Source of the DNA: Halosegnis longus
GTDB taxonomy: Archaea > Halobacteriota > Halobacteria > Halobacteriales > Haloarculaceae
Reading direction: 5' to 3'
Assembly (NCBI RefSeq): GCF_009663395.1
Contig: NZ_QKNW01000001.1
Location: forward strand, 2,046,001-2,110,000
Length of the DNA: 64,000 bases
A model generated the notes under the pieces. The model was not told the origin of the DNA. It did no database searches and saw nothing but the letters and a program-made list of their open reading frames with translations. Within the stretch, counting starts at the first letter, position 1, and every line of letters starts with the position of its first letter. The position numbers and the translations under genes were made by a program. Below are positions 1-64,000 of this stretch, one piece after another.

Positions 1-321
1 GAACTGCCCGCGTTTTACGCCTCACTCGACGTGTTCGTCTTCCCGAGTCCGGTCGAGACGCAGGGACTCGTCGCGCTGGAGGCGAACGCCTGTGGCACGC
101 CGGTCGTCGGCGTCGATGCCGGCGCGCTCGCCGAGACGATTGTCGGCGGCGAGACGGGGTATCACTTCGAACGCGGCGACACCGACGGGTTCCGGCAGGC
201 GACGGAGCGTGCACTCGCCGCGAGCGAGACGCTACGGGAGGCGTGTCTCGCGCGGCGTGAAAACGTCGGCGTCGGTGCGGCCGTCGATGCGCTCGCTGAC
301 GTGTACGACTCGGTTCGGTAG
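1..321 (+). CDS. C-terminal end of a GT-B family 4 glycosyltransferase (5' end outside window)
   Basis: The frame is open from base 1, so only the last 106 residues are present. They hold the signature of family 4 glycosyltransferases: FVFPSPVETQGLVALEA followed by ACGTPVVG, i.e. the E-x7-E region that binds the nucleotide-sugar donor. The short helix after it is the usual C-terminal end of the fold. Such enzymes move a sugar from an activated donor to a lipid, protein or glycan; the acceptor cannot be told from this fragment. A sugar-nucleotide epimerase-like gene lies 1.2 kb away on the other strand. The stop abuts the stop of the convergent next gene with no spacer. Confidence 0.85.
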   Translation, partial: ELPAFYASLDVFVFPSPVETQGLVALEANACGTPVVGVDAGALAETIVGGETGYHFERGDTDGFRQATERALAASETLREACLARRENVGVGAAVDALADVYDSVR

Positions 322-750
322 CTACTCCAGCGCCTCGCCGATGCGCTCCAGTTCGCGCCGGATGTCGTGGAGTTCGTCGCGGACCTTCCGGACCTCGCGG
401 ACGAGTTCCTCGTCTGCCTTCGAGGAGCCGCCGCTCTCTCCGCCAGCGCCGGGTGCGCCGCCGGGGCCGCCACCCATGCCGCCCATGCCGCCGGGACCGC
501 CGCCACCGCCCATCGCACCGCCCGGGCCGCCGCCCATCATGCCGCCCATCATCTGAGCGAACGGATTACCCCCCATACCGCCGGGTCCGTCACCGCCCAT
601 CATCTCCTCGAGCCGCTCCTCTCGCGAGCGGTCGTCGTCGCCTTCCTCGCGCTCGTCGGCGCGCTGTTGGCGTATCTCCTCGACGCGCTCGCGGAACGAT
701 TTCTCCTCGTCTCCCTCGCCGGACTCCTCGGGCTGTTCGTCGTCGGACAT
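322..750 (-). CDS. Coiled-coil protein with a Met/Gly-rich middle
   Basis: 142 residues. Residues 1-50 are very charged (Glu, Asp, Arg) and look helical; about 50-105 is low complexity made of Gly, Met, Pro and Ala with repeated GGMGG and MMGG; 110-142 is a heptad-like charged helix. No enzyme motif, signal peptide or membrane segment is visible. I do not recognise a named family. The two helices flanking a flexible Met/Gly linker suggest an oligomeric scaffold, but that is inference. It starts with ATG and is convergent with the glycosyltransferase. Confidence 0.75.
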   Translation of the reverse strand: MSDDEQPEESGEGDEEKSFRERVEEIRQQRADEREEGDDDRSREERLEEMMGGDGPGGMGGNPFAQMMGGMMGGGPGGAMGGGGGPGGMGGMGGGPGGAPGAGGESGGSSKADEELVREVRKVRDELHDIRRELERIGEALE

Positions 751-796
751 ACCACCGCCTTGCTTCGCGCCCCGGATAAGGATGCTGGATGCGCGG

Positions 797-1519
797 CTAC
801 TCGAACGAGCCGAGCGACGACTGGCGCGGTCGCTCGTCGCCGTCGGTGAGTTCGTGGCCGACGAGGTCGCGCATGTCGACAGCGTACGTCGTGCCGTCGC
901 GGTCGAGCACGAGAATCCGGCCCTGCACGCCGCGGACCGTCCCGGACGCCAGCGTCTCGTGGACCGGCTGAGCTGCGAGGTCGAGCCCGTAGTCGAATCG
1001 GAACGTCGCGAGCGGGTCGTACTCGTCGAGCAGTCCGTCCCACGCCGCCGTGTCGACCGACCGGCCGAGACTCGCGAGCTTCCGGCGAGTGCGAACCCGC
1101 TGTGTCAGGTCGCGACCGAGGCGTTCCTCCACGTCGCGGGCCGTGTCGCCGTCGGGCACCGTCTGGAGGTGCGCGCCGCGGTCTGCACCTTGCTCGCGAA
1201 GGCGCGTCTCCAGCCGGTCGTGACGGGTAATCCCGACTTTGAACACGTCGGGCGCGAAGGCGGCGAGATAGACGGCGTGGTCGCCGGTGCGGTCGCGCAG
1301 CGTCGACTCGTCGAACTGCGATTCGTGTCGTCGACAGTAGGGGGTTCGGGACTCCCGACACGGGATGTGGTGGTCGTTCTGTATCATCCCGGCGCAGTGG
1401 CGCTCGCCGAGACCGTACGCGAGTTTCCGCCCGGTCGTGAGCGCCAGCCGTTCGACCGGCCCGCCGTCTGCGAGCAAGAGGGCCGGCTCCGGGACGGGGC
1501 GGTATCCGACGACCTGCAT
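797..1519 (-). CDS. DUF2797 family protein
   Basis: 240 residues. Residues 43-65 carry a Cys/His cluster (C at 43, 54 and 62, HH before the second, H after the last) that could bind zinc. It is followed by HAVYLAAFAPDVFKVGITR and then R..REQGA, the GIY-YIG-like core typical of DUF2797 proteins. The C-terminal 90 residues look like a small beta domain. Biochemical function is not established for the family. Length and order match haloarchaeal members as I remember them. The gene follows the epimerase gene by about 40 bases on the same strand, so the two may be cotranscribed. Confidence 0.75.
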   Translation of the reverse strand: MQVVGYRPVPEPALLLADGGPVERLALTTGRKLAYGLGERHCAGMIQNDHHIPCRESRTPYCRRHESQFDESTLRDRTGDHAVYLAAFAPDVFKVGITRHDRLETRLREQGADRGAHLQTVPDGDTARDVEERLGRDLTQRVRTRRKLASLGRSVDTAAWDGLLDEYDPLATFRFDYGLDLAAQPVHETLASGTVRGVQGRILVLDRDGTTYAVDMRDLVGHELTDGDERPRQSSLGSFE

Positions 1520-1559
1520 GCGTCTCCGTTCGGCGAGACGCGCAAGTGTCTGCCGGTCG

Positions 1560-2483
1560 CTACTCGGCGAGCAGTTCCTGCACGCACCGCCGGACGGCGT
1601 CGTCGCTCGACTCGTCGGGCTCCCAGCCGAGCGCCGAGAGCTTCTCGATGGAGAGACGCATCCGCGGCACGTCGCCGGTCCAGCCGCGCTCCCCGCCGGT
1701 GAACGTGTACTCGGGGTCGAGTCCCATCTCGTCGGCGACGATGTCGGCGATGGTCGTCACGCTCGTCGTCGTGCGCGTGCCGAGGTTGTAGGTGTTGACC
1801 GGCGCGTCGGCGTGTTCGACGACGTGACACATCGCGTCGACGCAGTCGTCGATGTGGAGATACGACTTCTCCTGTCGCCCGTCGCCGAGGATTTCGAGTT
1901 CGTCGGGCGACTCCTCCAGCTTCTGGATGAAGTCGGGGATGACAGAGCCGAGTTGGAGCCGCGGCCCGACGATGTTGGCGAACCGGAAGTTCCACACCGT
2001 GAAGCCGTGGCTGTGTGCGAACACCGAGAGCAGTCCCTCCTCGCCGAGCTTCGAGGCACCGTAAATCGAGATGGGTTCCAGCGGCGCGAAATCCTCCGGC
2101 GTCGGGCGCGGGGCTTCGCCGTAGACGACCGACGAGGAGGTAAAGGCGATGTTCTCGACGCCGACCGCGTGCATCCGCTCGACGACCGTCTCGGTGAGTT
2201 CGTTGTTGACGCGGTACTGCTCGATGTCGTCGCGCGCCGCGTTCTTGTCGGCCGCGAAGTGAAAGACGATGTCCGTCTCGGGCGTAATCGCCTCGGTGAC
2301 GGTCTCGCCGTCCGTGAGGTCACCCTCAACGACGGTGGCGTCCCCGTGCACCCAGTCGCGCTGGCTGTTGCGGAAGTCGTCGGCGACGACGACTTCGTTG
2401 TCAGCGACGAGTCGGTCAGTGAGATGGGAGCCGACGAAGCCCGCGCCGCCCGTGATGACGATTCGCTTGTCGTGGAGGTCCAT
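1560..2483 (-). CDS. NAD-dependent epimerase/dehydratase (extended SDR)
   Basis: 307 residues starting MDLHDKRIVITGGAGFVGS. The Rossmann motif GGAGFVG (about 11-17) binds NAD. SSSVVYGE and the active-site YGASK place it in the extended SDR family of UDP-glucose 4-epimerases and dTDP-glucose dehydratases. The exact substrate is not readable from motifs. The frame stays open upstream for 98 more codons, but that part has the composition of a shadow of the opposite gene, and the ATG at 2483 gives the canonical N-terminus. It is divergent from trm56 with about 70 bases between. A sugar-nucleotide role fits the nearby glycosyltransferase. Confidence 0.88.
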   Translation of the reverse strand: MDLHDKRIVITGGAGFVGSHLTDRLVADNEVVVADDFRNSQRDWVHGDATVVEGDLTDGETVTEAITPETDIVFHFAADKNAARDDIEQYRVNNELTETVVERMHAVGVENIAFTSSSVVYGEAPRPTPEDFAPLEPISIYGASKLGEEGLLSVFAHSHGFTVWNFRFANIVGPRLQLGSVIPDFIQKLEESPDELEILGDGRQEKSYLHIDDCVDAMCHVVEHADAPVNTYNLGTRTTTSVTTIADIVADEMGLDPEYTFTGGERGWTGDVPRMRLSIEKLSALGWEPDESSDDAVRRCVQELLAE

Positions 2484-2553
2484 ATCCCACGTCGCGAGCG
2501 CGCTCCCGTAGACGTTCCGAAAGCAGGAAGCCCCGCCGCTCGCGAGTACGGGT

Positions 2554-3090
2554 ATGAACGACTCCGAGGTCGTCGTCTGCCGGCTCAGCCACCGGCCGGG
2601 ACGGGACGACCGCATGACGACACACGTGGGGCTGACGGCGCGGGCACTCGGTGCTGACCGCGTCGTCTTTCCCGACAACGCCACCGGGTCGGCCGAGACG
2701 GTCCGAGACATCACCGACCGCTTCGGCGGCCCCTTCGAGGTCGAACTCAGCGGCGAGACGAAGGCGCTCGTCCGCAACTGGGAGGGGACGGTCGCCCACC
2801 TGACGATGTACGGACTCCCGGTGCAGGACGTGGAGACGGAGCTACGCGAGGCGGTCGCGGCCGAGCCGCTGTTGGTCGTCGTCGGGGGCGAAAAGGTCCC
2901 CTTCGAGGTGTACGATCGCGCCGACTACAACGTGGCCGTGACGAACCAGCCCCACTCCGAGATTGCGGGGCTGGCCGTGTTCCTCGACAGGGTGTTCGAC
3001 GGCGCGGAGCTGGCACAGTCGTGGGAGGATGCAGACCGGGTCGTCGTGCCGAAGGAGACCGGCAAGAAGGTCGTCGAACCGGACGAGTAG
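2554..3090 (+). CDS. trm56: tRNA (cytidine-56-2'-O)-methyltransferase, SPOUT class
   Basis: 178 residues. The N-terminal stretch CRLSHRPGRDDRMTTHVGL is characteristic of archaeal Trm56, which methylates the ribose of C56 in the T-loop of tRNA using S-adenosylmethionine. LLVVVGGEKVPFEVYD and NVAVTNQPHSEIAGLAVFLDR form the knotted SAM-binding C-terminal part of a SPOUT enzyme. Length is normal for the family. It starts at the ATG just after GTACGGGT and is divergent from the epimerase. A structured 160-base gap separates it from tfe. Confidence 0.9.
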   Translation: MNDSEVVVCRLSHRPGRDDRMTTHVGLTARALGADRVVFPDNATGSAETVRDITDRFGGPFEVELSGETKALVRNWEGTVAHLTMYGLPVQDVETELREAVAAEPLLVVVGGEKVPFEVYDRADYNVAVTNQPHSEIAGLAVFLDRVFDGAELAQSWEDADRVVVPKETGKKVVEPDE

Positions 3091-3096
3091 GGCAAA

Positions 3097-3163
3097 CAGG
3101 TGACACCCGCAGACCCCCGACCGGTGTGTCACGCGGTCACCTGAGTCGGCCGGGGCCGGCCAC
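3097..3163. repeat. Strong inverted repeats between trm56 and tfe
   Basis: CAGGTGAC at 3097-3104 and GTCACCTG at 3136-3143 are perfect inverted copies. Inside them GTGACACC (3100) can pair with GGTGTGTCAC (3123) with one small bulge. Just downstream GGCCGGGGCCGGCC is nearly self-complementary. No U-run follows, so a simple terminator is not obvious. It could be a processed 3' end of trm56 or a small structured RNA. Confidence 0.5.
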
Positions 3164-3219
3164 AGCGCACGGGGTCGGTGTGCCGCTATCGGTGATAAAC
3201 GCGGGGGGCTCCCGGAGGC

Positions 3220-3225
3220 TTTAAA
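3220..3225 (+). promoter_or_regulatory. TATA box of tfe
   Basis: TTTAAA centred about 28 bases before the tfe ATG. With the usual haloarchaeal spacing, transcription would start at or next to the A of the start codon, i.e. a leaderless mRNA. This decides the ATG at 3251. Confidence 0.6.
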
Positions 3226-3250
3226 CAACTTCCTCACCCTGTTTTAGGTA

Positions 3251-3787
3251 ATGGCGTACGATGACCTTCTGGAGAATCCAGTCATCCAAAAGTATCTCCA
3301 CGAGCTCGTCGGTCCGACGGGTATGCCGGTCGCGGCGGCACCGCCCGAGGGGGAAGTGACCGACGAGGAGTTGGCCGAGGAGTTGAACCTGGAGCTGAAC
3401 GCGGTGCGGCGCGCGCTGTTCATCCTCTATGAGAACGACCTCGCGAGCTACCGACGGCTCCGCGACGAGGATTCGGGGTGGCTCACCTATCTGTGGACCT
3501 TCGAGTACGAGAACATCCCCGAACAGCTCGAAGAGGAGATGCACCGACTGCTCGACGCGCTCGTCGAGCGACGCGAGTACGAACTCGAAAACGAGTTTTA
3601 CCTCTGTGAGCAGGACTCGATTCGCTTCGAGTTCGGCGAGGCGATGGAGTACGGCTTCGAGTGTCCCAACTGCGGCGAACAGCTGGTCGACATGAGCAAC
3701 GCGCGGCTCGTGGACGCCATGGACGAACGCATCGACTCGCTGCGCGATGAACTCCACCGCCACCCGGAGCAAGAGGCGGACGCCTGA
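3251..3787 (+). CDS. tfe: Transcription factor E, alpha subunit (TFE)
   Basis: 178 residues. Residues 1-80 form the extended winged helix typical of TFE/TFIIE-alpha, which stabilises the RNA polymerase pre-initiation complex and helps promoter opening. The C-terminal part should be a zinc ribbon: C119, C138 and C141 are present, but the fourth position of the usual first CxxC is Asp122 (CEQD), so only three of four ligands are Cys. The end is acidic and flexible. It overlaps the following DUF2110 gene by one base (TGATG), and that gene overlaps a lipoprotein gene by four, so the three are probably one operon. Confidence 0.93.
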   Translation: MAYDDLLENPVIQKYLHELVGPTGMPVAAAPPEGEVTDEELAEELNLELNAVRRALFILYENDLASYRRLRDEDSGWLTYLWTFEYENIPEQLEEEMHRLLDALVERREYELENEFYLCEQDSIRFEFGEAMEYGFECPNCGEQLVDMSNARLVDAMDERIDSLRDELHRHPEQEADA

Positions 3788-4464
3788 TGGTCGTTCTCGC
3801 GACGAAGCTCTACGTGGGCGGCGACGCCGGCGACCGCGCGCTCGACTCGCTCGACTCGCTGGTGGCCAACGACCTCGGCGACCTCGACGTGGAGTGGACC
3901 ACCGGCCTGCGCGACGACGACTTCCCGTCGGTGACGCTCACCGGCGACGACGCTCCCGTCGCGCGCAACGTCCTCACCGAGGGGTGGGGAGCGATTACAC
4001 CACACCGCGACGCCGGCGAGACGTACGTCGGGACGCTCGACTCGTGGGACGAGGACGGGTTCGTTCTCGACGCCGGCGAGCCGGTTCGTATCCCGACGGA
4101 CGAACTCGGTCTCGGGGCCGGCACGCCCTCGCAGATTCGGACCCGTTACGGGCTCGTCCAGCACGTGCCGCTGCGATTCGTCGAGGGCGAGGAGGGTGAG
4201 CCGGCGCGGCTCGCCGACGCGGAACGCGACCGACTCTACGACTGGACGCGCGCCGACAACGGCCGCGTCAACGTGAACTCCGCGACGCGCGCGGAGGTGC
4301 GTGCGACCGTTAATCGGTCCGGGCACGCCGAGGACATCATCACGGTCGAGCGGCTCGGCCTGCTCGAACAGAGTATCGTTTGCCGACCGGCGACGGACCC
4401 GCCGGGACTGTTGTCGGACATCGGTCCGCATCTCCCCGCGGAGATGCTCTGTATCATTCCATGA
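3787..4464 (+). CDS. DUF2110 family protein
   Basis: 225 residues, soluble, no signal peptide. The beginning LATKLYVGG and the segment around residues 77-105 (TYVGTLDSWDEDGFVLDAG) match archaeal DUF2110 proteins, which are commonly found directly downstream of tfe. The middle part looks like a small beta-barrel (S1/PUA-like in pattern), and residues 150-200 contain a helix-rich region. Function is unknown. The tight translational coupling to tfe argues for a role with transcription or RNA, but this is only context. Confidence 0.75.
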   Translation: MVVLATKLYVGGDAGDRALDSLDSLVANDLGDLDVEWTTGLRDDDFPSVTLTGDDAPVARNVLTEGWGAITPHRDAGETYVGTLDSWDEDGFVLDAGEPVRIPTDELGLGAGTPSQIRTRYGLVQHVPLRFVEGEEGEPARLADAERDRLYDWTRADNGRVNVNSATRAEVRATVNRSGHAEDIITVERLGLLEQSIVCRPATDPPGLLSDIGPHLPAEMLCIIP

Positions 4465-5312
4465 ACCGACGGCTCGCACTCGGACTCCTCGGTCTCGGCC
4501 TCCTCGCGCTCACCGCCGGGTGTACGAGCTTCCTCGGTCCCGGCGAACCGGACCCCGGCGACCTGACCGCGAACGAGACCTACGACTGGGACGCTGACGT
4601 CGATGCGAATCTCGACGTGAACAAGCGGAACGTGACCGCCGTCTTCGACATCGAGAACCGCACGGACGGGCTCGACGACTCGGACCCGACGTTCCGGTTC
4701 TACGGTCGCGGAACGCTCGCGACCGAGCAGCCACAGCGGCTCACGGCCGTCCAGTTCCAGTACGCGAACGGGACGCAGGTCGCCTTCGAGAGCGTCGACG
4801 GCGAGGCCCGTTCGGTCGTCACCTACACGAACGGAACGACGGCACAGCTTCCCGTCTTGTCCGTCGAGCGCACGAACGACCGAACCATCGTCCACCTGCC
4901 GACCAACGAGAGCGGACAGTTGGGCGTCACTCTCCCCAAGGATGGTAAGCAGGTCTCGCTGCCCGGCTACGTCGAGGGAAGCTATCAGATGCGGCTCCCC
5001 GAGAGCGCCCGCGTCGGCGTGCCGCTGCTCTCGCAGGTTCGGCCCGGAACCAGCGACCGAACGATGGCGAACGACCGACTCCTGCTCGCGTGGGAAGACG
5101 TTGACGCGCCGACGCTCGTCGTGCGCTACTACCTCCAGCGTGACCTGCTCCTGTTCGGTGGGCTCGCGGTCGGTGCGACGGTCATCGGACTCGGCGGCGC
5201 GCTCTACTACTACCGCCAACTGCGTGCGACCCAGAAGAAGCGCGAGGAGGTCGGCCTCGACATCGACATCGAGGACGACGACCGGAACCGACCCCCGCCG
5301 GGGATGGGATAG
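4461..5312 (+). CDS. Membrane-anchored haloarchaeal lipoprotein
   Basis: 283 residues. The N-terminus (MNRRLALGLLGLGLLALTAGC) is a signal peptide ending in a lipobox-like LTAGC, so Cys21 is probably lipidated after cleavage. Residues 30-230 form an extracellular beta-rich domain with several N-x-S/T sequons. A single membrane helix near the C-terminus (LLLFGGLAVGATVIGLGGAL) is followed by a charged cytoplasmic tail. I believe this is the family annotated DUF5803, from memory. The ATG overlaps the DUF2110 stop by four bases (ATGA). An upstream in-frame extension of 27 codons was rejected because it removes the signal peptide. Confidence 0.75.
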   Translation: MNRRLALGLLGLGLLALTAGCTSFLGPGEPDPGDLTANETYDWDADVDANLDVNKRNVTAVFDIENRTDGLDDSDPTFRFYGRGTLATEQPQRLTAVQFQYANGTQVAFESVDGEARSVVTYTNGTTAQLPVLSVERTNDRTIVHLPTNESGQLGVTLPKDGKQVSLPGYVEGSYQMRLPESARVGVPLLSQVRPGTSDRTMANDRLLLAWEDVDAPTLVVRYYLQRDLLLFGGLAVGATVIGLGGALYYYRQLRATQKKREEVGLDIDIEDDDRNRPPPGMG

Positions 5313-5350
5313 CGGCGAAGACTGAAGCCGTCGGCTGTCGAAACGCGGCC

Positions 5351-6034
5351 ATGCGCGCTGGGATTCTAACGGTCGGCGACGAACTGCTCGCCGGCGACAC
5401 CGTCGACACGAACGCGACGTGGCTCGCCGAGCAACTGACGAGTCGGGGTGTCACCGTCGAGCGAATCACCACCGTCCCCGACCGCACGGAGACGATTGCT
5501 GAACTCGTCGCCGAGTACAGCGACCGCTACGACGCGGTCGTCGTCACCGGCGGACTCGGGCCGACACACGACGACGTGACGATGGACGGTGTCGCCGCCG
5601 CCTTCGGCCGTGAACTCCAGACGAACGAGCAGGCGCTGGAGTGGCTCGAAGCAGACGGCTACAGCCGCGGCGACCTCGCGACTGGCACCGCCGACCTCCC
5701 TGCGGGGAGTGATCCGCTTCACAACGAAGCGGGCGTCGCGCCGGGATGTGTCGTAGAGAACGTCTACGTCTTCCCCGGCGTTCCCGGTGAGATGAAGGCG
5801 ATGTTCGCGTCCGTGGCAGACCGGTTCGCCGGTACGATACGCCACGTCGAACACGTCACGATAGACGAACCCGAAAGCGCACTCATCGAGCGGTTCACAC
5901 AGCTACGCGAGCAGTTCGGGGTGAAGGTGGGCTCGTACCCCGGCGAGATGGTCCGGGTGAAAATCGAACACGAAGACGAGTCGGTCGTTCGGGAGGCCGC
6001 CGCGTGGTTAGAAGCGAACGCGGTCGTCAGTTAA
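5351..6034 (+). CDS. CinA-like molybdopterin-binding domain protein
   Basis: 227 residues. It begins RAGILTVGDELLAGDTVDTNA, the hallmark of the MoCF/CinA N-terminal domain, and has VVTGGLGPTHDDVTMDGV (about 65-82) and VFPGVPGEMKAMF, both conserved. Only the N-terminal COG1058 domain is present; the C-terminal nicotinamide-nucleotide amidase domain of bacterial CinA is absent, as is usual in archaea. Related proteins act on ADP-ribose or nicotinamide nucleotides, but substrate cannot be assigned here. Its 3' end overlaps a tiny convergent membrane protein gene by eight bases. Confidence 0.82.
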   Translation: MRAGILTVGDELLAGDTVDTNATWLAEQLTSRGVTVERITTVPDRTETIAELVAEYSDRYDAVVVTGGLGPTHDDVTMDGVAAAFGRELQTNEQALEWLEADGYSRGDLATGTADLPAGSDPLHNEAGVAPGCVVENVYVFPGVPGEMKAMFASVADRFAGTIRHVEHVTIDEPESALIERFTQLREQFGVKVGSYPGEMVRVKIEHEDESVVREAAAWLEANAVVS

Positions 6035-6143
6035 CGAGCTTGTAGTACCAGCCGCCGACGAGCGCGAGTCCGCCGAGTGCGACAATCCAGCCAGCCACGT
6101 CGATGATACCGGTGTTGACCGACTCCTGAAGCAGTGTGAACAT
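6027..6143 (-). CDS. Very small single-helix membrane protein (38 residues)
   Basis: The ORF starts MFTLLQESVNTGIIDVAGW and continues with a clear hydrophobic helix (IVALGGLALVGGWYY) before a short end KLVN. It is shorter than most gene finders accept, but its codon use is haloarchaeal and the amphipathic start plus one membrane span looks like a real protein. It converges on the CinA-like gene with an eight-base overlap and is divergent from the acyl-CoA dehydrogenase gene. Function unknown. Confidence 0.55.
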   Translation of the reverse strand: MFTLLQESVNTGIIDVAGWIVALGGLALVGGWYYKLVN

Positions 6144-6216
6144 ATCGGGGGCAACGACTCCGCCCGTCTTAATCAGTTCGGAGTCGCCTTTCGGTTGCGG
6201 CGAATATCTCGAACTG

Positions 6217-6222
6217 TTTATC
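6217..6222 (+). promoter_or_regulatory. TATA box of the acyl-CoA dehydrogenase gene
   Basis: TTTATC in GAACTGTTTATCCC, about 26 bases before the ATG at 6246. The spacing supports that ATG and a leaderless transcript. Confidence 0.5.
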
Positions 6223-6245
6223 CCGTCGCGGGCAAACGTACGGGT

Positions 6246-7415
6246 ATGTCTGGCACAATCGAGCGACCGAGCATGGAGTTCGACCTGCCGAGCGAACACC
6301 GGATGATTCGCGACACCGTCCGGGACTTCTGCGAGGCCGAAATCGAACCGATTGCACAGGAAATCGAAGACGAACACCGGTTCCCACAGGAGATTTTCGA
6401 CCAGCTCGCCGACCTGGATTTGATGGGCGTTCCCGTCCCCGAGGAGTACGGCGGCGCTGGCGGCGATTACCTGATGTACGCGGCCGTCGCCGAGGAGCTC
6501 GGCCGGGTCTCGGGCGCAATCGGACTCTCCTACGTCGCCCACACCTCGCTCGGACTGATGCCCATCGTGAAGTTCGGAACGGAGGCCCAGAAGGAGAAGT
6601 GGGCCAAGCCGCTCGCACGCGGGGAAGGGATGGGTGCGTGGGCGCTCACTGAGCCGTCGTCCGGCTCCGACGCCAGCGACATGGACACGATGGCAGAGAA
6701 GGACGGCGACGAGTACGTCATCAACGGGACGAAGCAGTTCATCACGAACGCGAACGTCGCCAACTCCGTGCTCGTGAAGGCGGTCACCGACCCCGATGCC
6801 GGCTACGGCGGCATCTCCACGTTCATCGTCGACCCCGAGGAGGACGACGGGTTCGAAGTCGTCGAGGTGTGGGACAAGATGGGGCTGAACGCCTCGCCCA
6901 CCTGTGAACTGAAGTTCGACGACCTCCGCGTGCCCGAGGACCGCCTGCTCGGCGAGGAGGGCGACGGCTGGGAGCAGACGAAGGCGACCCTCGACGGCGG
7001 CCGCATCTCCATCGCCGCCCTGTCGACGGGCTTAGCACAAGGGGCGTTCGAGGCGGCTCGCGACTACTCCACCGACCGCGAGCAGTTCGGCTCGCCGATC
7101 TCGAAGTTCGACGCCGTCCGCGACATGGTGGTCGACATGGACCGGAAAATCGAGCGCTCGCGGCTGCTCACTCAGAAGGCGGCGACGATGTACGACGCCG
7201 GCGAGGACGTGACCCGGATGTCCGCGCTCGCGAAGCTCGACGCCTCCGAGGCCGCCCGCGAGGTCGCAGAAGACGCCGTGCAGGTCCACGGCGGCTACGG
7301 CTACACGACGGACTTCGCGCCCCAGCGGTTCTACCGCGACGCGAAGCTGATGGAAATCGGCGAGGGGACGAGCGAGATTCAGCATCTCGTCATCGGTCGC
7401 GAACTCGGTCTGTAG
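6246..7415 (+). CDS. Acyl-CoA dehydrogenase
   Basis: 389 residues. All landmarks of FAD-dependent acyl-CoA dehydrogenases are present: WALTEPSSGSDASDM (FAD/substrate loop), FITNANVANS, the DREQFGSPISKF helix, and the C-terminal QVHGGYGYTTDFAPQRFYRD with GTSEIQHLVIGRELGL. It oxidises an acyl-CoA to the trans-2-enoyl-CoA, passing electrons to ETF. The catalytic base region is in the usual place for short/medium-chain or branched-chain enzymes, but chain length cannot be set. ATG at 6246 chosen from the TATA box; a second ATG at 6273 is possible. Confidence 0.9.
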   Translation: MSGTIERPSMEFDLPSEHRMIRDTVRDFCEAEIEPIAQEIEDEHRFPQEIFDQLADLDLMGVPVPEEYGGAGGDYLMYAAVAEELGRVSGAIGLSYVAHTSLGLMPIVKFGTEAQKEKWAKPLARGEGMGAWALTEPSSGSDASDMDTMAEKDGDEYVINGTKQFITNANVANSVLVKAVTDPDAGYGGISTFIVDPEEDDGFEVVEVWDKMGLNASPTCELKFDDLRVPEDRLLGEEGDGWEQTKATLDGGRISIAALSTGLAQGAFEAARDYSTDREQFGSPISKFDAVRDMVVDMDRKIERSRLLTQKAATMYDAGEDVTRMSALAKLDASEAAREVAEDAVQVHGGYGYTTDFAPQRFYRDAKLMEIGEGTSEIQHLVIGRELGL

Positions 7416-7454
7416 GACCGACGGGACTTACTTTTCGACCGCCGACGGTCGGGT

Positions 7455-8138
7455 ATGGGAACACCGCTCGACACGCGAACCGAACAGGCCGAGGAGGTCG
7501 TGGACCGACTCTACGCCGAGTATCCAGAGCCCACGATTTCGCTCAACTTCGACTCTCGGCTCGAACTGCTCGTCGCGGTCGTGCTCTCGGCGCAGTGTAC
7601 CGACGAGCGCGTGAATCAGGTGACCGACGACCTCTTCGAGAAGTACGAGTCGGCCGAGGAGTTCGCCGCGGCGAGCGAAGAGCAGTTGGCCGATGACATC
7701 TACGGCATCACCTTCCACAACAGCAAGGGCGGCTACCTGAAGGGCATCGGTGAGCAGCTAATAGAAGACCACGGCGGCGAGGTGCCGGACACGATGTCGG
7801 CGCTGACTGACCTGCCCGGCGTCGGACGCAAGACCGCGAACGTCGTCCTCCAGCACGGCCACGACCTGACTGAAGGAATCGTCGTCGACACCCACGTCCA
7901 GCGCATCTCTCGGCGACTCGGTCTCACCGAGGAGGCGACGCCGGCGAAAATCGAACAGGAGCTGATGGAGCTGATTCCCGAGTCCGACTGGAAGGAGTGT
8001 ACGCATCTGTTCATCGAGTTCGGCCGCGACACCTGCACGGCCCGCAGTCCGGACTGTGACGGCTGTCTGCTCGCGGATATCTGTCCCTCCGAACGGGGCG
8101 ACTCGGACATCGACCTCGCGAGCGGCGAGCCGTGGTGA
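7455..8138 (+). CDS. nth: Endonuclease III (bifunctional DNA glycosylase/AP lyase)
   Basis: 227 residues. The helix-hairpin-helix LPGVGRKTANVVL contains the catalytic Lys and VDTHVQRISRRLGL the catalytic Asp. Four cysteines near the C-terminus (CTARSPDCDGCLLADIC, spacing C-x6-C-x2-C-x5-C) bind the 4Fe-4S cluster. It removes oxidised pyrimidines and nicks the abasic site in base excision repair. Its stop overlaps the GTG start of a NUDIX hydrolase, pairing glycosylase repair with nucleotide clean-up in one transcript. Confidence 0.93.
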   Translation: MGTPLDTRTEQAEEVVDRLYAEYPEPTISLNFDSRLELLVAVVLSAQCTDERVNQVTDDLFEKYESAEEFAAASEEQLADDIYGITFHNSKGGYLKGIGEQLIEDHGGEVPDTMSALTDLPGVGRKTANVVLQHGHDLTEGIVVDTHVQRISRRLGLTEEATPAKIEQELMELIPESDWKECTHLFIEFGRDTCTARSPDCDGCLLADICPSERGDSDIDLASGEPW

Positions 8139-8614
8139 AGAACTGGCGCGACGTGCGCCCGCAGGTGCTCGGCGTCCCCCGCCGGGGCGAGGAGCTACTC
8201 GTCGAGTTCTACGAGGGGCCGGACGAACAGTTCTACCGGCCACTGGGCGGCGGTATCGAGTTCGGCGAATCGAGCGACGAGGCCGTCGCCCGGGAGTTCG
8301 AGGAAGAACTCGGGGAAGCTGTCGAACCGGGTCCGGTGCTCGGCACGATAGAAAATCAGTTCCGGTGGGCCGGCGAGTCGTTTCACGAGATGACTGTCGT
8401 CCGTGCGGTGTCGTTTCGCGACGAGACGGTCTACGAGCGCGACCGGCTCACCGTCACGGAGACGGATGGCTCGCGCCGACCGGCGACGTGGGAACGACTC
8501 GATTCGTTTGACGACGAGAAACCCCTTCTACCGGCCGGTATCGAGCGGCTACTGCAGGGCGAGGAGACGCACATCGTCTCGCCGGCTACAGGTATCGAAT
8601 CGCGTAGCGAGTGA
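8132..8614 (+). CDS. NUDIX hydrolase
   Basis: 160 residues from a GTG start inside the end of nth. The NUDIX box is complete: G-x5-E-x7-REFEEELG beginning GGIEFGESSDEAVAREFEEE. These enzymes hydrolyse nucleoside diphosphates linked to another moiety; coupling to nth suggests sanitation of damaged nucleotides, but the substrate is unproven. A GTG one codon later (8135) is an equally possible start. Its last 29 bases overlap the 3' end of the convergent membrane protein gene. Confidence 0.85.
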   Translation: MVKNWRDVRPQVLGVPRRGEELLVEFYEGPDEQFYRPLGGGIEFGESSDEAVAREFEEELGEAVEPGPVLGTIENQFRWAGESFHEMTVVRAVSFRDETVYERDRLTVTETDGSRRPATWERLDSFDDEKPLLPAGIERLLQGEETHIVSPATGIESRSE

Positions 8615-9083
8615 GCCCGGTGAGCCAGGCGAGAATCCAGAAGAAGGTGTAGCCGAAGACGCCGATACGGAGGCGAGTGCGCCAGTGGTCCATCCGATCG
8701 CCGCCGATCTCACCGAGGAGCACGTCCTCGTCGTAGTCGTGATAGAGGTCGTGTTCCCACTTGGCCCGGAAGATGCGGACGATACCGGTGAACCCGAACG
8801 CGAGGAAGGCGTAGGCGGTGAGCCCGACGAACGCGTGGACGACGGCGTAGCCGCTGAACTGCGTGCTGTTGTTACCGAGGCCGAACAGGCGGGGAGCCAT
8901 CCAGAGGAGCAGTGGAACCGTCGTGAGGGTGAGCCCGGTGACGATGTACTTCAGGTGCCACGTCAACACACCCCACGTGACCGGGTCGTTGTCGATCATG
9001 ATCCACGCGCCGTAGAGGAAACACGGGAGACTCACAGTCACGGCGAGCGCGACGACAGTGGCGATAGTCCCGGTCGCGACCAT
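8586..9083 (-). CDS. Four-helix membrane protein of the respiratory neighbourhood
   Basis: 165 residues with membrane segments at about 5-28, 45-65, 78-104 and 137-157. Histidines lie in or at the edge of helices (H43, H83), and a His/Asp/Tyr-rich loop (HDLYHDYDEDV) connects helices 3 and 4. The His pattern could fit heme or metal binding but no known motif is complete. It is divergent from the gene leading into the cytochrome bc locus; I think haloarchaeal homologues are classed in the DUF732x series, from memory. The 3' end overlaps the NUDIX gene by 29 bases. Confidence 0.7.
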   Translation of the reverse strand: MVATGTIATVVALAVTVSLPCFLYGAWIMIDNDPVTWGVLTWHLKYIVTGLTLTTVPLLLWMAPRLFGLGNNSTQFSGYAVVHAFVGLTAYAFLAFGFTGIVRIFRAKWEHDLYHDYDEDVLLGEIGGDRMDHWRTRLRIGVFGYTFFWILAWLTGLTRYAIRYL

Positions 9084-9168
9084 ACCGACACGAGGGGCGG
9101 GCCGCGCTTAAGCGGTCGCGTTCGAAATCCCGACAAGAGTTTACCAACCAAGGCCGAACGATGGGGCA

Positions 9169-10050
9169 ATGAGTGACGCCCGTACCGACTCGGGCGAAGA
9201 CACGGTCGAGTCGGCTATCCGGCGGGTCGACGAGGCGGAGTCGAACGACTCGCTTTCGACCGAGGAGCTGCGCGCGCAGGTCGAAGCCGAGTACGACTTC
9301 GACGACTTTACGCCGAGCGACATGGCGCGGATGTCCCCCGAGGAGTGGGACGCCGTCTTCGACCCCGACTCGTGGATTACGGGCGACGAACTGCTCGAGC
9401 GACTGGAGGCCGACCTCAAGAGCCGGGTCGCCTCTCGGGACGTGTTCGCGCGCATCGAACGGCTCGACACCCCCGACCGGCTGGTCGCCTACTCCGATGA
9501 GGGGTACGCGGTCGTCTACGCCGACGGGAGCATCGAGGGCGAGGGCACAGTGCTCCGGGACGTGAAGCCGTCGGTCGCGCTGTGTTCGATGGACGACTAC
9601 ACCGTCACGGAGCCCCCCGAGGACGCCGAGCTCCCGGAGCCGACGACGGTTCCGGAGGGGTCCGGCGAGTTCGGCAATCTGATGATGCAGCTCATCGCCG
9701 GCGCGATGTTCCTCTCGGGGCTCATCCTCGCGGGTGGGGCGGCCCTCTCCGGTGGCCTCGGTATCATCAGCGGCACCATCGGGCTGTTGTTCCTCGCCGG
9801 TGGCTTCCTCCTCTTTTTCACCGTGGCGAACGCGCGGCTCTCCGACCGGTTTCGCGCCGAGGAGTACCGAAATCGGCTGCGCGCGGTCGGCGTCGGCGAG
9901 GACGAACGCCCCGAGTTTCTCCCCGAGAGCGCGCGGGAGACGACCTCGCTGGAAGCGGACTCCGAGACGGACGACGACGCGACGGGCGACGCGGCCCACA
10001 CCGGCGAGCAGCCGGCCTCAGAGACGGCAGAAACGGAGTCCAGTGAGTAA
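9169..10050 (+). CDS. Acidic protein with two membrane helices, first gene of the bc locus
   Basis: 293 residues. Residues 1-160 are soluble and strongly acidic; two membrane helices follow (about 165-188 and 192-215, rich in Gly and Leu), then a charged tail of 80 residues. No cofactor motif is visible. Its position just ahead of halocyanin, Rieske and cytochrome b genes suggests an assembly or accessory role. I believe the family is DUF7319, from memory. A TATA-like TTTACC lies about 30 bases upstream of the ATG. Confidence 0.75.
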   Translation: MSDARTDSGEDTVESAIRRVDEAESNDSLSTEELRAQVEAEYDFDDFTPSDMARMSPEEWDAVFDPDSWITGDELLERLEADLKSRVASRDVFARIERLDTPDRLVAYSDEGYAVVYADGSIEGEGTVLRDVKPSVALCSMDDYTVTEPPEDAELPEPTTVPEGSGEFGNLMMQLIAGAMFLSGLILAGGAALSGGLGIISGTIGLLFLAGGFLLFFTVANARLSDRFRAEEYRNRLRAVGVGEDERPEFLPESARETTSLEADSETDDDATGDAAHTGEQPASETAETESSE

Positions 10051-10096
10051 GGGCTGAACGCAGGAAAGCCGCCGGATGAGCCGGACCTTCGGAGAA

Positions 10097-10102
10097 TTTA
10101 TA
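10097..10102 (+). promoter_or_regulatory. TATA box of the halocyanin/bc operon
   Basis: TTTATA in GGAGAATTTATACGC, about 31 bases before the halocyanin ATG. It is the clearest promoter in the region and marks a transcription start inside the locus, separate from that of the preceding gene. Confidence 0.6.
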
Positions 10103-10130
10103 CGCGGACAGGCCCGATACTTCGACGTTC

Positions 10131-10751
10131 ATGAATAGACGGCAGTTTCTGCGAACTGCGGGGGGTGCGACGGCCGCAGCGGGAGCGGTCGCCGCGTCCG
10201 GCACCGCAGCGGCGCAGTCACAACAACCGGACTTCGGCGGGTGGCTGGGCGGCGTCGACGGCGGGTACACGGACGCCCGCGGCGAAAGCGAGGTGACCGT
10301 TGAGGTCGGTGCATCCGGCAACGGCGGAAGCCTCGCCTTCTCGCCGGCCGGGCTGTGGGTCGACCCCGGCACCACGGTCATCTTCGAGTGGACCGGCGAG
10401 GGTGGCAACCACAACGTGGTCGCACAGGAAGGCCCGGCGGCGCTCGACAGCGGCGGAGCCGTCGGTGAAGCCGGCTACACGTACGAGTACACCTTCGAAG
10501 AAGGCGGTATCACGAAGTACGCGTGTGCCCCCCACCAGTCGCTCGGGATGGTCGGTGCTGTCGCCGTGGGCGGCGACGTGCCGACGGTCTCGACCGGCGG
10601 GGGCGGCGAGGCCGACCCCAAACACATGGGCGTGGCGATTCAGGCCCACTACGTCGGTATCGCAACGATTCTCGCCATCCTCGTGTCCATCATGTTCACG
10701 TTCTTCCAGCTGAAGTACGGTGAATCACCGAACGCGAGCGGAGGGACCTGA
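10131..10751 (+). CDS. Membrane-anchored halocyanin (blue copper protein)
   Basis: 206 residues. A twin-arginine signal (MNRRQFLRTAGG, AAAQ cleavage region) exports a folded plastocyanin-like domain. Copper ligands are H94 (GNHNVV), C132, H135 and M140 (YACAPHQSLGM), the normal type 1 set. A C-terminal membrane helix (about 173-193) tethers it to the outer face. It would carry electrons at the cell surface, probably as partner of the adjacent Rieske/cytochrome b complex. The stop is two bases before the next gene's start, so it leads the operon. Confidence 0.88.
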   Translation: MNRRQFLRTAGGATAAAGAVAASGTAAAQSQQPDFGGWLGGVDGGYTDARGESEVTVEVGASGNGGSLAFSPAGLWVDPGTTVIFEWTGEGGNHNVVAQEGPAALDSGGAVGEAGYTYEYTFEEGGITKYACAPHQSLGMVGAVAVGGDVPTVSTGGGGEADPKHMGVAIQAHYVGIATILAILVSIMFTFFQLKYGESPNASGGT

Positions 10752-10753
10752 CT

Positions 10754-11143
10754 ATGAGCTCAGGCAACAACACCTACGGCGATATCCACCGATACGAGCC
10801 GGCACGCGAGTCCACCGCAGCAGCGATTGCGATCGTCCTGTTGACGGTGCTTGAAGTGCTGTTCATCGGGCTGTTCACCTACGGGCTTACGGCCGGTGGG
10901 TGGGGTCGGTCCGAGTTCGGAAACATGTTCCTCGGTGGCTTGCTGACGCTCACGCTCATCGATCTGGCGTTCATCCTCCTCCTCTACCGGAAGGAGTTCC
11001 TCCCGGACGTGATGATCGTCAAGAAGCGCCGTCGCAAGTGGGAGGACCTCTACATCCGCGAGGAGGATATGGACGGCGAGCAGCTCGGCGGTGACGCATG
11101 GGACAGCATCAAACGCGCAGTGTACCCCTACTACAAGAAATAA
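10754..11143 (+). CDS. Small two-helix membrane subunit of the bc locus
   Basis: 129 residues. Two membrane helices (about 20-47 and 56-77) are followed by a charged cytoplasmic-type tail (KKRRRKWEDLYIREED). No cofactor ligands are evident. It is packed between halocyanin (2 bases) and Rieske (1 base), so it is very likely a subunit or assembly factor of the same complex. I recall haloarchaeal members as DUF7318; the function is not established. Confidence 0.78.
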   Translation: MSSGNNTYGDIHRYEPARESTAAAIAIVLLTVLEVLFIGLFTYGLTAGGWGRSEFGNMFLGGLLTLTLIDLAFILLLYRKEFLPDVMIVKKRRRKWEDLYIREEDMDGEQLGGDAWDSIKRAVYPYYKK

Positions 11144-11144
11144 C

Positions 11145-11981
11145 ATGCCACTTGACGAAGACAAATATCCGATGGAATCCGGACGACGACGGTTCGTGAA
11201 AGGCGTCGTCGGCTCGGCCGCGCTCGCTGGCGTCGGGACCGGCTCGGCGATGGCGATTGGCGCGACGACAAGCTCCGGCGGTGTCGGGGGCGGGACGACG
11301 ATGGCGATGGCCATCGAGAACACCGACGGACCGGCCCCGCGGGGGATGCCGATTATCCCGCTCACCATCGAGGACGGTGAGCTGCAGGGCATCTGGCCGG
11401 AGGTCAGCGAGGTGACCAAGGGCGGACAGACGGTGAACGTCGCGGAGACCGAACTGGGCGGCGTCACGTACTCCTCGGAGTGGTTCCAGTACTGTGGGGT
11501 CCAGACGTATCCGGGCACACAGCCGACGGCAGACCAGGACAACACGTTCCGCGTCGGTGCCAGTGCCGGCTACGAGTGGATGAGCGACCTCGAACCCGGC
11601 GAGCCGCTCACCGTCGACATGTTCGACGACTACGAGGAGTGGGGCAACGGCATCGGGCAAAGCGGCGTCGGGAAGCCGGCGACCGGCCGCTGGCGCTCCG
11701 AGGACGTCGACCAGACGATGCCGATTCAGGTGCTCCGCTCCACCCGCATCGAGGAGATGGCACAGGACAACGAGTTCCTGAGCGCCGCGACCGAACAGGG
11801 GTTCATCGCGTGGCTCAACAAGTGCACCCACTTCTGCTGTGTGCCGGGGTTCAAGCAGCTCGAAGGCGCGGCGAACTTCGGCGCGGAAAACCAGGTGTAC
11901 TGTCAGTGCCACCAGTCGGTGTACGACCCGTTCAGTCCGGTCCAGACGACGTTCGTGGCACTTCCACGACCGGAGGAGTAA
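11145..11981 (+). CDS. Rieske 2Fe-2S protein of the cytochrome bc/b6f-type complex
   Basis: 278 residues. Twin-arginine motif GRRRFVKG precedes a hydrophobic segment, the usual membrane anchor. The cluster-binding boxes are C227-T-H229-x-x-C232 and C253-Q-C255-H256, giving two Cys and two His ligands plus the disulfide pair (C232, C255). It shuttles electrons from quinol at the Qo site to the acceptor, here probably halocyanin. The domain between anchor and cluster is longer than in bacterial Rieske proteins. Start at ATG 11145, one base after the preceding stop. Confidence 0.9.
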   Translation: MPLDEDKYPMESGRRRFVKGVVGSAALAGVGTGSAMAIGATTSSGGVGGGTTMAMAIENTDGPAPRGMPIIPLTIEDGELQGIWPEVSEVTKGGQTVNVAETELGGVTYSSEWFQYCGVQTYPGTQPTADQDNTFRVGASAGYEWMSDLEPGEPLTVDMFDDYEEWGNGIGQSGVGKPATGRWRSEDVDQTMPIQVLRSTRIEEMAQDNEFLSAATEQGFIAWLNKCTHFCCVPGFKQLEGAANFGAENQVYCQCHQSVYDPFSPVQTTFVALPRPEE

Positions 11982-12025
11982 CGTAGCTGGGATGAGTTTA
12001 TGAACACACAGCCAAAGGGGCGACA

Positions 12026-12829
12026 ATGAGTTTAGAACGAAAAGACGAACACGACCACAAAGGGTGGATGCAAGAGCGGGACCTGACCCCGGTCGAGTCC
12101 ATCTACCTGACGGTTCTGATGTGGCTGGACAAGCGGCTCCGCATCGTTGATTACCTGGAGATTCTGGAGAATCTCTACTACAAGGTCAACATGCAGATGC
12201 CGAAGAGCCACACGGAACAGTACAACCTCGACAACAAGTTCTGGTACTGGTATCCGCTGTACGCGCTGGGGAGCTTCAGTACCATCGCGTACGTTGTCGC
12301 AGCAGTCTCCGGCGCGCTGCTCGGCTTCTACTACAGCCCGGCGGCCGCAGGTGCGTCCGGCTCACCGACCGTCGCGTACGAGCAGATCACCTTCATCATG
12401 ACCGACCTGAACCTCGGATTCTTCCTCCGAAGTCTCCACCGCTGGTCGGCACAGGTGATGGTGGCGGCGGTGTTCCTCCACATGCTCCGCGTCTACTTCA
12501 CGGGCGCGTACAAGGAGCCGCGGGAGCTGAACTGGATCATCGGCATCGTGCTCATCTCGCTGACGATGGTCTTCGGGTACACCGGATATCTGCTCCCGTG
12601 GGACCAGCTCGCCTTCTGGGCGGGACAGATCGGCGTCGAGATGGCGCTGTCGGTTCCGGTCGCCGGCGAGTGGGCAGCACAGTTGGTGTTCGGGGGATTC
12701 ACGCTCACGCAGTCCACGCTGCAGCGGATGTACATCCTGCACGTGTTCTTCCTCCCGTTCATCGCGACCACCGTGATTGCGATTCACATCGGCATCGTCT
12801 GGATGCAGGGAATCGCGGAGCCACACTGA
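12026..12829 (+). CDS. Cytochrome b, N-terminal (b6-like) subunit
   Basis: 267 residues with four main membrane helices. Heme b ligands are H138 and H152 (SLHRWSAQ...FLHML) and H239 and H254 (YILHVFF...AIHIG). The second pair is separated by 14 residues, as in plant-type cytochrome b6, against 13 in mitochondrial cytochrome b. An N-terminal extension of about 75 residues is soluble. Together with the following gene it forms a split cytochrome b. It oxidises quinol and contributes to proton translocation in the cell membrane. Confidence 0.92.
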   Translation: MSLERKDEHDHKGWMQERDLTPVESIYLTVLMWLDKRLRIVDYLEILENLYYKVNMQMPKSHTEQYNLDNKFWYWYPLYALGSFSTIAYVVAAVSGALLGFYYSPAAAGASGSPTVAYEQITFIMTDLNLGFFLRSLHRWSAQVMVAAVFLHMLRVYFTGAYKEPRELNWIIGIVLISLTMVFGYTGYLLPWDQLAFWAGQIGVEMALSVPVAGEWAAQLVFGGFTLTQSTLQRMYILHVFFLPFIATTVIAIHIGIVWMQGIAEPH

Positions 12830-12830
12830 T

Positions 12831-13592
12831 ATGAGCGACACAAACGACGACAAGGACGTAGCCGCAGACGGCACCGGTATCGTCGCTCCCGACGACGAGA
12901 CGCCAACGTGGCGCGAGCGGAAGGAGCGAACCGAGGGGCTCTCACGGCTCACGTACGAGTACTTCGAGCGTGCACGCCGCGAGGACCAAGACCTGCGCAT
13001 CGAGTCCGACTACGTCGAGCGCGACGTGCTCGCGTTCCCGACGTGGCCCCACGAGATGGTCCGAAACCTCGCCTTGACGAGCTTCTTCGTCGGGATGATA
13101 ATCTTCCTGTCGTCGGCGCTGCCGCCTCACATCGGCGCGCCGGCGAACTCGACGCAGACGCCGGCCGTGATTCTGCCAGACTGGTATCTCTACTGGTCGT
13201 TCGGCCTGCTCAAGCTGGGTCCGCTCAACCCCGAGCTGTCGCTGCTTGGCGGCTCGAAGCTGATGGCCGACCGCGCGTACGGCGTCGTCGCGAACATCGT
13301 CGTGGTCGGATTCATCTCCATCGTGCCGTTCCTCAACAAGGGGGCGGCACGTCGACCCGTCGAGCAGCCGTTCTGGGCGGCGCTGGGCGTCGGTGGCGTC
13401 GTGTTCGCGTTCACCATCTCGGCGCTGGCCGTCAAGAACCTCATCTCGATGAACAGCAATCTGCTGTTCGACCTGGCGTTCCTGCTCCCCATCGCGGCGA
13501 CGTGTCTCTCGTACGCCGTGTTGAAGTCGATGCGGGAAGGGTACATGTTCGAGCTGAATCGTCGCTACTACCGGCTGCGACCCCCGAAGTAG
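12831..13592 (+). CDS. Cytochrome b, C-terminal (subunit IV-like) subunit
   Basis: 253 residues. A long acidic soluble N-terminus (about 80 residues) precedes about four membrane helices. The Qo-site signature reads PDWYLYW, i.e. PDWY in place of the commoner PEWY, so the proton-accepting Glu is replaced by Asp. It completes the quinol oxidation site made with the preceding b6-like subunit. The ATG follows the preceding stop by one base (TGATATG), so the two are translated together. Confidence 0.9.
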   Translation: MSDTNDDKDVAADGTGIVAPDDETPTWRERKERTEGLSRLTYEYFERARREDQDLRIESDYVERDVLAFPTWPHEMVRNLALTSFFVGMIIFLSSALPPHIGAPANSTQTPAVILPDWYLYWSFGLLKLGPLNPELSLLGGSKLMADRAYGVVANIVVVGFISIVPFLNKGAARRPVEQPFWAALGVGGVVFAFTISALAVKNLISMNSNLLFDLAFLLPIAATCLSYAVLKSMREGYMFELNRRYYRLRPPK

Positions 13593-13628
13593 ACAAGACT
13601 CAAATCGCTTCGCCCCTTCTTTCTGCAC

Positions 13629-13979
13629 ATGAGTGAGGAACCCGACAGCGACGCCGCCGAGGGCGGCGGGCGCGACATCGCCGTCCCGATGGAGATGTAC
13701 AAATCCATCACGGTGTTCTCGACGCTGTTTGCCGTCGCCTTCGTCCTGCTCGCGTTCGTGATGTTCGACGCGGCGACGCTCGACCGGAGCTTCGTGCGCG
13801 GGCTGGTGCAGGACGCCTTCGGCGCGGTCGGCGTCGGCGTCGGCGGCCAGCCGCTGACCATCGCGTTCGCGCTCGTCGGGTTCGCGTTCCTCACCACCGG
13901 ATCGGGAATCTACATCCTCGGCTCGCGGTTTCGCGCCGAGGAGATGGGAAACGCTAAAAACGAGGCTGACGAAACATAG
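13629..13979 (+). CDS. Two-helix membrane protein of the bc locus
   Basis: 116 residues with an acidic N-terminus, membrane helices at about 20-45 and 72-98 and a charged tail. It has no metal or heme motifs. It lies 36 bases after cytochrome b and three before the next small gene. Probably an accessory subunit; I recall the family as DUF7315 but this is from memory only. Confidence 0.72.
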   Translation: MSEEPDSDAAEGGGRDIAVPMEMYKSITVFSTLFAVAFVLLAFVMFDAATLDRSFVRGLVQDAFGAVGVGVGGQPLTIAFALVGFAFLTTGSGIYILGSRFRAEEMGNAKNEADET

Positions 13980-13982
13980 ATA

Positions 13983-14261
13983 ATGGCCGACGAATTTGCA
14001 AAAGGGTTCACGATATTCATCAGCGCCGGGCTGGCGTGGATGACGCTCGCCGGCTGGTACAACACGCCGAGCTTCGAGGGAACACAGCTGCTTGCGCCCA
14101 ATCCGACCTCCGGACTGACGGTGTACACGCAGGTCGGACTGGTGGTCAAGGAGGCGATGTTGTGGTTCGCCATCCTGGGCTTCCTCACGTTCGTCGTCGT
14201 GATTCCGATCGCGCGGAAGGCACGCGACGCGTACGTCGGGGCACCGGAGATTCCGGAGTAA
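13983..14261 (+). CDS. Small two-helix membrane protein of the bc locus
   Basis: 92 residues. Helices lie at about 8-28 and 52-75, followed by a basic end (IARKARDAYVG). It follows the preceding gene by three bases and is likely cotranscribed. No recognisable catalytic feature. Possibly the family called DUF7314. Confidence 0.7.
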   Translation: MADEFAKGFTIFISAGLAWMTLAGWYNTPSFEGTQLLAPNPTSGLTVYTQVGLVVKEAMLWFAILGFLTFVVVIPIARKARDAYVGAPEIPE

Positions 14262-14307
14262 TCCGGCAACCGGACGGCTTTTTCTCGTCGCCGTGAGACC
14301 AGGGCGT

Positions 14308-15036
14308 ATGCAGCGACCGACGGTCGGCATCCTCGGCGATCAGACGGTAGCGACGGCCGTAACTGCCGCCGGCGGTGAGCCGCTCGCCGTCGACCCGACC
14401 GAGGTCGCCGTAACCGAGCCCGACGTCGTCGTCGCCGTCGGCGAGTCGGGCATGTTGACGGCTGCCGACATCGGTATCGAGTCGCCCGTCGTTCCCGTCG
14501 ACGCTGGCTACCCGTACCGGTCGGTCGAACGCGGTTCGCTAGAGAGTGCACTCGCCGCGGTGTTTGAAGACCAACACGAGATAGCCGAGCTACCGGTCGC
14601 GACCGCGCGAACCCCACTCGGGGAGACACGGGCGCTCGCGGAGTTCATGCTGGTGACCGGCGAACCGGCACGCATCTCGGAGTACACGGTCGTGAGCCGC
14701 ACAGAGCGGGTGGCGACGTTCCGTGCCGACGGAGTCGTTGTTGCGACGCCGGTCGGTTCCAACGGCTACACGCGCCGGGCGGACGGGCCGATTGTGGCCA
14801 ACGGCGTCGACGCGTTCGCCGTCGTTCCGATCGCTCCGTTCTCGACGGACGAGGACATGTGGGTGGTGCCGACGGACGGACTGGAACTTCGCGTGGAGCG
14901 CGACGAGACGCCGGTGGAGCTGCTGGCCGACGACCGGACCACCGGCTCGGTCGTGCCCGGCGAGTCGGTCCGCGTGGGCGTCGAGTCGTCGCTTTCCGTC
15001 GCCGTCGTTCCGGAGTCGAGCGGTCGGTTTCGCTGA
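14308..15036 (+). CDS. NAD kinase-like protein without the catalytic GGDGT motif
   Basis: 242 residues. The C-terminal half has the NAD-kinase beta-sandwich signature in altered form: TPVGSNGYTRRADGPIV (147-163) against the usual TPTGSTAY..SAGGPI. The N-terminal catalytic motif GGDGT, whose Asp is the general base, is replaced by VGESG at 44-48, and no NE/D motif is seen in the middle. It is therefore related to NAD kinases but probably does not phosphorylate NAD in the usual way; a nucleotide-binding or regulatory role is possible. It sits at the end of the bc locus. Confidence 0.75.
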   Translation: MQRPTVGILGDQTVATAVTAAGGEPLAVDPTEVAVTEPDVVVAVGESGMLTAADIGIESPVVPVDAGYPYRSVERGSLESALAAVFEDQHEIAELPVATARTPLGETRALAEFMLVTGEPARISEYTVVSRTERVATFRADGVVVATPVGSNGYTRRADGPIVANGVDAFAVVPIAPFSTDEDMWVVPTDGLELRVERDETPVELLADDRTTGSVVPGESVRVGVESSLSVAVVPESSGRFR

Positions 15037-15086
15037 CCGCTCCCCGATTGGAAAGGGCTTAATGTAGCCCGTACCGACCCTCGCGT

Positions 15087-15545
15087 ATGGAGAATTTCGT
15101 GGCGTGGTTCGGGCCGGTGGACCAAATTCTGGCACAGAACGTGCTTTCTGCACCGCTGATTGCCTATCTGCTGCTCGGGCTGGTCGTGCTCAACATGCTG
15201 GGTCGCGCACTGGAGTACAGACAACACCAGTCACAGGCAGCGTCGGGCGACTGGCAGGACGTGACGCGACATCCGCTGCGCGTCGGGACGAACTTCCTGC
15301 TCGTGGTCGGTGCGTTCTACTACATGACCATCGCACACCACGGCGGGCTCGTGTTCTCGATGCTCGTCGCGACGGTGTTCGTGACCGACCTCTTCGAGTT
15401 CGAGTCCCGCCAGGTGGAGGTCCGCAACGACCGCGACCTCACGCCGCCGAAGGGTTCCGTGACGGCGTCCATCCTCATGCTCGCGTACATCCTCTTCCAG
15501 ACGTTCTTCTTCGCTGTTGCGCCGTTCTGGAGTCAGGTCGTCTGA
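15087..15545 (+). CDS. Multi-helix membrane protein near the bc locus
   Basis: 152 residues with about four membrane segments (19-40, 67-87, 88-108, 128-148). The loop between helices 1 and 2 is hydrophilic (LEYRQHQSQAASGDWQD). No signature of a transporter or enzyme. A TATA-like CTTAATG about 30 bases upstream suggests its own promoter. I recall haloarchaeal homologues as DUF7313 family. A T-run follows its stop. Confidence 0.7.
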   Translation: MENFVAWFGPVDQILAQNVLSAPLIAYLLLGLVVLNMLGRALEYRQHQSQAASGDWQDVTRHPLRVGTNFLLVVGAFYYMTIAHHGGLVFSMLVATVFVTDLFEFESRQVEVRNDRDLTPPKGSVTASILMLAYILFQTFFFAVAPFWSQVV

Positions 15546-15555
15546 GCTCGCGCAA

Positions 15556-15561
15556 TTTTTT
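15556..15561 (+). terminator. T-run after the bc locus
   Basis: Six consecutive T in CGCAATTTTTTGCC, 11 bases past the stop at 15545 and before the convergent peptidase gene. Archaeal termination commonly needs only such a T-run. Confidence 0.45.
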
Positions 15562-15588
15562 GCCGACCGTCGCCCTCTCACGCTTTCT

Positions 15589-16899
15589 TCAGTCGTCGTC
15601 GAACGGCCAGTCGCCGGTGCGTTTCATCCCGGTCGCGAGGTCCTGGGCTTCGAGTTCCGCGGCGATGTCGGCCGTGTCACGCCGTTCGGTCGTCGTCGCG
15701 TCGCTCGCCAGTTCGACGGCCAACTCCGCGAGGACGATAGCCTGTTCCCGGAAATCCCGCGGAGCGAGCTTGTCGAGCGTGTCGGCGCGAGTGTGTCCCC
15801 AGCCGCGTCCCTCGTCGCCCGTCTCGGCGTAGACGTGGAGTCCCGGGACTCCTCGCTCCACGAACGGCCAGTGATCGCTGTGCGGGCCGTGGTGTGGGTT
15901 CGCGGTGAACGGCTGGTCGAGTCGGTCGCTCACCCGGTCGATGGCAGCATCGAGCGCGTCGAAGCCGTGGGTGTAGGCGGCGAGATTCCGCCCCTGGGCG
16001 ACGCCGTCGAGATTAAACACCGCCTTCACCGTCTCGGGGTCGCGCTCGCCGGCGAGACAGCTGGAGCCGACGAGTCCAACCTCCTCCGCGCCGAAGCAGA
16101 CGAACTCGACGCGCGTGTCAAGGTCGGCTTCGCGGTCGGCGAGCGCCCGCGCGAGTTCGACCACCATCGCCGTCCCCGCGCCGTTGTCCATCGCTCCCTC
16201 GGCGATATCGTGGGCGTCGACGTGACTGGTCACGAGTAGAGTTTCGTCCGTGTCCGGCCCGAGCGTCGCGTGGACGTTCTGACTCGTCGCGTCGCCCGTC
16301 TCGGCGCGCGTGGCGACGGTGACCTGCTCGCCCTCGTGTTCGCGGACGAGACGGCTCCCGGCCTCCTTCGAGATGCCGACGGCCGGTATCTCGCCCAGCG
16401 GCGCGTCGGCCGTTCCGACGCTTCCGGTCGGTGCGAGACACCCCTCGACGTGGTTCCGGAACAGGAACGCAGCCGCTCCGTGTTCGACGGCGTCGTAGTA
16501 CTTCTCCCGGCGGTGGATGAGCCGGTCGTACCACGAGGGAACGTTGCTCGCACAAACGACGACCTTCCCATCGACGTCCGTCTGCTCGAAGTCCTCCGGC
16601 AGTCCGTAGCCCACATCGACGAGTTCGCCCGTCGTCTCCCCGGTCGGCGACCGAGGGAGCGCGAGACAGTCGAAATCGGTCTCGCCGGCCTGCACGCGGG
16701 AGTCGCTGCGTATCCACCCTTGGATGTCGAACTCATCTGTCCACGCGTCGTCGGCGAACTCCGCGAGCGCGTCGCGCGTCTCGCGGGCGGCCGTCGCCTC
16801 GCCGTCGGACCCGGCCATCCGGTTGCCGACGCCGACGAGCGATTCGAGATGGCTCCAGCCGACCTCGGAGGTGAACGTCTCACCAATCCACTGTGTCAT
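15589..16899 (-). CDS. M28 family zinc aminopeptidase with PA domain
   Basis: 436 residues. Metal ligands of the M28 di-zinc site are in order: SHVDAHD (His, Asp), AMDNGAGT (bridging Asp), GAEEVGLVG (catalytic Glu plus ligand), NLDG (Asp) and GWGHTRADT (His). A protease-associated (PA) domain is inserted between about residues 90 and 205. No signal peptide is seen, so it is probably cytoplasmic. It removes N-terminal residues from peptides. It is divergent from an M42 peptidase, making a small peptide-degradation pair. Confidence 0.88.
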   Translation of the reverse strand: MTQWIGETFTSEVGWSHLESLVGVGNRMAGSDGEATAARETRDALAEFADDAWTDEFDIQGWIRSDSRVQAGETDFDCLALPRSPTGETTGELVDVGYGLPEDFEQTDVDGKVVVCASNVPSWYDRLIHRREKYYDAVEHGAAAFLFRNHVEGCLAPTGSVGTADAPLGEIPAVGISKEAGSRLVREHEGEQVTVATRAETGDATSQNVHATLGPDTDETLLVTSHVDAHDIAEGAMDNGAGTAMVVELARALADREADLDTRVEFVCFGAEEVGLVGSSCLAGERDPETVKAVFNLDGVAQGRNLAAYTHGFDALDAAIDRVSDRLDQPFTANPHHGPHSDHWPFVERGVPGLHVYAETGDEGRGWGHTRADTLDKLAPRDFREQAIVLAELAVELASDATTTERRDTADIAAELEAQDLATGMKRTGDWPFDDD

Positions 16900-16984
16900 A
16901 CCACACCACCGTCGCCCGTGGCGTTAGTAGTTCCCATCGCTCGTGAACCAGCATCGCTTAGGGACTGCTTGCCGACCGTCGGAT

Positions 16985-18046
16985 ATGGCACACGAGGAGC
17001 TACCGTTCGACTTCGAGTTGCTGTGCGAGCTGACAGAGACTAACGGCGTTCCCGGCTACGAGGACCGGATTCGCGACATCGTCCGCAGAGAGCTGACCGA
17101 CGAGGTCGACACGATAGAAAGCGACGGGATGGGGAACCTCGTCGCCACCGTCGAGGGGACCGGCGACCAGCACGTCGTCGTCGCGGCCCACATGGACGAA
17201 ATCGGGTTCATGGTGCGACACGTTACCGACGACGGCTACCTCAAGCTCGACGCGCTCGGCGGATGGGACGCACGCGTGTTGAAGGCCCAGCGCGTCACCG
17301 TCCACACGGACGACGAGGACCTCACGGGCGTCATCGGTAGTCCACCGCCCCACACCCTCGACGAGAGCGACCGCGACGGCGACGACACGGTGGACGATGT
17401 CTACGTCGACCTCGGGCGCGACGGCGACGAGGTCGCGGACCTCGTGAGCATCGGTGACTTCGTGACGACCCAGCAGTCGACGACGCTGATGGGCGACCAC
17501 GTCACGGGGAAGGCGCTCGACAATCGCGTGTCGGTGTTTGCCCTCATCGAGGCTGCCCGCCGGCTCGACTCGCCGACGGCGACGATTCACCTCGCGGCGA
17601 CGGTCCAAGAGGAGGTCGGGCTGCGCGGCGCGCAGGCGCTCGGCGTCGACATCGACGCCGACGTGGCCTACGGGCTGGACACGACGGTCGCGAACGACGG
17701 GCCGAACTTCTCGAAGGAGGACCGCGTGACGGCCCTCGGTGACGGTGCCGGCATCAAGCTGAAAGACAGCTCCGCGATCACGAACCCGACTGTCCACCGG
17801 CGGCTGACGGCGCTCGCAGAAAAGCGAGAGATTCCACACCAGCCGGAGATTCTTCCCGCGGGCGGAACCGACACGGCGGGACTCCAGTTCGCCGGCGGTG
17901 CGACGCCGGCCGGGGCGATTTCGTTCCCGACGCGGTATCTCCACACGGTGACCGAGAGCATCCACGTCGAGGATATCGAGGCAGTCATCGACCTGCTGGT
18001 CGCCGCGCTGGAAACGGAAGACGGCTCTACCGACTACCGGCTGTAG
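16985..18046 (+). CDS. M42 family (TET-type) aminopeptidase
   Basis: 353 residues. Landmarks are NGVPGYEDRIRDIV at the start, AAHMDEIGFMV (metal His/Asp), GKALDNRVSV (bridging Asp), TVQEEVGLRGA (catalytic EE), GLDTT (Asp) and PTRYLHT (His). M42 enzymes form large tetrahedral particles that trim peptides released by the proteasome. Cytoplasmic, no signal. An in-frame ATG 14 codons upstream would add a tail unlike the family, so 16985 was chosen. Confidence 0.9.
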   Translation: MAHEELPFDFELLCELTETNGVPGYEDRIRDIVRRELTDEVDTIESDGMGNLVATVEGTGDQHVVVAAHMDEIGFMVRHVTDDGYLKLDALGGWDARVLKAQRVTVHTDDEDLTGVIGSPPPHTLDESDRDGDDTVDDVYVDLGRDGDEVADLVSIGDFVTTQQSTTLMGDHVTGKALDNRVSVFALIEAARRLDSPTATIHLAATVQEEVGLRGAQALGVDIDADVAYGLDTTVANDGPNFSKEDRVTALGDGAGIKLKDSSAITNPTVHRRLTALAEKREIPHQPEILPAGGTDTAGLQFAGGATPAGAISFPTRYLHTVTESIHVEDIEAVIDLLVAALETEDGSTDYRL

Positions 18047-18098
18047 CCGGGGCGAATCGAAGCGGAACCTTCAGGAGTGAGTGATTCTAACGCCGTGT

Positions 18099-18695
18099 AT
18101 GAGCAGCGACGAGCGTTCCGTCAGTCGACGTGGCTTCCTGCGCGCCTCGACCGGCGCGGCGGCCGCGAGCGGGCTTGTCGGTACCGCAGCCGCACAGGAG
18201 GATGGCAACGAGACGGACAGCGGCTCCGGCGGCGGCGGTGACCTTCCGGGGGCGGGGACGACAGAAACCGTGGTCGTCGCGCCGGGCGGTGAGTTCGTCT
18301 ACGAGCCGGCGGAGCTCCAGATTCTCCCGGGAACGACGGTGAACTTCGTGTGGGAAGGCGACGGCCACAACGTCGTTCCCGACTCCACTCCTGAGGGCGC
18401 GACGTGGGAAGGAAAAGGCGAGGCCGGCGTGCTCTTCGACTCCGGCACCGAGTACAGCCACACCTTCGAGACGCTCGGCACCTACGAGTACGTCTGTACG
18501 CCACACGAGAGCGTCGGCATGGTCGGCTCCATCGAGGTCGTCGAGGAAATTTCGACGCCGGAACCCGCGCAGGGACCACCGGAGATTCCCGACCCAGCGA
18601 AGGTGCTCGGACTCGCCGGCACCATCGGCATCGGCGCGACGCTCGGGCTCGCGTACTTCCTGATGCGCTTTGGCGGCGGCTACGACGAGGAGTAG
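18099..18695 (+). CDS. Second membrane-anchored halocyanin
   Basis: 198 residues. The Tat signal (SVSRRGFLRAST) is followed by a Gly/Ser/Asp linker and a plastocyanin fold with copper ligands H90 (GHNVVP), C133, H136 and M141 (VCTPHESVGM). A membrane helix at about 168-190 anchors the C-terminus. Architecture is the same as in the halocyanin at 10131 (here it lies 5 kb beyond the operon end), so the two may serve different acceptors or redox ranges. It converges on an SRPBCC gene with stops adjacent and no spacer. Confidence 0.87.
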   Translation: MSSDERSVSRRGFLRASTGAAAASGLVGTAAAQEDGNETDSGSGGGGDLPGAGTTETVVVAPGGEFVYEPAELQILPGTTVNFVWEGDGHNVVPDSTPEGATWEGKGEAGVLFDSGTEYSHTFETLGTYEYVCTPHESVGMVGSIEVVEEISTPEPAQGPPEIPDPAKVLGLAGTIGIGATLGLAYFLMRFGGGYDEE

Positions 18696-19238
18696 CTACA
18701 CGGAGTCGGGGCGGGTCGTAATCTCTAACTCGACCGACCGGCTCGTTCCCTCTAAGTCCTTCACCGCGCGGCGGACGACGCGTTCCGCCTCGGACTGTAT
18801 CTTCGGTTTCGCCTTCTCGATGACCCAGTCCCACGAGACGAGCGACGGCAGCGGGATGACGCTCGTGTCCGCCGACTCGGGCGCGAACGCCGCCCGGAAG
18901 GTGACACGCGTCGCGTGCTCGCGGTCTTCCGGCGGGGTCGCGTCTCCCAGCTCCCAGTAGCCGTTGGCGTCGAGGTCCTTCGTCAGCTCCCACGCGATGC
19001 GGCTTGGCGAGTCGATGTCGGTGACCCGCGAGCGGGCCGTGTACGAGAGCTTCCACCACGAGAACGTGAGTTCGTACTCCGTCCCCTCGCTGCCGTCGCC
19101 GAACCCTTCGACGCTGTCGAGATGTTTGGAGTAGCGGGCGTAGTGCGTGAAGTCGATGAGGAAGTCGAACACCTCTGTTCTGGGCGCGTACACGACGGTC
19201 TGGAGTTCGACAGCGTCCACGGGCGAGATAGCAGACAC
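18696..19238 (-). CDS. SRPBCC (START-like) family protein
   Basis: 180 residues from a GTG start (a second GTG six codons on is possible). The pattern AVELQTVVYAPRTEVFDFLIDFTHYARY at the start and a long C-terminal helix (VIEKAKPKIQSEAERVVRRAV) are those of polyketide cyclase/Coq10-like lipid-binding proteins. Such proteins hold a hydrophobic ligand in a helix-grip cavity. The ligand is unknown; proximity to quinone-linked electron transfer makes a quinone-related role conceivable. Divergent from the flavoprotein at 19305. Confidence 0.8.
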   Translation of the reverse strand: MSAISPVDAVELQTVVYAPRTEVFDFLIDFTHYARYSKHLDSVEGFGDGSEGTEYELTFSWWKLSYTARSRVTDIDSPSRIAWELTKDLDANGYWELGDATPPEDREHATRVTFRAAFAPESADTSVIPLPSLVSWDWVIEKAKPKIQSEAERVVRRAVKDLEGTSRSVELEITTRPDSV

Positions 19239-19304
19239 AGCCTCCTAAACACTCCGGGGCGGCGCGACCGTGAGCTTCAGGCCCGTCGGCGCGTACCCTC
19301 GCGC

Positions 19305-20054
19305 ATGAGCACCGACGCGGTCATCGTCGGCGGCGGAGTCGCGGGGCTGACAGCGGCCACCTACACCGCCCGCGCCGGCGTCGATACGACGGTCGTCACG
19401 GACGGCGAGTCGACGCTCGCTCGGAACGCACACTTGGAGAACGTCCCCGGCTTCCCCCTCGGGGTGAACGCGCGCACCTTCCTCGACCTCTGTGTCGAGG
19501 GCGCACAGGAGGCCGGCGCGACGTTCGAGGAAGGCCGAGTCACGCGGGTCGAGTCCACCGACGACGGGTTCACCGTCGAGACCGTCGACGGAGCCTCGTT
19601 CGCGGTCGATACCGTCATCGCGGCTTCGTGGTCCGACGCCTCGTACCTCGCCGATGTCGACGGAGTCGGCTTTCTCGACCGCGGGTCGAAGACCTTCGTC
19701 GACGCCGACGAGGCGGGACGAACCGGAGTGGACGGACTGTACGCGGCTGGTCGACTCGCCGAACAGCCACACCAGACGGTCGTCTGCGCCGGCCACGGCG
19801 CGACGGTCGCGCTCGCGCTCGTCCACGACGCCGACGTCCCCTACTACCACGACTGGGTGACGCCGGAGGGGTACTTCACCGAGCGCGACCGCCAGGTACC
19901 CCCTGGTTGCGTGGAAATTCCGGCCGACGAGCGCCGCGAGCGCGAGGCGCGCGCGAACGAGCGGATGCGCGAGGCGTTCACGGAGCCACGAGGGGAGGAA
20001 CCGACGATGCACCCCTCCGTCGTCGCCGCCCGCGAGGACGACGGCGAACACTGA
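19305..20054 (+). CDS. Small FAD-dependent oxidoreductase, thioredoxin-reductase-like
   Basis: 249 residues. Starts with the dinucleotide-binding motif IVGGGVAGLTAATYTARAG and ends with GLYAAGRLAEQPHQTVVCAGHGA, the FAD-closing motif of thioredoxin reductase-like proteins. It lacks the CxxC redox pair and is too short for a separate NAD(P)H domain, so it cannot be a classical thioredoxin reductase. The last 60 residues are charged and may be disordered. Substrate unknown. The coaBC gene follows after 25 bases. Confidence 0.78.
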   Translation: MSTDAVIVGGGVAGLTAATYTARAGVDTTVVTDGESTLARNAHLENVPGFPLGVNARTFLDLCVEGAQEAGATFEEGRVTRVESTDDGFTVETVDGASFAVDTVIAASWSDASYLADVDGVGFLDRGSKTFVDADEAGRTGVDGLYAAGRLAEQPHQTVVCAGHGATVALALVHDADVPYYHDWVTPEGYFTERDRQVPPGCVEIPADERREREARANERMREAFTEPRGEEPTMHPSVVAAREDDGEH

Positions 20055-20079
20055 TTAGCCCGCCCCACGGAGCCGAAAT

Positions 20080-21240
20080 ATGAGCGTACTCGCCGACACG
20101 AACGTCGTCCTCGGCGTCTCGGGGTCGATCGCCGCCGTCAAGACGGTGGAACTGGCCCACGAACTGCGACGCGAGGGCGCGAGCGTCAGAGCAGTCGTGA
20201 CCGACAGCGCCCGCGGCATCATCCACCCGTGGGCACTGGAGTTCGCGACCGAACGCGAGGTCGTCACCGAGATTACCGGACGGGTCGAACACGTCGACCT
20301 GTTCGGCGCGGACGGGTGGGCAGACGTGTTCCTGCTCGCGCCCGCGACCGCGAACACCGTCGGAAAAATCGCCGCCGGTATCGACGACACGACCGTCACG
20401 ACGTGTGCCACGACCGCCCTCGGCCAAGGGATACCGTTGGTCGTCGCGCCCGCGATGCACGAGCCGATGTACGACCACCCGGGCGTGCTCGACTCGCTCG
20501 ACACCCTCGAATCGTGGGGCGTCACCTTCGTCGACCCACGTCTCGAAGAGGGGAAAGCCAAAATCGCGACCGAGGAGGCAATCGTGACCACGACGGCCCG
20601 CGTCGCCGGCGACTCCTCGCTCGCCGGCAGACACGTCGTCGTCACGAGCGGGCCGACAAGCGAGACAATCGACCCCGTCCGGGTGTTGACGAACCGCGCA
20701 TCGGGGAAGACGGGGCGCGCACTCGCTCGGGCCTGTTACGTTCGCGGCGCGGACGTGACCCTGCTGCACGACGGTGCAGACGTGCCGTACGCGGATGTCG
20801 AGCGCGTCGAATCGGCCGCGGAGATGACCGAGGCGGCGGTCGAGGCGGTCGGTGCCGGTGCCGACGCGCTCGTCTCCGCGGCTGCAATCTCGGATTACAC
20901 CATCGAGGCGAGCGACGAGAAGATTCGCTCCGGGGGGGAACTCACGCTCGAACTGGAGCCGACGCCGAAACTGCTCGATACGGTCCGTGCGAGCGCCCCC
21001 GACCTCACGATGGTCGGCTTCAAACTCGAAACCGAAGGCGACGACGAGCAGCTCGTCGCGACGGCGCGCGAGCAACTGGAGCGGGTCGGGCTCTCATTCG
21101 TCGTGGCGAACCGCGCAGACGCGCTCGCCGGCGACGAGACGCGCGTCATCATCGTGCGAGACGAGGCAACCACGACCTACACCGGGTCGAAAACGGCTGT
21201 CGCGAACGACATCGCCGGCGAACTCGCGACCGAACTCTGA
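20080..21240 (+). CDS. coaBC: Phosphopantothenoylcysteine decarboxylase / phosphopantothenate-cysteine ligase
   Basis: 386 residues, the full fusion. Residues 1-180 are the FMN-dependent CoaC domain (GVSGSIAAVKTVEL at the start, ATANTVGKIAAGI, APAMHEPMYDHP). Residues about 185-386 are the CoaB ligase with VVVTSGPTSETIDPVRVLTN and ASGKTGRALA. It makes 4'-phosphopantetheine from phosphopantothenate and cysteine in coenzyme A synthesis. The stop is directly adjacent to the stop of the convergent antiporter operon. Confidence 0.92.
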   Translation: MSVLADTNVVLGVSGSIAAVKTVELAHELRREGASVRAVVTDSARGIIHPWALEFATEREVVTEITGRVEHVDLFGADGWADVFLLAPATANTVGKIAAGIDDTTVTTCATTALGQGIPLVVAPAMHEPMYDHPGVLDSLDTLESWGVTFVDPRLEEGKAKIATEEAIVTTTARVAGDSSLAGRHVVVTSGPTSETIDPVRVLTNRASGKTGRALARACYVRGADVTLLHDGADVPYADVERVESAAEMTEAAVEAVGAGADALVSAAAISDYTIEASDEKIRSGGELTLELEPTPKLLDTVRASAPDLTMVGFKLETEGDDEQLVATAREQLERVGLSFVVANRADALAGDETRVIIVRDEATTTYTGSKTAVANDIAGELATEL

Positions 21241-23019
21241 TTACAGCACCGCCGCGAGGACGACGGCCGCCGCCACCAGCACGACGAGCACGATACCCGA
21301 GCTGATTCCGGCCGCCAGCGGCACGCGGTCGCGGCCGACGGCTCGGCCCACGGCGCGGTCGGGTGCAGCGACGGCGCGCTGGACGCCGCCGGCGAGTCTG
21401 ACGACGGCGCGGTCGGTCGCGGCGTACAGTTCGGTGACGCCGACGACGAGCGCGCGCGTCCCGTAGAAGCTGAGCGGGTTGTACAGCGAATCCACGTCGG
21501 GCACCTTTCCGAGCTTCGAGAGCGGCTTCTTCACGAGGACGAACCCGACGAGCCCCGCCACGGCGAGCGCGACGCCCTCGACGATGTGGTCGACGGTGTA
21601 CGTCACGTAGACGTGGTCGACGACGGCTCCGTCAGTCACGTCGAACGGGAGGATGTTGAACAGCGAGCCGTCGGAGATGCCGAAGAACACACACAGTGCG
21701 GCGACGGTCACCAGCGCGACGGATTGGCCCCGATTAGCGTCTTTCACCTCGCCGTCGTACTCGCCGTGGAAGAAGGCGTAGTAGCCGAACTTGATGAACG
21801 ACATGAAGGTGCCGACACCACCGACGAGCAGCAGTATCTCGAGGGTGTAGAAGTCGCCAATCACGAGCGGTCCCTTCTCAAAGGTGTAGTGGCTCCCGGA
21901 GATGACGATACCCTTGCTCACGAAGCCGTTGAAGCCGGGGAAGCCGGCGATCGACAGCGCGGCGATGGTGAACGCGCCGGCGGTGAGAGGCATCTGTCGG
22001 GCCAGCCCGCCGAGCTTCTTCAGACTCTCCTCGCCGGTGCGGTAGATGACGACGCCGGCGGTCATGAACAACAGCCCCTTGTAGAGGATGTGGTTGAACA
22101 CGTGCGCGAACGCGCCCGCCTGTGCGAGCGCGGAGCCGATGCCGACACCAGCGACCATGTAGCCGACCTGCGACTGGATGTGATACGAGAGGAGCCGTCG
22201 CATGTCGTTTTGGAACAGCGCCATCGTCGCGCCGAAGACGGCCATCAGTCCGCCCATGTACGCGACGGCGACGTTCCCGTCGTCCGGGAAGACGCGGTAC
22301 ATCCCGTAGACGCCGGTCTTGGTCGTGTAAACGCACAGGAAGACGCTGGCCGCGATATGCGGGCGCGGGTAGGTGTCCGGCAGCCACGCGTGTAGGCCGA
22401 TGAAGCCGACGTTGACACCGACACCGAGCGCGGCGAGCACGGGCGCGACGGAGCCGGCGAGTCCGGCCGTCTCGGGGCCACCGGGCACGCTCGCGAACAG
22501 GAAGGTACCCGTCTCGGCGAAGTGCCAGATGACGGCCCCGAGGAACAGGGTCCCGCCGATACCGTGGAGAATCGCGTACCGGAAGCCCGCACGGACGGCC
22601 TTGCCGCCGTAGTGCCAGACCAACAGCGTGCTGGTGACGGCCATCAGCTCCCAGAAGAAGATGAGCGTGAGCCAGTCGCCGCCGAAGACGGCTCCCAGAC
22701 TGCTCGCCACGTAGCTGAGTGCGAACGCCGTCTGAATCGCCTCGGCGTCGCTGTAGTACGAGTAGAGCACGCCGGTCGCGCCGATGAACGCGAAGATGAG
22801 CCCCATCAGCGTCGAGAACGGGTCGACGTTGAAGATGACCGTCTCGAAGCCGAACAGGTCGAAGTTCGTGAAGTGTGCGCCCGAATCCACGAGCCACACG
22901 TACGGGACGACGGCGAAGGTCGCGACACCGGCGACCGCGTGGCCCACCTTTCGGCCGAGCAGCGGCAACAGCAGCGCAGCGAGGATGACCGGGACGAACG
23001 GCGGAACGATTGGCTCCAT
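21241..23019 (-). CDS. NuoL/MrpA-D-like antiporter subunit lacking the helix-7 lysine
   Basis: 592 residues and about 15 membrane helices; last gene of the antiporter operon. The conserved helix-5 Glu is E124 (FFWELMAV). The position of the helix-7 Lys (usual GVKxAxxPLHxWLPD) is N203 (GVNVGFIGLHAWLPDTY). The helix-8 Lys is kept (TTKTGVYG). The C-terminal 100 residues include an amphipathic region and a final helix. Family members conduct protons or Na+ in Mrp and complex I. Four bases of overlap with the previous gene fix the ATG at 23019. Confidence 0.85.
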   Translation of the reverse strand: MEPIVPPFVPVILAALLLPLLGRKVGHAVAGVATFAVVPYVWLVDSGAHFTNFDLFGFETVIFNVDPFSTLMGLIFAFIGATGVLYSYYSDAEAIQTAFALSYVASSLGAVFGGDWLTLIFFWELMAVTSTLLVWHYGGKAVRAGFRYAILHGIGGTLFLGAVIWHFAETGTFLFASVPGGPETAGLAGSVAPVLAALGVGVNVGFIGLHAWLPDTYPRPHIAASVFLCVYTTKTGVYGMYRVFPDDGNVAVAYMGGLMAVFGATMALFQNDMRRLLSYHIQSQVGYMVAGVGIGSALAQAGAFAHVFNHILYKGLLFMTAGVVIYRTGEESLKKLGGLARQMPLTAGAFTIAALSIAGFPGFNGFVSKGIVISGSHYTFEKGPLVIGDFYTLEILLLVGGVGTFMSFIKFGYYAFFHGEYDGEVKDANRGQSVALVTVAALCVFFGISDGSLFNILPFDVTDGAVVDHVYVTYTVDHIVEGVALAVAGLVGFVLVKKPLSKLGKVPDVDSLYNPLSFYGTRALVVGVTELYAATDRAVVRLAGGVQRAVAAPDRAVGRAVGRDRVPLAAGISSGIVLVVLVAAAVVLAAVL

Positions 23020-24686
23020 CAGAGCGCCACCCCCGTCACACCCTCGACGACGGCACGAACGATTTGGAGGAACACCGCGGCGTCGGGTACGACCCCGAGC
23101 GCGATGGAGCCGGCCGCGGCAAAGAGGATGGGCGCGAGCATGAGCCACGTCGACTCGCCGCCGCGCCAGCCGGCCGCGGTCCAGCCGTCGCCGTGACCGT
23201 GGCCGTCGTGGCCATCGTGTTCACTGTGTTCGCCGTGCTCGTCGTGTTCCTCTAGTTCGTGCCCGCCGTCGGTCGCCACGTCGCGGTCCCCACCGAACGG
23301 TGATTCGAGCACAGGCTTCGAGTTCCCGTCGTCGGGCGACTCGAAGAAGGCTGTGTAGACGACCGGCCAGAAGTACGCGATGTTGAGCACGCCGGAGACG
23401 AGCAGCGCGCCGGTAAACAGCAGCTGCCCCGACGAGACCGTCCCGACGAGGATGAAGTACTTGCTGACGAAGCCGGCGATGAGCGGAATCCCGGCCATCC
23501 CGAGCGAGGCGATACCGAATGCCGTCATCGTGAGGGGCATCCGCCGGCCGATACCGGCCATGTTGCTGATGTCGTCGGTGTGGGTCTCGACGTGGATGGC
23601 ACCCGCACAGAAGAACAGGGTGAGCTTCATGAACGCGTGGGCGGGGATGTGGAGCAGTCCCCCGGCGAGCGCGTACGCGGCGGCGCGCTCGGGCGCGACG
23701 CTCACCCCGACTGCCAGCCCGAGCACGATGTACGAGAGCTGGCTCACCGTCGAGAAGGCGAGCCGGCGCTTGAGGTTGTCCTGACGGAGCGCGATAACGC
23801 TCGAAATCAGGAGGGTCGCCGCGGCGACGAACGCGAGGACAATGCCGAGTCCGAGGTCGGCGACGGCGTCGGGACCGAACACGTCGAGGGTGACGCGAGC
23901 GATACCGAAGACGCCGGACTTGACGACCGCGACCGCGTGGAGCAGTCCCGAGACGGGCGTCGGTGCGACCATCGCGTCGGGGAGCCACGAGTGGAGCGGC
24001 ATCAGCGCGGCCTTCACGCCGAAGCCGACGACGAGCAGGCCGAAGGCGGCGCTCGCGAGCGTCGGGTCGGCCGTCGCGAGGTCGGCAATGCCACCGGGGG
24101 TGAACGTGGTCGTGTCGGTGAGCACGTAGACGAGCACCGTCCCCGCCAGGACGGCGACGCCACCCCCGAAGGTGTAGGTGAGGTACTTGCGCCCGGCGGC
24201 ACGCGCCTCCTTCGTCTGGTCGTGCGTGACGAGCGGATAGGTCGCGACGGTCAACAGCTCGTAGAAGACGAACAGCACGAGCAGATTCCCGGCGAAGGCG
24301 ATGCCGATTGCCGCCGAAACGCTCCCCGCGAAGGAAGCGAAGTAGCGGGTCTGGTGGCCCTCGTCGAGGCCGCGCATGTAGCCCATGCTGTAGAAGCTGG
24401 TCACGACCCACAGCAGGCTCGCGAGCAGGCCAAACAGCAGGCCGAGCGCGTCGGCTTCGAGCACGAAGTTCACGCCCGGCACGAACGTCCCGAGGTCGGT
24501 GACGTACACGTCGCCGCCGAGAACGGCGGGCACCATGCTGGCGACGAGTCCGAACTTCGTCACGGCCGCGGTGACGGTCCACGCCTCGCGGAGATTCGGC
24601 CGTCCGCGGGAGGCGAGAATCGGCGCGACCGCGACGGCCGAGACGAGCACTGCAAGCAGCGGTCTGAGAGATGTAATTTCGGTCAT
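23019..24686 (-). CDS. NuoM/MrpD-like antiporter subunit with a His-rich loop
   Basis: 555 residues, about 14 membrane helices. It keeps the proton-pumping residues E143 (FYELLTVATYP) and K225 (VKAALMPLHSWLPD) and the VVKSG helix-8 Lys. Between the last two helices is a hydrophilic loop with eight His in 23 residues (476-498), alternating with Glu, Asp and Gly, which may bind metal or buffer protons. Starts at 24686, overlapping the MnhD-like gene by four bases. Confidence 0.88.
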   Translation of the reverse strand: MTEITSLRPLLAVLVSAVAVAPILASRGRPNLREAWTVTAAVTKFGLVASMVPAVLGGDVYVTDLGTFVPGVNFVLEADALGLLFGLLASLLWVVTSFYSMGYMRGLDEGHQTRYFASFAGSVSAAIGIAFAGNLLVLFVFYELLTVATYPLVTHDQTKEARAAGRKYLTYTFGGGVAVLAGTVLVYVLTDTTTFTPGGIADLATADPTLASAAFGLLVVGFGVKAALMPLHSWLPDAMVAPTPVSGLLHAVAVVKSGVFGIARVTLDVFGPDAVADLGLGIVLAFVAAATLLISSVIALRQDNLKRRLAFSTVSQLSYIVLGLAVGVSVAPERAAAYALAGGLLHIPAHAFMKLTLFFCAGAIHVETHTDDISNMAGIGRRMPLTMTAFGIASLGMAGIPLIAGFVSKYFILVGTVSSGQLLFTGALLVSGVLNIAYFWPVVYTAFFESPDDGNSKPVLESPFGGDRDVATDGGHELEEHDEHGEHSEHDGHDGHGHGDGWTAAGWRGGESTWLMLAPILFAAAGSIALGVVPDAAVFLQIVRAVVEGVTGVAL

Positions 24687-26179
24687 GAGAGAAGCCCCTC
24701 CATCGTTGGTTCGAGCAGGTCACCGTAGCCGGCGGCGACGGCACCGAGCGCGACGGCGACGACGGCCGCAGCGACCACCGTCGCCCGCATCCCGACCGAG
24801 ACGACCGGGGCGGGTTCGTCGTCCTCGCCACCGTCGGTCGCCGTCGGAGCGAGCCCGCTCGTCTCCGTCGGGTCGCGGAAGTAGATGCGCTCGACCACCC
24901 GGGCGAAGTACGCGAGCGTGAGCAGCGTGCTCGCGAAGATGACGACGACGAGCGGCCACGCGCCGGCCTCGACAGCGCCGAGCGCGATGTACCACTTGCC
25001 GACGAAGCCGACGGCCGGCGGGACGCCGACCATCGCGACGGCGAGCACGCTGAACGCCGCCGCGCCGACCGGCGACCGCTTCGCGAGGCCGGCGTACTCG
25101 TCGACGGTGCGAGCGCCCGTCGCGTCGTTCACGAGCCCGACGGTCAGGAATAGGCCACCCTTCATGATGGCGTGGCCGACGAGATGGATTGCCGCGCCGG
25201 TGAGCGCGACGACGTTGCCGACGGCGACGGCCCCGACGATGAGTCCGAACTGCGAGACGGACGAGTACGCGAGCATCCGTTTCAGCTCGCTCTGTGAGAC
25301 GGCGAGTAAGCTCCCGACGACGATACTGACGACCGCACCCGCCGCGAGGACGGTGCTCGCAAGCGGCGTCTCAGCGAGGAACGCCGTCCCGAAGACGGTG
25401 AACACGATGCGAATCAGCGCGTACGCGGCGACCGTCGAGACGAGCGCCGAGATGAACGCGCTCACGGAGTCGGGCGCACCGGCGTAGGCGGCCGGCTGCC
25501 ACGTGTGCAGCGGGAAGACGGCGATCTTGACGAACAAGCCGACGACGAGCAGACCGAACGCGGCGAGCACGAGCGGCGAGCCGTAGCCCACCTCGGCCAA
25601 CTGCGTCGCGAGGTCGCCCATGTTGAGCGTCCCGGTCGCGATGTACGCGAAGCCAATCCCGAGCAGGAACAGCGACGCGCCGACGGTGCCGACGAGCAGA
25701 TACTTCAGCGCGGCAATCGCGGAGCGGCCGCCGTCGCCGCTCGCGACGAGCGCGTACGCCGTCAGCCCCGTAATCTCGAGGAAGACGTACATATTGAAGA
25801 TGTCGCCGGTGATGGACATCCCCGACAGTCCCGCCACGAGGAGGAGGTAGATGACGTAGAAGGCGTTCGAGCGCGGGCCGGCCCGCCGCGCGTACGCGAG
25901 CACGCCGAGTGAGACGACGGCCACGAGCAGCGCTATCGTCGCCGAAAGGCCGTCCACGATGAGTTCGATACCGATGGGGACGGTGAAGCCGCCGACGACG
26001 TAGCGAATTGCCTCGCTCCCGAGCACGTCCGCCAGCAGCGTTCCCGCGATGGCGGTCTGGACGGCGAGGGTGAGTACTGCGACGGCCCAGCCGACGCGGT
26101 CGCGGGCGAGTCCCGCAAGTAGCGCGATGACGGAACCGAACACCGGGAACGCAACTAAAAGCGGCGCGAGGTCACTCAT
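24683..26179 (-). CDS. mnhD: Monovalent cation/proton antiporter subunit D
   Basis: 498 residues with about 14 membrane helices. It has NMYVFLEITGLTAYALV (helix-5 Glu), FVKIAVFPLHTWQPAAYAGAP (helix-7 Lys) and the long LKRMLAYSSVSQFG segment typical of MrpD/MnhD. Mrp complexes exchange internal Na+ (or K+) for external H+ and are important for salt and pH balance. It overlaps the upstream mnhC by eight bases. Confidence 0.9.
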   Translation of the reverse strand: MSDLAPLLVAFPVFGSVIALLAGLARDRVGWAVAVLTLAVQTAIAGTLLADVLGSEAIRYVVGGFTVPIGIELIVDGLSATIALLVAVVSLGVLAYARRAGPRSNAFYVIYLLLVAGLSGMSITGDIFNMYVFLEITGLTAYALVASGDGGRSAIAALKYLLVGTVGASLFLLGIGFAYIATGTLNMGDLATQLAEVGYGSPLVLAAFGLLVVGLFVKIAVFPLHTWQPAAYAGAPDSVSAFISALVSTVAAYALIRIVFTVFGTAFLAETPLASTVLAAGAVVSIVVGSLLAVSQSELKRMLAYSSVSQFGLIVGAVAVGNVVALTGAAIHLVGHAIMKGGLFLTVGLVNDATGARTVDEYAGLAKRSPVGAAAFSVLAVAMVGVPPAVGFVGKWYIALGAVEAGAWPLVVVIFASTLLTLAYFARVVERIYFRDPTETSGLAPTATDGGEDDEPAPVVSVGMRATVVAAAVVAVALGAVAAGYGDLLEPTMEGLLS

Positions 26180-26534
26180 CGGCCTGCACCTCCCGGAGGG
26201 TTTCCTCGTTGAGCGTCCCGTACTCGTCGTAGATGCGCACGATGAGTCCCAACGCGACCGCGGTGAGACTCACCCCGACGACGATGGCCGTCAGGATGAG
26301 GACGTGCGGCAGCGGCGAGACGTACGGTGCTGGCGCGGTCAACAGCGGCGGACTCGCGCCGGTGATGAACGCGGCCGCGATGAAAAACAGGAAGATGCCC
26401 GTCTGGAAGACGTTCATCCCGATGACCTTCTTGACGAGATTCCGGCTCCCGATGAGCGTGTAAGTCCCGATGCCCAACAGCAGGAACGCCGCCAGGTAGT
26501 AGAGCCGGTCGGCGAGCGCCTCGATTCCCGTCAT
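26172..26534 (-). CDS. mnhC: Monovalent cation/proton antiporter subunit C (NuoK-like)
   Basis: 120 residues and three membrane helices, homologous to NuoK. LYYLAAFLLLGIGTYTLIGSRNLVKKVIGMNVFQTGIFLFFIA and PLPHVLILTAIVVGVSLTAVALGL are the two diagnostic stretches, the second carrying the helix-3 segment. A charged tail follows. It sits between subunits B and D as in bacterial mrp operons, with four- and eight-base overlaps. Confidence 0.9.
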   Translation of the reverse strand: MTGIEALADRLYYLAAFLLLGIGTYTLIGSRNLVKKVIGMNVFQTGIFLFFIAAAFITGASPPLLTAPAPYVSPLPHVLILTAIVVGVSLTAVALGLIVRIYDEYGTLNEETLREVQADE

Positions 26535-26998
26535 TGGTCCACCTCCGCCTCGTCGGTCGACCCGGAGGCGATGACGAAGAACAGTCCCGTCACGACGCCG
26601 GCGACGATGAGTCCGATTGCCAACTCGACGAACTCCATCCCGTACTTCGCGGCCTTGTAGATGGGGTACACGTCGTACTCGAGGAAGGCTCCCCCGAGTA
26701 GAATCGAGCCGATGCCCGCGAGGAAGAAGGCTAACACGCCCAATCCGACGAGTCCGACCGGAATCGTCGTCCCAATCCAGTCGCGTGTCGTCTCGATGCC
26801 GAACGCGATACCGAGCATGAGGACGACGGTCCCGACGATGACGCCGCCTTGGAACCCACCACCGGAGGAATCTGCTCCGTGGAACATCACGAACAGTCCG
26901 AGCGTGAACACGAACGGCGTGATGACCCGGACGGTCGTCATGATGATGGGACTCTCGACGTAGGGGGCCTGTGGCTCCTCGACCGAGTCGGCGCTCAT
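26531..26998 (-). CDS. mnhB: Monovalent cation/proton antiporter subunit B
   Basis: 155 residues, four membrane helices. The MnhB signature FVMFHGADSSGGGFQGGVIVG is clear. An acidic N-terminal tail of about 18 residues precedes helix 1. It corresponds to the MrpB domain. Coupled by four-base overlaps on both sides. Confidence 0.9.
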   Translation of the reverse strand: MSADSVEEPQAPYVESPIIMTTVRVITPFVFTLGLFVMFHGADSSGGGFQGGVIVGTVVLMLGIAFGIETTRDWIGTTIPVGLVGLGVLAFFLAGIGSILLGGAFLEYDVYPIYKAAKYGMEFVELAIGLIVAGVVTGLFFVIASGSTDEAEVDQ

Positions 26999-27531
26999 CC
27001 TAACACCTCCCGTCTGAGGACGACGATGAGCCCGATGCCGGCCGAGTAGACCACCACGGCCTCACCGAAGGTATCGAAGCCACGATACGAGGCGAGCACT
27101 GCGGTCACGGCGTTCTTGACCTGTGACTCCTCGTAGGCGTTCTCCAGATAGTAGTTCGTCACCTCGTCGGTGGCGACGGCGGAGTCGCTGGCACCGACGG
27201 CCGGGAGCGCGAACAGCGTCGCCGACAGCGAGACGACGAGCAGCACCGACACCGCGAGCGCGGGGACGTTCACCCGCTCGAAGGTGCGGTCGTCTGGCGG
27301 GCGGGTCGTCTTCGCGATAGTGAGCAACAGCAGGACGGTCATGACGCCGGCACCGACAGACGCCTCGGTCAGCCCCACGTCGGGGGCCCGCAGGAACACC
27401 CAGATGATGGCGATACCGAGACTGTACGCGCCGAAGGCGATAATCGCGGCGAGCACGTCGCGCAACAGCGCGGTCGCGACCGCACAACAGAGGATGAACA
27501 CCAGGAGCGCGGCTTCGACGGGCGTAATCAC
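26995..27531 (-). CDS. MrpA C-terminal domain-like / MbhD-type subunit (DUF4040)
   Basis: 178 residues from a GTG start. Residues 1-85 carry three helices with GLTEASVGAGVMTVLLL, the DUF4040/MbhD motif that in bacterial MrpA is fused behind the NuoL-like part. Residues 95-178 hold an MbhE-like part with a fourth helix, an extracellular loop and a last helix (FGEAVVVYSAGIGLIVVLR). MrpA is thus split here, its N-terminal part being supplied by one of the two large downstream subunits. Confidence 0.85.
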   Translation of the reverse strand: MITPVEAALLVFILCCAVATALLRDVLAAIIAFGAYSLGIAIIWVFLRAPDVGLTEASVGAGVMTVLLLLTIAKTTRPPDDRTFERVNVPALAVSVLLVVSLSATLFALPAVGASDSAVATDEVTNYYLENAYEESQVKNAVTAVLASYRGFDTFGEAVVVYSAGIGLIVVLRREVLG

Positions 27532-27848
27532 GCCTCATCCCCCTCCTCGTCGGTCGTCCACGGCTCGATACCCTGTTCGGCTGCCGCACGCACGATTGCG
27601 TGTGCGGCGGTTGGATTGGTGATGAACATAAACAACAGGAGCAGCACGGTCTTGACCGTCGTCATGGTCCCGTCGAACGCGAGCGCGACCGCCCCGAGCG
27701 TCAGCAGTGCCCCGAGCGTCTCGCTCTTCGAGGTACTGTGTGCGCGGGTGTAGAGGTCGGGGAGTCTGATGAGTCCGACGACGGCGACGACGGCGAAGAA
27801 GACGCCACCGAGTGCCAATAGGAGGATGGCAATCTCGCGGGGCGTCAC
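27528..27848 (-). CDS. mnhG: Monovalent cation/proton antiporter subunit G
   Basis: 106 residues from a GTG start, three membrane helices. VVGLIRLPDLYTRAHSTSKSETLG is the MnhG signature. A short acidic tail (WTTDEEGDEA) ends the protein. It overlaps MnhF by four bases upstream and the DUF4040 gene by four downstream. Confidence 0.9.
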   Translation of the reverse strand: MTPREIAILLLALGGVFFAVVAVVGLIRLPDLYTRAHSTSKSETLGALLTLGAVALAFDGTMTTVKTVLLLLFMFITNPTAAHAIVRAAAEQGIEPWTTDEEGDEA

Positions 27849-28120
27849 AACACACCACCCCGCTCGACGGTGAACTTCGAGATGGAGATGCTCAACAGGA
27901 AGTTGAGGAGGGCGTACACGAGCGCGATGTCGAGCGCGCCCGGCTCACCGATGGCCGCAGCCAGCAGCGCGATGACGATGACGACGTTCGAGCCGACGAC
28001 GTTGACCGCGATGACGCGGTCGGGCATCGTCGGGCCGCGGACGACGCGATAGAGGCCACCCAGCGAGGCGACGGTGAACGCCGCGGCGGTCACGAGCAAA
28101 ATATCCATGGTGAGTGTCAT
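27845..28120 (-). CDS. mnhF: Monovalent cation/proton antiporter subunit F
   Basis: 91 residues, three membrane helices. YRVVRGPTMPDRVIAVNVVG is the conserved MnhF loop (RGPTxxDRVxAxD/N). It overlaps MnhE by four bases (ATGA type) and MnhG by four, as expected for a tightly coupled operon. Confidence 0.9.
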   Translation of the reverse strand: MTLTMDILLVTAAAFTVASLGGLYRVVRGPTMPDRVIAVNVVGSNVVIVIALLAAAIGEPGALDIALVYALLNFLLSISISKFTVERGGVL

Positions 28121-29202
28121 CGCTCGACCGCCTCGTCGCTCTCTCGGCTCTCTTCGCTCGCCTCGTCGGTGCCGCGACGCTCCAGCGGGCTCGGAATCCG
28201 GGACGCGGCTCGGCCGTAGAAGACGAACCGGACGGCGCGTTCGAGCGAGCCGCCCAGCAGCCCGGCCTTCGAGTCCCTCGTGAGCGCGTGGACGGTGAAG
28301 TGTCGCCGGGTCACGTCGACGGTGACGGTGCCGGGCGTCAGCGTGATGCTGTTGGCGAGTGTCGTCACCGGGAGCGCGGACCAGACGGCGGCGTCGAACT
28401 CAACCACTTCGGGGTCGATCGGCAGGTCCGGGTGGAGCACGACGTACGCAATCTTGAGGTTCGCGACGACGACCTCCCAGAGGAGATACGGGATGTACAA
28501 CAGCAGCCGACCGACGCGGCCAGCAGTCTGTGTCGGCTGTATCGGCGTCGTCAGCGAGATTCCCCACAGCGCCGTTGCGACGACGAGCCCGGAGATCGTG
28601 CCCGTCGCGAGTTCGAACGGCGCGAGCGAGCCGGCGAGCAGCAGATAAAACAGGGTCGAAATCGTCGCGAGGCCGAGAAACTGTGCGATAGTGCCCCGGC
28701 GGACGAGCAGGGTTCCGCGCCGCGGGCGCGCGACGGCCGCTTCCTCCACCTCGAAGCCGGCGCGGCGGAGTTCGTTCTCGATAGGCGGCAACAGCGGCGT
28801 CGTTCCGAGCGGGTCGAAGTCGGGGTCGAACACCACGACGTCGATGCCGTGTGTCCGGGCGTACTCCGCGAGCACGTCGGCGTAGTCGCTCGGGCTGAAC
28901 AGATACTCGCGGGTCCCGACGAGCGAGGTGTACACCTCGACTGCCGCCTCGGTGTCGGCACCGAGGTCCTCGTCCGCCCACGCCTCGACGCGGTCGAGCA
29001 GCGAGCGGGCGTGTTCCGCCTCACCGGTGCCCTCGTCGAACGAGAGGCGTTTCGAGAGCGGGTAGACGAACCGAAGCGTCACCGACTCGCCGGTCTCGGC
29101 GGCGCGGTCGGTCGCCTGTTCGACGGCGTATCTGACCGTGTTCCGGACGCTGCGGGACTCGGAGACCGGGACGAGATACCCCGTCCCGGTCACCGGTACC
29201 AC
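28117..29202 (-). CDS. mnhE: Monovalent cation/proton antiporter subunit E with an N-terminal stress-protein-like domain
   Basis: About 361 residues. Residues 1-165 are soluble and resemble a universal-stress/nucleotide-binding alpha/beta domain ([20 protein letters not shown] ... [15 protein letters not shown]). The rest is MnhE: two or three membrane helices, [17 protein letters not shown], and the C-terminal [22 protein letters not shown] motif. First gene of the nine-gene operon. The start is uncertain: GTG at 29202 or 29193; the frame is open further upstream but without a good start. Confidence 0.83.
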
Positions 29203-29447
29203 CCGGACGACTGCAGGTCGGAACGGCCGGTAGTGCGTGCCATCGTTCTCGTGGAGCGATTGAGTCCCACGTGGTAAAGCGCTTGCTTTCGCCGCGCTAC
29301 CGGCGTCGATTTTCCGCCGCAAGCTGGACGAACGCCCACGGTTTCGGCCGTTCGCGCTACCGGTGTCCAGTCGGCGCGCGGCGGCCGCCTCGCGGTCGAA
29401 CTACACCGATTCACAGCCTTTTACCCCACCGCTCTCTCACGCGGACC
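29203..29447. other. Divergent intergenic region (245 bases) between mnhE and hpt
   Basis: The longest gene-free stretch of the window. It must hold the promoters of the antiporter operon (left) and of hpt (right). Short frames here have no family features. I see the hpt TATA box at 29419 but no clear repeat or RNA gene. Confidence 0.5.
29419..29424 (+). promoter_or_regulatory. TATA box of hpt
   Basis: TTTTAC in CAGCCTTTTACCCC, about 26 bases before the ATG at 29448; supports this start and a leaderless mRNA. Confidence 0.5.
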
Positions 29448-30017
29448 ATGGACCAACTCGCCGAGTCGCTCCACGACGCACCCATCATCGAGAAGGACGG
29501 TTACCACTACTTCGTCCACCCGATCTCCGACGGCGTCCCGATGCTGGAGCCGTCGCTCCTGCGTGAAATCGTCATCCGCATCATCCGGAAGGCGAACCTG
29601 GAAGACGTGGACAAAATCGTCACGCCCGCGGCGATGGGTATCCACATCTCCACTGCGGTCTCCCTGATGACAGACATCCCGCTCGTCGTCATCCGGAAAC
29701 GCGAGTACGGACTCGACGGCGAGAAGCCGCTCTTCCAACAGACCGGCTACTCCGAGTCGCAGATGTACATCAACGACGTGGACGCCGGCGACAGCGTGCT
29801 CGTGCTCGACGACGTGCTCTCGACGGGCGGCACGCTCGCGGCTATCTGCGGTGCCCTCGACGACATCGACGCCGAGATTCAGGACGTGGTGGCCGTCATC
29901 AAAAAGGTGGGCGGCGAGAACAAGGTCGACGAGTCGCCGTACCACGTCAAGACGCTCATCAACGTCGACGTGGTGGACGGCGAGGTCGTCATCGTCGACA
30001 AGGACGGCGACGACTGA
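29448..30017 (+). CDS. hpt: Hypoxanthine/guanine phosphoribosyltransferase (HGPRTase-like)
   Basis: 189 residues. The PRPP-binding loop is [17 protein letters not shown]; upstream GDSV and [17 protein letters not shown] complete the type I phosphoribosyltransferase fold. Beginning [21 protein letters not shown] matches archaeal HGPRTase-like proteins closely. It salvages hypoxanthine and/or guanine to IMP and GMP, although some haloarchaeal members act on adenine. An upstream extension of 59 codons was rejected because the TATA box would lie inside it. Confidence 0.9.
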
Positions 30018-30095
30018 TTCGCGACGCGGCTTCTGGTTCGCGTTCGAGACTGGGGGCCGCGGGAAAATCGACAGCAGAGAAAACAGACGAGCGAT

Positions 30096-31340
30096 TTAGG
30101 CTTCGATGCCGTCGAACTTCTCCAGGTCGATAGTCTCCTCCAAGAGGAGGTCCGTCTGGTCGGATACGTCGACCTGTTCGCGCGCGAGCTGTTTGAGCTT
30201 CGACTGCGGGGCGAGGTCGCCGATGAGAACGCCGCCGACGACCCTCCCGTCTTTGAGCGCGACGCGCCGCCACTCGCTGTCGGAGTACTTCTTCTCCACG
30301 TCGTCGTCGCCGAGCGTCGGGTGGCCGAAGGAGAGGAACGGGAAATCAAAGTGCGTAATCGAGTACGAGGAGACCCACTCGAAGGTCTCGGACGGCTCGC
30401 CCCACCCGCTGAGCATGTTCTGGGCGGCGACGGAGCCTTGCTCTTTTGCCGACCCCCACGCGCCGTTCTGTGCGCGCTCGCCGAGCAACACGTCGTGGAA
30501 CTGCGTGATGTCGCCCGCGGCGTACACGTCCTCGACGTTCGTCTGCATGTGCTCGTCCGTGACGATTCCCCAGTCGAGTTCGATGTCGGTGTCGCGCAGG
30601 AACTCCGTGTTGAAATCCAGCCCGATTGCCGCGCCGACGAAGTCGGCGTCGAAGCGCTCGCCGTTCGGGTCGACGGCGGCGGTGACGTGGCCGTCGTCGT
30701 CCGTCTCGAAGTGGTCGACGCCGGAGTCGAACACCGGCGTGACGTTCTTCTCCCGCAGAGCGTCGTGGATAATCTCGGCGCCGTCCGGGGAGAGCGCGTA
30801 GCGCCACCAGCACTCGCCGCGCATGAGGTAGTTCGCCTCCACGCCCTGTGCGCCACAGATGGCCGCGAGGTCGATGCCGAGCAGCCCGGCACCGACGATG
30901 ACGCCGTTGTCGGCCGCCTCGGCACCCTCCTTGATTGCCCGGGCGTCCTCGAAGGTCCAGAAGTGTTCGATACCCTCGGCGTCGGAGTTGTCGACCGGAA
31001 GCTGGGTCGGCGTCCCGCCCGTCGCGACGAGCAGCTTGTCGTACTCGTAGCTCTCCCCGGAGTGGGTCTCGACGCTGTGGCCCTCGGTGTCGACGGTCGT
31101 GACGTGGGTGTTCAACTGGAGGTCGATACCCCGCTCGTCGTACCAGTCGGGGCTGTGAATGGAGATGGGCGCCTCCGGCATCCGGCCTTTTGCGTACTCC
31201 TTGATGAGAATACGATTGTACAGCGCCTCTCCCTCGTCGGTGATGACGGTGATGTCCGCGTCGGGCTCTGCGTCGTGCAGTGTCTCCGCCGCGGAACTGC
31301 CGGCGATACCGTCGCCGATGATGACGTACGACGAACTCAT
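30096..31340 (-). CDS. NAD(P)/FAD-dependent oxidoreductase (nitrite/rubredoxin reductase-like)
   Basis: 414 residues. The FAD motif VIIGDGIAGSSAAE at the start, an internal NAD motif GVIVGAGLLGIDLAA (about 147-161) and the closing NVEDVYAAGDITQF (about 270-283) give the two-dinucleotide fold of the rubredoxin/ferredoxin reductase and NirB N-terminal family. A C-terminal domain of about 100 residues (DGRVVGGVLIGD) fits. It passes electrons from NAD(P)H to a small carrier or substrate that cannot be named. Convergent with hpt, divergent from the gene at 31448. Confidence 0.85.
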   Translation of the reverse strand: MSSSYVIIGDGIAGSSAAETLHDAEPDADITVITDEGEALYNRILIKEYAKGRMPEAPISIHSPDWYDERGIDLQLNTHVTTVDTEGHSVETHSGESYEYDKLLVATGGTPTQLPVDNSDAEGIEHFWTFEDARAIKEGAEAADNGVIVGAGLLGIDLAAICGAQGVEANYLMRGECWWRYALSPDGAEIIHDALREKNVTPVFDSGVDHFETDDDGHVTAAVDPNGERFDADFVGAAIGLDFNTEFLRDTDIELDWGIVTDEHMQTNVEDVYAAGDITQFHDVLLGERAQNGAWGSAKEQGSVAAQNMLSGWGEPSETFEWVSSYSITHFDFPFLSFGHPTLGDDDVEKKYSDSEWRRVALKDGRVVGGVLIGDLAPQSKLKQLAREQVDVSDQTDLLLEETIDLEKFDGIEA

Positions 31341-31447
31341 ACACGTTCTTCGACCGCCCCCACTAAAGGGAATTGCTATCTCCCCGTGTCACACGCGCCG
31401 GCGTCTGTCGCCGCTGGATTCAAACAGACGCGAGACCAAACGAGGGT

Positions 31448-32047
31448 ATGAAACTCCGACAGAACGTCCGCCACTGGGCCGCCAAGAAGGCACTCACGAC
31501 ACCCATCGTCGGCGAGAAGGCACGCGCGAAGCTCGTCGATTTACACACCAGTATCTTCCTCGATAAGACGGACGAGTCCAACCGCGACGAGCGGGAAGCC
31601 CACCTCGATGACTTCTTCGCCGCCACGATGGACACCTACGTCGCTGCCCTCGACGCCGGCTTCACCGAGGCCGAGGCGCGCGAGGTCACCCACATCCAGG
31701 CGAACTTCGACTTCTTCAACCACGGCTGGGCGGAGATGATGGAGTTCCCGGGCGACGAACTGGAGGAACACTACCGCCGCTACGAGTCGTTCTTCGTCGC
31801 CCACAACATCACCATCGACGACCCGCTCGGCGACTTCCGACCGGTCGGCGGCATCGCCGATGCACCCGCCACGCCCGACGCGATGGAGGAGGGCGCGTTC
31901 GAGAACGCGGTCGCCGGCTTCGCCGACGACGTGTATCTGGACGACGGCGAACAGATTCACAAGGGCGGCGACACCGAAGAGCCGGAGGACGTGTCGCTGG
32001 AGCAGTCGCCGGGCGTCTCCGACGAGGACGCACCCGCCGACGACTGA
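31448..32047 (+). CDS. Haloarchaeal protein of unknown function
   Basis: 199 residues, soluble, mainly helical. It begins MKLRQNVRHWAAKKALTTP and has a helical core rich in aromatic residues and His (THIQANFDFFNHGWAEMMEFP, residues 78-98), then YRRYESFFVAHNITIDDPLG and an acidic disordered tail. I recall this as DUF6149 family, from memory. The His/Glu-rich core could bind metal, but no known motif is complete. Convergent with a flavoprotein gene, six bases between stops. Confidence 0.7.
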   Translation: MKLRQNVRHWAAKKALTTPIVGEKARAKLVDLHTSIFLDKTDESNRDEREAHLDDFFAATMDTYVAALDAGFTEAEAREVTHIQANFDFFNHGWAEMMEFPGDELEEHYRRYESFFVAHNITIDDPLGDFRPVGGIADAPATPDAMEEGAFENAVAGFADDVYLDDGEQIHKGGDTEEPEDVSLEQSPGVSDEDAPADD

Positions 32048-32053
32048 GACGGT

Positions 32054-33367
32054 CTACTCCTCTAACAGCGCGTCAGCCGCCGCGTACCCCGCCTCGATAC
32101 CCCCGTTGAGCGACCGTTCGGGGTACTGTGCACGCGAGGCCATCCCCGCGTAGTAGATGCCGTCGGCGATGTCGCCACCGAGGTCGTAGGGAACCACCAT
32201 GTCGAGGTAGCCGCGCTCGTAGATTGGTGCGGTGCGGGGGTTGCGCGCAATCTCCATCCAGTTCACCGAGTCGCGGTCGAATTCCGGGAACATCTCTTCG
32301 ATGCCACCGAGCCAGCGGTCGCGAACCTCCTCGTCCGAAAGCTGCCACAGCTCCTCGTCCTGACTCTGGATGTAGCTCGCACAGTAGAGCAGGTGTTCGC
32401 CGCCGTAGCGCTCGGGCGAGACGAAGTTCGTGTGCTCGATCAGCGCGCCGAAGGGTGCCTCGTCGGCGATGTTGAGCCAGTAGGTGTCGGTCACCGACTC
32501 GTCCATTCCGACGACGGCACATACCGACCCCTGGAACTCGATGTCGCACTCGTAGCCGGTCCAGCGTTCGAGCAGGTGGGGCATCGTCGTGACCACCACG
32601 TCGTCGACGGCGTGTTCGGTCGTCGTCCCGTCCTGCTCGACACTGAGGGAGCTGACGGACTCATCGAAGTCGATATCCTGAACGCGCGCACCGGTCTCGA
32701 CGTTCTCGCGGCCGACCGCCTCGACGAGCGCGTCCACGAGCACGGCGAAGCTGCCGTCGAAGTAGCCGAGCTTCTCGCCTTTCAGCAGGTCGCGCTCGCC
32801 GCGAAACTGGATGCGACCGAGCAGCCACGCCGCGGACACGTCCTCCTTGCGCGAGCCGAACTTCGCGCGAAGCAGCGGCTCGAAGAAGAAGTCGTAGACG
32901 CCCTGCGTCGTGTGTTCGAGCAGGAACTCCTTGATGGGGACGTGCTCGTAGGCCTCCAGTTCGTCGTAGCTGTCGAAGCTGGGGATGCCGCCGCGCACGT
33001 CGACCCCGAGGGTGAGCATACCGAGTCGGAACTTATCGTAGAAGCTCAGATGCGGATAGGCGGCGATCTCCCACGCCGTGTTCAGCGGATGGACGACGCC
33101 GTCGACGTAGTAGGAGTCGTGGCCCCACAGCCACTCCAGTCGGTCCTCGACGCCCAACTCCTCCGCGAGGTCGACGATGGTCTCCTCCGTAGCGGAGAGG
33201 TGGTGGTAGTACGCCTCGATGGGGTCCCCCTCGGTCTCGTAGGTGGCCGCCAGCCCGCCGACGGTGTCGGACGCCTCGAAGACGGTCGGGTCGTGGCCGG
33301 CCTGCTGGAGGCGGTACGCCGCGGCGAGTCCGGCGATACCACCGCCGACGACAGCAATCATACCCAT
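32054..33367 (-). CDS. Protoporphyrinogen-oxidase-like FAD amine oxidase family protein
   Basis: 437 residues. The FAD motif [22 protein letters not shown] with [16 protein letters not shown] marks the amine oxidase/HemG-like/desaturase superfamily. [21 protein letters not shown] and the C-terminal [23 protein letters not shown] (in parts) support this. Haloarchaeal members may act on carotenoid, heme or sugar (UDP-galactopyranose mutase-like) substrates, so function is open. Start ATG 33367 or 33361, six bases apart. Confidence 0.82.
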
Positions 33368-33424
33368 ACTTCGGAGTCTGTGGTATGGGTCTTTCCATCG
33401 GTCTGACGGCCGTGGCTTGAAACT

Positions 33425-33430
33425 CTTATA
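33425..33430 (+). promoter_or_regulatory. TATA box of the DUF2150 gene
   Basis: CTTATA in AACTCTTATACCG, 28 bases ahead of the ATG at 33456; supports that start. Confidence 0.55.
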
Positions 33431-33455
33431 CCGCTGGCTGTGTGACTGCGGAGAT

Positions 33456-34061
33456 ATGAGCACCGACGAGAGCGCCGAGGGCGACAGAGAGCTACCAGAG
33501 GAGTTCTACAGCGAGGAGCGCTGGAACAACTGGCTCACCCGCCTCGAAGACGAGGATATCGACCCCGAAAACGAGGACTCCGCTCGGCTCCTGTTGAACC
33601 TACAGGACGACGCCGCCATCGCCGTCGCGAAGATCATCACCGCCTACCGCGACGACCTCCTCGACGAAGACGAAGCCCTCGACGAACTCGAAGCGTTCGC
33701 CGCCGTCGTCCTCGACGACGTGGCAATCGACGACGAGGACAAGGCGATGCTCGTCGACTCCGTCCAGATGGCGCTCCACTGTGTCGCCGCCTCCGCCGAG
33801 GCGTTCGTCGTCAGCGGCACCCCAGAGGAGGGAACCGTCGCGGCCAACATCCAGGCGGCCGTCGACGCCGAGGCCGACGAGGAGTTCGACACCGCGTTCA
33901 ACTACTGCGCGCAGGCCGGCACGCTCGTCATCGACGGCACCGACACCGACGTGAGCAGCATCGCCGCCGACCTCGAGTACGGCTACGTCGCCGAGTGGGT
34001 CAACGGCCTCGACTCCCTGCAGGACGCGCTCTCGGACCCCGAGCTCGTCGAGGAAGCCTGA
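33456..34061 (+). CDS. DUF2150 family protein
   Basis: 201 residues, very acidic, soluble and all-helical in appearance. [17 protein letters not shown] near the start and [18 protein letters not shown], then [16 protein letters not shown] and a C-terminal [17 protein letters not shown] fit the haloarchaeal DUF2150 family. No catalytic motif. Own promoter; followed after 70 bases by the pilin-like gene. Function unknown. Confidence 0.75.
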
Positions 34062-34098
34062 GCCGGTCGCCGTTCTCCCGACGACTCACCCCACGACG

Positions 34099-34104
34099 CT
34101 TATA
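34099..34104 (+). promoter_or_regulatory. TATA box of the repeat-tailed pilin-like gene
   Basis: CTTATA in GACGCTTATACGTC, about 32 bases before the ATG at 34134. It favours 34134 over an in-frame GTG at 34110, which would lie too close to the box. Confidence 0.5.
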
Positions 34105-34133
34105 CGTCCGTGTCGCGAACCAGTACCAACTGT

Positions 34134-35969
34134 ATGTTCCGGGATGATACACGCGGCCAGTCGGTGCAGGTCGGCGTTATCATCCTCTTTTCATTCGCGA
34201 TTATCGCGTTTACCTCCTATCAGGCCGTCATCGTCCCACAGCAGAACCAACAGGTCGAGTTTGACCACAATCAGGCAGTCCAGCGCGACATCGTCGACAC
34301 GCGCAACACCATCGTCCGTGCCGCCAACGCGGGCGAGAACGGCGCATCCTCAATCCAACTCGGCGAGAACTTCCCCGCCCGCATCTTCGCACTCAACGCT
34401 CCGTCGGCGAACGGTCGGTTCGCGACGACCGACCGCGGCGATATCACGGTGACCAACAGCGACGGCAACGTCTGTCCCGGTCCCGACCAGACGGTTCGCG
34501 CGAGCTACACGCCCAACTACAGCTACTACAACAACGCGCCGACGACGAAGTACGAGAACACGTTCGTGTTCAACGAGTTCGACGACGGGACCGAACGCGT
34601 CGAAACACGCGCCCGATTGCTGTTCGGGGAAGACGATGCCAGTACCACAGGCGTCGTGAATCTCGTCGCGCTGTTCGGTGACACCCAACAGTCGGGCACC
34701 GAGTCGATTTCCGTCGACCTCTACAGCGGAACGACGAGTAGCCAGACCGTCACCGACCCCGTAGTCACGCTCCCGACGAGTGCGGAGGCACCGACGTGGG
34801 CCGAAGCCCTCGGCTACGAATCGGTGTCCGACCTCGAGAGCGCGCCCGGCGTTGACGGTCTCTCGGTCGCGAGCGGCGAGGTAACCATCGACCTCGCCGG
34901 CGACTACGACATCGTCTGTACGGAAGTCGGGATGGATTCGACGCCGCCGAGCGGGCTCGCCGCTATCGCACCGATTCCGGGTGGTGGCGGTGGTGGAGGC
35001 GGCGGTGGTGGCGGTGGTGGCAACAATCCACTTCCTGAGAATGCGGTTGCATTTGATGATGCAAACACGAACGGCCAGTACGATTCCGACGAGACAACGT
35101 ATGAAGAGTCCGACTTCGACGGAAATGCCAATACTGGACCGAATGGTGACTTTAGTGGTGAGAATATTGTCCTTAGAAAAGATATCTCCGTCAGTAAAAT
35201 TGATATGTCGGCTGTATCGCTCACCGCAAATGATGTCAGTATTGATGCCACTAATGCTGGTTTAAATATTGGCGTTGATGAAACACTAAATCTCGCTGGC
35301 TCCACACTGACATCTGCATCAGGAAAACAAACCACGCTCAGCGGAGGATCAGCCGATATTTCAGGCGCAACGATTGACTCTGGATCTGGGGTGAAAATAG
35401 AACCATCTGGAGAGGTGGATGCCACTGGAGCAACAATTACGTCTGCTCAGGGGAAACAGATAACACTCACTGGCGGACCGATTGACACCTCCGGTGCGAC
35501 GATTGAATCGGGGTCTGGAGTGAAGGTTAAGTCGTCACAGTCTGTTGATGTCTCGGATGCGAGAATTACGTCTGCTCGGGGGAAACAGATATCTCTGACC
35601 GGGCAATCTCTAACCGGTCAAAATGCCGAGATAATCTCTGGATCTGACCTAAAACTCTCGACAAGTCGTGGAATGGACCTCCGCAGTGCAACACTGGAAG
35701 TGGCAAACGGTAAAAGTATGAACCTCAACGCGAATCAGAATCGCCTGGGATTCAGTATCGATATCGGCGATGCAAAACTCATCTCACAAAAACAGATATC
35801 GGCCTCCGCAAAGGGTGGGTCGCTTCAGTTCAACACCGCTTCCAGTACCGGCCCCGGAACGCGAATTGTCAACCCAAATAATAACATGGGGCAGTTCCTG
35901 ATTCTTCAAGAAGGGGACAAAGAGCCAGAAAATGGAAGCCCAGAAAAGGGAAGCATAATTGTCCAATAA
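34134..35969 (+). CDS. Pilin-like surface protein with a 43-residue-repeat tail on a polyglycine linker
   Basis: 611 residues in two unlike halves. Residues 1-282: a short basic N-terminus (FRDDTRGQS), one hydrophobic helix (VGVIILFSFAIIAFTSYQAV) and an extracellular beta domain; this is the DUF7289/archaeal pilin-like type, high GC with haloarchaeal codons. Residues 283-296 are 14 glycines. Residues 297-611 are AT-richer, Ser/Thr/Asn-rich, and contain tandem repeats of exactly 43 residues (from 390, 433, 476 and a degenerate 519), each with SGKQ/QGKQ and GATIDSGSG-like parts, which predicts a parallel beta-helix. Probably exposed on the cell surface as an adhesin or pilus subunit. The tail composition suggests it was acquired separately. 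Confidence 0.75.
   Translation: MFRDDTRGQSVQVGVIILFSFAIIAFTSYQAVIVPQQNQQVEFDHNQAVQRDIVDTRNTIVRAANAGENGASSIQLGENFPARIFALNAPSANGRFATTDRGDITVTNSDGNVCPGPDQTVRASYTPNYSYYNNAPTTKYENTFVFNEFDDGTERVETRARLLFGEDDASTTGVVNLVALFGDTQQSGTESISVDLYSGTTSSQTVTDPVVTLPTSAEAPTWAEALGYESVSDLESAPGVDGLSVASGEVTIDLAGDYDIVCTEVGMDSTPPSGLAAIAPIPGGGGGGGGGGGGGGNNPLPENAVAFDDANTNGQYDSDETTYEESDFDGNANTGPNGDFSGENIVLRKDISVSKIDMSAVSLTANDVSIDATNAGLNIGVDETLNLAGSTLTSASGKQTTLSGGSADISGATIDSGSGVKIEPSGEVDATGATITSAQGKQITLTGGPIDTSGATIESGSGVKVKSSQSVDVSDARITSARGKQISLTGQSLTGQNAEIISGSDLKLSTSRGMDLRSATLEVANGKSMNLNANQNRLGFSIDIGDAKLISQKQISASAKGGSLQFNTASSTGPGTRIVNPNNNMGQFLILQEGDKEPENGSPEKGSIIVQ
34980..35021 (+). repeat. Polyglycine-coding run (14 codons)
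   Basis: Fourteen GGN codons (GGT, GGC, GGA mixed) join the GC-rich pilin-like half to the AT-rich half of the same gene. The mixed codons show it is a protein-level linker rather than a fresh slippage product. Confidence 0.85.
35301..35816 (+). repeat. Four 129-bp units coding 43-residue beta-helix repeats
   Basis: Units begin at 35301, 35430, 35559 and 35688, exactly 129 bases apart. Units 2 and 3 share a nearly identical stretch starting ATTACGTCTGCTC at 35436 and 35565. The protein pattern is [SA]-T-[LI]-T-S-A-x-G-K-Q then a second coil with A-T-I-[DE]-S-G-S-G-V-K. Unit 4 keeps only the first part. Confidence 0.85.
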
Positions 35970-36167
35970 TTAAAAATAATTTATGCATATTTAGATATAG
36001 AATCTAAACCGTTGACTCCATGTATAGGCATTTTAGCTTACTTCAGAACACATCCGGTAGTTACTCTATAAGATATCTTGTTAGTAGATTCTACGAATAT
36101 TGCATGCGCGTCTTCCGGAGTCTGTCCCCACCGAAACTTGTTTTATACAAGTAGGATAAATAACCGC
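35970..36167. other. AT-rich intergenic island
   Basis: 198 bases of much lower GC than the surroundings, with no credible ORF. TAGAATCTA (35998-36006) and TAGATTCTA (36085-36093) are perfect inverted copies 78 bases apart, and AAGATATCTT (36070-36079) is a perfect palindrome. The downstream end holds the TATA box of the next gene. It continues the low-GC stretch that begins in the tail of the preceding gene. Confidence 0.6.
36141..36147 (+). promoter_or_regulatory. TATA box of the polyaspartate pilin gene
   Basis: TTTTATA centred 24 bases before the GTG at 36168. It places the transcript start at the GTG and so decides this start over an ATG at 36078. Confidence 0.6.
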
Positions 36168-37100
<933 letters not shown>

Positions 37101-37140
37101 TCTGATTTTCGACTACTGACGAACTCGCCGTCGTCAGACC

Positions 37141-37146
37141 CTTATA
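37141..37146 (+). promoter_or_regulatory. TATA box of the HMG-CoA synthase gene
   Basis: CTTATA, about 25 bases before the ATG at 37168; leaderless arrangement. Confidence 0.55.
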
Positions 37147-37167
37147 GCTGCTCTCCGAGCGAGTGGT

Positions 37168-38505
37168 ATGACCGATGTCGGAATCGACGCGGCGGAGATA
37201 TGGACCGGCAAGCTCAAATTGGACTTAGCGGAGACGTTCGCGCCCGAGAAGGGCGACGACCCCGGCAAGTACACGAAGGGACTCGGCCTATACGAGTCCT
37301 CGTTCCCGGACACGTACGAGGATATCGTCACGATGGGGGCCAACGCCTGCAAGCGGCTGATGGAGCGCAACGACCTCGAGCCCGATGATATCGGGCGTAT
37401 CGACGTGGCGACGGAGTCGTCGTTCGATAACTCCAAGCCGATTTCGACGTACATCGCAGGCTGTCTCGAACAGACCTTCGACGGCGACTTCCACCACGCC
37501 AACAAGGGCGAACGGAAGTTCGCGTGTGTCGCAGGGACACAGGCCATCGACGACGCGTACAACTGGATTCGCGCGGGTCGGAATCGCGGCCGGGCAGCAA
37601 TCGTCGTCGCGACGGATACCGCACTCTACGCGCGCGGCGATCCCGGCGAGGCAACGCAGGGTGCGGGTGCGGTCGCGATGCTCATCTCCGAGGACCCGTC
37701 GCTGGTGACGCTGTCCGACGAGCAGGGGTACGGGAGCGCCGACGAGACGGACTTCCTGAAGCCGAACCAGCAGTTCCCGAGCGTCGACGGCAAACGCTCC
37801 GTGCAGGTGTATCTCGCGCGGATGCGCGAGGCCGTCGAGGACTACGAGTCCGTCGCGGGCGAAATCCACCCCGACGACTTCGTGTACGCGCCGTTCCACA
37901 CCCCGTTCCCGGGGATGGTGCGGAAGGCCGCCCTGCTCGCGTACCGACACATCACCCGCGACACGGAAATCGAGGAGGCGCTGGCCGAACAGATCGGAAT
38001 GCAGCCCCGCGAGACCGAGTTCGACGGCGAGGAGGCGTTCCTCGATGCAGTCAGCGACTACACCGACGAACTGAAAGAGACGACGCGGTACCAGGAGTGG
38101 TACGAGGCGACAATCGACCCGACGCTCGATATCGCCCGCCACGTCGGCAACTGGTACACCGGCTCGGTCCACGTCGCGCGGCTGGCGGCGCTCAAGCGCG
38201 CTCACGAAGCGGGCCGTGAGATGACCGACGAGCGGTTGTTCGTCGCCTCATACGGCTCCGGCGCGCAGGCGGAGGTCCACCACGAGACCGTCCAGCCGGG
38301 CTGGAAGGACGAGATTGCACAGCTCAACATCGACGAACAGATCGACGCGCGCTACGACCTGGATTTCGCCGAGTACGAGACGGTCCACGACGCCCACGAC
38401 CACTCGAAGGACCGCGATTACGAGGAGTTCACGGCACCGGACGCGGAGTTCGTCTTCGACGGCTGGGGGCGCATGGGCGAGCGCAAGTACCGCTACGTCG
38501 AGTGA
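37168..38505 (+). CDS. Hydroxymethylglutaryl-CoA synthase
   Basis: 445 residues. The catalytic Cys lies in KFACVAGTQAIDDAYNWI, the catalytic His in FHTPFPGMVRKAALLAYRH, and ATESSFDNSKPISTYI and VATDTALYARG match the thiolase-fold HMG-CoA synthases. It condenses acetoacetyl-CoA with acetyl-CoA in the mevalonate pathway that feeds archaeal isoprenoid lipids, carotenoids and quinones. Length is typical of the haloarchaeal/eukaryotic-like type. Own promoter. Confidence 0.93.
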   Translation: MTDVGIDAAEIWTGKLKLDLAETFAPEKGDDPGKYTKGLGLYESSFPDTYEDIVTMGANACKRLMERNDLEPDDIGRIDVATESSFDNSKPISTYIAGCLEQTFDGDFHHANKGERKFACVAGTQAIDDAYNWIRAGRNRGRAAIVVATDTALYARGDPGEATQGAGAVAMLISEDPSLVTLSDEQGYGSADETDFLKPNQQFPSVDGKRSVQVYLARMREAVEDYESVAGEIHPDDFVYAPFHTPFPGMVRKAALLAYRHITRDTEIEEALAEQIGMQPRETEFDGEEAFLDAVSDYTDELKETTRYQEWYEATIDPTLDIARHVGNWYTGSVHVARLAALKRAHEAGREMTDERLFVASYGSGAQAEVHHETVQPGWKDEIAQLNIDEQIDARYDLDFAEYETVHDAHDHSKDRDYEEFTAPDAEFVFDGWGRMGERKYRYVE

Positions 38506-38546
38506 GTAGGGCGTAGAACTATACCCCCTCGGTTGTATCGGCGGAT

Positions 38547-38780
38547 ATGGACGACGCAGAGTACGAGGAGTTCATCTCGTCGGTCACGCCGATCGAGTCG
38601 GCCGACGGTATCGACAGCTACCGAAACACCGTCGCGATGGCCTGTCCGGCCTGTGGCGAGCCGTTCGACGACGCCGTGGTCTGTACGGACGAGTACAACA
38701 GCCTCGAACTCTCACTCGAACTCGACCTGTGTGTCACGACCCACGAGGGCGACGCCGTCATCTTCACGCACAAGCCCTAG
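38547..38780 (+). CDS. Small zinc-ribbon-type protein
   Basis: 77 residues. MACPACGEPFDDAVVC supplies a CxxC plus a third Cys 11 residues on, and a fourth candidate is in LDLCVTT; this looks like a small zinc-binding domain. No other feature. I do not assign a family. A TATA-like ACTATACC lies about 27 bases upstream. Its TAG stop is interlocked with the stop of the convergent regulator gene in the tetramer CTAG. Confidence 0.7.
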   Translation: MDDAEYEEFISSVTPIESADGIDSYRNTVAMACPACGEPFDDAVVCTDEYNSLELSLELDLCVTTHEGDAVIFTHKP

Positions 38781-39484
38781 GGAAGCCCGCGGAGCGTGTC
38801 TAACACGTCATCGAGGGGTTCGTCGGTCACCGCGAGCGAGTAGCCGTCGGTTTGAGCCAGCGCCGGCGCGTGCTCCCACAGCTCCTCTTCCGACAGTCCG
38901 TGGAGCACGACCGCCGTCGGCGTCGGCGTGACGACCCGCTGTGCGACCAGCGGCCCCTCGCCGCGCGTCACGTCAGAGAAGACGAGCGCACGATTCGTGG
39001 ACTGGCCGTAGAGCCGATAGAACTCCTCGCTCGACAGCCGAGAGATGGCCGCGATGGAGTTGATGACGGTGTGGCCGGCGACGGTGTGGTCGCTGCCGCC
39101 CACGACCTCTGTTGCGCCGATGGCCGAGTAGAACCGCCGCAGCGGGACGGTCGTCGGATACTCCCGGAGGTCGTGGACGATATCGGAGTCGAAGCCGGCA
39201 GAGAGCACGCGGGCGAACTGTCGGAGCCGGTCGCCGCCGCGTGCCGCGTCAATGTCGAGCAGCCCGTCGACGAACCGGCGCACGATGCCGACGCCGGGGG
39301 AGTCGCGTCGGCCGGACTCGTAATCCGAGACGACCGACGGCGACACGTCGAGTTCGTCGGCGAGCGTCGAGCCGGTCACGTCGAACTCCTCGCGCCACTT
39401 GCGCAGGGTTGCGCCCGGTTCGTCGCTCATCGTCACCTCGCCGGCGATGTGAGTGGCGAGCCGCTGGCGCGTGGTGTCGTCCAT
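38777..39484 (-). CDS. XRE-type helix-turn-helix transcriptional regulator
   Basis: 235 residues. Residues 28-75 form the DNA-binding domain: LRKWREEFDVTGSTLADELDVSPSVVSDYESGRR is a clear Cro/C1-type HTH. The remaining 150 residues are a mixed alpha/beta domain (around YPTTVPLRRFYSAIGATEVVGG) common to a haloarchaeal regulator family; ligand unknown. Start ATG 39484 is 25 bases behind a TATA-like element on the minus strand; an internal ATG at 39430 is the alternative. Confidence 0.85.
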   Translation of the reverse strand: MDDTTRQRLATHIAGEVTMSDEPGATLRKWREEFDVTGSTLADELDVSPSVVSDYESGRRDSPGVGIVRRFVDGLLDIDAARGGDRLRQFARVLSAGFDSDIVHDLREYPTTVPLRRFYSAIGATEVVGGSDHTVAGHTVINSIAAISRLSSEEFYRLYGQSTNRALVFSDVTRGEGPLVAQRVVTPTPTAVVLHGLSEEELWEHAPALAQTDGYSLAVTDEPLDDVLDTLRGLP

Positions 39485-39535
39485 GTCTCCCTCTCCGCCC
39501 GGATGCTTATTGCGGTTCCGCACCCAGCCGTGGCA

Positions 39536-40159
39536 ATGGTGACCACGCTTGTCGCCGTCGCGACCGGAGTGCTGGTGGCGGCGGCGATGCTCGACCGCCT
39601 CTCGGCTCGCGCGGTCGGACTCGTCGCCGTCGCCGCCGCGCTTCCGGACGTCGATGCCGCGCTCGCGATACTCCATCCCGGGCTCCACAACGCCGCCCTC
39701 CACAACGTCTGGCTTCCGCTCACCGCGGTGATACTCCTCACCAGCCGCCGCATCGGGCTCCGCGAGCGACTCACGGCCGACGCGATGCGACTCGCGTGGG
39801 CGGCGGTGGTGGCGTACACGGTCGCCGTAGCGTTCGACCTGTTCAACGTCGAGAGCGCCGCCGTGTTGTGGCCGCTGCACGACCGCTTTTTGGCCGTCTA
39901 CGGCCAACTCGCGTACAGCACGACCGAAGGACTCCTCTTCACCTTCTTCGAGCCGCAGTTCGGCGGCGGCGAACTCCTCCCGAAGGCCGGCCAAGGGACT
40001 GTCTCGGGCGGCTACACCGTTCCGTCGCCGTTCGTCACCGGCGACGGCGAAACGGTGCGGGCCGTCCTCGTCAACGCCGGATGGGAGCTACTGGTCGCAC
40101 TCGTCGCCGTCGTCGTGGTCGGACTCCGGTTCGTGGAACAGACGCGGGGTGAGACCTGA
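39536..40159 (+). CDS. Membrane-bound metal-dependent hydrolase-like protein (YdjM/DUF457 type)
   Basis: 207 residues with four or five membrane segments. LPDVDAALAILHPGLHNAALHN (about 40-61) gives the D-x-D and H...H residues typical of the YdjM-like membrane hydrolases, and further polar residues occur in FDLFNVESAAVLWPL. Catalysis is unproven for the family. Its TGA overlaps the ATG of the next gene (TGATG), which codes a related protein. Confidence 0.72.
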   Translation: MVTTLVAVATGVLVAAAMLDRLSARAVGLVAVAAALPDVDAALAILHPGLHNAALHNVWLPLTAVILLTSRRIGLRERLTADAMRLAWAAVVAYTVAVAFDLFNVESAAVLWPLHDRFLAVYGQLAYSTTEGLLFTFFEPQFGGGELLPKAGQGTVSGGYTVPSPFVTGDGETVRAVLVNAGWELLVALVAVVVVGLRFVEQTRGET

Positions 40160-40806
40160 TGCCCTCGACCGTCGTCCACGTCGCGTTCGGTCTGCTGTGT
40201 GGGGCCGCGCTGCTGGGGGCGCGGTTCGACCGCCGGGCCGTCCTCGTCGTCGTCGCGGCCTGCATCATCCCCGACCTCGATACGTTCACCTCCCTCGTCG
40301 TGGCGTCGACCCACCGCGCGATGTTACACACCCTGCTCGCGCCGGGGCTGCTCGCGCTCGGCCTGTGGCACGGGACGACCCGTTCGGACTGGCTCCGCGC
40401 TCGGCTCAGGCCCGGCGACGTCTCGCGACTCTGGACCGGGCTGTTCGCGTACGTCGCGGCCGGCATCGGACTCGACATGTTCACCGCGCTCGGCGTGAAT
40501 CCGCTCTACCCGCTCGTCGACCAGTTCGTCGCCGTCGACGGCCGGGTCGGCTACGATTCCGGAACCCTGTTCCAGAGCTTTATCGAGTTTCCGGAGCCGG
40601 AGACGGACGGCGGCGTGAACGTCGGTCAGCGCGGGTCGACCGAGACCGTCCACGTCGCCAGCGGTGTCGACCCCTCGCGGGGCGCAGAAGAGCCGGGAAC
40701 CGAGCGCATCTTCCCCGTCGTCTTCCGCGGCTGGCACGTCACGCTCGTGCTCGTCGGCTGTCTCGCGACGTGGCTCGGACTCCGGGACACTGAAGCGAGC
40801 GCGTAG
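40159..40806 (+). CDS. Second membrane-bound metal-dependent hydrolase-like protein
   Basis: 215 residues, four to five membrane segments. IIPDLDTFTSLVVASTHRAMLHTLL repeats the D-x-D ... H ... H arrangement of the preceding protein, and GLDMFTALGVNPLYPL matches its later motif. A hydrophilic loop at about 140-185 precedes the last helix. The two genes overlap by one base and look like an old tandem duplication, possibly forming a heterodimer. Confidence 0.75.
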   Translation: MPSTVVHVAFGLLCGAALLGARFDRRAVLVVVAACIIPDLDTFTSLVVASTHRAMLHTLLAPGLLALGLWHGTTRSDWLRARLRPGDVSRLWTGLFAYVAAGIGLDMFTALGVNPLYPLVDQFVAVDGRVGYDSGTLFQSFIEFPEPETDGGVNVGQRGSTETVHVASGVDPSRGAEEPGTERIFPVVFRGWHVTLVLVGCLATWLGLRDTEASA

Positions 40807-40818
40807 TCCCCATTCGGT

Positions 40819-41295
40819 GTGATTCGACCCTACGACTCGGACGACGCCGACGCGCTGTGGCGACTCAAGCGCGCCTTCGAGACGGCGATGGGCGACACCG
40901 ACGACGAGGCGAAGGCCGAAGCCTACGACGCGAAGCTCACCGACGAGTACCGTGAGGGGTGGCTCGCGTGGGTCCGCCGGTGTACCGACGACGAGGAGTG
41001 CCTGTTCGTCGCCGAGCGCGACGGCGACCTCGTCGGCTACCTGTTTCTCCTCCCCGAACGGCTCGCATTCGTCTGGGACGCCGCGGTCCTGAACGAGGTG
41101 TACGTCACCCCCGACCACCGCGGGACGGGCGTCGCCGACGACCTGATGGAGCGCGGACTGGCCCACGCTCGCGAGCAGTCGCTCCCGCTGGACAGACTCG
41201 TCCTCGACGTGGACGGAGAAAACGACCGTGCGAAGGCGTTCTACGACCGATACGGATTCACGCGCTGGGGAGAGATGGTCGTCCGCGAGCTTTAG
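40819..41295 (+). CDS. GNAT family N-acetyltransferase
   Basis: 158 residues from a GTG start. The acetyl-CoA-binding motif A is LNEVYVTPDHRGTGVADDLM (R/Q-x-x-G-x-G/A type) and the later ENDRAKAFYDRYGF is motif B. It would acetylate an amine on a small molecule or protein; substrate unknown. It converges on the TFS gene; the two stop codons share TTAG (41292-41295). Confidence 0.85.
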   Translation: MIRPYDSDDADALWRLKRAFETAMGDTDDEAKAEAYDAKLTDEYREGWLAWVRRCTDDEECLFVAERDGDLVGYLFLLPERLAFVWDAAVLNEVYVTPDHRGTGVADDLMERGLAHAREQSLPLDRLVLDVDGENDRAKAFYDRYGFTRWGEMVVREL

Positions 41296-41615
41296 CTGTA
41301 CTCGCGCCAGCGGTGGCCACACTCCCTGCACTTGAAAAAGCGCGTCGGCGGCTCGTCGGCGCTGCCGGTCTGTTTGATAGTGTACCACGCGACCCCGTGG
41401 CCACACTCGTCACACCGGACGGTGTCGTCGGTCGGTTTCCCCTCGAAGTTGGCGTCCTCGGTGGTCTCGATGACGTCGCTGTCGTCTTGTGCCTCCGTCG
41501 AGGTGTAGTCCTCGGACAGCGACGCGTCCTTGACGGTCGCGTGGCCACACGACGAACAGACCATCCGGTCACCATCCGTATGCATCATCGAGCCGCACTC
41601 GTCACAAAACTGCAT
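41292..41615 (-). CDS. tfs: Transcription elongation factor TFS (RpoM/TFIIS-like)
   Basis: 107 residues. An N-terminal zinc ribbon (FCDECGSMM ... VCSSCGHA) and a C-terminal one (VRCDECGHG ... FKCRECGHRW) flank a linker. The C-terminal hairpin has the acidic tip in GSADEPPTRFF, the Asp-Glu pair that promotes RNA cleavage by backtracked RNA polymerase. It rescues stalled transcription. Family length is normal. Last gene of a leftward group with 41658 and 42176. Confidence 0.92.
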   Translation of the reverse strand: MQFCDECGSMMHTDGDRMVCSSCGHATVKDASLSEDYTSTEAQDDSDVIETTEDANFEGKPTDDTVRCDECGHGVAWYTIKQTGSADEPPTRFFKCRECGHRWREYS

Positions 41616-41657
41616 ACGGCGGGTTCGGGTACGGACGCCGAAAAGTGCCCGGACACG

Positions 41658-42179
41658 TCACTCGGCGTCGCGCGACCGCATCTGCGTCCGCTCGGTCACG
41701 ATCGGGCAGTCGGTCACGCGCACGTGTTCGAGATCTGTCAGCTCGTGAATCGTCGTCCCGGAGTTTTCACACGCCATCTCGGGGGGTGCGCTGAAGTGTT
41801 CACACTGCTCGCAGTACTGGCTCTTCGGGACGATGACCCCCTCGTCGACCGCCTCGACCTCCTGTAGTTCGAGGAGGTCGCTGTCGGCGTCCGACTCGGG
41901 TTCCTCCTCGATGAGGTCGAACACGTCGGCGTCGTCGAACTCGGAGCCGGTGTCCATCTCGTCGAACACGTCGTCGTCAAGCGGTTCGTCGTCGGGCGTG
42001 TCGAACACCTCCAGCGGGTCGTCACCCGGCGCCGTCTCCGGCGTGTGGTCGGCGCTCCGGAACGGCTCCGCCTCGATATCCACGTCGAGGTCCGTCTCGT
42101 CGTCGGCGTCGATATCGAACTGCTCGTCGAACTCCTCGTCGTTTTCGAACTCCACGTCGAACTCCTCGTCGTCACTCAC
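41658..42179 (-). CDS. Extremely acidic protein with a C-terminal four-Cys motif
   Basis: 173 residues from a GTG start. Residues 1-110 are mostly Asp and Glu with Phe at intervals (DVEFENDEEFDEQFDID), predicted disordered. The C-terminal 60 residues contain SQYCEQCEHF, MACEN and TDCPIV, so four Cys in a C-x2-C ... C ... C arrangement that may bind zinc. No known family recognised. The start overlaps the preceding gene by four bases (GTGA), so the two are coupled. TFS lies 42 bases downstream. Confidence 0.7.
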   Translation of the reverse strand: MSDDEEFDVEFENDEEFDEQFDIDADDETDLDVDIEAEPFRSADHTPETAPGDDPLEVFDTPDDEPLDDDVFDEMDTGSEFDDADVFDLIEEEPESDADSDLLELQEVEAVDEGVIVPKSQYCEQCEHFSAPPEMACENSGTTIHELTDLEHVRVTDCPIVTERTQMRSRDAE

Positions 42180-42865
42180 TGGTCGCTGCTCCCGGCGACC
42201 AGCTTGGGCGTCGAGAAGAAGCCGTTGTTGCCCGTGATGTCGCCGAACTCGGTCGAGCAGTGTGGACAGGCCGGTTCCGACAGCAGGCTGATGTTGACGG
42301 AGTTTCCGCAGGCGCGACAGGTCGCCGTCTCGAAGCCGCGTCGGGCGGCTATCTCACGCAGCTTCGTCAGTCGGTCGTCCTCGCCGTCGCCGTTGGTCTG
42401 CTGTTGGAGACGGACGACCGCGGCCGCGACGCGACGGAGCCGCTGTTGTGTCGTCTCCATCGCCTCGTCGTGGGTCTCGACGGCGCTCGCCAGCTCCTCG
42501 ATGTCCGCCTCCAGCGTCGAGACCGTCTGTGCAATCTCCGTGAGCTGGTCTTCGAGCGTGTCGAACCGGTCGAACTCCTCGTGGTCGTGGTCGGCCGGCG
42601 CTTTCGCCTCCGTCTGTCGCTTGAGCTGGAGCATCCGCGAACGGATGTCGTCGATTTTCTCGTCGAACTCGGACTCCAGGTCGTCGACGCGGACGGAGAG
42701 TTCGTCGCCGTCGCCCTGTTCGAGGGCGCGCTGATTCGCCTCCAGCAGTCGCTCCAGCAGCCGGTCGCGGTCCATCCCGCGTTCGTCGGCCAACCCCTCC
42801 AGCCACGACTCGAGGTCCGGAGGGAGCCGGATGGTAAGTTGGCTACTGTCGGACTCTGTGGCCAT
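42176..42865 (-). CDS. Ribbon-helix-helix / coiled-coil / zinc-ribbon protein
   Basis: 229 residues in three parts. Residues 9-45 (LTIRLPPDLESWLEGLADERG) look like a ribbon-helix-helix DNA-binding domain. Residues 50-165 are a long coiled coil rich in Leu, Glu and Gln. Residues 175-215 hold CRACGNSV and CPHCSTEF, a four-Cys zinc ribbon. This design suggests a DNA-bound oligomeric regulator or chromosome protein. No target known. It is coupled to the acidic protein gene. Confidence 0.72.
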   Translation of the reverse strand: MATESDSSQLTIRLPPDLESWLEGLADERGMDRDRLLERLLEANQRALEQGDGDELSVRVDDLESEFDEKIDDIRSRMLQLKRQTEAKAPADHDHEEFDRFDTLEDQLTEIAQTVSTLEADIEELASAVETHDEAMETTQQRLRRVAAAVVRLQQQTNGDGEDDRLTKLREIAARRGFETATCRACGNSVNISLLSEPACPHCSTEFGDITGNNGFFSTPKLVAGSSDQ

Positions 42866-42928
42866 CTTGACACTGCTTGGAACCGACCGACAAAAAGGAT
42901 TCGGCTAACTAACACGCCGTGACGACGG

Positions 42929-43765
42929 TTACCGGATTTTGCGCACGTCGCTGATATCGAAGCCCGCATCGCCGATTTCGGTCTCGAACTGGACGATATC
43001 TTCGTCTTCGATGGCCGAGAGGATGCCGCGGAACTGCCGGACGACGAGCGTCCGCGCCCGGGTCGACCCGCCCGACTCCCACTCGAAGAGGAACGAGCCG
43101 TCCGCGGCGTCCACCAGCTGGCCGTGGCGTTCGGTCGACAGCGTCTCGTGGTTCAGGAGAACGAGTACCAGTCCGCCCCACTCGTAGGCTGCCCGGGTGA
43201 TGCCCTTCAGCAGCTTCGGGATGTCGGCCCACGACATATCCTCGCCGGCGGCGCTGATGAGGTCGGTCAGCGAGTCGATGACGACCAGGTTCTCGGTGGC
43301 GTGGTCGGACAGGACGTCGCCGAGCGCCTCGGGGACCGTCGAGCGGTCCTCGTCGCCGCCGAGGCTCGTGATGCTCGCGGTCCGGTTCGAGTACCAGTCG
43401 CGGGGCACTGGGGAGATACGGAAGTACTCGGTCGAGAGGTCGTGGAAGGTGATGTTCTCGGTCGCCGCGTCGGTGATTTCCTCGTCGAGGACGAACTCCA
43501 TCTCCCGTCGGAGCCGCGGCCCCTCGGCGGTAAAGGAGATGTAGTGGATGTTCGGGGCCGGCTGTGTCCCCTCCGTCACCTCGCCGTAGTAGAGGTCGAA
43601 CAGGTCCTCGTCGACGGCCTGGAGCGCGTTCATCGCCGCCGACGTGTAGGCGAACTCCCGCGCGCCCGCCCCCGCCTCGCCGGAGAGCAGTACGAGACTA
43701 CCGGCCGGCGCTCCCCCGCCGATGGTGGTGTCGAGCCGACGGATGCCGAACGGGATACGTCTCAT
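42929..43765 (-). CDS. RecA/KaiC-like (HTR-like) protein with degenerate Walker A
   Basis: 278 residues. The start (RRIPFGIRRLDTTIGGGAPAGSLVLLSGEAGAG) and Walker B (LVVIDSLTDL) are those of the RadA/KaiC/HTR-like ATPases. At the P-loop, GEAGAGAR (29-36) replaces the usual GxxGxGKT: the essential Lys is Ala35 and the Thr/Ser is Arg36. ATP hydrolysis is therefore doubtful. ERHGQLVDAADGSFLFEWESGG and RTLVVRQFRG in the C-terminal part are well conserved in haloarchaeal HTR-like proteins. Chosen ATG follows a TATA-like TTTAAC on the minus strand about 27 bases upstream. Confidence 0.8.
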   Translation of the reverse strand: MRRIPFGIRRLDTTIGGGAPAGSLVLLSGEAGAGAREFAYTSAAMNALQAVDEDLFDLYYGEVTEGTQPAPNIHYISFTAEGPRLRREMEFVLDEEITDAATENITFHDLSTEYFRISPVPRDWYSNRTASITSLGGDEDRSTVPEALGDVLSDHATENLVVIDSLTDLISAAGEDMSWADIPKLLKGITRAAYEWGGLVLVLLNHETLSTERHGQLVDAADGSFLFEWESGGSTRARTLVVRQFRGILSAIEDEDIVQFETEIGDAGFDISDVRKIR

Positions 43766-43805
43766 GGCCTGGCGTACAGTTCGTCCACGGTTAAACCTAC
43801 GCGAC

Positions 43806-44768
43806 TCACTCAACGCGCGCGCCGGCGTTCGCGACACCGACCGTTTCGACGCTGCCTGCGACGCCGACAGCATCGAGCGCTGCTTCTCCGGCCTCCCGAG
43901 CCGCCCGCTCGCGGCTCGCGTCGGTGATGCCGTACACGGCCGGTCCCCACGACGACTGGCCGACGCCGCTGAGTGCCGCGCTGGCTTCGAGTTCGTCGAC
44001 CAGTGCGCCCGCGGGCGGCCGGTAGACGCCGCCTTGTGCGTCCGTGTACCACGTCCCGTTGCGTCGGTCGAAGGCGGTTACGGCCCGTCCGAACGGCTCG
44101 CACTCGCCGGCAGCGACGGCAGGGAGGAGTCGCCGCGTCAGGATGCCGGCGAGCTCGTCGGCGAGGTCGGGGTCGGCCCGTTCGACCGCCGCACGCATCG
44201 AGGCGTCTTCGGTCTCGCCCGACCGGCCGGCGTCGGCGTCCGGATAGACGAGCAGGACGCGCCACGACTCGGGCAGGTCGCGGCGCACGACGACCGGCGG
44301 GACGGTCCACGAGCCGTCCTCTGGCGTGTCGGTCGTGAACCGCGTCGTCGGGTGGCCGGCGTCGACGACGAAGCCGCCCCGCTCGAAGGTGGCGACACCG
44401 ACCCCCGACCGACCGCCGCGGCCGAGCGCCGGGGCGCGCTCGCGAACCCGCGGCTCGCGGTCGTACGTCTCTGCGACGGCTGTGAGGGTTGCGAGTGCAA
44501 TCTGTGTCCCCGAGCCGAGACCGACGTGGCGGGGGAGCCGCTCTGTGACCGTGAGGTCGACGCCGGGCACGTCGAGCAGGTCACAGGCCGCGGTCGCGTA
44601 CTCGGCGACGAGGGTGTCGGTACACCGGACGCTGTCTGCCCGCGTCGCCTCGATGCTGACGCGGGGGCGGTCGAGCGCGAAGCCGACGCCGCCGTAGAGC
44701 CGCTCGTGTGACAGCGAGAGGTTCTGGAAGCCGACGTGGATGCGCGCGCCGGCCGAGACGCGGGTCAT
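43806..44768 (-). CDS. GHMP-superfamily protein, beta-ribofuranosylaminobenzene 5'-phosphate synthase-like
   Basis: 320 residues. The beginning (RVSAGARIHVGFQNLSLSHERLYGGVG) and the glycine-rich LPRHVGLGSGTQIALATLTA match archaeal beta-RFAP synthases, which join PRPP and 4-hydroxybenzoate or p-aminobenzoate in tetrahydromethanopterin synthesis. SGVGQSSWGPAVYGI near the C-terminus is also conserved. What haloarchaea, which use folate-type cofactors, make with it is not settled. Leftward, 40 bases ahead of the RecA-like gene. Confidence 0.85.
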   Translation of the reverse strand: MTRVSAGARIHVGFQNLSLSHERLYGGVGFALDRPRVSIEATRADSVRCTDTLVAEYATAACDLLDVPGVDLTVTERLPRHVGLGSGTQIALATLTAVAETYDREPRVRERAPALGRGGRSGVGVATFERGGFVVDAGHPTTRFTTDTPEDGSWTVPPVVVRRDLPESWRVLLVYPDADAGRSGETEDASMRAAVERADPDLADELAGILTRRLLPAVAAGECEPFGRAVTAFDRRNGTWYTDAQGGVYRPPAGALVDELEASAALSGVGQSSWGPAVYGITDASRERAAREAGEAALDAVGVAGSVETVGVANAGARVE

Positions 44769-44865
44769 ACCCTCACTTCGAAATCCACGGTGTTCGGGGT
44801 TTCGACGCCGGTAAGGTTCACAGTCGAGACCGGAGATTGAAGCCGCCGCCCGCCGACCCTGAGGT

Positions 44866-45345
44866 ATGAAACACCTCCCGAAGCATCTCCGCCAGCGGTG
44901 GCGGTATCTCGCCGTCGCGGTCGAGAGCTGGCCGGACGCCGACCTCTCGCGCGGGGCGTTCCAGCGCGACCTCTGGTATGCCGCTCAGAACCTGCTCGGC
45001 GACACCGGGAGCGCCGACGCCGACCTCACGGTGTACGGGTTCGAATTCGAGGACGGCCGGGGCCACGCTGTCGTTCGGGTCCGTCGCGGTGAAGTGGAAC
45101 GAGCGCGGGCAGCCCTCGCCTGTGTGACAGAAATCGACGGGAACCCCGTCGGGGTGCGGGTCACCGGCGTCTCGGGGACAGTGCGAGCCTGTGAGGAAAG
45201 GTATATACAACGTCCGCAGGTACATCGGACAACGAGACAGGTCGCCCTCGACGGTGTGGACCGTCGGGCCGTCGTCCGCCCGCCGCGGGTCGATGCGCGC
45301 GTCGGCGACGGCCACGTGGGGGCGACCGACCTCGATTGCGAGTAA
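44866..45345 (+). CDS. rnp2: RNase P protein component 2 (Pop5)
   Basis: 159 residues. MKHLPKHLRQRWRYLAVAVES and ALACVTEIDGNPVGVRVTGVSGTVRACEERYI are typical of archaeal Pop5, which with Rpp30 activates the RNase P RNA for tRNA 5' maturation. Residues 115-159 after the Pop5 core are an Arg/Val-rich extension. The stop is two bases before the proteasome alpha start, an arrangement common in archaea. Confidence 0.88.
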   Translation: MKHLPKHLRQRWRYLAVAVESWPDADLSRGAFQRDLWYAAQNLLGDTGSADADLTVYGFEFEDGRGHAVVRVRRGEVERARAALACVTEIDGNPVGVRVTGVSGTVRACEERYIQRPQVHRTTRQVALDGVDRRAVVRPPRVDARVGDGHVGATDLDCE

Positions 45346-45347
45346 CT

Positions 45348-46097
45348 ATGCAGGGCCAATCTCAACAGCAGGCGTACGACCGGGGGATAACCATCTTCTC
45401 GCCGGACGGTCGCCTCTACCAAGTCGAGTACGCACGTGAGGCAGTCAAACGCGGCTCCGCCAGCATCGGCGTCCGCACCGCAGACGGGGTCGTCCTCGTC
45501 GTCGACAAGCGGTCGCGCTCGCCGCTGATGGAGGCGTCTTCCGTCGAGAAGCTCCACAAGGCCGACGACCACGTCGGCGTCGCGAGCGCCGGCCACGTCG
45601 CCGACGCGCGCCAGCTCATCGACTTCGCGCGCCGACAGGCGCAGGTGAGCCGGCTCCGCTACGGCGAGCCGGTCGGCGTCGAACAGCTCACGAAGAACAT
45701 CACCGACCACATCCAGCAGTACACGCAGGTCGGGGGCGCGCGCCCGTTCGGCGTCGCGCTCATCGTCGGCGGCATCGAGGACGGACAGCCGCGACTGTTC
45801 GAGACGGACCCCTCGGGCACGCCGTACGAGTGGCAGGCGCTCGCCGTCGGCGAGGACCGCGGTGAACTCAACGACTACCTCGAAGACCACTACGCCGACG
45901 ACCTCACGCTGGAGGAGGGCGTCGAACTCGGGCTGGCCGCGCTCGCGTCGGTCAACGACGACGGGCTCGACCCCGAAGGCGTCGGCGTCGCGACAATCGA
46001 CGCCGAGACCGAGCGGTACGTCGACCTGACGGACGACGAAATCGAGCGCCACCTCGCCGACCACGACCTGCTCGCGAGCGACGACGACGAGGAGTAA
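45348..46097 (+). CDS. psmA: 20S proteasome alpha subunit
   Basis: 249 residues. The alpha-type N-terminal helix motif YDRGITIFSPDGRLYQVEYA is intact, followed by AVKRGSASIGVRTADGVVL and GVASAGHVADARQLID. Alpha rings gate the proteolytic chamber and contact PAN-type ATPases. The tail DDDEE is acidic. Two bases behind rnp2, so one operon. Confidence 0.94.
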   Translation: MQGQSQQQAYDRGITIFSPDGRLYQVEYAREAVKRGSASIGVRTADGVVLVVDKRSRSPLMEASSVEKLHKADDHVGVASAGHVADARQLIDFARRQAQVSRLRYGEPVGVEQLTKNITDHIQQYTQVGGARPFGVALIVGGIEDGQPRLFETDPSGTPYEWQALAVGEDRGELNDYLEDHYADDLTLEEGVELGLAALASVNDDGLDPEGVGVATIDAETERYVDLTDDEIERHLADHDLLASDDDEE

Positions 46098-46139
46098 CCT
46101 CACCGAGCGATTTTTGTCGAGACGCACGCCACGAGCAGT

Positions 46140-46307
46140 ATGGACTACAAGGACCTCGTTACCATCTCGCTGGCCGTCCTCTGTGCCATCGGCGGCGGGA
46201 CGGTCGCCGGGGGTCTCGGCGTCTTCCTCGGTGTCGTCGTCGGGGCCGGAGTCGGGGCGACGTGGGCATACCAGACCGACCTGTGGGCGGCGGCGCTCGC
46301 GGAGTGA
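46140..46307 (+). CDS. Small Gly-rich membrane protein (55 residues)
   Basis: Starts MDYKDLVTISLAVLCAIGGG and is mostly two short Gly/Val/Leu-rich hydrophobic stretches separated by GG turns, ending YQTDLWAAALAE. Codons follow the haloarchaeal GC bias. It lies alone between psmA and the SBDS gene with a T-rich promoter-like GATTTTTG about 30 bases upstream. Function unknown; the glycine zipper pattern suggests helix packing. Confidence 0.6.
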   Translation: MDYKDLVTISLAVLCAIGGGTVAGGLGVFLGVVVGAGVGATWAYQTDLWAAALAE

Positions 46308-46335
46308 GCCGAGCCGACACCGCGGCGAACACACC

Positions 46336-46341
46336 TTTTAG
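46336..46341 (+). promoter_or_regulatory. TATA box of the SBDS gene
   Basis: TTTTAG in ACACCTTTTAGAGG, about 28 bases before the ATG at 46366. Confidence 0.5.
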
Positions 46342-46365
46342 AGGGTCACCCGCGTACCGATAGGT

Positions 46366-47106
46366 ATGATTTCACTCGACGACGCGGTGACCGCCCAACT
46401 GGAGTCACACGGCGAACGGTTCGAGGTGCTCGTCGACCCGGACGCCGCCCTCGCAATCAAGCGGGGCACCTTCGACGAGGAGTTCGAGGGACAGGAGCTC
46501 GAAGACGTCATCGCCGCCGAAGACGTGTTCGAGGACGCCGCCGCGGGCGACCGCCCGCCCGAGTCGGCGCTCGAAGAGGTGTTCGGCACGACCGACCCGA
46601 TGGAGATTATCCCCGAGGTAATCAAGCGCGGTGAGATTCAGATCACCGCAGAACAGCGCCGCGAGATGCAGGAGCAAAAGCGCAAACGGCTCATCAACAT
46701 CATCGCGCGAAACGGCATCAACCCACAGCAGAACGACACGCCACACCCGCCCGAGCGTATCGACCGCGCGCTGGAGGAGGCCGGCTACACCGTCGACCCG
46801 ATGACGCCCGCCCAACAGCAGGTGGACGACGCGCTCGACGCGCTCCGGCCCGTGATTCCGATTCGGTTCGAGGAGATAACCGTCGCCGCCCAGCTGCCGG
46901 CCGACTACGCCGGCTCCGGACAGGCGAAGGTGCGCGAGTTCGGCGACCTCGAACGCGAGGAGTGGCAAAACGACGGCTCGTGGGTCGGCGTCGTCACGTT
47001 CCCGGCCGGGATGCAAAACGAGTTCTACGAGCTGGTGAACGAGGTGTCGTCGGGCGAAGCAGAGACGCGGGTCGTGAAAGACAAAGACGAGTTGGCGACG
47101 CGGTGA
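46366..47106 (+). CDS. Ribosome maturation protein SBDS/SDO1
   Basis: 246 residues, the three SBDS domains. ERFEVLVDPDAALAIKRGTFD is in the N-terminal FYSH domain; RREMQEQKRKRLINIIARNGINPQ starts the helical middle domain; HPPERIDRALEEAGYTVDP leads to a ferredoxin-like C-terminal domain. It works in late maturation of the large ribosomal subunit. Commonly near proteasome and exosome genes in archaea. The stop is directly next to the convergent FUN14 stop. Confidence 0.93.
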   Translation: MISLDDAVTAQLESHGERFEVLVDPDAALAIKRGTFDEEFEGQELEDVIAAEDVFEDAAAGDRPPESALEEVFGTTDPMEIIPEVIKRGEIQITAEQRREMQEQKRKRLINIIARNGINPQQNDTPHPPERIDRALEEAGYTVDPMTPAQQQVDDALDALRPVIPIRFEEITVAAQLPADYAGSGQAKVREFGDLEREEWQNDGSWVGVVTFPAGMQNEFYELVNEVSSGEAETRVVKDKDELATR

Positions 47107-47424
47107 TTACCCCTTTCGGAAGCCGACGAAGAAGCCGCCGGTAAACCCGGCGGAGATGGACAGCGTCGAGAGGATGGTGTTCACCCACGACGGCGGCGCA
47201 CCCGATGCGGCGTTTTGACTCGCCTCCACGAAGCCGCCGCTGAGCCGCTCCCAGTCGACGGTGAGGATGCCGCGTGATTCGAGGAACTTGAACAGCGCCA
47301 GCTCCAAGCCGACGAGCACGGCGATGAGCTTGGCGACCTTCTTGGCCGCGAAGCCGATGATACCGCCGATGACGGCTCCGGACCCGAGTTCCAACCCGAG
47401 CTGTTGTGGATTGATGTCGACCAT
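47107..47424 (-). CDS. FUN14 family membrane protein
   Basis: 105 residues. ELGSGAVIGGIIGFAAKKVAKLIAVLVG and a C-terminal ISAGFTGGFFVGFRKG are the two Gly-rich membrane stretches of FUN14 proteins. The protein starts MVDINPQQLG; an upstream extension is antisense shadow. Eukaryotic FUNDC1 is a mitophagy receptor, but prokaryotic function is unknown. Divergent from hflX. Confidence 0.85.
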   Translation of the reverse strand: MVDINPQQLGLELGSGAVIGGIIGFAAKKVAKLIAVLVGLELALFKFLESRGILTVDWERLSGGFVEASQNAASGAPPSWVNTILSTLSISAGFTGGFFVGFRKG

Positions 47425-47510
47425 ACGTGCTACGGCGACAGCCACAGGCATGACTCTTGTGGGGGGAGTGGGGCCGGACTTTTGTACTCGTGTGCCCAAC
47501 TCGGGTGTGA

Positions 47511-48818
47511 GTGAGCGGCAATCCACACAACGGCCCGGCCGTCGTCGCAAAGCGCGGTGACGCGCCCAGTCCAGACACCGACGAGATTCGCGAACTAGCC
47601 GGAGCCGCCGGCTATCACGTCGTCGGCGAACTCACCCAACACCGGAAGGAGGACCCCGCCTTCTGTCTCGGCGAGGGGAAAGTCGAGGAGCTCGCGGCGC
47701 TCGTCCGCGAGACCGACGCGAAAACCGTCATCTTCGACAACCGGCTCGGTCCCTACCAGACGTACAACATCGGGAACAAGCTCCCGGAGTCGGTCGAGGT
47801 GCTCGACCGCTTCCGACTGATTCTCGAGATCTTCGGCCAGCGCGCCCAGACCAAGAAGGCGCAGCTCCAAGTCGAACTCGCGGAGCTTCGCTACGAGCTG
47901 CCGCGCGCCGAGGCGAAAAGTTCCCTCGCCAAGCGGGATGAACGCCCCGGCTTCATGGGGTTGGGCGAGTACGACGAGTCCCGCGAGCAGGATATCAAGG
48001 CGCGCATCTCGCGCATCAGCGACGAACTCGAAACCATCGAGGAGACGGAGGAACACCGGCGCGAACAGCGGCGCGAATCCGGCTTCGACCTCGTGGCGCT
48101 GGCCGGCTACACCAACGCCGGCAAGTCCACCCTCCTGCGACGGCTCGCCGAGGACCTCGACGTGGACGAAAACGAGGGTATGCACCCGGACCTCGATACG
48201 ACGGCCGAAAGCGAGAACCGGCTCTTTACCACGCTGGGGACGACCACCCGGCGCGCGAAGATGGGCGACCACGACGCGCTCGTCACGGACACCGTCGGGT
48301 TCATCTCCGATCTCCCCCACTGGCTCGTCGAGTCGTTCAAATCCACGCTCTCGGAGGTGTACCGTGCGGACCTCGTCCTGCTGGTCGTGGACATCTCCGA
48401 CGACGTGGAGGAGATTCGCGAGAAGCTGGTGACGTGTCACGACACGCTGTACGAGCGCAACGAGGCCCCCATCGTCACCGTCCTCAACAAAATCGACAAA
48501 GTCGACGAAGCGGAACTGGCCCGCAAGAAGGAGACGCTCTCGCCGCTTGCCCCGAACCCGGTCGCCGTCTCCGGGAAGGAGGGAACCAATATCGACGCCC
48601 TGCGCCAGCGCGTCGACGAGGAACTCCCCGACTACCAGCACGAACGGCTCGTGCTCCCGATGACCGACGACGCGATGAGTCTCGTCTCGTGGGTCCACGA
48701 CCACGCCAGCGTCGACGACGTGGACTACGGCGAGCAGGTCATCATCGAGTTCGACGCCCGCCCGAGCGTCGTCGAGCAGTCGCGCGCGAAGGCCGCGGAC
48801 CTCGCCGCCGAGTCCTAG
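47511..48818 (+). CDS. hflX: GTPase HflX
   Basis: 435 residues from GTG. The N-terminal HflX domain (FDNRLGPYQTYNIG, DRFRLILEIFGQRAQTKKAQ) and a helical linker precede the G domain: G1 AGYTNAGKSTL, G3 DTVGFISDLPHWLVESF, G4 NKID, G5 SGKEG. It binds the ribosome and helps rescue or split stalled ribosomes. The C-terminal 60 residues form the small domain. The stop interlocks with the moaC stop in CTAG. Confidence 0.93.
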   Translation: MSGNPHNGPAVVAKRGDAPSPDTDEIRELAGAAGYHVVGELTQHRKEDPAFCLGEGKVEELAALVRETDAKTVIFDNRLGPYQTYNIGNKLPESVEVLDRFRLILEIFGQRAQTKKAQLQVELAELRYELPRAEAKSSLAKRDERPGFMGLGEYDESREQDIKARISRISDELETIEETEEHRREQRRESGFDLVALAGYTNAGKSTLLRRLAEDLDVDENEGMHPDLDTTAESENRLFTTLGTTTRRAKMGDHDALVTDTVGFISDLPHWLVESFKSTLSEVYRADLVLLVVDISDDVEEIREKLVTCHDTLYERNEAPIVTVLNKIDKVDEAELARKKETLSPLAPNPVAVSGKEGTNIDALRQRVDEELPDYQHERLVLPMTDDAMSLVSWVHDHASVDDVDYGEQVIIEFDARPSVVEQSRAKAADLAAES

Positions 48819-49288
48819 CGCTTCTCCTTCGATTCGACTTCCACGTCCGAGAGCCGCGTCGCCGGATACTGTCCGTCCGCGTCCTTTTCGGCCGACTTCA
48901 CCATATCCCAGACGACGTTCAGCCCGGTCGTCACGCCCTCCAGCGCCTCCATCTCACACCCCGTCTTGCCGGTCGTCTCGACCGCAACCGCGAGGTCGAT
49001 GCGCTCCTCGGCGAGCGTGAACTCCGTCTCGACGTTCGTCACCGGAATCTGGTGGCACATGGGAATCGTCTCCCACGTGTGTTTGACGGCCTGAATCGCT
49101 CCGACGCGGGCGACGGCCAACACGTCGCCCTTCGCGAGGTCGTTTTCCTCGACCGCCGCGACGGTTGCGGAGCGGAGGTGAATCGACCCCGAGGCGACGG
49201 CGCGCCGCTTGCTGTCCGGCTTCTCGCCGACGTCTACCATCTCGGTCGCGCCCGACTCGTCGGTGTGGGTGAGGTCGTCGTCGCTCAT
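48815..49288 (-). CDS. moaC: Cyclic pyranopterin monophosphate synthase MoaC
   Basis: 157 residues. MVDVGEKPDSKRRAVASG, MCHQIPVTNVETEF and GKTGCEMEALEGVTTGLNVVWDMVK are the diagnostic MoaC segments, including the catalytic Lys and Asp region. It makes cPMP from the MoaA product in molybdenum cofactor synthesis. Overlaps the upstream rnp3 by four bases, so the two genes are cotranscribed. Confidence 0.94.
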   Translation of the reverse strand: MSDDDLTHTDESGATEMVDVGEKPDSKRRAVASGSIHLRSATVAAVEENDLAKGDVLAVARVGAIQAVKHTWETIPMCHQIPVTNVETEFTLAEERIDLAVAVETTGKTGCEMEALEGVTTGLNVVWDMVKSAEKDADGQYPATRLSDVEVESKEKR

Positions 49289-49977
49289 TCGTCTTCCAGT
49301 CGCACCCCCGGCTCGATGAACGATTCGGCGAGTCGCTCACGATTACGCTCGGCCAGCCGACCCCACGCGCGCAACCCCTCGCGGGTCCACTCGGGGTCGA
49401 ACCCCGCCTCCCGTGCGACGGCGACCACCTCACGCGGGGCGCGGACCGCGAGGTGGGAGTCGGGGTTCAGGCTCACGACGTACGGGGCGTCGTAGTAGGT
49501 CACGATGTCGCGGAGCTTCCGCAAATCGCGAAGCGCCTGTACCCGGGTTCCGCCGTCGGCGGTGAACACCGGCGAGAGGTCGAACTCGAGGTGGACGTGG
49601 TTCCGTTTGGCCGCCTTCGCGAGGACGTGGTTCACGTCCCCCTCGCCGGCCATCGGGTGCGCAAGCACGTCGACCATCGGCTCCTCGCAGGCGAACCGGT
49701 TGATGTTGTCGTCGCCGCCGTGGACCGCGAGAAGCGTCCGGTCGTCGCGGTACTGCGAGACGAGCCCCGACAGCTGTGCGCGGTCGTCGCTCCGGAGCTC
49801 GATACCGTCGACCACGTCGACGCCGGTTTCGTCGGCGACGGTCGCGGGGTCGTACTCGGTCTGGCGGTCGCCGTGGTTCCGGACCACGATGCCGTCGTAG
49901 CCGTACTCGCCGGCGGTCAGGGCGTGGCGGGCGACGGTCGCGTCGCCGTCGGGATGTGCGTGGACGCCCTCGTACAT
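49285..49977 (-). CDS. rnp3: RNase P protein component 3 (Rpp30)
   Basis: 230 residues. A PHP/TIM-barrel-like fold typical of Rpp30: MYEGVHAHPDGD, GYDGIVVRNHGD, GIELRSDDRAQL, VLAHPMAGEGDVNHVLAKAA and a C-terminal FDPEWTREGLRAWGRLAERNRERL helix. Partner of Pop5 (44866) in RNase P, here 4 kb away instead of adjacent. Coupled to moaC. Confidence 0.9.
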   Translation of the reverse strand: MYEGVHAHPDGDATVARHALTAGEYGYDGIVVRNHGDRQTEYDPATVADETGVDVVDGIELRSDDRAQLSGLVSQYRDDRTLLAVHGGDDNINRFACEEPMVDVLAHPMAGEGDVNHVLAKAAKRNHVHLEFDLSPVFTADGGTRVQALRDLRKLRDIVTYYDAPYVVSLNPDSHLAVRAPREVVAVAREAGFDPEWTREGLRAWGRLAERNRERLAESFIEPGVRLEDE

Positions 49978-50016
49978 ACCCGAGCGTCGCTCGCCGGGAA
50001 CAAGAGCGTTCGGAGA

Positions 50017-50829
50017 TTACACGCCCGCGAGGAACTCTCGCAGCGCAGCGTTCGTCGCTTCGGGGTTCTCCAGATTCGAGGAGTGGCCGGCCTCCGGAAT
50101 CCGCGCGAGTTCGGCGTCGAGCGCGTCGGCCGTCGCTTCGGCCTTCGCCATCTCGATGCTCACGTCTTCCTCGCCGTGGGTGACGAGCGCCGGCACGTCC
50201 AGCTCTTCGGCCGTCGCGGTGAAGTCGTCGCGGTCGAGCCACGACGCCATCTCGTTGTGGACGGCGAGTCCCGGATACGTCGCCCACTTGCGCGCCCACC
50301 GGTCCACGAGCTCCGGGCGCTGCTCGCGTGTCGTCTCCCCGAACAGCTGGTGGCGCGCGACCTCGATGCTCGCGTCGGTCGCGTGGCCCACGTCTTTGAG
50401 CCGGTCGATGAGCAGCCGGTACTGCTTGCGGTCGTCCTCGGAGTGGGTGCCCGCATCCGAATCCACGAGCACGATGCCGTCGACGCGGTCGGGGTGACGC
50501 TCGGCCGCACGGAGCGCGGTGAACCCGCCCATCGACATCCCGACGAGCACGGCGGAGTCGATGTCGAGTCCGTCGAGCAGTGCGGCGTAATCGTCGGCGA
50601 GGTCGTCGAGGTCGTACTCGTCGGCGTAGCGGTCGGTGCGCGCCCGGAGGTCGTACGCCACACACCGGTACTCGTCGCTGAGGGCCGCGAGCTGCGGGTC
50701 GAACATCGTCCGGTCCATCAGGGTTCCGTGCGCGAAGACGACCGCCGGCCCATCCCCCCGGTCGGTCGCGACCGTCGCCGTCCGCTCGCGATAGATGTCT
50801 CGTCCACGCACAGTGTCATTTTCTCCCAT
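50017..50829 (-). CDS. Alpha/beta-fold hydrolase
   Basis: 270 residues. Oxyanion motif FAHGTLMDR, nucleophile elbow GMSMGGF (Ser about 97), acid VTHGEEDVSI and catalytic His PEAGHSSNLENP all present. Similar to esterases and 3-oxoadipate enol-lactonase-like enzymes; substrate unknown. Cytoplasmic. Divergent from dacZ, sharing a 114-base control region with striking repeats. Confidence 0.88.
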   Translation of the reverse strand: MGENDTVRGRDIYRERTATVATDRGDGPAVVFAHGTLMDRTMFDPQLAALSDEYRCVAYDLRARTDRYADEYDLDDLADDYAALLDGLDIDSAVLVGMSMGGFTALRAAERHPDRVDGIVLVDSDAGTHSEDDRKQYRLLIDRLKDVGHATDASIEVARHQLFGETTREQRPELVDRWARKWATYPGLAVHNEMASWLDRDDFTATAEELDVPALVTHGEEDVSIEMAKAEATADALDAELARIPEAGHSSNLENPEATNAALREFLAGV

Positions 50830-50871
50830 GCGGTGTGGTACCGCGACTGGAGCAAAAAGCTACGCATCACC

Positions 50872-50928
50872 GTCAGACGGCTGACAGCCACGCGGCAGAC
50901 GCCTGCCGCAATTCTTTTTCCGGCAGAC
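50872..50928. promoter_or_regulatory. Repeated palindromic elements upstream of dacZ
   Basis: GTCAGACGGCTGAC (50872-50885) and GCGGCAGACGCCTGCCGC (50892-50909) are both inverted repeats built on G[T/G]CAGACG; their GNCAGAC starts are 22 bases apart, about two helical turns. A third half copy GGCAGAC lies at 50922. They sit just upstream of the likely dacZ promoter (ATTCTTTTT), so they are candidate operators. Confidence 0.55.
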
Positions 50929-50943
50929 CGAGACGTTCGCTCA

Positions 50944-51750
50944 ATGAGCGACCTCCGTGACCTGCTAGACGAGATTGTCGACGACGTGGACGCGGTGTGT
51001 CTGTTCTCGCCGACCGGGAGCTACTACGAGGTGGCGGCCGAAAGCGACCTCCCGGTCATCGTCGTCGCCCCCGAAAACGACGTGGGCGCGGAGACGTACG
51101 TGGAACTGCCAATCGAGTTCGCCGACGTGAAAGAGCGCATCCGCTTCGGGCTGGAGGGCGCGCTCAACAACGGTCACATCGAGGAGGAACACGTCGTCTG
51201 CTGTGTCACCTCCGTCTTCGACGGCGTCGACACCGTGACGCGCGTCAAGGCCGACGCCTTCGAGCACTCCGGCGCGTACACGCTGTTCACCGGGTCGCGC
51301 GCCGACCCGAGCGTCATCCGCGACGTGTTCGAGGTCGCAATCGAACTTGGGAAGAAAGGTCAGAAGGGCAAACAGGTGGGGGCGCTGTTCGTCGTCGGCG
51401 ACGCCGGGAAGGTGATGAACAAATCACGACCGCTCTCGTACAACCCCTTCGAGAAGTCACACGTCCACGTGGGCGACCCCATCGTGAACGTGATGTTGAA
51501 GGAGTTCACCCGGCTGGACGGCGCGTTCGTCATCTCCGATTCGGGCAAACTGGTGAGCGCCTACCGCTACCTCGAACCCTCCGCCGAGGGGACGGACATT
51601 CCGAAGGGGCTGGGCGCGCGCCACATGGCCGCGGCCGGCATCACCCGGGAGACGAACGCGGTCAGCATCGCGCTCTCGGAGTCGGACGGCCTCATTCGCG
51701 CCTTCCAGGGCGGTGAACTCATCCTCGAACTCGACCCGGAGGCCTACTGA
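50944..51750 (+). CDS. dacZ: Diadenylate cyclase (archaeal DacZ type)
   Basis: 268 residues. The catalytic DisA_N/DAC domain is at about 120-262 with RLDGAFVIS (DGA, 192-194) and GLGARHMAAAGIT (RH, 226-227). The first 110 residues are a regulatory alpha/beta domain. It makes cyclic di-AMP from two ATP, a second messenger tied to osmotic balance in haloarchaea. The stop is one base before the mscS-like start, so both are expressed together, consistent with c-di-AMP and turgor control. Confidence 0.92.
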   Translation: MSDLRDLLDEIVDDVDAVCLFSPTGSYYEVAAESDLPVIVVAPENDVGAETYVELPIEFADVKERIRFGLEGALNNGHIEEEHVVCCVTSVFDGVDTVTRVKADAFEHSGAYTLFTGSRADPSVIRDVFEVAIELGKKGQKGKQVGALFVVGDAGKVMNKSRPLSYNPFEKSHVHVGDPIVNVMLKEFTRLDGAFVISDSGKLVSAYRYLEPSAEGTDIPKGLGARHMAAAGITRETNAVSIALSESDGLIRAFQGGELILELDPEAY

Positions 51751-51751
51751 G

Positions 51752-52555
51752 ATGCCACACAACTCGGGCGGGACCGGCTTCGTCGCGGGTGTCCACCATC
51801 TGCTCTCCGAGCGGTTCGACCTCTTTCTCGGCATCGTCGTCCTGCTGCTCGGCGTCATTGCGGGGATTCTCACGCGTCGGTACGTCCGTCGACTGCTCCG
51901 TCGGTTCGACGTCCCGCGGGCCGTCGAGGGAACGCCGTTCGAGCGCACCGCGCGCAACGTCGGCACCTCGACCGTCGGCGTCCTCGCGAATCTCTGTGGA
52001 CTGTTCGTGCTCGTGCTCGGTACCGTCATCGCGCTCCAGGTCGCCAACGCGTCGGCACAGAGCCTCCTCACCGACCAGCTGAGCCGCTTTTTCCGGCAGC
52101 TGTTCATCGCGGCCGTCGTCCTCATCGCGGGCGTCATCGCCGGGGACAAACTGGAGCTGTATCTCCGCGAGCGGCTCCGGTCGATTAAGCTCCCCGAGGT
52201 GAATCTCCTCCCCGCGGCCGTCAAGTACAGCGTCTTCTACGTCGCCGGACTCATCGCGCTCGCACAGGTGGGGGTCGCGACGCTCCCGCTGTTGGTTCTG
52301 CTCGCCGCCTACGCCTTCGGGGTCGTCTTCATCGGAGGGCTGGCGACGCGACCGCTGCTCGCGGCCGGCGCGGCCGGCATCTACCTCCTCCTCACCGAGC
52401 CGTACGCCATCGGCGACGAGGTCGAACTCGACGGACGACGCGGCATCGTCCAGGAAATCGACGTGTTCGTCACGCGCATCGACGCCGGCGACGAGGAGTT
52501 CACGGTGCCGAACAGCCGCGTGTTCGCCGACAGCATCGTCGTCGTCCGCGATTAG
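51752..52555 (+). CDS. MscS-like mechanosensitive channel protein
   Basis: 267 residues. Membrane helices at about 22-45, 75-100, 113-133, 155-175 and 180-200; then the MscS beta domain (EPYAIGDEVELDGRRGIVQEIDVFVTRIDA, NSRVFADSIVV). The protein stops at the beta domain and lacks the large C-terminal cage of E. coli MscS. It would release solutes on hypoosmotic shock. Operon with dacZ. Confidence 0.87.
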   Translation: MPHNSGGTGFVAGVHHLLSERFDLFLGIVVLLLGVIAGILTRRYVRRLLRRFDVPRAVEGTPFERTARNVGTSTVGVLANLCGLFVLVLGTVIALQVANASAQSLLTDQLSRFFRQLFIAAVVLIAGVIAGDKLELYLRERLRSIKLPEVNLLPAAVKYSVFYVAGLIALAQVGVATLPLLVLLAAYAFGVVFIGGLATRPLLAAGAAGIYLLLTEPYAIGDEVELDGRRGIVQEIDVFVTRIDAGDEEFTVPNSRVFADSIVVVRD

Positions 52556-52992
52556 AGCCGGCCGGTGGCCACGAACACGAACAGGAGACTTCCGGCGACG
52601 ACGAGTGCTGCCGTCACCGTCTCGGGCGCGAGATTCAACACGTCGAGCAGCAGGCCACCGCCGAGGAGGAGCGCCACGACTGCCGTCTGCGTCGGCCGTG
52701 CACGGAGCTGTCGCGCGTTCGAACGCAGCGACCAGTAGCCGATCGACCGCCCCGCCTGAATCGACTCGCGCAGCGACTGCCGGCGCGTCGGCGGCTCGAC
52801 GGCGGCGAAGTCGTCGAGGGCCGACCGCGGGACCGACACCACCTCGCCGGTGTGGAGGCGCTTTCCTTCCTCGTCACCGACTACGAGCAGCGTCACCTGC
52901 CGGTCGCCCACGCCGACGACCCGGTAGACGCCGCTCCGGTAGTCGCGGTGGTCGGTCGCGAGATGGTCGCCGACTGTCGGTTCCGTTACCAT
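52552..52992 (-). CDS. Small-beta-domain membrane protein of unknown function
   Basis: 146 residues. Residues 1-65 look like a compact beta domain (YRVVGVGDRQVTLLVVGDEEGKR), 70-100 are basic and cytoplasmic, and two membrane helices follow (102-118, 122-141). No family recognised. Its stop shares TTAG with the mscS-like stop. The acyltransferase gene ends six bases upstream, so these two may be cotranscribed. Confidence 0.7.
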   Translation of the reverse strand: MVTEPTVGDHLATDHRDYRSGVYRVVGVGDRQVTLLVVGDEEGKRLHTGEVVSVPRSALDDFAAVEPPTRRQSLRESIQAGRSIGYWSLRSNARQLRARPTQTAVVALLLGGGLLLDVLNLAPETVTAALVVAGSLLFVFVATGRL

Positions 52993-52998
52993 CGTGGA

Positions 52999-53517
52999 TT
53001 ACTCACCACGCTCGACTGGCTCGGCAGGGACTCCCGCGACAGTCGCGCCGGCGGGCACGTCCTCCGTGACCAGCGAGTTCGCGGCCACCTGCGCGTCGGC
53101 ACCGATTTCCACGCCGGGCAGGACGGTCGCCTTCGCCCCGATCATCGCTCTGTCCCCGACGACGATGTCGCCGACCCGGTACTCCTCCTGTAGATACTCG
53201 TGGCACAACAGGACGGCGTCGTAGCCGACGATGCAGTCGTCGCCGAGCGTGATACGCTCCGGGAAGAACACGTCGGCGGTCGCTTCCAGCCCCCAGCCGA
53301 CACCGTCGCCGACGGTCGCACCGAGCCGCCGGAGCGCCCACGAGCGCAGCCGCAGCGACGGAATCAGTCGGGCAACGACCACGAGCAGGTAGTTGTACAC
53401 CAACCGAAACAGCGACTTCTCCTCCCGCCAGCTCGCCCACATCGAGTTGTGCGGCCCGCCGGTCGGTCGCCGCTGTAATCTGTCGTGGCGTCGTCCTCGG
53501 TTTCTCTCGCCGCTCAT
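52999..53517 (-). CDS. Left-handed beta-helix (hexapeptide) acyltransferase
   Basis: 172 residues. Hexapeptide repeats run from about residue 60 to 150 (GDDCIVGYDAVLL, IVVGDRAMIGAKATVLPGVEIGADAQVAANSLV), ending VAGVPAEPV. The CHEY His could be the catalytic base. Related to maltose/galactoside O-acetyltransferases and colanic acid WcaF/B-type enzymes. Substrate unknown; often in glycan or membrane-modification contexts. Leftward, 30 bases after the helicase gene. Confidence 0.83.
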   Translation of the reverse strand: MSGERNRGRRHDRLQRRPTGGPHNSMWASWREEKSLFRLVYNYLLVVVARLIPSLRLRSWALRRLGATVGDGVGWGLEATADVFFPERITLGDDCIVGYDAVLLCHEYLQEEYRVGDIVVGDRAMIGAKATVLPGVEIGADAQVAANSLVTEDVPAGATVAGVPAEPVERGE

Positions 53518-53547
53518 ACCGGTCCGTCGTCGCGGCCCGACTTGACT

Positions 53548-56500
53548 CTACTCGCTTTCCTCTGCCGTCTCTGCGCCTCGCTCCTGCACGCGAATCCCCT
53601 TCCCCTGGAGGTGGCGGGTCCGCGAGCGTGCGAACTCCTCTTCCTTGCTCGCGCGGGTCGCGAGCACGTACATCCGGGCCTTGCCGACCGGGCGCATCGT
53701 CCGCCCCGCCCGCTGTGCGCCCTGTCGCCGACTGCCCCCCAGCCCCGAGGCCGCAATCGCAATCTCCGCGCCCGGCAGGTCGATGCCCTCGTCTGCGACC
53801 CGCGAGACGACGAGCACGTCACGGGCGCCGTGGCGGAACTCGTCGAACAGCTTTCGGCGGCGGGCGTGGCGCATCTCGCCGGAGACGAACGGCACCGACA
53901 GCGCCTCCGCAATCTGTTCGCCCTGCTCGATGTACTCCACGAAGACGAGTGCCTTCTCGCCGCGGTGCTCGCGCAGGATGGCCTCGATCTCGGGGAGCTT
54001 CGCCGGGTTCTCAGCGGCGGCCTTCCGCTTGTCGTGGCCGACGGCCGCGTCGTACTCCCGGCGCGCCTCGTCGTCCGCCCACGGGACGAGCCGAATCTCG
54101 ATTTCCGGCTCGGCGACGTAGCCGGCATCGAACAGCGCCGCCCAGTTCGTCCCAATCGGTGGGCCGATGAGGGTGTAGATTTCCTGTTGCTTGTCATCTT
54201 CCCGAATTGGCGTCGCGGAGTTGTGACAGAACAAGTGGTCGCCGAGGAAATTCTCGGTACCGGTCGAGAGGTCGTACACGTACTCGTCCTCAGAGTCAAC
54301 TTCGACGACACTCTCAACGTCGAGCATCGCCACGTCTGTCTCAGTGAGCCACTCGGCATCTACGTCGCCTCGCTGTGTGACGGCCGATAGTTCGTCGTCG
54401 TTGAGTCGCATCCTCTCTGCCAGTCCGCTCTCGAACGTCCCACCGTCCGCGCGTCGAGGCCCGTATCGCTCGGCCTCGTCGTATGCACGCTGTAGCGGCT
54501 CCGTGAACGAAGTGAGCGAGAGCCGCCCGGTTTGGCCGTCGTTGTTCGGATTGAATCGGACCAGATAGTTCTCGACGGTGTCGTGGTCTCCTTCACGAAC
54601 ACCGACCTCCGGATTGCGGTGATACTCTCCACCCACGTAGCCGCGGGCGGCCAACAAGAGATTTAGCCCGGCGGCCAACTGCTTGCTCGATGTCGAGATG
54701 GTGACCATCTCCTTTCCTCGCTCGCGCTTCGCTCTGTGTCCGTCTCCGAGAACGATTCCCTCGATGAACGGCTCGTAGGCTGTTGGGTTCGAGAGAACGA
54801 CCGAAGGTACTGACTTGTCTCTGGCCCCGTTCGACAGACCAAGTGAACGGAGTACACGAACGAGTGGTCCAGTGACACGGAGTGTCGTGCAATTCTCGCC
54901 GTTTGTGACGTAGCTGATGTCCACTTCTGGACACACGCCACGAATGACCTGCTCGAACGCCGCGACTTCGGATTTCCTGTCCGAATCTGTCGCGTAGAAC
55001 TCCACCCGCCCGTCGTCGAGGGCACCGTCTGCGACGAACAAGCCGAGAAGCCGTGCAAACGCTCCTGTGGAAACCTCAGGTGGAATGTAACTGTGGCGAC
55101 CGTGCACGTAGACACCCTTGATACACTCGCGATTGAGGTCGATTTCGCGGGCGACAGACAGTGGAATACTTCGACGCGATTTCCAGTTGTATCTACTTTT
55201 GTTGTCACCGATACCACGCTCGTACAGTGGGTCAAATACGGACTCCGGTGTATCGTCGTCGATGAGTACGTATCCCTCGTCAAGCAGTTCCATCACATCG
55301 ACCGTCTGGTCCGTCACTCCCGGTGCTGGAACTGCCTCCGGCTGTAGGAGATAGTCCGTCTCGGACAACTCCGCAGCGACCTTGCTCGTTATTTCCATTA
55401 TCTCCCCGTCGAAAACGATGAGTGAGTGGTCGCCGGTGACGGTAACCTCTCGCCCGTTGCGCCCTCTGACGCGGTACATTTGGCCGTCGTGGCGATGTCG
55501 CATCACAGCCTGTATCGGCGTCCACTCGACCGCTCCGTCTTCGGTCACGCCGAGCGTTTCTACTCCCGAAAGACGCTCCATACCCGGACCTGCGGCGAGG
55601 TGTTCTTCGGCAAACTCCGCAATCGGTCGCATCGAAAGCTCTCCGCCGTTCCGAATCGGGACCATCGTCTCCCCATCGACCGATAATCCGAGGCGGTGCT
55701 TCGCCTGTAGCGACGCCGAGCGCCGGTGTATCGGACTTGGGATGTGGTGGACCTCGTCGTAGACGATGAGCCCCCACTTCCGGTCGTCGAACAGGTGGCG
55801 GTGGCGGTCCATCCCGGCGGTCTGGTAGGTGGCGATGGTGACGGGGCGAATCTCCTTTTTCCCGCCGTGGTACTCCCCGATAACGTCCGGCGAGAGCGAG
55901 GTGTGTTCGACGATGGTCTCCTTCCACTGGGCGGCGAGCTCGCGCCCGGGAACGAGCACGAGCGTCTCCCCTTCGATTGCGGACATGACGCCCATCGCGG
56001 CGACCGTCTTGCCGGAGCCCGGCGGGCCGACGAGGATGCCCGACCGCTTTTCGGCGAAGCGGTTCACCCACTCGTTCTGGTAGTCGCGCAAATCGACGTC
56101 GAGGTCGATTGGCAGGTCGTCGCCGGTGTCGAGATGGCGGGTGTCGAGGACGGGGTAGCCCGCCTCGTAGAGGGTGCGTTTCACGCCGGCGACGGCGTCG
56201 TCTGCAATCCACGCCTCGGTGTCGGAGATGAGCGCGCGCAGGTCACCCTCGTCGAGTTCCTGTTCCGCGATGTTCCCCATCAGGTCCGCGCTCTTCGCTT
56301 CGAGGACGGTGTAGCCGTCTTCGTGGCTGTAGAGTCTGAACTTCCGGGCGCGCTCCCACTGCGAGCGGACCCACTCTTCGAGTGCGTCGGAGCGTTCGCC
56401 GAGCGCCTGTCGCATCGTGCGCTGAAGTCCCGAAAATTCGTCGTAGGGCGCACTCCACACGTCCTCCTCGCGCACCTCGTAGATGTAGCCCGATTCGCGG

Positions 56501-56871
56501 TTCGCGTCTTCCAGGTGGGCGAACTGCGAGAGCTGTGCGCGGGTGAACTGCGAGGGACCGTCCACGACGACCTGCCGGCGACCGGGGAAGACGACGACGC
56601 GCTCGCGGTCGGCCGTCTCCTTGTAGTCGCTCGGGAACCAGACGCGGGGGTCCGTCTCCACGTCGGCGGAGTCGATACGCCCCGTCCGGGCGAGCGATTC
56701 GAGCGCGTCGAGCGCGACCGACTGGCTCACGCCGAGTTCGCGGGCGAGTTCGCTCGCGGTCGCGAGCGGACGGCCGACCGACTGGAGGGCGTCGTAGAAC
56801 GTATCGAGCGTCAGGTCCACGTCGACCCGGCGGATTGCCGGCTCGGGGGTGGTGTCGGCGTCGTCTGTCAC
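53548..56871 (-). CDS. XPB/Rad25-type DEAH-like helicase containing an intein
   Basis: 1107 residues, of which 619 are helicase. Walker A GPPGSGKT (282-289), motif II DEVH (372-375), motif III SAT right after the intein and motif VI QRAGRTMRP (1053 on). An N-terminal wHTH-like region and a damage-recognition-like domain precede the motor, as in archaeal XPB/Rad25. It remodels DNA in repair or transcription. The intein (residues 397-884) splits LGL/SATP in motif III, the most conserved part of the second motor-domain boundary. Start GTG 56871 preferred; an in-frame TTG at 56898 would add nine residues. purD ends 42 bases upstream. Confidence 0.9.
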   Translation of the reverse strand: MTDDADTTPEPAIRRVDVDLTLDTFYDALQSVGRPLATASELARELGVSQSVALDALESLARTGRIDSADVETDPRVWFPSDYKETADRERVVVFPGRRQVVVDGPSQFTRAQLSQFAHLEDANRESGYIYEVREEDVWSAPYDEFSGLQRTMRQALGERSDALEEWVRSQWERARKFRLYSHEDGYTVLEAKSADLMGNIAEQELDEGDLRALISDTEAWIADDAVAGVKRTLYEAGYPVLDTRHLDTGDDLPIDLDVDLRDYQNEWVNRFAEKRSGILVGPPGSGKTVAAMGVMSAIEGETLVLVPGRELAAQWKETIVEHTSLSPDVIGEYHGGKKEIRPVTIATYQTAGMDRHRHLFDDRKWGLIVYDEVHHIPSPIHRRSASLQAKHRLGLSVDGETMVPIRNGGELSMRPIAEFAEEHLAAGPGMERLSGVETLGVTEDGAVEWTPIQAVMRHRHDGQMYRVRGRNGREVTVTGDHSLIVFDGEIMEITSKVAAELSETDYLLQPEAVPAPGVTDQTVDVMELLDEGYVLIDDDTPESVFDPLYERGIGDNKSRYNWKSRRSIPLSVAREIDLNRECIKGVYVHGRHSYIPPEVSTGAFARLLGLFVADGALDDGRVEFYATDSDRKSEVAAFEQVIRGVCPEVDISYVTNGENCTTLRVTGPLVRVLRSLGLSNGARDKSVPSVVLSNPTAYEPFIEGIVLGDGHRAKRERGKEMVTISTSSKQLAAGLNLLLAARGYVGGEYHRNPEVGVREGDHDTVENYLVRFNPNNDGQTGRLSLTSFTEPLQRAYDEAERYGPRRADGGTFESGLAERMRLNDDELSAVTQRGDVDAEWLTETDVAMLDVESVVEVDSEDEYVYDLSTGTENFLGDHLFCHNSATPIREDDKQQEIYTLIGPPIGTNWAALFDAGYVAEPEIEIRLVPWADDEARREYDAAVGHDKRKAAAENPAKLPEIEAILREHRGEKALVFVEYIEQGEQIAEALSVPFVSGEMRHARRRKLFDEFRHGARDVLVVSRVADEGIDLPGAEIAIAASGLGGSRRQGAQRAGRTMRPVGKARMYVLATRASKEEEFARSRTRHLQGKGIRVQERGAETAEESE
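54220..55683 (-). mobile_element. LAGLIDADG-type intein in the XPB helicase gene (488 residues)
   Basis: Splicing block A starts with Ser (SVDGETMVPI), block B is VTVTGDHSLIVF (T-x-x-H), and the end is FLGDHLFCHN followed by extein Ser. It therefore uses Ser at the first position and Ser at +1. The inner part has two LAGLIDADG motifs, LLGLFVADGALD and FIEGIVLGDGHR, with the Asp residues of a homing endonuclease retained. Its DNA, especially 54700-55300, is visibly less GC-rich than the exteins. Removal leaves a perfect LGLSATP helicase motif. Confidence 0.93.
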
Positions 56872-56913
56872 TATCCCGAGTAGGGGAAGCGCGGACAAAA
56901 GCAGCGCGTGTCG

Positions 56914-58209
56914 CTACTCGCGCAGTTCGGCCATGTGGTCGATGCGCCGCTGGACGAGGTCGGCGGTGCCGATGTCGTGGCGGGCGCGGAGTCCGTCGTC
57001 GCCGGCCCGCTGGAGGGCGCGCTCGGCGACGGCTTCGGCGTCGGCGATCGTCTCGCCCGTCCCGACGACGGCGAAGGAGCGGGAGGTGGTGGTGTAGATG
57101 CCGTCCTCGCGGGCGTCGACGCTCGCGTAAAACAGGAGCGCGTCGCCGGCGCTGTCGGCGTCAATCGTGACGAGCGCACCGGCCTCGGGGTCGGTCGGGT
57201 AGCCCGCGGGGACGGCGTACTTACAGACGGTCGCGCGCTCGGAAAACTGCAGTTCCGGAAGCGGCTCGCCGTCGCGGGCCGCGGTCACCACGTTGAGGAA
57301 CGAGGTCTCCAACACCGGGAGCGTGTTCATCGCCTCGGGGTCGCCGAAGCGAGCGTTGAACTCCACGATTTTCGGTCCCTCGTCGGTCAGCATGAACTGG
57401 CCGTACAGGACGCCCTTGTACTCCGGGAGCGCGTCGACCACCGATTCGATGATATCGCCCGCGGCGTCGTAGTCTCCCTCGTCCATGAACGGGAGCGTCC
57501 GGGTCGGGGCGGTGTAGCTACCCATCCCACCGGTGTTCGGTCCCTCGTCGCCCTCGTAGGCGCGCTTGTGATCCTGGACGGCCGGGGTGAGTCGCACGTC
57601 CCCGTTCGCGACGAACGCCTGCACGGTGAACTCCTCGCCCACGAGTCGCTCCTCGAGGACGACGCGGTCGTAGTCGCTGTCGCGGAGATACTGCTTCGCC
57701 TCGGCTTTCGTCACTTGGTCGCCGGTGACGCGGACGCCCTTCCCGCCGGTGAGACCGGCCGGCTTGACCGCGAGGTCGCCGTCGTAGCCGTCGATGTACT
57801 CGCAGGCCTCGTCGGTCGACTCGAAGACGGCGTAGTCGGGGTTGCCGGCGATGTCGTGGTCGTCGAGGAAGGTGCGCTGGAAGCTCTTGTCCGTCTCGAT
57901 GCGCGCCTCGGCCTGCTGGGGGGCGAAGGCGTAGACGCCGGCGTCGTCCAGCGCGTCGGCAACGCCCGCCGCAAGGGGCGTCTCCGGCCCGACGACGGCG
58001 AGCGTGGCGTCGACCGACTCGGCGTACGCGGCGACCGCCTCGGGGTCCGTCTCGTCCAGCGTCTCCAGTTCGGCGGCGAGGGATTCGATGCCCGGATTCC
58101 GGTTCGAGGCGCAGGCAAACAGCGTCGCGTCGCTCGCCGCGACGGCTCGCGAAATCGCGTGTTCACGCCCACCACCGCCGACCAACAGCACCCGCTCGGT
58201 GTCGTCCAT
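56914..58209 (-). CDS. purD: Phosphoribosylamine-glycine ligase
   Basis: 431 residues, ATP-grasp fold. LLVGGGGREHAIS at the start, GPETPLAAGVADAL, KPAGLTGGKGVRV (ATP lid), NTGGMGSYTAP and EFNARFGDPE are all diagnostic. It joins phosphoribosylamine and glycine in purine synthesis. Length is normal. Leads the leftward unit purD-helicase. Confidence 0.95.
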   Translation of the reverse strand: MDDTERVLLVGGGGREHAISRAVAASDATLFACASNRNPGIESLAAELETLDETDPEAVAAYAESVDATLAVVGPETPLAAGVADALDDAGVYAFAPQQAEARIETDKSFQRTFLDDHDIAGNPDYAVFESTDEACEYIDGYDGDLAVKPAGLTGGKGVRVTGDQVTKAEAKQYLRDSDYDRVVLEERLVGEEFTVQAFVANGDVRLTPAVQDHKRAYEGDEGPNTGGMGSYTAPTRTLPFMDEGDYDAAGDIIESVVDALPEYKGVLYGQFMLTDEGPKIVEFNARFGDPEAMNTLPVLETSFLNVVTAARDGEPLPELQFSERATVCKYAVPAGYPTDPEAGALVTIDADSAGDALLFYASVDAREDGIYTTTSRSFAVVGTGETIADAEAVAERALQRAGDDGLRARHDIGTADLVQRRIDHMAELRE

Positions 58210-58246
58210 GTCGAGTGGGGGTATGCAGACGAGTGTAAACGTTACC

Positions 58247-58263
58247 CTCTCTGGTCGAGAGAG
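58247..58263. repeat. Short inverted repeat between purD and the DUF255 gene
   Basis: CTCTCT GGTCG AGAGAG, perfect 6-bp arms with a 5-base spacer, about 40 bases upstream of purD near its likely promoter. Could be an operator for the divergent pair; could be chance. Confidence 0.35.
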
Positions 58264-58330
58264 TGTGCACTACCGTGTGTATCTGCCGGCGTGGCGACCA
58301 TTCTTCCCCGTCGCCCGCCAACGCAGAGGT

Positions 58331-60451
58331 ATGTCAGACGCACCCGACGCGCTCCGGCGGAACCGACTCGACGAGGAGGCGTCCCCGTATCTCCAACAGC
58401 ACGCCGACAACCCCGTACACTGGCAGCCGTGGGACGAGACCGCACTCGAGGCCGCCCGCGAACTCGACCGCCCTATCTTTCTCTCCATCGGCTACTCCTC
58501 GTGTCACTGGTGTCACGTCATGGCAGAAGAGAGCTTCTCGGACCCGGACATCGCAGAGACGGTCAACGAGGAGTTCGTCCCGATCAAGGTCGACCGCGAG
58601 GAGCGTCCCGACCTCGACTCGCTGTACATCACCGTCTGTCAGCTGGTGCGTGGCCACGCCGGCTGGCCGCTCACCGTCTTCTGTACGCCCGAGGGGAAGC
58701 CGTTCTTCGTCGGCACCTACTTCCCGAAGGACGCGAGCCAGCGACAGCCGGGATTCCGGCAGCTGGTTCAGGACGTGGCCGACGCGTGGGCCGACCCCGA
58801 ACAGCGCGCCGAGAGCGAGGAGCGCGCCGAGCAGTGGACCGCCGCCGCCCGCGGCGAGCTCGAAGATGTGCCCGACTCGCCGGGAGAGCTCTCTGACGGT
58901 CTCCTCGCCGACGCTGCCGACCACGCCGTCGGCCAGGCCGACCGCGAGTACGGCGGCTTCGGCGGGGGCCAGAAGTTCCCGAATCCGGCTCGCGTCGAAC
59001 TACTCCTGCGCGCCTCGACGCGTGGCCACGATGAGGCCGGAACCGTCGCGCGCGAGACACTCGACGCGATGGCCAGCGGCGGCCTCTACGACCACGTCGG
59101 CGGCGGTTTCCACCGCTACTGCACCGACCGCGAGTGGGTGGTCCCCCACTTCGAGAAGATGCTCTACGACCAGGCCGGGCTGGCGCGGGTCTTCCTCGCC
59201 GGCAGTCAGCGATTCGACAGCGACCGCTACGCCAGCGTCGCGCGCGACACGCTCGACTTCCTCGACCGCGACCTCCGTCACGAGGCCGGCGGCTTCTTCT
59301 CCACCCTCGATGCGCGTTCCGAACACGCGGGCGAGCAGGTCGAGGGTGCCTACTACGTCTGGACGCCCGAGCGCGTCCGCGCGGCAATCGACGACGAGAC
59401 GGACGCCGACCTCTTCGCTGCGCGTTACGGCATCGACGAGCGGGGAAACTTCCCGGAGGGGGCCGAGCCGGACTGGACGGTGCTGACCGAGACCACTTCC
59501 GTCGGTGACCTCGCCGCGTCCTTCGGCCTCCCGGAGGATGAAATCGAAGACCGGCTGGCTCGCGCCCGCAAACAGGCCCACCGCGCTCGCGACGACCGCC
59601 CGGCTCCGGCCCGCGACGAGAAGGTGCTCGCCGGCTGGAACGGGCTCGCAGTCCACGCCTTCGCCGAGGCCGGGCTCGTGTTCGACGGCTCGTACGCCGA
59701 CACCGCGGTCGAAGCCCTCGAATTCGCGCGCGAACGGCTCTGGGACGGCGACCGACTCACCCGTCGCTGGAAGGACGGCGACGCGGCCGGCGACGGCTAC
59801 CTCGAAGACTACGCCTTCCTCGCGCGGGGCGCGCTCGCGACCTACGAGGCGACCGGCGACGTGCGCCACCTGGACTTCGCCTGCTCGCTGGCCGACGCGC
59901 TCGTCGCGGCGTTCTACGACGCGGACGCGGGGACGCTCTACTTCACGCCCGAGGACGGCGAATCCCTCATCGCCCGCCCGCAGGCGTTGGACGACAGTTC
60001 GACACCCTCCAGTACGGGCGTCGCGGTCGACGTGCTCGACGCCCTGGCACAGTTCCGACCCGACAGCCAGTTCGGAACCGTCGCGCGCCGCGTCGCGGAG
60101 ACGCACGCCGAGACCGTCGATGCGACGCCGCTCAACCACGCCGCCCTCGCGCTCGCGACGGACGCGCTCGCCACTGGTCGGTATGAGCTCACCGTCGCCG
60201 CCGATTCGCTTCCGGCGGCGTGGCGCGAGACCCTCACCGACCGGTATCTCCCGCTCCGGCTGCTTTCGGTTCGACCACCGACCGAGGACGGAGTACAGGC
60301 GTGGCTCGACGCGCTGGGTCTCGAAACGGCTCCGCCGATTTGGGCCGGTCGCGAGGCGCGCGACGGCGAGCCGACGGTGTACGCCTGCCGGAACCGCACC
60401 TGCTCGCCGCCGACGCACGACCTCGGCGAGGCGCTCGACTGGTCGCCGTAG
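58331..60451 (+). CDS. DUF255 (YyaL/SPATA20-like) thioredoxin-domain protein
   Basis: 706 residues. The N-terminal 160 residues are a thioredoxin-like fold with the hallmark NRLDEEASPYLQQHADNPVHW, SSCHWCHVMAEESF (CHWC) and FCTPEGKPFFVGTYFP. The rest is an (alpha/alpha)6 barrel like N-acylglucosamine epimerases/glycosidases (GGFHRYCTDREWVVPHFEKMLYDQA, VLAGWNGLAV). The family is conserved from bacteria to man but its reaction is unknown. Start chosen where the family begins. Confidence 0.9.
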   Translation: MSDAPDALRRNRLDEEASPYLQQHADNPVHWQPWDETALEAARELDRPIFLSIGYSSCHWCHVMAEESFSDPDIAETVNEEFVPIKVDREERPDLDSLYITVCQLVRGHAGWPLTVFCTPEGKPFFVGTYFPKDASQRQPGFRQLVQDVADAWADPEQRAESEERAEQWTAAARGELEDVPDSPGELSDGLLADAADHAVGQADREYGGFGGGQKFPNPARVELLLRASTRGHDEAGTVARETLDAMASGGLYDHVGGGFHRYCTDREWVVPHFEKMLYDQAGLARVFLAGSQRFDSDRYASVARDTLDFLDRDLRHEAGGFFSTLDARSEHAGEQVEGAYYVWTPERVRAAIDDETDADLFAARYGIDERGNFPEGAEPDWTVLTETTSVGDLAASFGLPEDEIEDRLARARKQAHRARDDRPAPARDEKVLAGWNGLAVHAFAEAGLVFDGSYADTAVEALEFARERLWDGDRLTRRWKDGDAAGDGYLEDYAFLARGALATYEATGDVRHLDFACSLADALVAAFYDADAGTLYFTPEDGESLIARPQALDDSSTPSSTGVAVDVLDALAQFRPDSQFGTVARRVAETHAETVDATPLNHAALALATDALATGRYELTVAADSLPAAWRETLTDRYLPLRLLSVRPPTEDGVQAWLDALGLETAPPIWAGREARDGEPTVYACRNRTCSPPTHDLGEALDWSP

Positions 60452-60462
60452 GAACGCGGTCC

Positions 60463-61416
60463 CTACTTCGGAACGCGGGCGAGCCACGCGGTCGGATCGT
60501 CGAGCTCCTCGTCGCTGGGCAGGTATTCGGGCGACTCCCAGACGCGGCTCGCGCCGTGGACCCCGCGGTCGTCGGCGACGGCGTCGAAGAAGGCCTTGCC
60601 CCGCTCGTACTGCTCCTGTTTCATCCCCAAGCCGAGGAGCTTGCGGACGAGCTTGCCGACCGGCGTGGAGCCGCCGCGGCGCTCGTCTAGCTTCCGGCGG
60701 AGGTCGTCGTACTCGTCGTCGAACGCGCGGTCCATCACGAGTTCGGCGTACCCTTCGACCGCGGTCATGGCGACGTTCACCTCGGCTAACGCCTCGCGTT
60801 CGAGCCGACCCTCGGAGAGGGACTCGATGCCGTCGAGCATCGCGTCTTCGAGATACCCGGAGAGCCACGGCGCGGCCCCGAACTCGGCGGCGTGGGTCAC
60901 CTCGTGGAAGGCAATCCAGCGGCGGAACCGCTCGCGGTCCACGTCCAGCAGGTCGGCCACCTTCTCGATGTTCGGGTGGACGAAGTAGAGCGCGTGCGGC
61001 TCGTCGGCGAGCAAGAGCGGGTCGTACTGCCCGAGGACGTTGTTCCCGAGGAAGGCGAGCATTCCGCCGGTCGTCGCGGTGTTGAGCGAGCGGGCCAATC
61101 CGGGCGCGGGACCGTTGGCGAACTCCTCGACGACCGGCTCCATCACCCGCCGGAACGTCGGGGTGTTCGCGTCGATCCAGTGGTGGCGATTCTGCACCTC
61201 GATGGCGTCCGGCACGTCGAACTCCACCTCGGCGACCTCGCGGATGCGCGAGCGGGCCGCGCGCACGTCCTCGGCGTAGCCGACTTCCTCGGCCTCCGTG
61301 AGCGACAGCTCGCCGGGGTCGATGGCGGCTTTCGCCACCTCGCCGGCGGCGTCCCAGTCGATGGGGGCGTCGCCCTCGCTTTCGGTCACGGCGCGGACGG
61401 CTCGAAACAGTGTCAT
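60463..61416 (-). CDS. DUF2342-type zincin, 'F420 biosynthesis-associated' family
   Basis: 317 residues. The zinc-protease motif is AFHEVTHAAEF (HExxH); LGQYDPLLL and a later EGYAELVMDRAFDDEY supply conserved family segments, the Glu possibly a third ligand. The set corresponds to the actinobacterial/haloarchaeal family described as coenzyme F420 biosynthesis-associated hydrolase; actual substrate is unknown. Cytoplasmic. Converges on the DUF255 gene. Confidence 0.82.
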   Translation of the reverse strand: MTLFRAVRAVTESEGDAPIDWDAAGEVAKAAIDPGELSLTEAEEVGYAEDVRAARSRIREVAEVEFDVPDAIEVQNRHHWIDANTPTFRRVMEPVVEEFANGPAPGLARSLNTATTGGMLAFLGNNVLGQYDPLLLADEPHALYFVHPNIEKVADLLDVDRERFRRWIAFHEVTHAAEFGAAPWLSGYLEDAMLDGIESLSEGRLEREALAEVNVAMTAVEGYAELVMDRAFDDEYDDLRRKLDERRGGSTPVGKLVRKLLGLGMKQEQYERGKAFFDAVADDRGVHGASRVWESPEYLPSDEELDDPTAWLARVPK

Positions 61417-61459
61417 ACAAAACGTACCGGCGGCGCGCGCATAGGCCTTCCCCCGGGCG

Positions 61460-61657
61460 CTACCGCACCCTCGCGAGCACGACGGATAGCCCGATAGCGA
61501 GGAGCACACCGGCTCCGGCGGCGACTCCGGCGACGAGCGCGGTCGCGTCCGTGCTCGCCGCGAGCGCCGCGCCGGTCGCCCCGCCGATTGCAGCGCCGGC
61601 GGGACCGCGACGCTCCACGACGCGTTCGAGTGACTGCTCGTCGCTCGGCGTGGTCAT
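61460..61657 (-). CDS. Small membrane protein (65 residues)
   Basis: A hydrophilic start (TTPSDEQSLERVVERRG) is followed by two Ala/Gly-rich hydrophobic stretches (IGGATGAALAA and LVAGVAAGAGVLLAIGLSVVLA), ending ARVR. ATG start and good codon bias. No family recognised. Between the zincin and HxlR genes, same strand. Confidence 0.6.
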   Translation of the reverse strand: MTTPSDEQSLERVVERRGPAGAAIGGATGAALAASTDATALVAGVAAGAGVLLAIGLSVVLARVR

Positions 61658-61735
61658 ACAGCAACGGACGCCGGCAGGGCAAAAAGGCGTTGTGACGGTC
61701 TCACGGGCGTCGAGCGCCCGCGAGGAGGCGGATGG

Positions 61736-62086
61736 CTACTCGGCGAGCAGCGACTGCTCTTCATCGGGGTCGAGCCAGTCGCCGGCCCACTCCTCGATGG
61801 CCTCGAACACGGGACCGAGCGACTCGCCCTTGTCCGTCAGCGAGTAGTAGGTCGCGACGGGAGCGTCCTCTTCGAGCCGACGGTTCACGAACCCCATCTC
61901 GCCGAGGTCGTCGAGCACGCGCGAGAGGGTGCGCGAGGACGCGCTCGTCGACCGCTTGAGCTCGTTGAATCGCTTTTCGCCCTCCTGTAGGTCGTGGAGG
62001 ACGATGAGCCGCCACTGTGACCCGATCTGTTCGAGTGAGTCGATGACGACACACGCCTCCTCGCTGTAGCGCTCTTGTGATGACAT
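61736..62086 (-). CDS. HxlR-family winged-helix regulator with a conserved N-terminal cysteine
   Basis: 116 residues. CVVIDSLEQIGSQWRLIVLHDL, RFNELKRSTSASSRTLSRVLDDL and PVATYYSLTDKGESLGPV match the HxlR (DUF24) winged helix. Cys12 is at the place of the redox-sensing Cys of Bacillus YodB and CatR, which respond to quinones and diamide. It is divergent from a VOC dioxygenase-like gene; the 65-base gap carries GTTAC elements, so it probably represses that operon and itself. Confidence 0.88.
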   Translation of the reverse strand: MSSQERYSEEACVVIDSLEQIGSQWRLIVLHDLQEGEKRFNELKRSTSASSRTLSRVLDDLGEMGFVNRRLEEDAPVATYYSLTDKGESLGPVFEAIEEWAGDWLDPDEEQSLLAE

Positions 62087-62090
62087 CGTT

Positions 62091-62151
62091 GTTACCTACT
62101 ATCCACTGTGTCCGCGAGCGTATAAGTAGTTACGGGCCACTATCAGGTAAC
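62091..62151. promoter_or_regulatory. Shared hxlR/VOC control region with GTTACC elements
   Basis: GTTACCT (62091-62097) and AGGTAAC (62145-62151) are perfect inverted copies, each lying next to one of the two divergent start codons; a further GTTAC is at 62129. TATAAG (62121-62126) is the VOC-gene TATA box, 28 bases before its ATG, and reads CTTATA on the other strand. Binding to these sites would block both promoters. Confidence 0.6.
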
Positions 62152-63096
62152 ATGGCGAAAGCACCGATTCAAGGACTCCACCACGTAACGAGCATGGCGA
62201 GTGACCCGGACGAGACGGTCCGGTTCTTCCGGGACGTGCTCGGGCTTCGACTCGTGAAGCAGACGGTGAACTTCGACGACGTGACGACGTATCACCTCTA
62301 CTTCGGCAACGAGACGGGCGAGCCGGGGACGGCGCTCACCGTCTTCCCGTTCGGGGAGGGACAGTCCGGCACCGTCGGCGCGGGACAGGTCGAGACGACC
62401 GCCTTCCACGTCCCGGCCGGCAGTCTCGACTACTGGGCCGACCGATTCGACGACCACGACGTGGACCGCAACGAGATAACCGACCGGTTCGGCGAGCAGG
62501 TGCTCGGCTTCCGCGACGGCGACGGCCTCCGGTACGAACTCGTCGCCAGCGACGAGGAGAGCGTCGAGCCGTGGGAGGGTAGCGACGTGCCCGCCGAACA
62601 CGCGATTCGTGGCTTCCACTCCGTCACGCTCGCGCTCGTGGACACGACCGAGACGGCTGGGCTCCTCCAGTTCATGGGATACGAACAGACCGGCGAGGAG
62701 GGCGACTACACCCGATTCGAGGCAGACGGCGAGTACGCGACGGTCGTCGACCTCCACGAGACGAGCGACCGCGGCCAGCCCGGACTCGGCACGGTCCACC
62801 ACGTCGCCTTCCGCGTCCCCGACGACGACGCGCAGTTCGCGTGGCAGGAGGCGCTCTCCGAGGAGGGGTACGGCGTCACCGAGCAGAAGGACCGCCAGTA
62901 CTTCCGCTCCATCTACTTCCGCGAACGCGGCGGGGTGCTGTTCGAGTTCGCGACCGACGGGCCCGGCTTCACGACCGACGAATCCGCCGACGAACTCGGC
63001 TCGTCGCTGAAGCTCCCCGAGTGGCTGGAAGGCGACCGCGAGCGCATCGAGGAGTCGCTGCCGGAGCTGACCGCGACGCCCGTGGAGGTGCGATGA
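62152..63096 (+). CDS. VOC (glyoxalase/ring-cleaving dioxygenase-like) family protein
   Basis: 314 residues, two tandem VOC modules. GLHHVTSMASDPDETVRFFRDVLGLRLVKQTVNFDD starts the first and HSVTLALVDTTETAGLLQFMGY the second. Metal ligands likely are H10, H227-region (TVHHVAFRV) and E near FRSIYFRERGGVLFEFA. It resembles the MhqO/MhqE/CatE-type proteins that deal with quinones and catechols. The stop overlaps the esterase start (CGATGATG). Confidence 0.87.
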   Translation: MAKAPIQGLHHVTSMASDPDETVRFFRDVLGLRLVKQTVNFDDVTTYHLYFGNETGEPGTALTVFPFGEGQSGTVGAGQVETTAFHVPAGSLDYWADRFDDHDVDRNEITDRFGEQVLGFRDGDGLRYELVASDEESVEPWEGSDVPAEHAIRGFHSVTLALVDTTETAGLLQFMGYEQTGEEGDYTRFEADGEYATVVDLHETSDRGQPGLGTVHHVAFRVPDDDAQFAWQEALSEEGYGVTEQKDRQYFRSIYFRERGGVLFEFATDGPGFTTDESADELGSSLKLPEWLEGDRERIEESLPELTATPVEVR

Positions 63097-63713
63097 TGGT
63101 CCACGAGAACGAGCCGGCCCGCGCCGGCGCGGACCCCGAGGACGCCGAGGTCGGCGTCATCCTGACGCACGGCCGGGGCGCGACCGCACCCTCGATTCTC
63201 GCGATGGCACAGGAGTTCCCGCGCGAGGACGCCGCCTACGCCGCGCCGCAGGCGACGAACAACACGTGGTACCCCCACTCGTTCCTCGAGCCGGTCGAGA
63301 AGAACGAGCCGGGCCGCACCGACGGGCTGGCCGCCATCGACCGGCTCGTCTCCGAGTTCGTCGACGCCGGCATCCCCCGCGAGCGCATCCTGCTGGTCGG
63401 CTTCTCGCAGGGCGGCTGTCTCACGACCGAGTACGCCGCGCGGAACCCGACGGAGTACGGCGGCGTCGCCGCACTCTCGGGCGGGCTCATCGGTGACGAC
63501 CTCGGCGGCTACGAGGGCGACATGGAGGGGACCGAGGTGTTCCTCGGCTGCTCGGACGTGGACCCGCACATCCCGGTCGAGCGCGTCAACGACACCGAGG
63601 ACATCTTCGAGTCGCTGAACGCCACGGTCGAAAAGCGGCTCTACGAGGGGATGGGCCACGGCGTCAACGAGGACGAACTCGACTACCTGCGCGAGACGGT
63701 CACGAACCTCTAG
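63093..63713 (+). CDS. Phospholipase/carboxylesterase family alpha/beta hydrolase
   Basis: 206 residues. ILTHGRGATAPSIL holds the oxyanion region, GFSQGGCL the nucleophile Ser (about 112), SDVDPHIPVERV the Asp and GMGHGV the His. The fold is that of MhqD-type carboxylesterases; in Bacillus mhqD is paired with mhqE. Overlaps the VOC stop. ATG at 63096 is the alternative start. The stop interlocks with the convergent gene in CTAG. Confidence 0.88.
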   Translation: MMVHENEPARAGADPEDAEVGVILTHGRGATAPSILAMAQEFPREDAAYAAPQATNNTWYPHSFLEPVEKNEPGRTDGLAAIDRLVSEFVDAGIPRERILLVGFSQGGCLTTEYAARNPTEYGGVAALSGGLIGDDLGGYEGDMEGTEVFLGCSDVDPHIPVERVNDTEDIFESLNATVEKRLYEGMGHGVNEDELDYLRETVTNL

Positions 63714-63907
63714 TCGCGCCGGCGGTTCACGAGCACGGCGAGCACCGCGAGAAAGAGCAGTCCGACGAGCGCGGCCAGCCACGCGCGACTCCCCGACGAG
63801 CCGTCACCGTCGTCTCGGGAGTCGTCGGTCTCAAGGACGGGCGTCTCGCCGCCGGTCGATACGGTTACGTCGCCGAAGTCGAGTCTGAGGAAGGTGAACT
63901 CTGCCAT
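63710..63907 (-). CDS. Small C-terminally anchored membrane protein
   Basis: 65 residues: a beta-like start (FTFLRLDFGDVTVSTGG), an Asp/Ser/Gly-rich linker and one C-terminal helix (WLAALVGLLFLAVLAVLV) ending NRRRD. Looks like a tail-anchored surface or cytoplasmic protein. No family recognised. An upstream ATG eight codons earlier is less likely. Confidence 0.6.
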   Translation of the reverse strand: MAEFTFLRLDFGDVTVSTGGETPVLETDDSRDDGDGSSGSRAWLAALVGLLFLAVLAVLVNRRRD

Positions 63908-63991
63908 ACCGTCGTGTCGACGCGGGGGCACCTAACGATTCTGGCCGCGAGGAGTCAGTACACACTTGTGGACGGCACCCACAGCCAGGGT

Positions 63992-64000
63992 ATGGAACAA
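63992..64000 (+). CDS. Possible start of a gene running off the window
   Basis: ATGGAACAA after GGGT is the same context as many starts in this window; only three codons are visible, so this is a guess. Confidence 0.25.

Follow-up and report, generated by a model that had tools for sequence, protein, structure and literature searches.

The product of the gene at 34134..35969 of the window (the whole 64-kb stretch of Halosegnis longus DNA analysed here) is probably a type IV pilin-like surface protein of modular build, whose locus is one of hypervariable tails. At the level of sequence, our comparisons show a conserved carrier at a fixed address, changing tails and, at the linker, a single recent replacement; the gene resembles a fixed mount for exchanged surface heads (the tails in the terms used below). 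As the first-pass annotation had stated, a single frame without any stop joins a pilin-like half through a 14-glycine linker to an AT-rich half, and the base composition does switch at the linker. GC is 0.476 at positions 35001-36000, the lowest-GC kilobase of the window, versus 0.63 at 34001-35000, and third-position GC (GC3) drops at the linker from 0.81 in the head to about 0.44-0.45 in the tail. Neither Pfam nor NCBIfam contained a family covering head or tail, and among open-licence papers we found none on this locus. A sigma-70 promoter scan was set aside, being uninformative in archaea. The features discussed below are listed in Table 1.

Table 1. Positions in the window of the gene, its parts and its neighbours
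Feature	Position	Strand	Basis or remark
Whole gene, 611 aa: pilin-like head, poly-Gly and beta-solenoid tail	34134..35969	+	open frame, 0 stops
Conserved head domain, residues 3-269	34140..34940	+	profile match
Leader peptide MFRDDTRG	34134..34157	+	predicted prepilin-peptidase cut after G8, +1 Gln; putative cleavage
Hydrophobic N-terminal helix QSVQVGVIILFSFAIIAFTSYQAVIV	34158..34235	+	predicted helix 7-65
14-Gly linker, residues 283-296	34980..35021	+	codon run; H. rubeus homology ends at 35020
Tail, 315 aa, predicted beta-solenoid	35022..35966	+	AF2, family alignment
EF-hand-like loop DANTNGQYDSDE, start of tail module	35058..35093	+	12-residue EF-hand spacing
High-confidence solenoid core, tail residues 81-240	35262..35741	+	pLDDT 80-98
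Three 129-nt-spaced repeat copies, two rungs each	35286..35602	+	starts 35286, 35415, 35544
Block with no homologous DNA in H. rubeus	35020..37059	.	179 bp of the second pilin gene excepted; flanks 90-92% identical
DUF2150 gene, fixed upstream neighbour	33432..34061	+	Pfam PF09920, E 3e-57
Second pilin-like gene, Pilin_N PF07790	36168..37100	+	Thr/Pro-rich stretch, poly-Asp C-terminus
HMG-CoA-synthase-like gene, fixed downstream neighbour	37168..38505	+	97.5% identical in H. rubeus

The pilin-like head

A class III signal peptide followed by a hydrophobic N-terminal helix is present (MFRDDTRG-QSVQVGVIILF...), and the helix reaches a pLDDT of about 85 over residues 11-30 of the AF2 model. R7, Q9, Q12 and G14 are the same in all of 37 aligned heads, and position 8 holds G or A in 36 of them. 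A glutamine at position +1 has also been described for EppA-processed euryarchaeal pilins (PMC4371748). The protein has no match to the N_methyl motif (IPR012902) in Pfam or NCBIfam, and none to Pilin_N (PF07790) above the Pfam cut-off. Because the AF2 model of the head (beta-rich, mean pLDDT 53.4) is poor beyond the N-terminal helix, a pilin fold of this domain is at most putative; Foldseek returned nothing usable for the model. With the first 280 residues as query, the head was found, within the family, in 129 of 146 genomes and 20 of 22 genera. It is also present in most sampled genomes of the order, with weaker matches further out in the phylum.

The genome encodes one Peptidase_A24 (prepilin peptidase) gene and several T2SSE ATPases. 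A paralogue of the head in the same genome (C1:831892-832728; profile E 1e-42) lies directly after pilB and pilC, both named from their sequence, with the position of pilB being that of one T2SSE match. The order pilB-pilC-head recurs in two other genomes (G012 and G021), and in another one (G083) the head stands beside pilB-pilC in divergent orientation. By association, these paralogues support a pilus-related role of the head.

It is conceivable, if on the whole doubtful, that the protein is a membrane-anchored one that borrows a pilin-type signal peptide, never enters a filament and serves as a monomeric or S-layer-associated adhesin stalk. Such a protein would be at home at a locus that, like that of the window, has no assembly genes (pilB and pilC are absent); the longest tails behind the head, with up to 2414 aa, are hard to fit into a pilus shaft, and most predicted archaeal prepilin-peptidase substrates have unknown roles (PMC4371748). 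The occurrence of head paralogues next to pilB-pilC in the four genomes named above argues against it, as do the invariant residues at the site where an assembly-type helix starts.

The solenoid tail and its relatives

Sixteen tail-family sequences were aligned. The AF2 model of the window tail is all beta (mean pLDDT 79.7, pTM 0.83), with strands starting at tail residues 73, 95, 117, 138, 160, 181, 203, 224 and 244, i.e. at a spacing of 20-22 residues. The model is thus beta-helix-like, as had been anticipated, and the tail fits a parallel beta-solenoid as its predicted fold class. Given a strand every 21-22 residues, the 43-residue repeat corresponds to two solenoid rungs; about nine rungs are predicted in total, and the 129-nt repeats span only about three units of the solenoid. 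The first-pass annotation had called these repeats exact. This holds for their 129-nt spacing but not for the copies, whose identity to the reference copy, taken over 59 nt, is 61% and 78%, and Tandem Repeats Finder did not report a 129-nt array. The repeat is old and lies at the protein level, and a recent DNA duplication is not its source. The accompanying proposal that the surface varies as repeat units are gained or lost finds no support: there are no exact repeats, and what demonstrably varies is the whole tail.

Foldseek gave no significant structural match for the tail in the PDB, and the best match in a viral library had an E-value of 0.006 and a TM of 0.26. Filamentous haemagglutinin repeats were not matched by Pfam in the window tail, though a Haloarcula relative is annotated as containing them. 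Within the EF-hand-like loop, all 16 tails have D13 and G18, and at least 90% of them have D21 and E24; the pattern is present in many carriers of the tail module, and the loop may bind calcium.

The tail profile matches 60 of the 391 genomes of the class (21 of 86 genera) and one further genome elsewhere in the phylum. At least three carriers of the tail family can be distinguished. The pilin-like head carries it in about 15 genomes, which belong to several genera and to four family codes; the other two carriers, named by eye, are short secreted proteins whose N-terminus is TasA/SipW-like and another secreted type that is Ig-like. Head and tail modules also occur separately and in other combinations. 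In the 30 residues preceding the tail module, Gly and Ser amount to 31%, versus 20% overall. The gene that comes closest to the window gene in design (L192 232-2268, genome G397, from another haloarchaeal family) consists of the head, 15 glycines and a beta-solenoid tail at even GC. Both observations make domain exchange at Gly-rich linkers plausible.

This distribution bears on the suggestion that the gene is a one-off chimera, with a repeat adhesin taken from a virus, a plasmid or a bacterium and varied as 43-residue units come and go. The abrupt shift of GC and GC3 at the linker would be expected from such an event, and one head-plus-tail relative is indeed located on an IS-rich Haloarcula plasmid. 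We nevertheless regard this origin as unlikely, given the many genomes and several carriers of the tail family, the lack of any phage or viral relative and the inexact repeats. Since head and solenoid tail are combined in about 15 genomes, the design is no one-off. It was initially not recognised as a described haloarchaeal design, a view left unsupported by the same architecture in several genera, mostly at near-uniform GC, which is most of what the first-pass annotation had named as counter-evidence. A viral or phage origin of the tail was rejected, as there was no phage match and no relative of either tail or head on viral contigs.

The plasmid gene just mentioned (L056; pHsi204 76961-79270, Haloarcula sinaiiensis) is a head-plus-solenoid gene annotated as 'hemagglutinin repeat-containing protein' and is surrounded by IS1595, IS630, IS5 and IS110 transposases. 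It is possible that this plasmid is a vehicle for tail transfer.

Tail replacement and turnover at a fixed address

In H. rubeus F17-44 (L003), a head 94% identical to that of the window is followed by 15 glycines and then by an unrelated tail. Both flanks of the gene are colinear between the two genomes. The alignment ends at 35020, at the very end of the poly-Gly codon run, and restarts at 37059, with 179 bp of the second pilin gene as the sole alignment in between. Of the 123 pairs in which head identity reaches 80% or more, no other pair lacks a tail match. In the head tree the two heads are sisters with strong support, and the tail of the outgroup G086 is 61% identical to that of H. rubeus. 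By parsimony, the tail change is therefore placed on the window's branch, and these comparisons show that an older Ig-like tail was replaced by the beta-solenoid after the split from H. rubeus. The earlier claim that the tail was gained from elsewhere is thus borne out as far as a replacement is concerned, but not with regard to a viral or non-haloarchaeal source.

In most other head-plus-solenoid proteins GC3 is nearly equal in head and tail, exceptions being the genus-mate G087 and, mildly, two low-GC genomes. AT-richness as a trait of the tail family was rejected for this reason, the other tails matching their heads in GC3, and the AT-rich tail of the window therefore suggests a donor of lower GC. 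No donor close to the tail came to light, and the best long matches reach about 29-34% identity; a scan of 84,980 genomes matched H. rubeus alone, through its head. Intragenomic shuffling was rejected, since the genome holds a single copy of the tail. We also rejected a co-exchange of the tail and the second pilin gene as a cognate pair. The latter is 57-65% identical to the same-site gene of two relatives, and the three pairs are about equally distant (57, 65 and 56%), although H. rubeus and G086 share their tail type.

The acidic ends of the second pilin differ at this site: the window has poly-Asp (a 9-nt unit in 8.3 copies at 37022-37096); at the loci compared with it (L003 9736-10344 and L057), the end is poly-Glu in H. 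rubeus and Asp/Ala in G086.

The gene is framed by DUF2150 on one side and, on the other, by the gene at 37168..38505 that we take to be HMG-CoA-synthase-like and that neighbours the head in most genomes of the family. A head gene was present in 106 of 108 intervals between these neighbours, that of the window included, a count that describes the site and is no unbiased rate, as the intervals were picked mostly via head-search matches; the intervals L165 and L166 are without a head gene. The site is empty in several g7 and g19 genomes, with only about 120-290 bp between the neighbours. Some genomes carry two or three tandem heads at the locus. In other families, head-plus-solenoid genes stand between the same two neighbours (L181, L182, L187 and L192).

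At three loci of g6 genomes with three tandem heads each (L157, L158 and L159), the tail of the middle head exceeds 2200 aa. At two loci that are otherwise conserved (L067 of G024 and L065 of G021) the head gene is in two frames, possibly reflecting decay, a programmed change or a sequencing error.

Compared between species, the part after the head varies from Big_1/invasin Ig to PKD, unnamed Ig-like or beta-solenoid. Pfam matched Big_1 in 51, PKD_4 in 17 and Invasin_D3 in 7 of 93 tails, and nothing in that of the window. With homology and families judged on the last 150 residues, C-terminal homology was seen in 76-79% of pairs at a head identity of 80% or more and in 14-18% of pairs at a head identity of 60-80%. 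Clustering the tails by any overlap resulted in a single giant cluster, via shared Ig stalks. The head tree requires a minimum of 37 switches between the 11 C-terminal families, a number valid for these clusters only, as single linkage may merge tail families. Shuffled labels gave 48-62 changes, which indicates inheritance plus frequent tail change. In 93 of 111 genes, the tail has a lower GC3 than the head.

One could argue that head and tail always descend together and that tail homology is lost through the sheer speed of divergence. Surface domains are quick to evolve, and the tail families do retain some phylogenetic signal, as the count relative to the shuffles indicates. However, the tails of the window and H. 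rubeus have nothing in common despite 94% identical heads and flanks of at least 90% identity, relatives of the window tail remain recognisable in other genera and families, and the outgroup has retained a rubeus-type tail, so that divergence without exchange is very improbable. An assembly artefact or decayed fusion, to which the abrupt shift in composition might be ascribed, is next to negligible in view of the open frame, the colinearity with H. rubeus on both sides and the same architecture in about 15 other genomes.

For the modular pilin-like protein that we favour, the following course can be envisaged. The head would be exported and cut by the prepilin peptidase behind its short leader, and the hydrophobic helix would hold it in the membrane or build it into a pilus or pseudopilus. 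Beyond the poly-Gly linker, which would act as a flexible spacer, the EF-hand-like loop and a solenoid presumably stabilised by calcium would be displayed, most likely as a ligand-binding or contact module. Tails would probably be swapped when the conserved flanks, or else the Gly-rich linkers, recombine, and different tails may bring about different adhesion, partner recognition or virus susceptibility or escape. Tentatively, the site flanked by DUF2150 and the HMG-CoA-synthase-like gene might even be a class-wide haloarchaeal surface-identity locus, at which tail exchange between strains and species via the flanks would set cell-cell recognition, mating or virus range.

Relation to known systems

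Haloarchaea mate and fuse with members of other species and fall prey to many viruses; to our knowledge, the haloarchaeal proteins that decide on contact are largely unknown. A near-universal gene with a constant membrane end, a fast-changing exposed end and a fixed address is a testable candidate for a contact protein. It would carry the modular-pilin idea from bacteria into archaea and would provide a haloarchaeal parallel to the VARTIG genes of the Thermococcales. By our analysis, and in part by description, the locus works like modular pilins, ComZ and VARTIG, without a full match to their defining features.

In the PilV shufflon of plasmid R64, a constant pilin N-terminus is combined with an exchangeable C-terminus. 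The window locus shares a constant pilin-type N-terminus and a changeable C-terminus with this system. As for shufflon features, there is a single tail copy in the genome, no long inverted repeats were found at the gene, and no recombinase is adjacent to it, its neighbours being the DUF2150, Pilin_N and HMG-CoA-synthase-like genes.

Modular pilins are established in bacteria (PMC8179133). Streptococcus sanguinis PilB (PMC8179133) resembles the window protein in its pilin-type N-terminus with a grafted module, the short linker and the great variety of modules. The window protein differs in being archaeal, in its head of about 270 aa, in the missing N_methyl match and in its tail family, and its assembly into a filament is putative. 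ComZ of Thermus thermophilus is a pilin with a large beta-solenoid that binds DNA and was proposed to reside at the pilus tip (PMC6561018). Both proteins are pilin-like with a beta-solenoid, which in ComZ is built into the pilin framework, whereas the predicted one of the window protein is a C-terminal module behind the Gly linker; a sequence relation between the two was not found.

The VARTIG genes of the Thermococcales encode a large Ig protein (arCOG07710) followed by a variable set of genes, and their authors did not find a close counterpart in other archaea (PMC8416519). A constant N-terminal and a hypervariable C-terminal part, with apparent exchange between strains or species, are common to VARTIG and the window locus. 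Unlike VARTIG, the carrier at the window locus is pilin-like and lies between fixed neighbours, so that the two are set apart by carrier, fold and lineage as described.

Haloferax volcanii PilB4/PilC4 were reported together with two large co-regulated pilins (PMC4371748). The window gene, being away from pilB-pilC, differs from these. By description, they are like the paralogue at C1:831892-832728 of the same genome, which is likewise large, pilin-like and beside pilB-pilC. Adjoining pilB-pilC and this head paralogue is a surface-type protein of 1150 aa (C1:827700-831152; in L004 at 1701-5153 on the minus strand), in which many imperfect repeats rich in aromatic residues and Arg (RYRWERT, QYRWHHT) are followed by a PKD-like part.

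Follow-up and report, generated by a model that had tools for sequence, protein, structure and literature searches.

A conserved pseudo-KaiC gene trio of Halobacteria is co-inherited with PilB3-type type IV pili

What do four closely spaced genes, a degenerate ATPase gene among them, do beside the gene of a transcript-cleavage factor in a haloarchaeon? The question arose from a window of 64,000 nucleotides of Halosegnis longus (contig NZ_QKNW01000001.1, positions 2,046,001 to 2,110,000; all coordinates below are positions within this window), in which the initial annotation had described four leftward genes in close order and had read them as a nucleoid or transcription-linked complex. ORF calling bore out the layout. 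The interval 41292-43765 is spanned exactly by four minus-strand ORFs, at 42929-43765 (278 aa), 42176-42865 (229 aa), 41658-42179 (173 aa) and 41292-41615 (107 aa), which encode a pseudo-KaiC, a ribbon-helix-helix (RHH)/coiled-coil/zinc protein, an acidic Cys4 protein and TFS, respectively.

Gene order was compared in 121 loci, comprising the window and 120 loci fetched from the other 144 sampled genomes. The order pseudo-KaiC/RHH/acidic/TFS was present in 74 of the 121 loci, and 11 more showed the RHH-acidic-TFS order without the full four-gene order. The RHH and acidic genes were adjacent and co-oriented in all 96 loci holding both. Since the four-gene order recurs in 74 loci and the RHH-acidic adjacency in 96 of 96, the grouping exceeds chance. 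The first three genes (the trio) are a real unit, the order of which is kept far across Halobacteria. The trio was wholly absent from 22 of the 145 genomes; the counting rule scores as trio-positive three genomes in which the acidic gene lies at a contig end (G121), the pseudo-KaiC gene is split and the RHH gene was not found (G066), or only pseudo-KaiC is present (G021), and as trio-negative a genome with an N-terminal fragment (G119, L178). P0002 was weakly matched in G014 (28% identity, E 9.8e-11) and in G073 (E 6.7e-4), and both matches were removed before counting as presumably unrelated coiled coils.

The fourth gene (41292-41615, minus strand) had been named correctly as TFS (TIGR01384, 75.3 bits against a cut-off of 64.75), but its inclusion in the module did not hold. 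TFS was found in 145/145 genomes, and in 9 of the 83 fetched tandem-trio loci it did not adjoin the trio in the same orientation, being missing from the fetched stretch in eight and oriented oppositely in one. Being universal, outlasting the loss of the trio and not always being its same-strand neighbor, TFS is not a functional member of the module; it is a bystander. The upstream border of the trio is formed by a gene for a beta-RFAP-synthase-like GHMP kinase (43806-44768, minus strand; TIGR00144, 163.9 bits), which lay directly upstream of pseudo-KaiC in 62 of the 67 loci with both genes on one strand. In 17 of the 22 trio-negative loci the kinase gene was upstream of TFS on the same strand, as at an empty site. 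Membership of the kinase in the trio was rejected, given its persistence in at least 17/22 trio-negative loci.

The description of the first gene as a degenerate ATPase was upheld. Its product (42929-43765, minus strand) matched the KaiC family PF06745 with 28.8 bits (curated cut-off, 26.6), and 40 of 40 aligned homologues matched KaiC at E<=0.01. The AlphaFold model (pLDDT 85.8) has a KaiC/ArlH-type RecA fold and aligned with KaiC 8dba at a VIA-align Z of 23.3 (rmsd 2.5 over 214 residues) and with FlaH 4wia and 4yds at Z 22.1 and 21.5, respectively. The Walker A motif is degenerate (GEAGAGAREF, residues 29-38, 43652-43681, minus strand): the pattern GxxxxGK[T/S] was not found, and the P-loop Lys, at position 35, was present in none of 85 haloarchaeal homologues (Ala in 73, Ser in 6, Gly in 5 and a gap in 1), with R36 kept in 83 of them. 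The Lys was also missing, as judged by eye, from the P-loops of 20 non-haloarchaeal loci. The catalytic Glu pair was not found at the positions judged equivalent by eye, position 79 being Thr in 80/85 homologues and position 80 varying. Our best reading of these alignments is that pseudo-KaiC would be unable to hydrolyze ATP in the usual way.

The second gene (42176-42865, minus strand) encodes a putative RHH-type N-terminus, a long coiled coil and a C-terminal zinc ribbon, as judged from alignment A3 and Foldseek. The coiled coil contains the conserved stretch DVRxRVxQVKRE..KAPADHxH, and the Cys4 ribbon (42257-42319) has C183, C186, C200 and C203 invariant in alignment A3, its CxxC..CPxC pattern occurring in 93 of 97 homologues. 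These two parts of the original description stand, but the label of DNA-binding protein is weak. The top Foldseek matches of the N-terminus were CopG and Arc at E about 0.6 (CopG, rmsd 1.0 over 39 columns, E 0.67), and no structure was matched by the P0002 model in Foldseek at E<=0.001. Pfam RHH_1 matched only 4 of 38 homologues at E<=0.01; the N-terminal Trp, a rough marker of the RHH module, was missing in 19 of 97, although in at least two of these (L159 and L160) an N-terminal extension or the choice of start may have displaced it; and the predicted RHH strand positions were not basic in most A3 rows, as judged by eye. Matches of the coiled coil to SMC, Rad50, SKA1 and other coiled-coil families were dismissed as composition. 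In two genomes (G025 and G091) the protein is shortened to about 82 aa and PilB3 is kept.

The third gene (41658-42179, minus strand) starts with a GTG that overlaps the TGA stop of the second gene by 4 nt (42176-42179), in agreement with the translational coupling noted initially, and a start candidate lies from 17 nt before to 7 nt after the end of the upstream gene in 88 of 96 relatives. Four cysteines of its product (C123, C126, C137 and C158) were present in 98/98 homologues, and the motif CxxC...PPxxxC...CP (41706-41813) was found in 97 of 98; no Pfam family was matched. The proposal that the protein is nucleic-acid mimic-like drew only on its acidity; the acidic part is variable in length, and the conserved features are the C-terminal Cys4 motif and a Trp.

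We compared the distribution of the trio with that of pilus genes in the 145 genomes. The trio and a strong match to PilB3_C (PF23989) were both present in 122 genomes and both absent from 22; the trio alone was absent from none and PilB3 alone from one (phi 0.97). Apart from a fragmented genome (G025) and the exception G144, the full-length PilB3 model scored 694-1091 bits in trio-positive genomes and <=635 bits in trio-negative ones. Intact KaiC (TIGR03880, over its cut-off) was similarly distributed, with both present in 121 genomes, both absent from 22, KaiC alone absent from two and the trio alone absent from none. The exceptions were G144, which has kept the trio without PilB3 or intact KaiC, and G066, in which PilB3 persists (no match over the first 126 positions of the model) alongside a broken trio, intact KaiC being absent. 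Fisher values for the co-loss ignore kinship, and on the tree, which gave seven supported independent contrasts, each partner changed with the trio in 6.8 of 7 on average and never in the opposite direction, with p only about 0.016. The control was ArlH (FlaH), the KaiC-like ATP-binding accessory of the archaellum motor, which together with ArlCDE serves the archaellum. ArlH changed in the same way in 3.6/7 contrasts; it and the trio were both absent from 13 genomes, with 9 lacking the trio only, 20 lacking ArlH only and 103 having both (phi 0.37). The genome of the window itself has the trio and lacks ArlH. The archaellum was rejected as the main partner, its association being far weaker than that of PilB3.

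None of the haloarchaeal loci read showed pilB3 next to the trio. Outside Halobacteria, 71 of 73 genomes had an intact KaiC gene directly downstream of pseudo-KaiC, and a gene for a PilB3-like ATPase was divergent from pseudo-KaiC within 3.1 kb in at least 35 of these 73 non-haloarchaeal Halobacteriota genomes. Neighbors of pseudo-KaiC there include T2SSE, T2SSF and archaeal pilin families. No convincing homologue of the RHH and acidic genes was found in the 20 non-haloarchaeal loci read, and for these two genes the pilus link is drawn solely from co-inheritance and operon linkage. Since co-inheritance in the 145 genomes and gene neighborhoods in other Halobacteriota both point to PilB3-type type IV pili, the pilus link of the trio is well supported; the nucleoid or transcription-linked role is not supported beyond the adjacency to TFS.

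The explanation that we favor, with moderate confidence, is that the trio is a cytoplasmic accessory or regulatory module of the PilB3-PilC3 type IV pilus. Pseudo-KaiC, keeping the KaiC/ArlH fold, would probably serve the pilus motor as a docking or regulatory subunit, acting together with intact KaiC (TIGR03880), whose gene is the adjacent partner of its own in other Halobacteriota. The RHH/coiled-coil/zinc protein and the coupled acidic Cys4 protein would have been added in Halobacteria and, by analogy with ArlH and ArlCDE at the archaellum, would most likely assemble into a complex connecting the KaiC pair with the motor or positioning that pair. Physical contact between module and motor, assembly of a complex, the direction of regulation and, with these, the molecular mechanism are what we infer here.

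It is rather unlikely that the trio instead regulates the transcription of pilin or pilus genes, with the RHH protein on pilus promoters switched by a state-sensing KaiC pair. The same PilB3 co-inheritance, the RHH-type fold and the regulatory roles of KaiC relatives, which are said to include one for gas vesicles in the available sections of PMC4858521, would fit such a regulator, but RHH_1 matches few of the homologues, the marker of the N-terminal module is missing in 19 of 97, the strand is not basic in most A3 rows by eye, and the pseudo-KaiC/KaiC pair adjoins pilus genes in lineages in which no RHH protein was detected. An indirect link, in which the trio has its role in a different trait (surface life, cell shape or polarity) that tends to be lost with PilB3 pili, seems improbable; the small number of well-supported contrasts and the weaker but real ArlH association leave room for it, but pseudo-KaiC is physically linked to PilB3-like genes in other Halobacteriota. 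Very improbable is a nucleoid or transcription-linked complex including TFS, which directly follows in the 74 full-order and 11 RHH-acidic-TFS loci and would suit an RHH fold with an acidic partner, but which outlasts the trio and is not its same-strand neighbor at nine loci; the neighborhood of pseudo-KaiC outside Halobacteria includes pilus genes.

What is known of archaeal type IV pili concerns mainly the ATPase, the membrane platform and the pilins. If the module reading is true, the main adhesive pilus of haloarchaea also includes three or four cytosolic proteins that are conserved but unnamed, a KaiC without catalysis cooperates with an active KaiC at a filament motor, and genes without a specific family in protein-family libraries gain a function. 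Control of pilus versus archaellum within one cell would then become testable in Haloferax volcanii, for which pilB3 mutants exist. The trio is a conserved module that is apparently undescribed so far: no description was found in the open-access (PMC) literature searched, although a prior mention elsewhere is possible, nor in the available sections of PMC4858521, PMC13286277, PMC5198076, PMC6491452 and PMC3941300.

Several known systems resemble parts of the module. In Methanomicrobia type IV pilus loci, the KaiC-family ATPases arCOG01172 and arCOG01173 could be co-transcribed with VirB11/TadC (PMC4858521), and the shared feature is KaiC-like genes beside PilB/TadC-type genes; the available sections of that paper make no mention, for these ATPases, of a lost P-loop, a pseudo-KaiC/KaiC pairing, the haloarchaeal trio or PilB3 co-loss. 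They also liken a type IV pilus coiled-coil protein to the HP0958 type (coiled-coil hairpin plus Zn ribbon), which, like the second protein of the trio, has a coiled coil followed by a zinc ribbon and, as proposed for that protein, a filament-linked role, an analogy of architecture with no sequence match seen. KaiC_arch_3 (TIGR03880) shares the KaiC domain with pseudo-KaiC and is its genomic partner, but it has an intact Walker A motif, forms a separate family and, in the halobacterial genomes seen, is encoded elsewhere except in G021, in which the two genes lie side by side. An identity of the TIGR03880 KaiC with CirA-D of H. volcanii was considered, but the non-Haloferax frames compared do not obviously fit the sizes given for CirA-D (27.5-52.7 kDa; available sections of PMC3941300). 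Like pseudo-KaiC, ArlH has the KaiC/RecA fold, and it is accessory to a type IV filament machine, as is proposed for pseudo-KaiC. Pseudo-KaiC scores 42.8 bits with the ArlH model NF052589 against an equivalog cut-off of 215, and it differs from ArlH in lacking the P-loop Lys, in going with PilB3 pili rather than archaella, and in being partnered by an additional KaiC and, in Halobacteria, by the coiled-coil and acidic proteins. We tentatively propose that the pseudoenzyme/enzyme KaiC pair may be an ancient dedicated control unit of PilB3-type pili across the phylum Halobacteriota, with KaiC as a switch on the motor, to which Halobacteria would have added a coiled-coil/zinc and acidic Cys4 adaptor, as a counterpart of the ArlH-ArlCDE cytosolic apparatus.

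Four minus-strand genes at 41292-43765 of the window, claimed by the initial annotation as a possible module, were found at these positions. From upstream to downstream, they encode a KaiC-like protein (278 aa), a protein combining long coils with an RHH-type N-terminus and a Cys4 ribbon (229 aa), an acidic protein with four conserved Cys (173 aa) and the transcript cleavage factor TFS. The GTG of the acidic gene and the stop of the coiled-coil gene share 4 nt, in agreement with the translational coupling claimed for this pair. The upstream neighbour is a beta-RFAP-synthase-like GHMP kinase gene (TIGR00144, 163.9 bits), and a convergent GNAT acetyltransferase gene lies downstream of TFS. Among named matches, the KaiC-like protein came closest to one from Halosegnis rubeus (94% identity). 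The adjoining plus-strand genes at 44866-47106, judged from their sequences, are possible RNase P Rnp2-like, PsmA proteasome alpha and SBDS-like genes. A second TFIIS zinc-ribbon gene (56.6 bits) was found at another locus of the same genome (G000:C1:2011862-2014981).

Among 145 genomes of Halobacteria (E ≤ 0.001), the three proteins upstream of TFS had matches in 122, 121 and 120 genomes, and all three genes were absent from 22. TFS, which had been counted as a module member, was present in 145/145 genomes, including those 22; the three genes are a unit (the trio), and TFS lies outside it. Gene order was examined in neighbourhoods of 16 kb (some shorter), centred on TFS or, where TFS was elsewhere, on the trio; these came from 120 of the other 144 genomes and the window (121 loci), the remaining 24 genomes standing outside the gene-order counts. 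HMM searches showed that the order pseudo-KaiC/RHH/acidic/TFS was conserved in 74 of the 121 loci, and that the trio was in tandem in 83. The RHH and acidic genes were adjacent and co-oriented in all 96 loci containing both, and the median intergenic gaps, with starts set by rule, were 84, -4 and 49 nt. In 13 loci this pair had no pseudo-KaiC gene beside it; the 13 pseudo-KaiC loci retrieved from these genomes carry the gene separately, and in at least 5 of them a GHMP kinase gene immediately precedes it. The kinase was located upstream of TFS on the same strand in 17 of the 22 trio-negative loci (within 250 nt in 11), matching the expectation for an empty site.

One genome (G119, locus L178) has lost the pseudo-KaiC and acidic genes but retains, between the kinase and TFS, a fragment encoding the N-terminal part of the coiled-coil protein. 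Two genomes of genus g12 (G025 and G091, loci L201 and L204) contain a strongly shortened coiled-coil gene (matches of 43 and 42 bits), the L201 product (~82 aa) consisting of the RHH part and an acidic tail; both keep the type IV pilus ATPase PilB3 and the other trio genes despite the shortening. Genome G014 contains two convergent TFS-like genes (L180) and is without the trio, the intact KaiC of family TIGR03880 and any PilB3_C match.

The trio is linked in inheritance to PilB3 and TIGR03880. Every trio-positive genome except G144 had a PilB3_C (PF23989) match at E ≤ 5.6e-14, and none of the 22 trio-negative genomes had one better than 5.1e-11. No TIGR03880 match over the cut-off was present in any of the 22 trio-negative genomes, nor in G066 or G144. 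Counted over 145 genomes as both absent/only trio absent/only partner absent/both present, the trio gave 22/0/1/122 against PilB3_C, 22/0/2/121 against TIGR03880 and 13/9/20/103 against ArlH (FlaH), the archaellum motor accessory. Full-length PilB3 scores (≥694 bits in trio-positive and ≤635 bits in trio-negative genomes) backed the PilB3_C split; of the outliers, G144 is the true exception, as PilB3 of G025 is interrupted by contig ends. On a tree built from TFS and the kinase, the trio state changed at least 12 times. In 7 supported independent contrasts, PilB3 and TIGR03880 went in the same direction as the trio (mean 6.8/7) and never in the opposite one (p ~0.016); ArlH agreed with the trio in 3.6/7. 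In our interpretation, the exceptions G144, G066, G025 and G091 look like stages of decay. At three haloarchaeal loci (L377, L385 and L388), TIGR03880 KaiC bears an acidic, low-complexity N-terminal extension of ~100 aa, which methanogen versions lack.

A profile search of the phylum (246 genomes; pseudo-KaiC at E ≤ 1e-20, TIGR03880 at E ≤ 1e-60) detected pseudo-KaiC outside Halobacteria. A second KaiC-like gene was located directly downstream of it in 20/20 non-haloarchaeal loci read, with a Walker A that was intact, among those listed, except in L361 (loop GTGRT), and was identified as TIGR03880 (L349, 315 bits). Several of these loci had a T2SSE ATPase and a T2SSF protein nearby, the ATPase bearing PilB3_C in L349 and L358, and L345 contained an archaeal pilin family gene. 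TIGR03880 was found in 71 of the 73 non-haloarchaeal genomes with pseudo-KaiC, directly downstream and on the same strand in 71/71, and no listed non-haloarchaeal genome had TIGR03880 without pseudo-KaiC. At least 35 of the 73 have a PilB3-like ATPase gene that is divergent from pseudo-KaiC and no more than 3.1 kb away. One locus in a haloarchaeal genome of another family, f5 (L236, G021:C2:84757-100757), has pseudo-KaiC directly followed by an intact TIGR03880 KaiC, as in methanogens, and lacks the RHH and acidic genes, which ties the haloarchaeal and non-haloarchaeal arrangements together.

The predicted structure of the KaiC-like protein (pLDDT 85.8) matched KaiC (Z 23.3) and FlaH/ArlH (Z 22.1 and 21.5). 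Its ATPase is degenerate, as first described: Walker A mostly reads G[E/D]xGAG[A/S/G]REF, the Lys being found in 0/85 haloarchaeal homologues and, by eye, also missing from the P-loops of the 20 non-haloarchaeal loci read, and the Walker B Asp 164 is conserved in 85/85. In genus g3, 8 genomes have a second pseudo-KaiC copy, 31-33% identical (e.g. G016:C26:23959-24792), and three genomes of genus g5 gave partial matches. The acidic protein matched no family in a Pfam search, and its motif CxxC..PPxxxC..CP was found in 97/98 homologues. The model of the coiled-coil protein (pLDDT 87.0, pTM 0.39) has RHH helices, a pair of long helices and a Cys4 ribbon. The main alternative to a role in the pilus motor is that the RHH domain of this protein would regulate pilus transcription. 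The best PDB matches of the protein, CopG and Arc, covered a short stretch (E ~0.6), and its conservation peaks at the ribbon and at the motif DVRxRVxQVKRE..KAPADHxH of the coils, not at the RHH strand.

In Methanomicrobia, KaiC families are reported close to T4P operons (PMC4858521). In the texts of the PMC open library that were searched, neither the trio nor its joint loss with PilB3 was described. In the motor reading that we favor, pseudo-KaiC would dock at PilB3-PilC3 as an ArlH-like subunit, the intact KaiC may modulate pseudo-KaiC, and the translationally coupled RHH/coiled-coil/zinc and acidic proteins would constitute a haloarchaeal adaptor. We propose that pseudo-KaiC is comparable to ArlH as a putative docking subunit of a filament motor, and the putative adaptor complex to ArlCDE of the archaellum.
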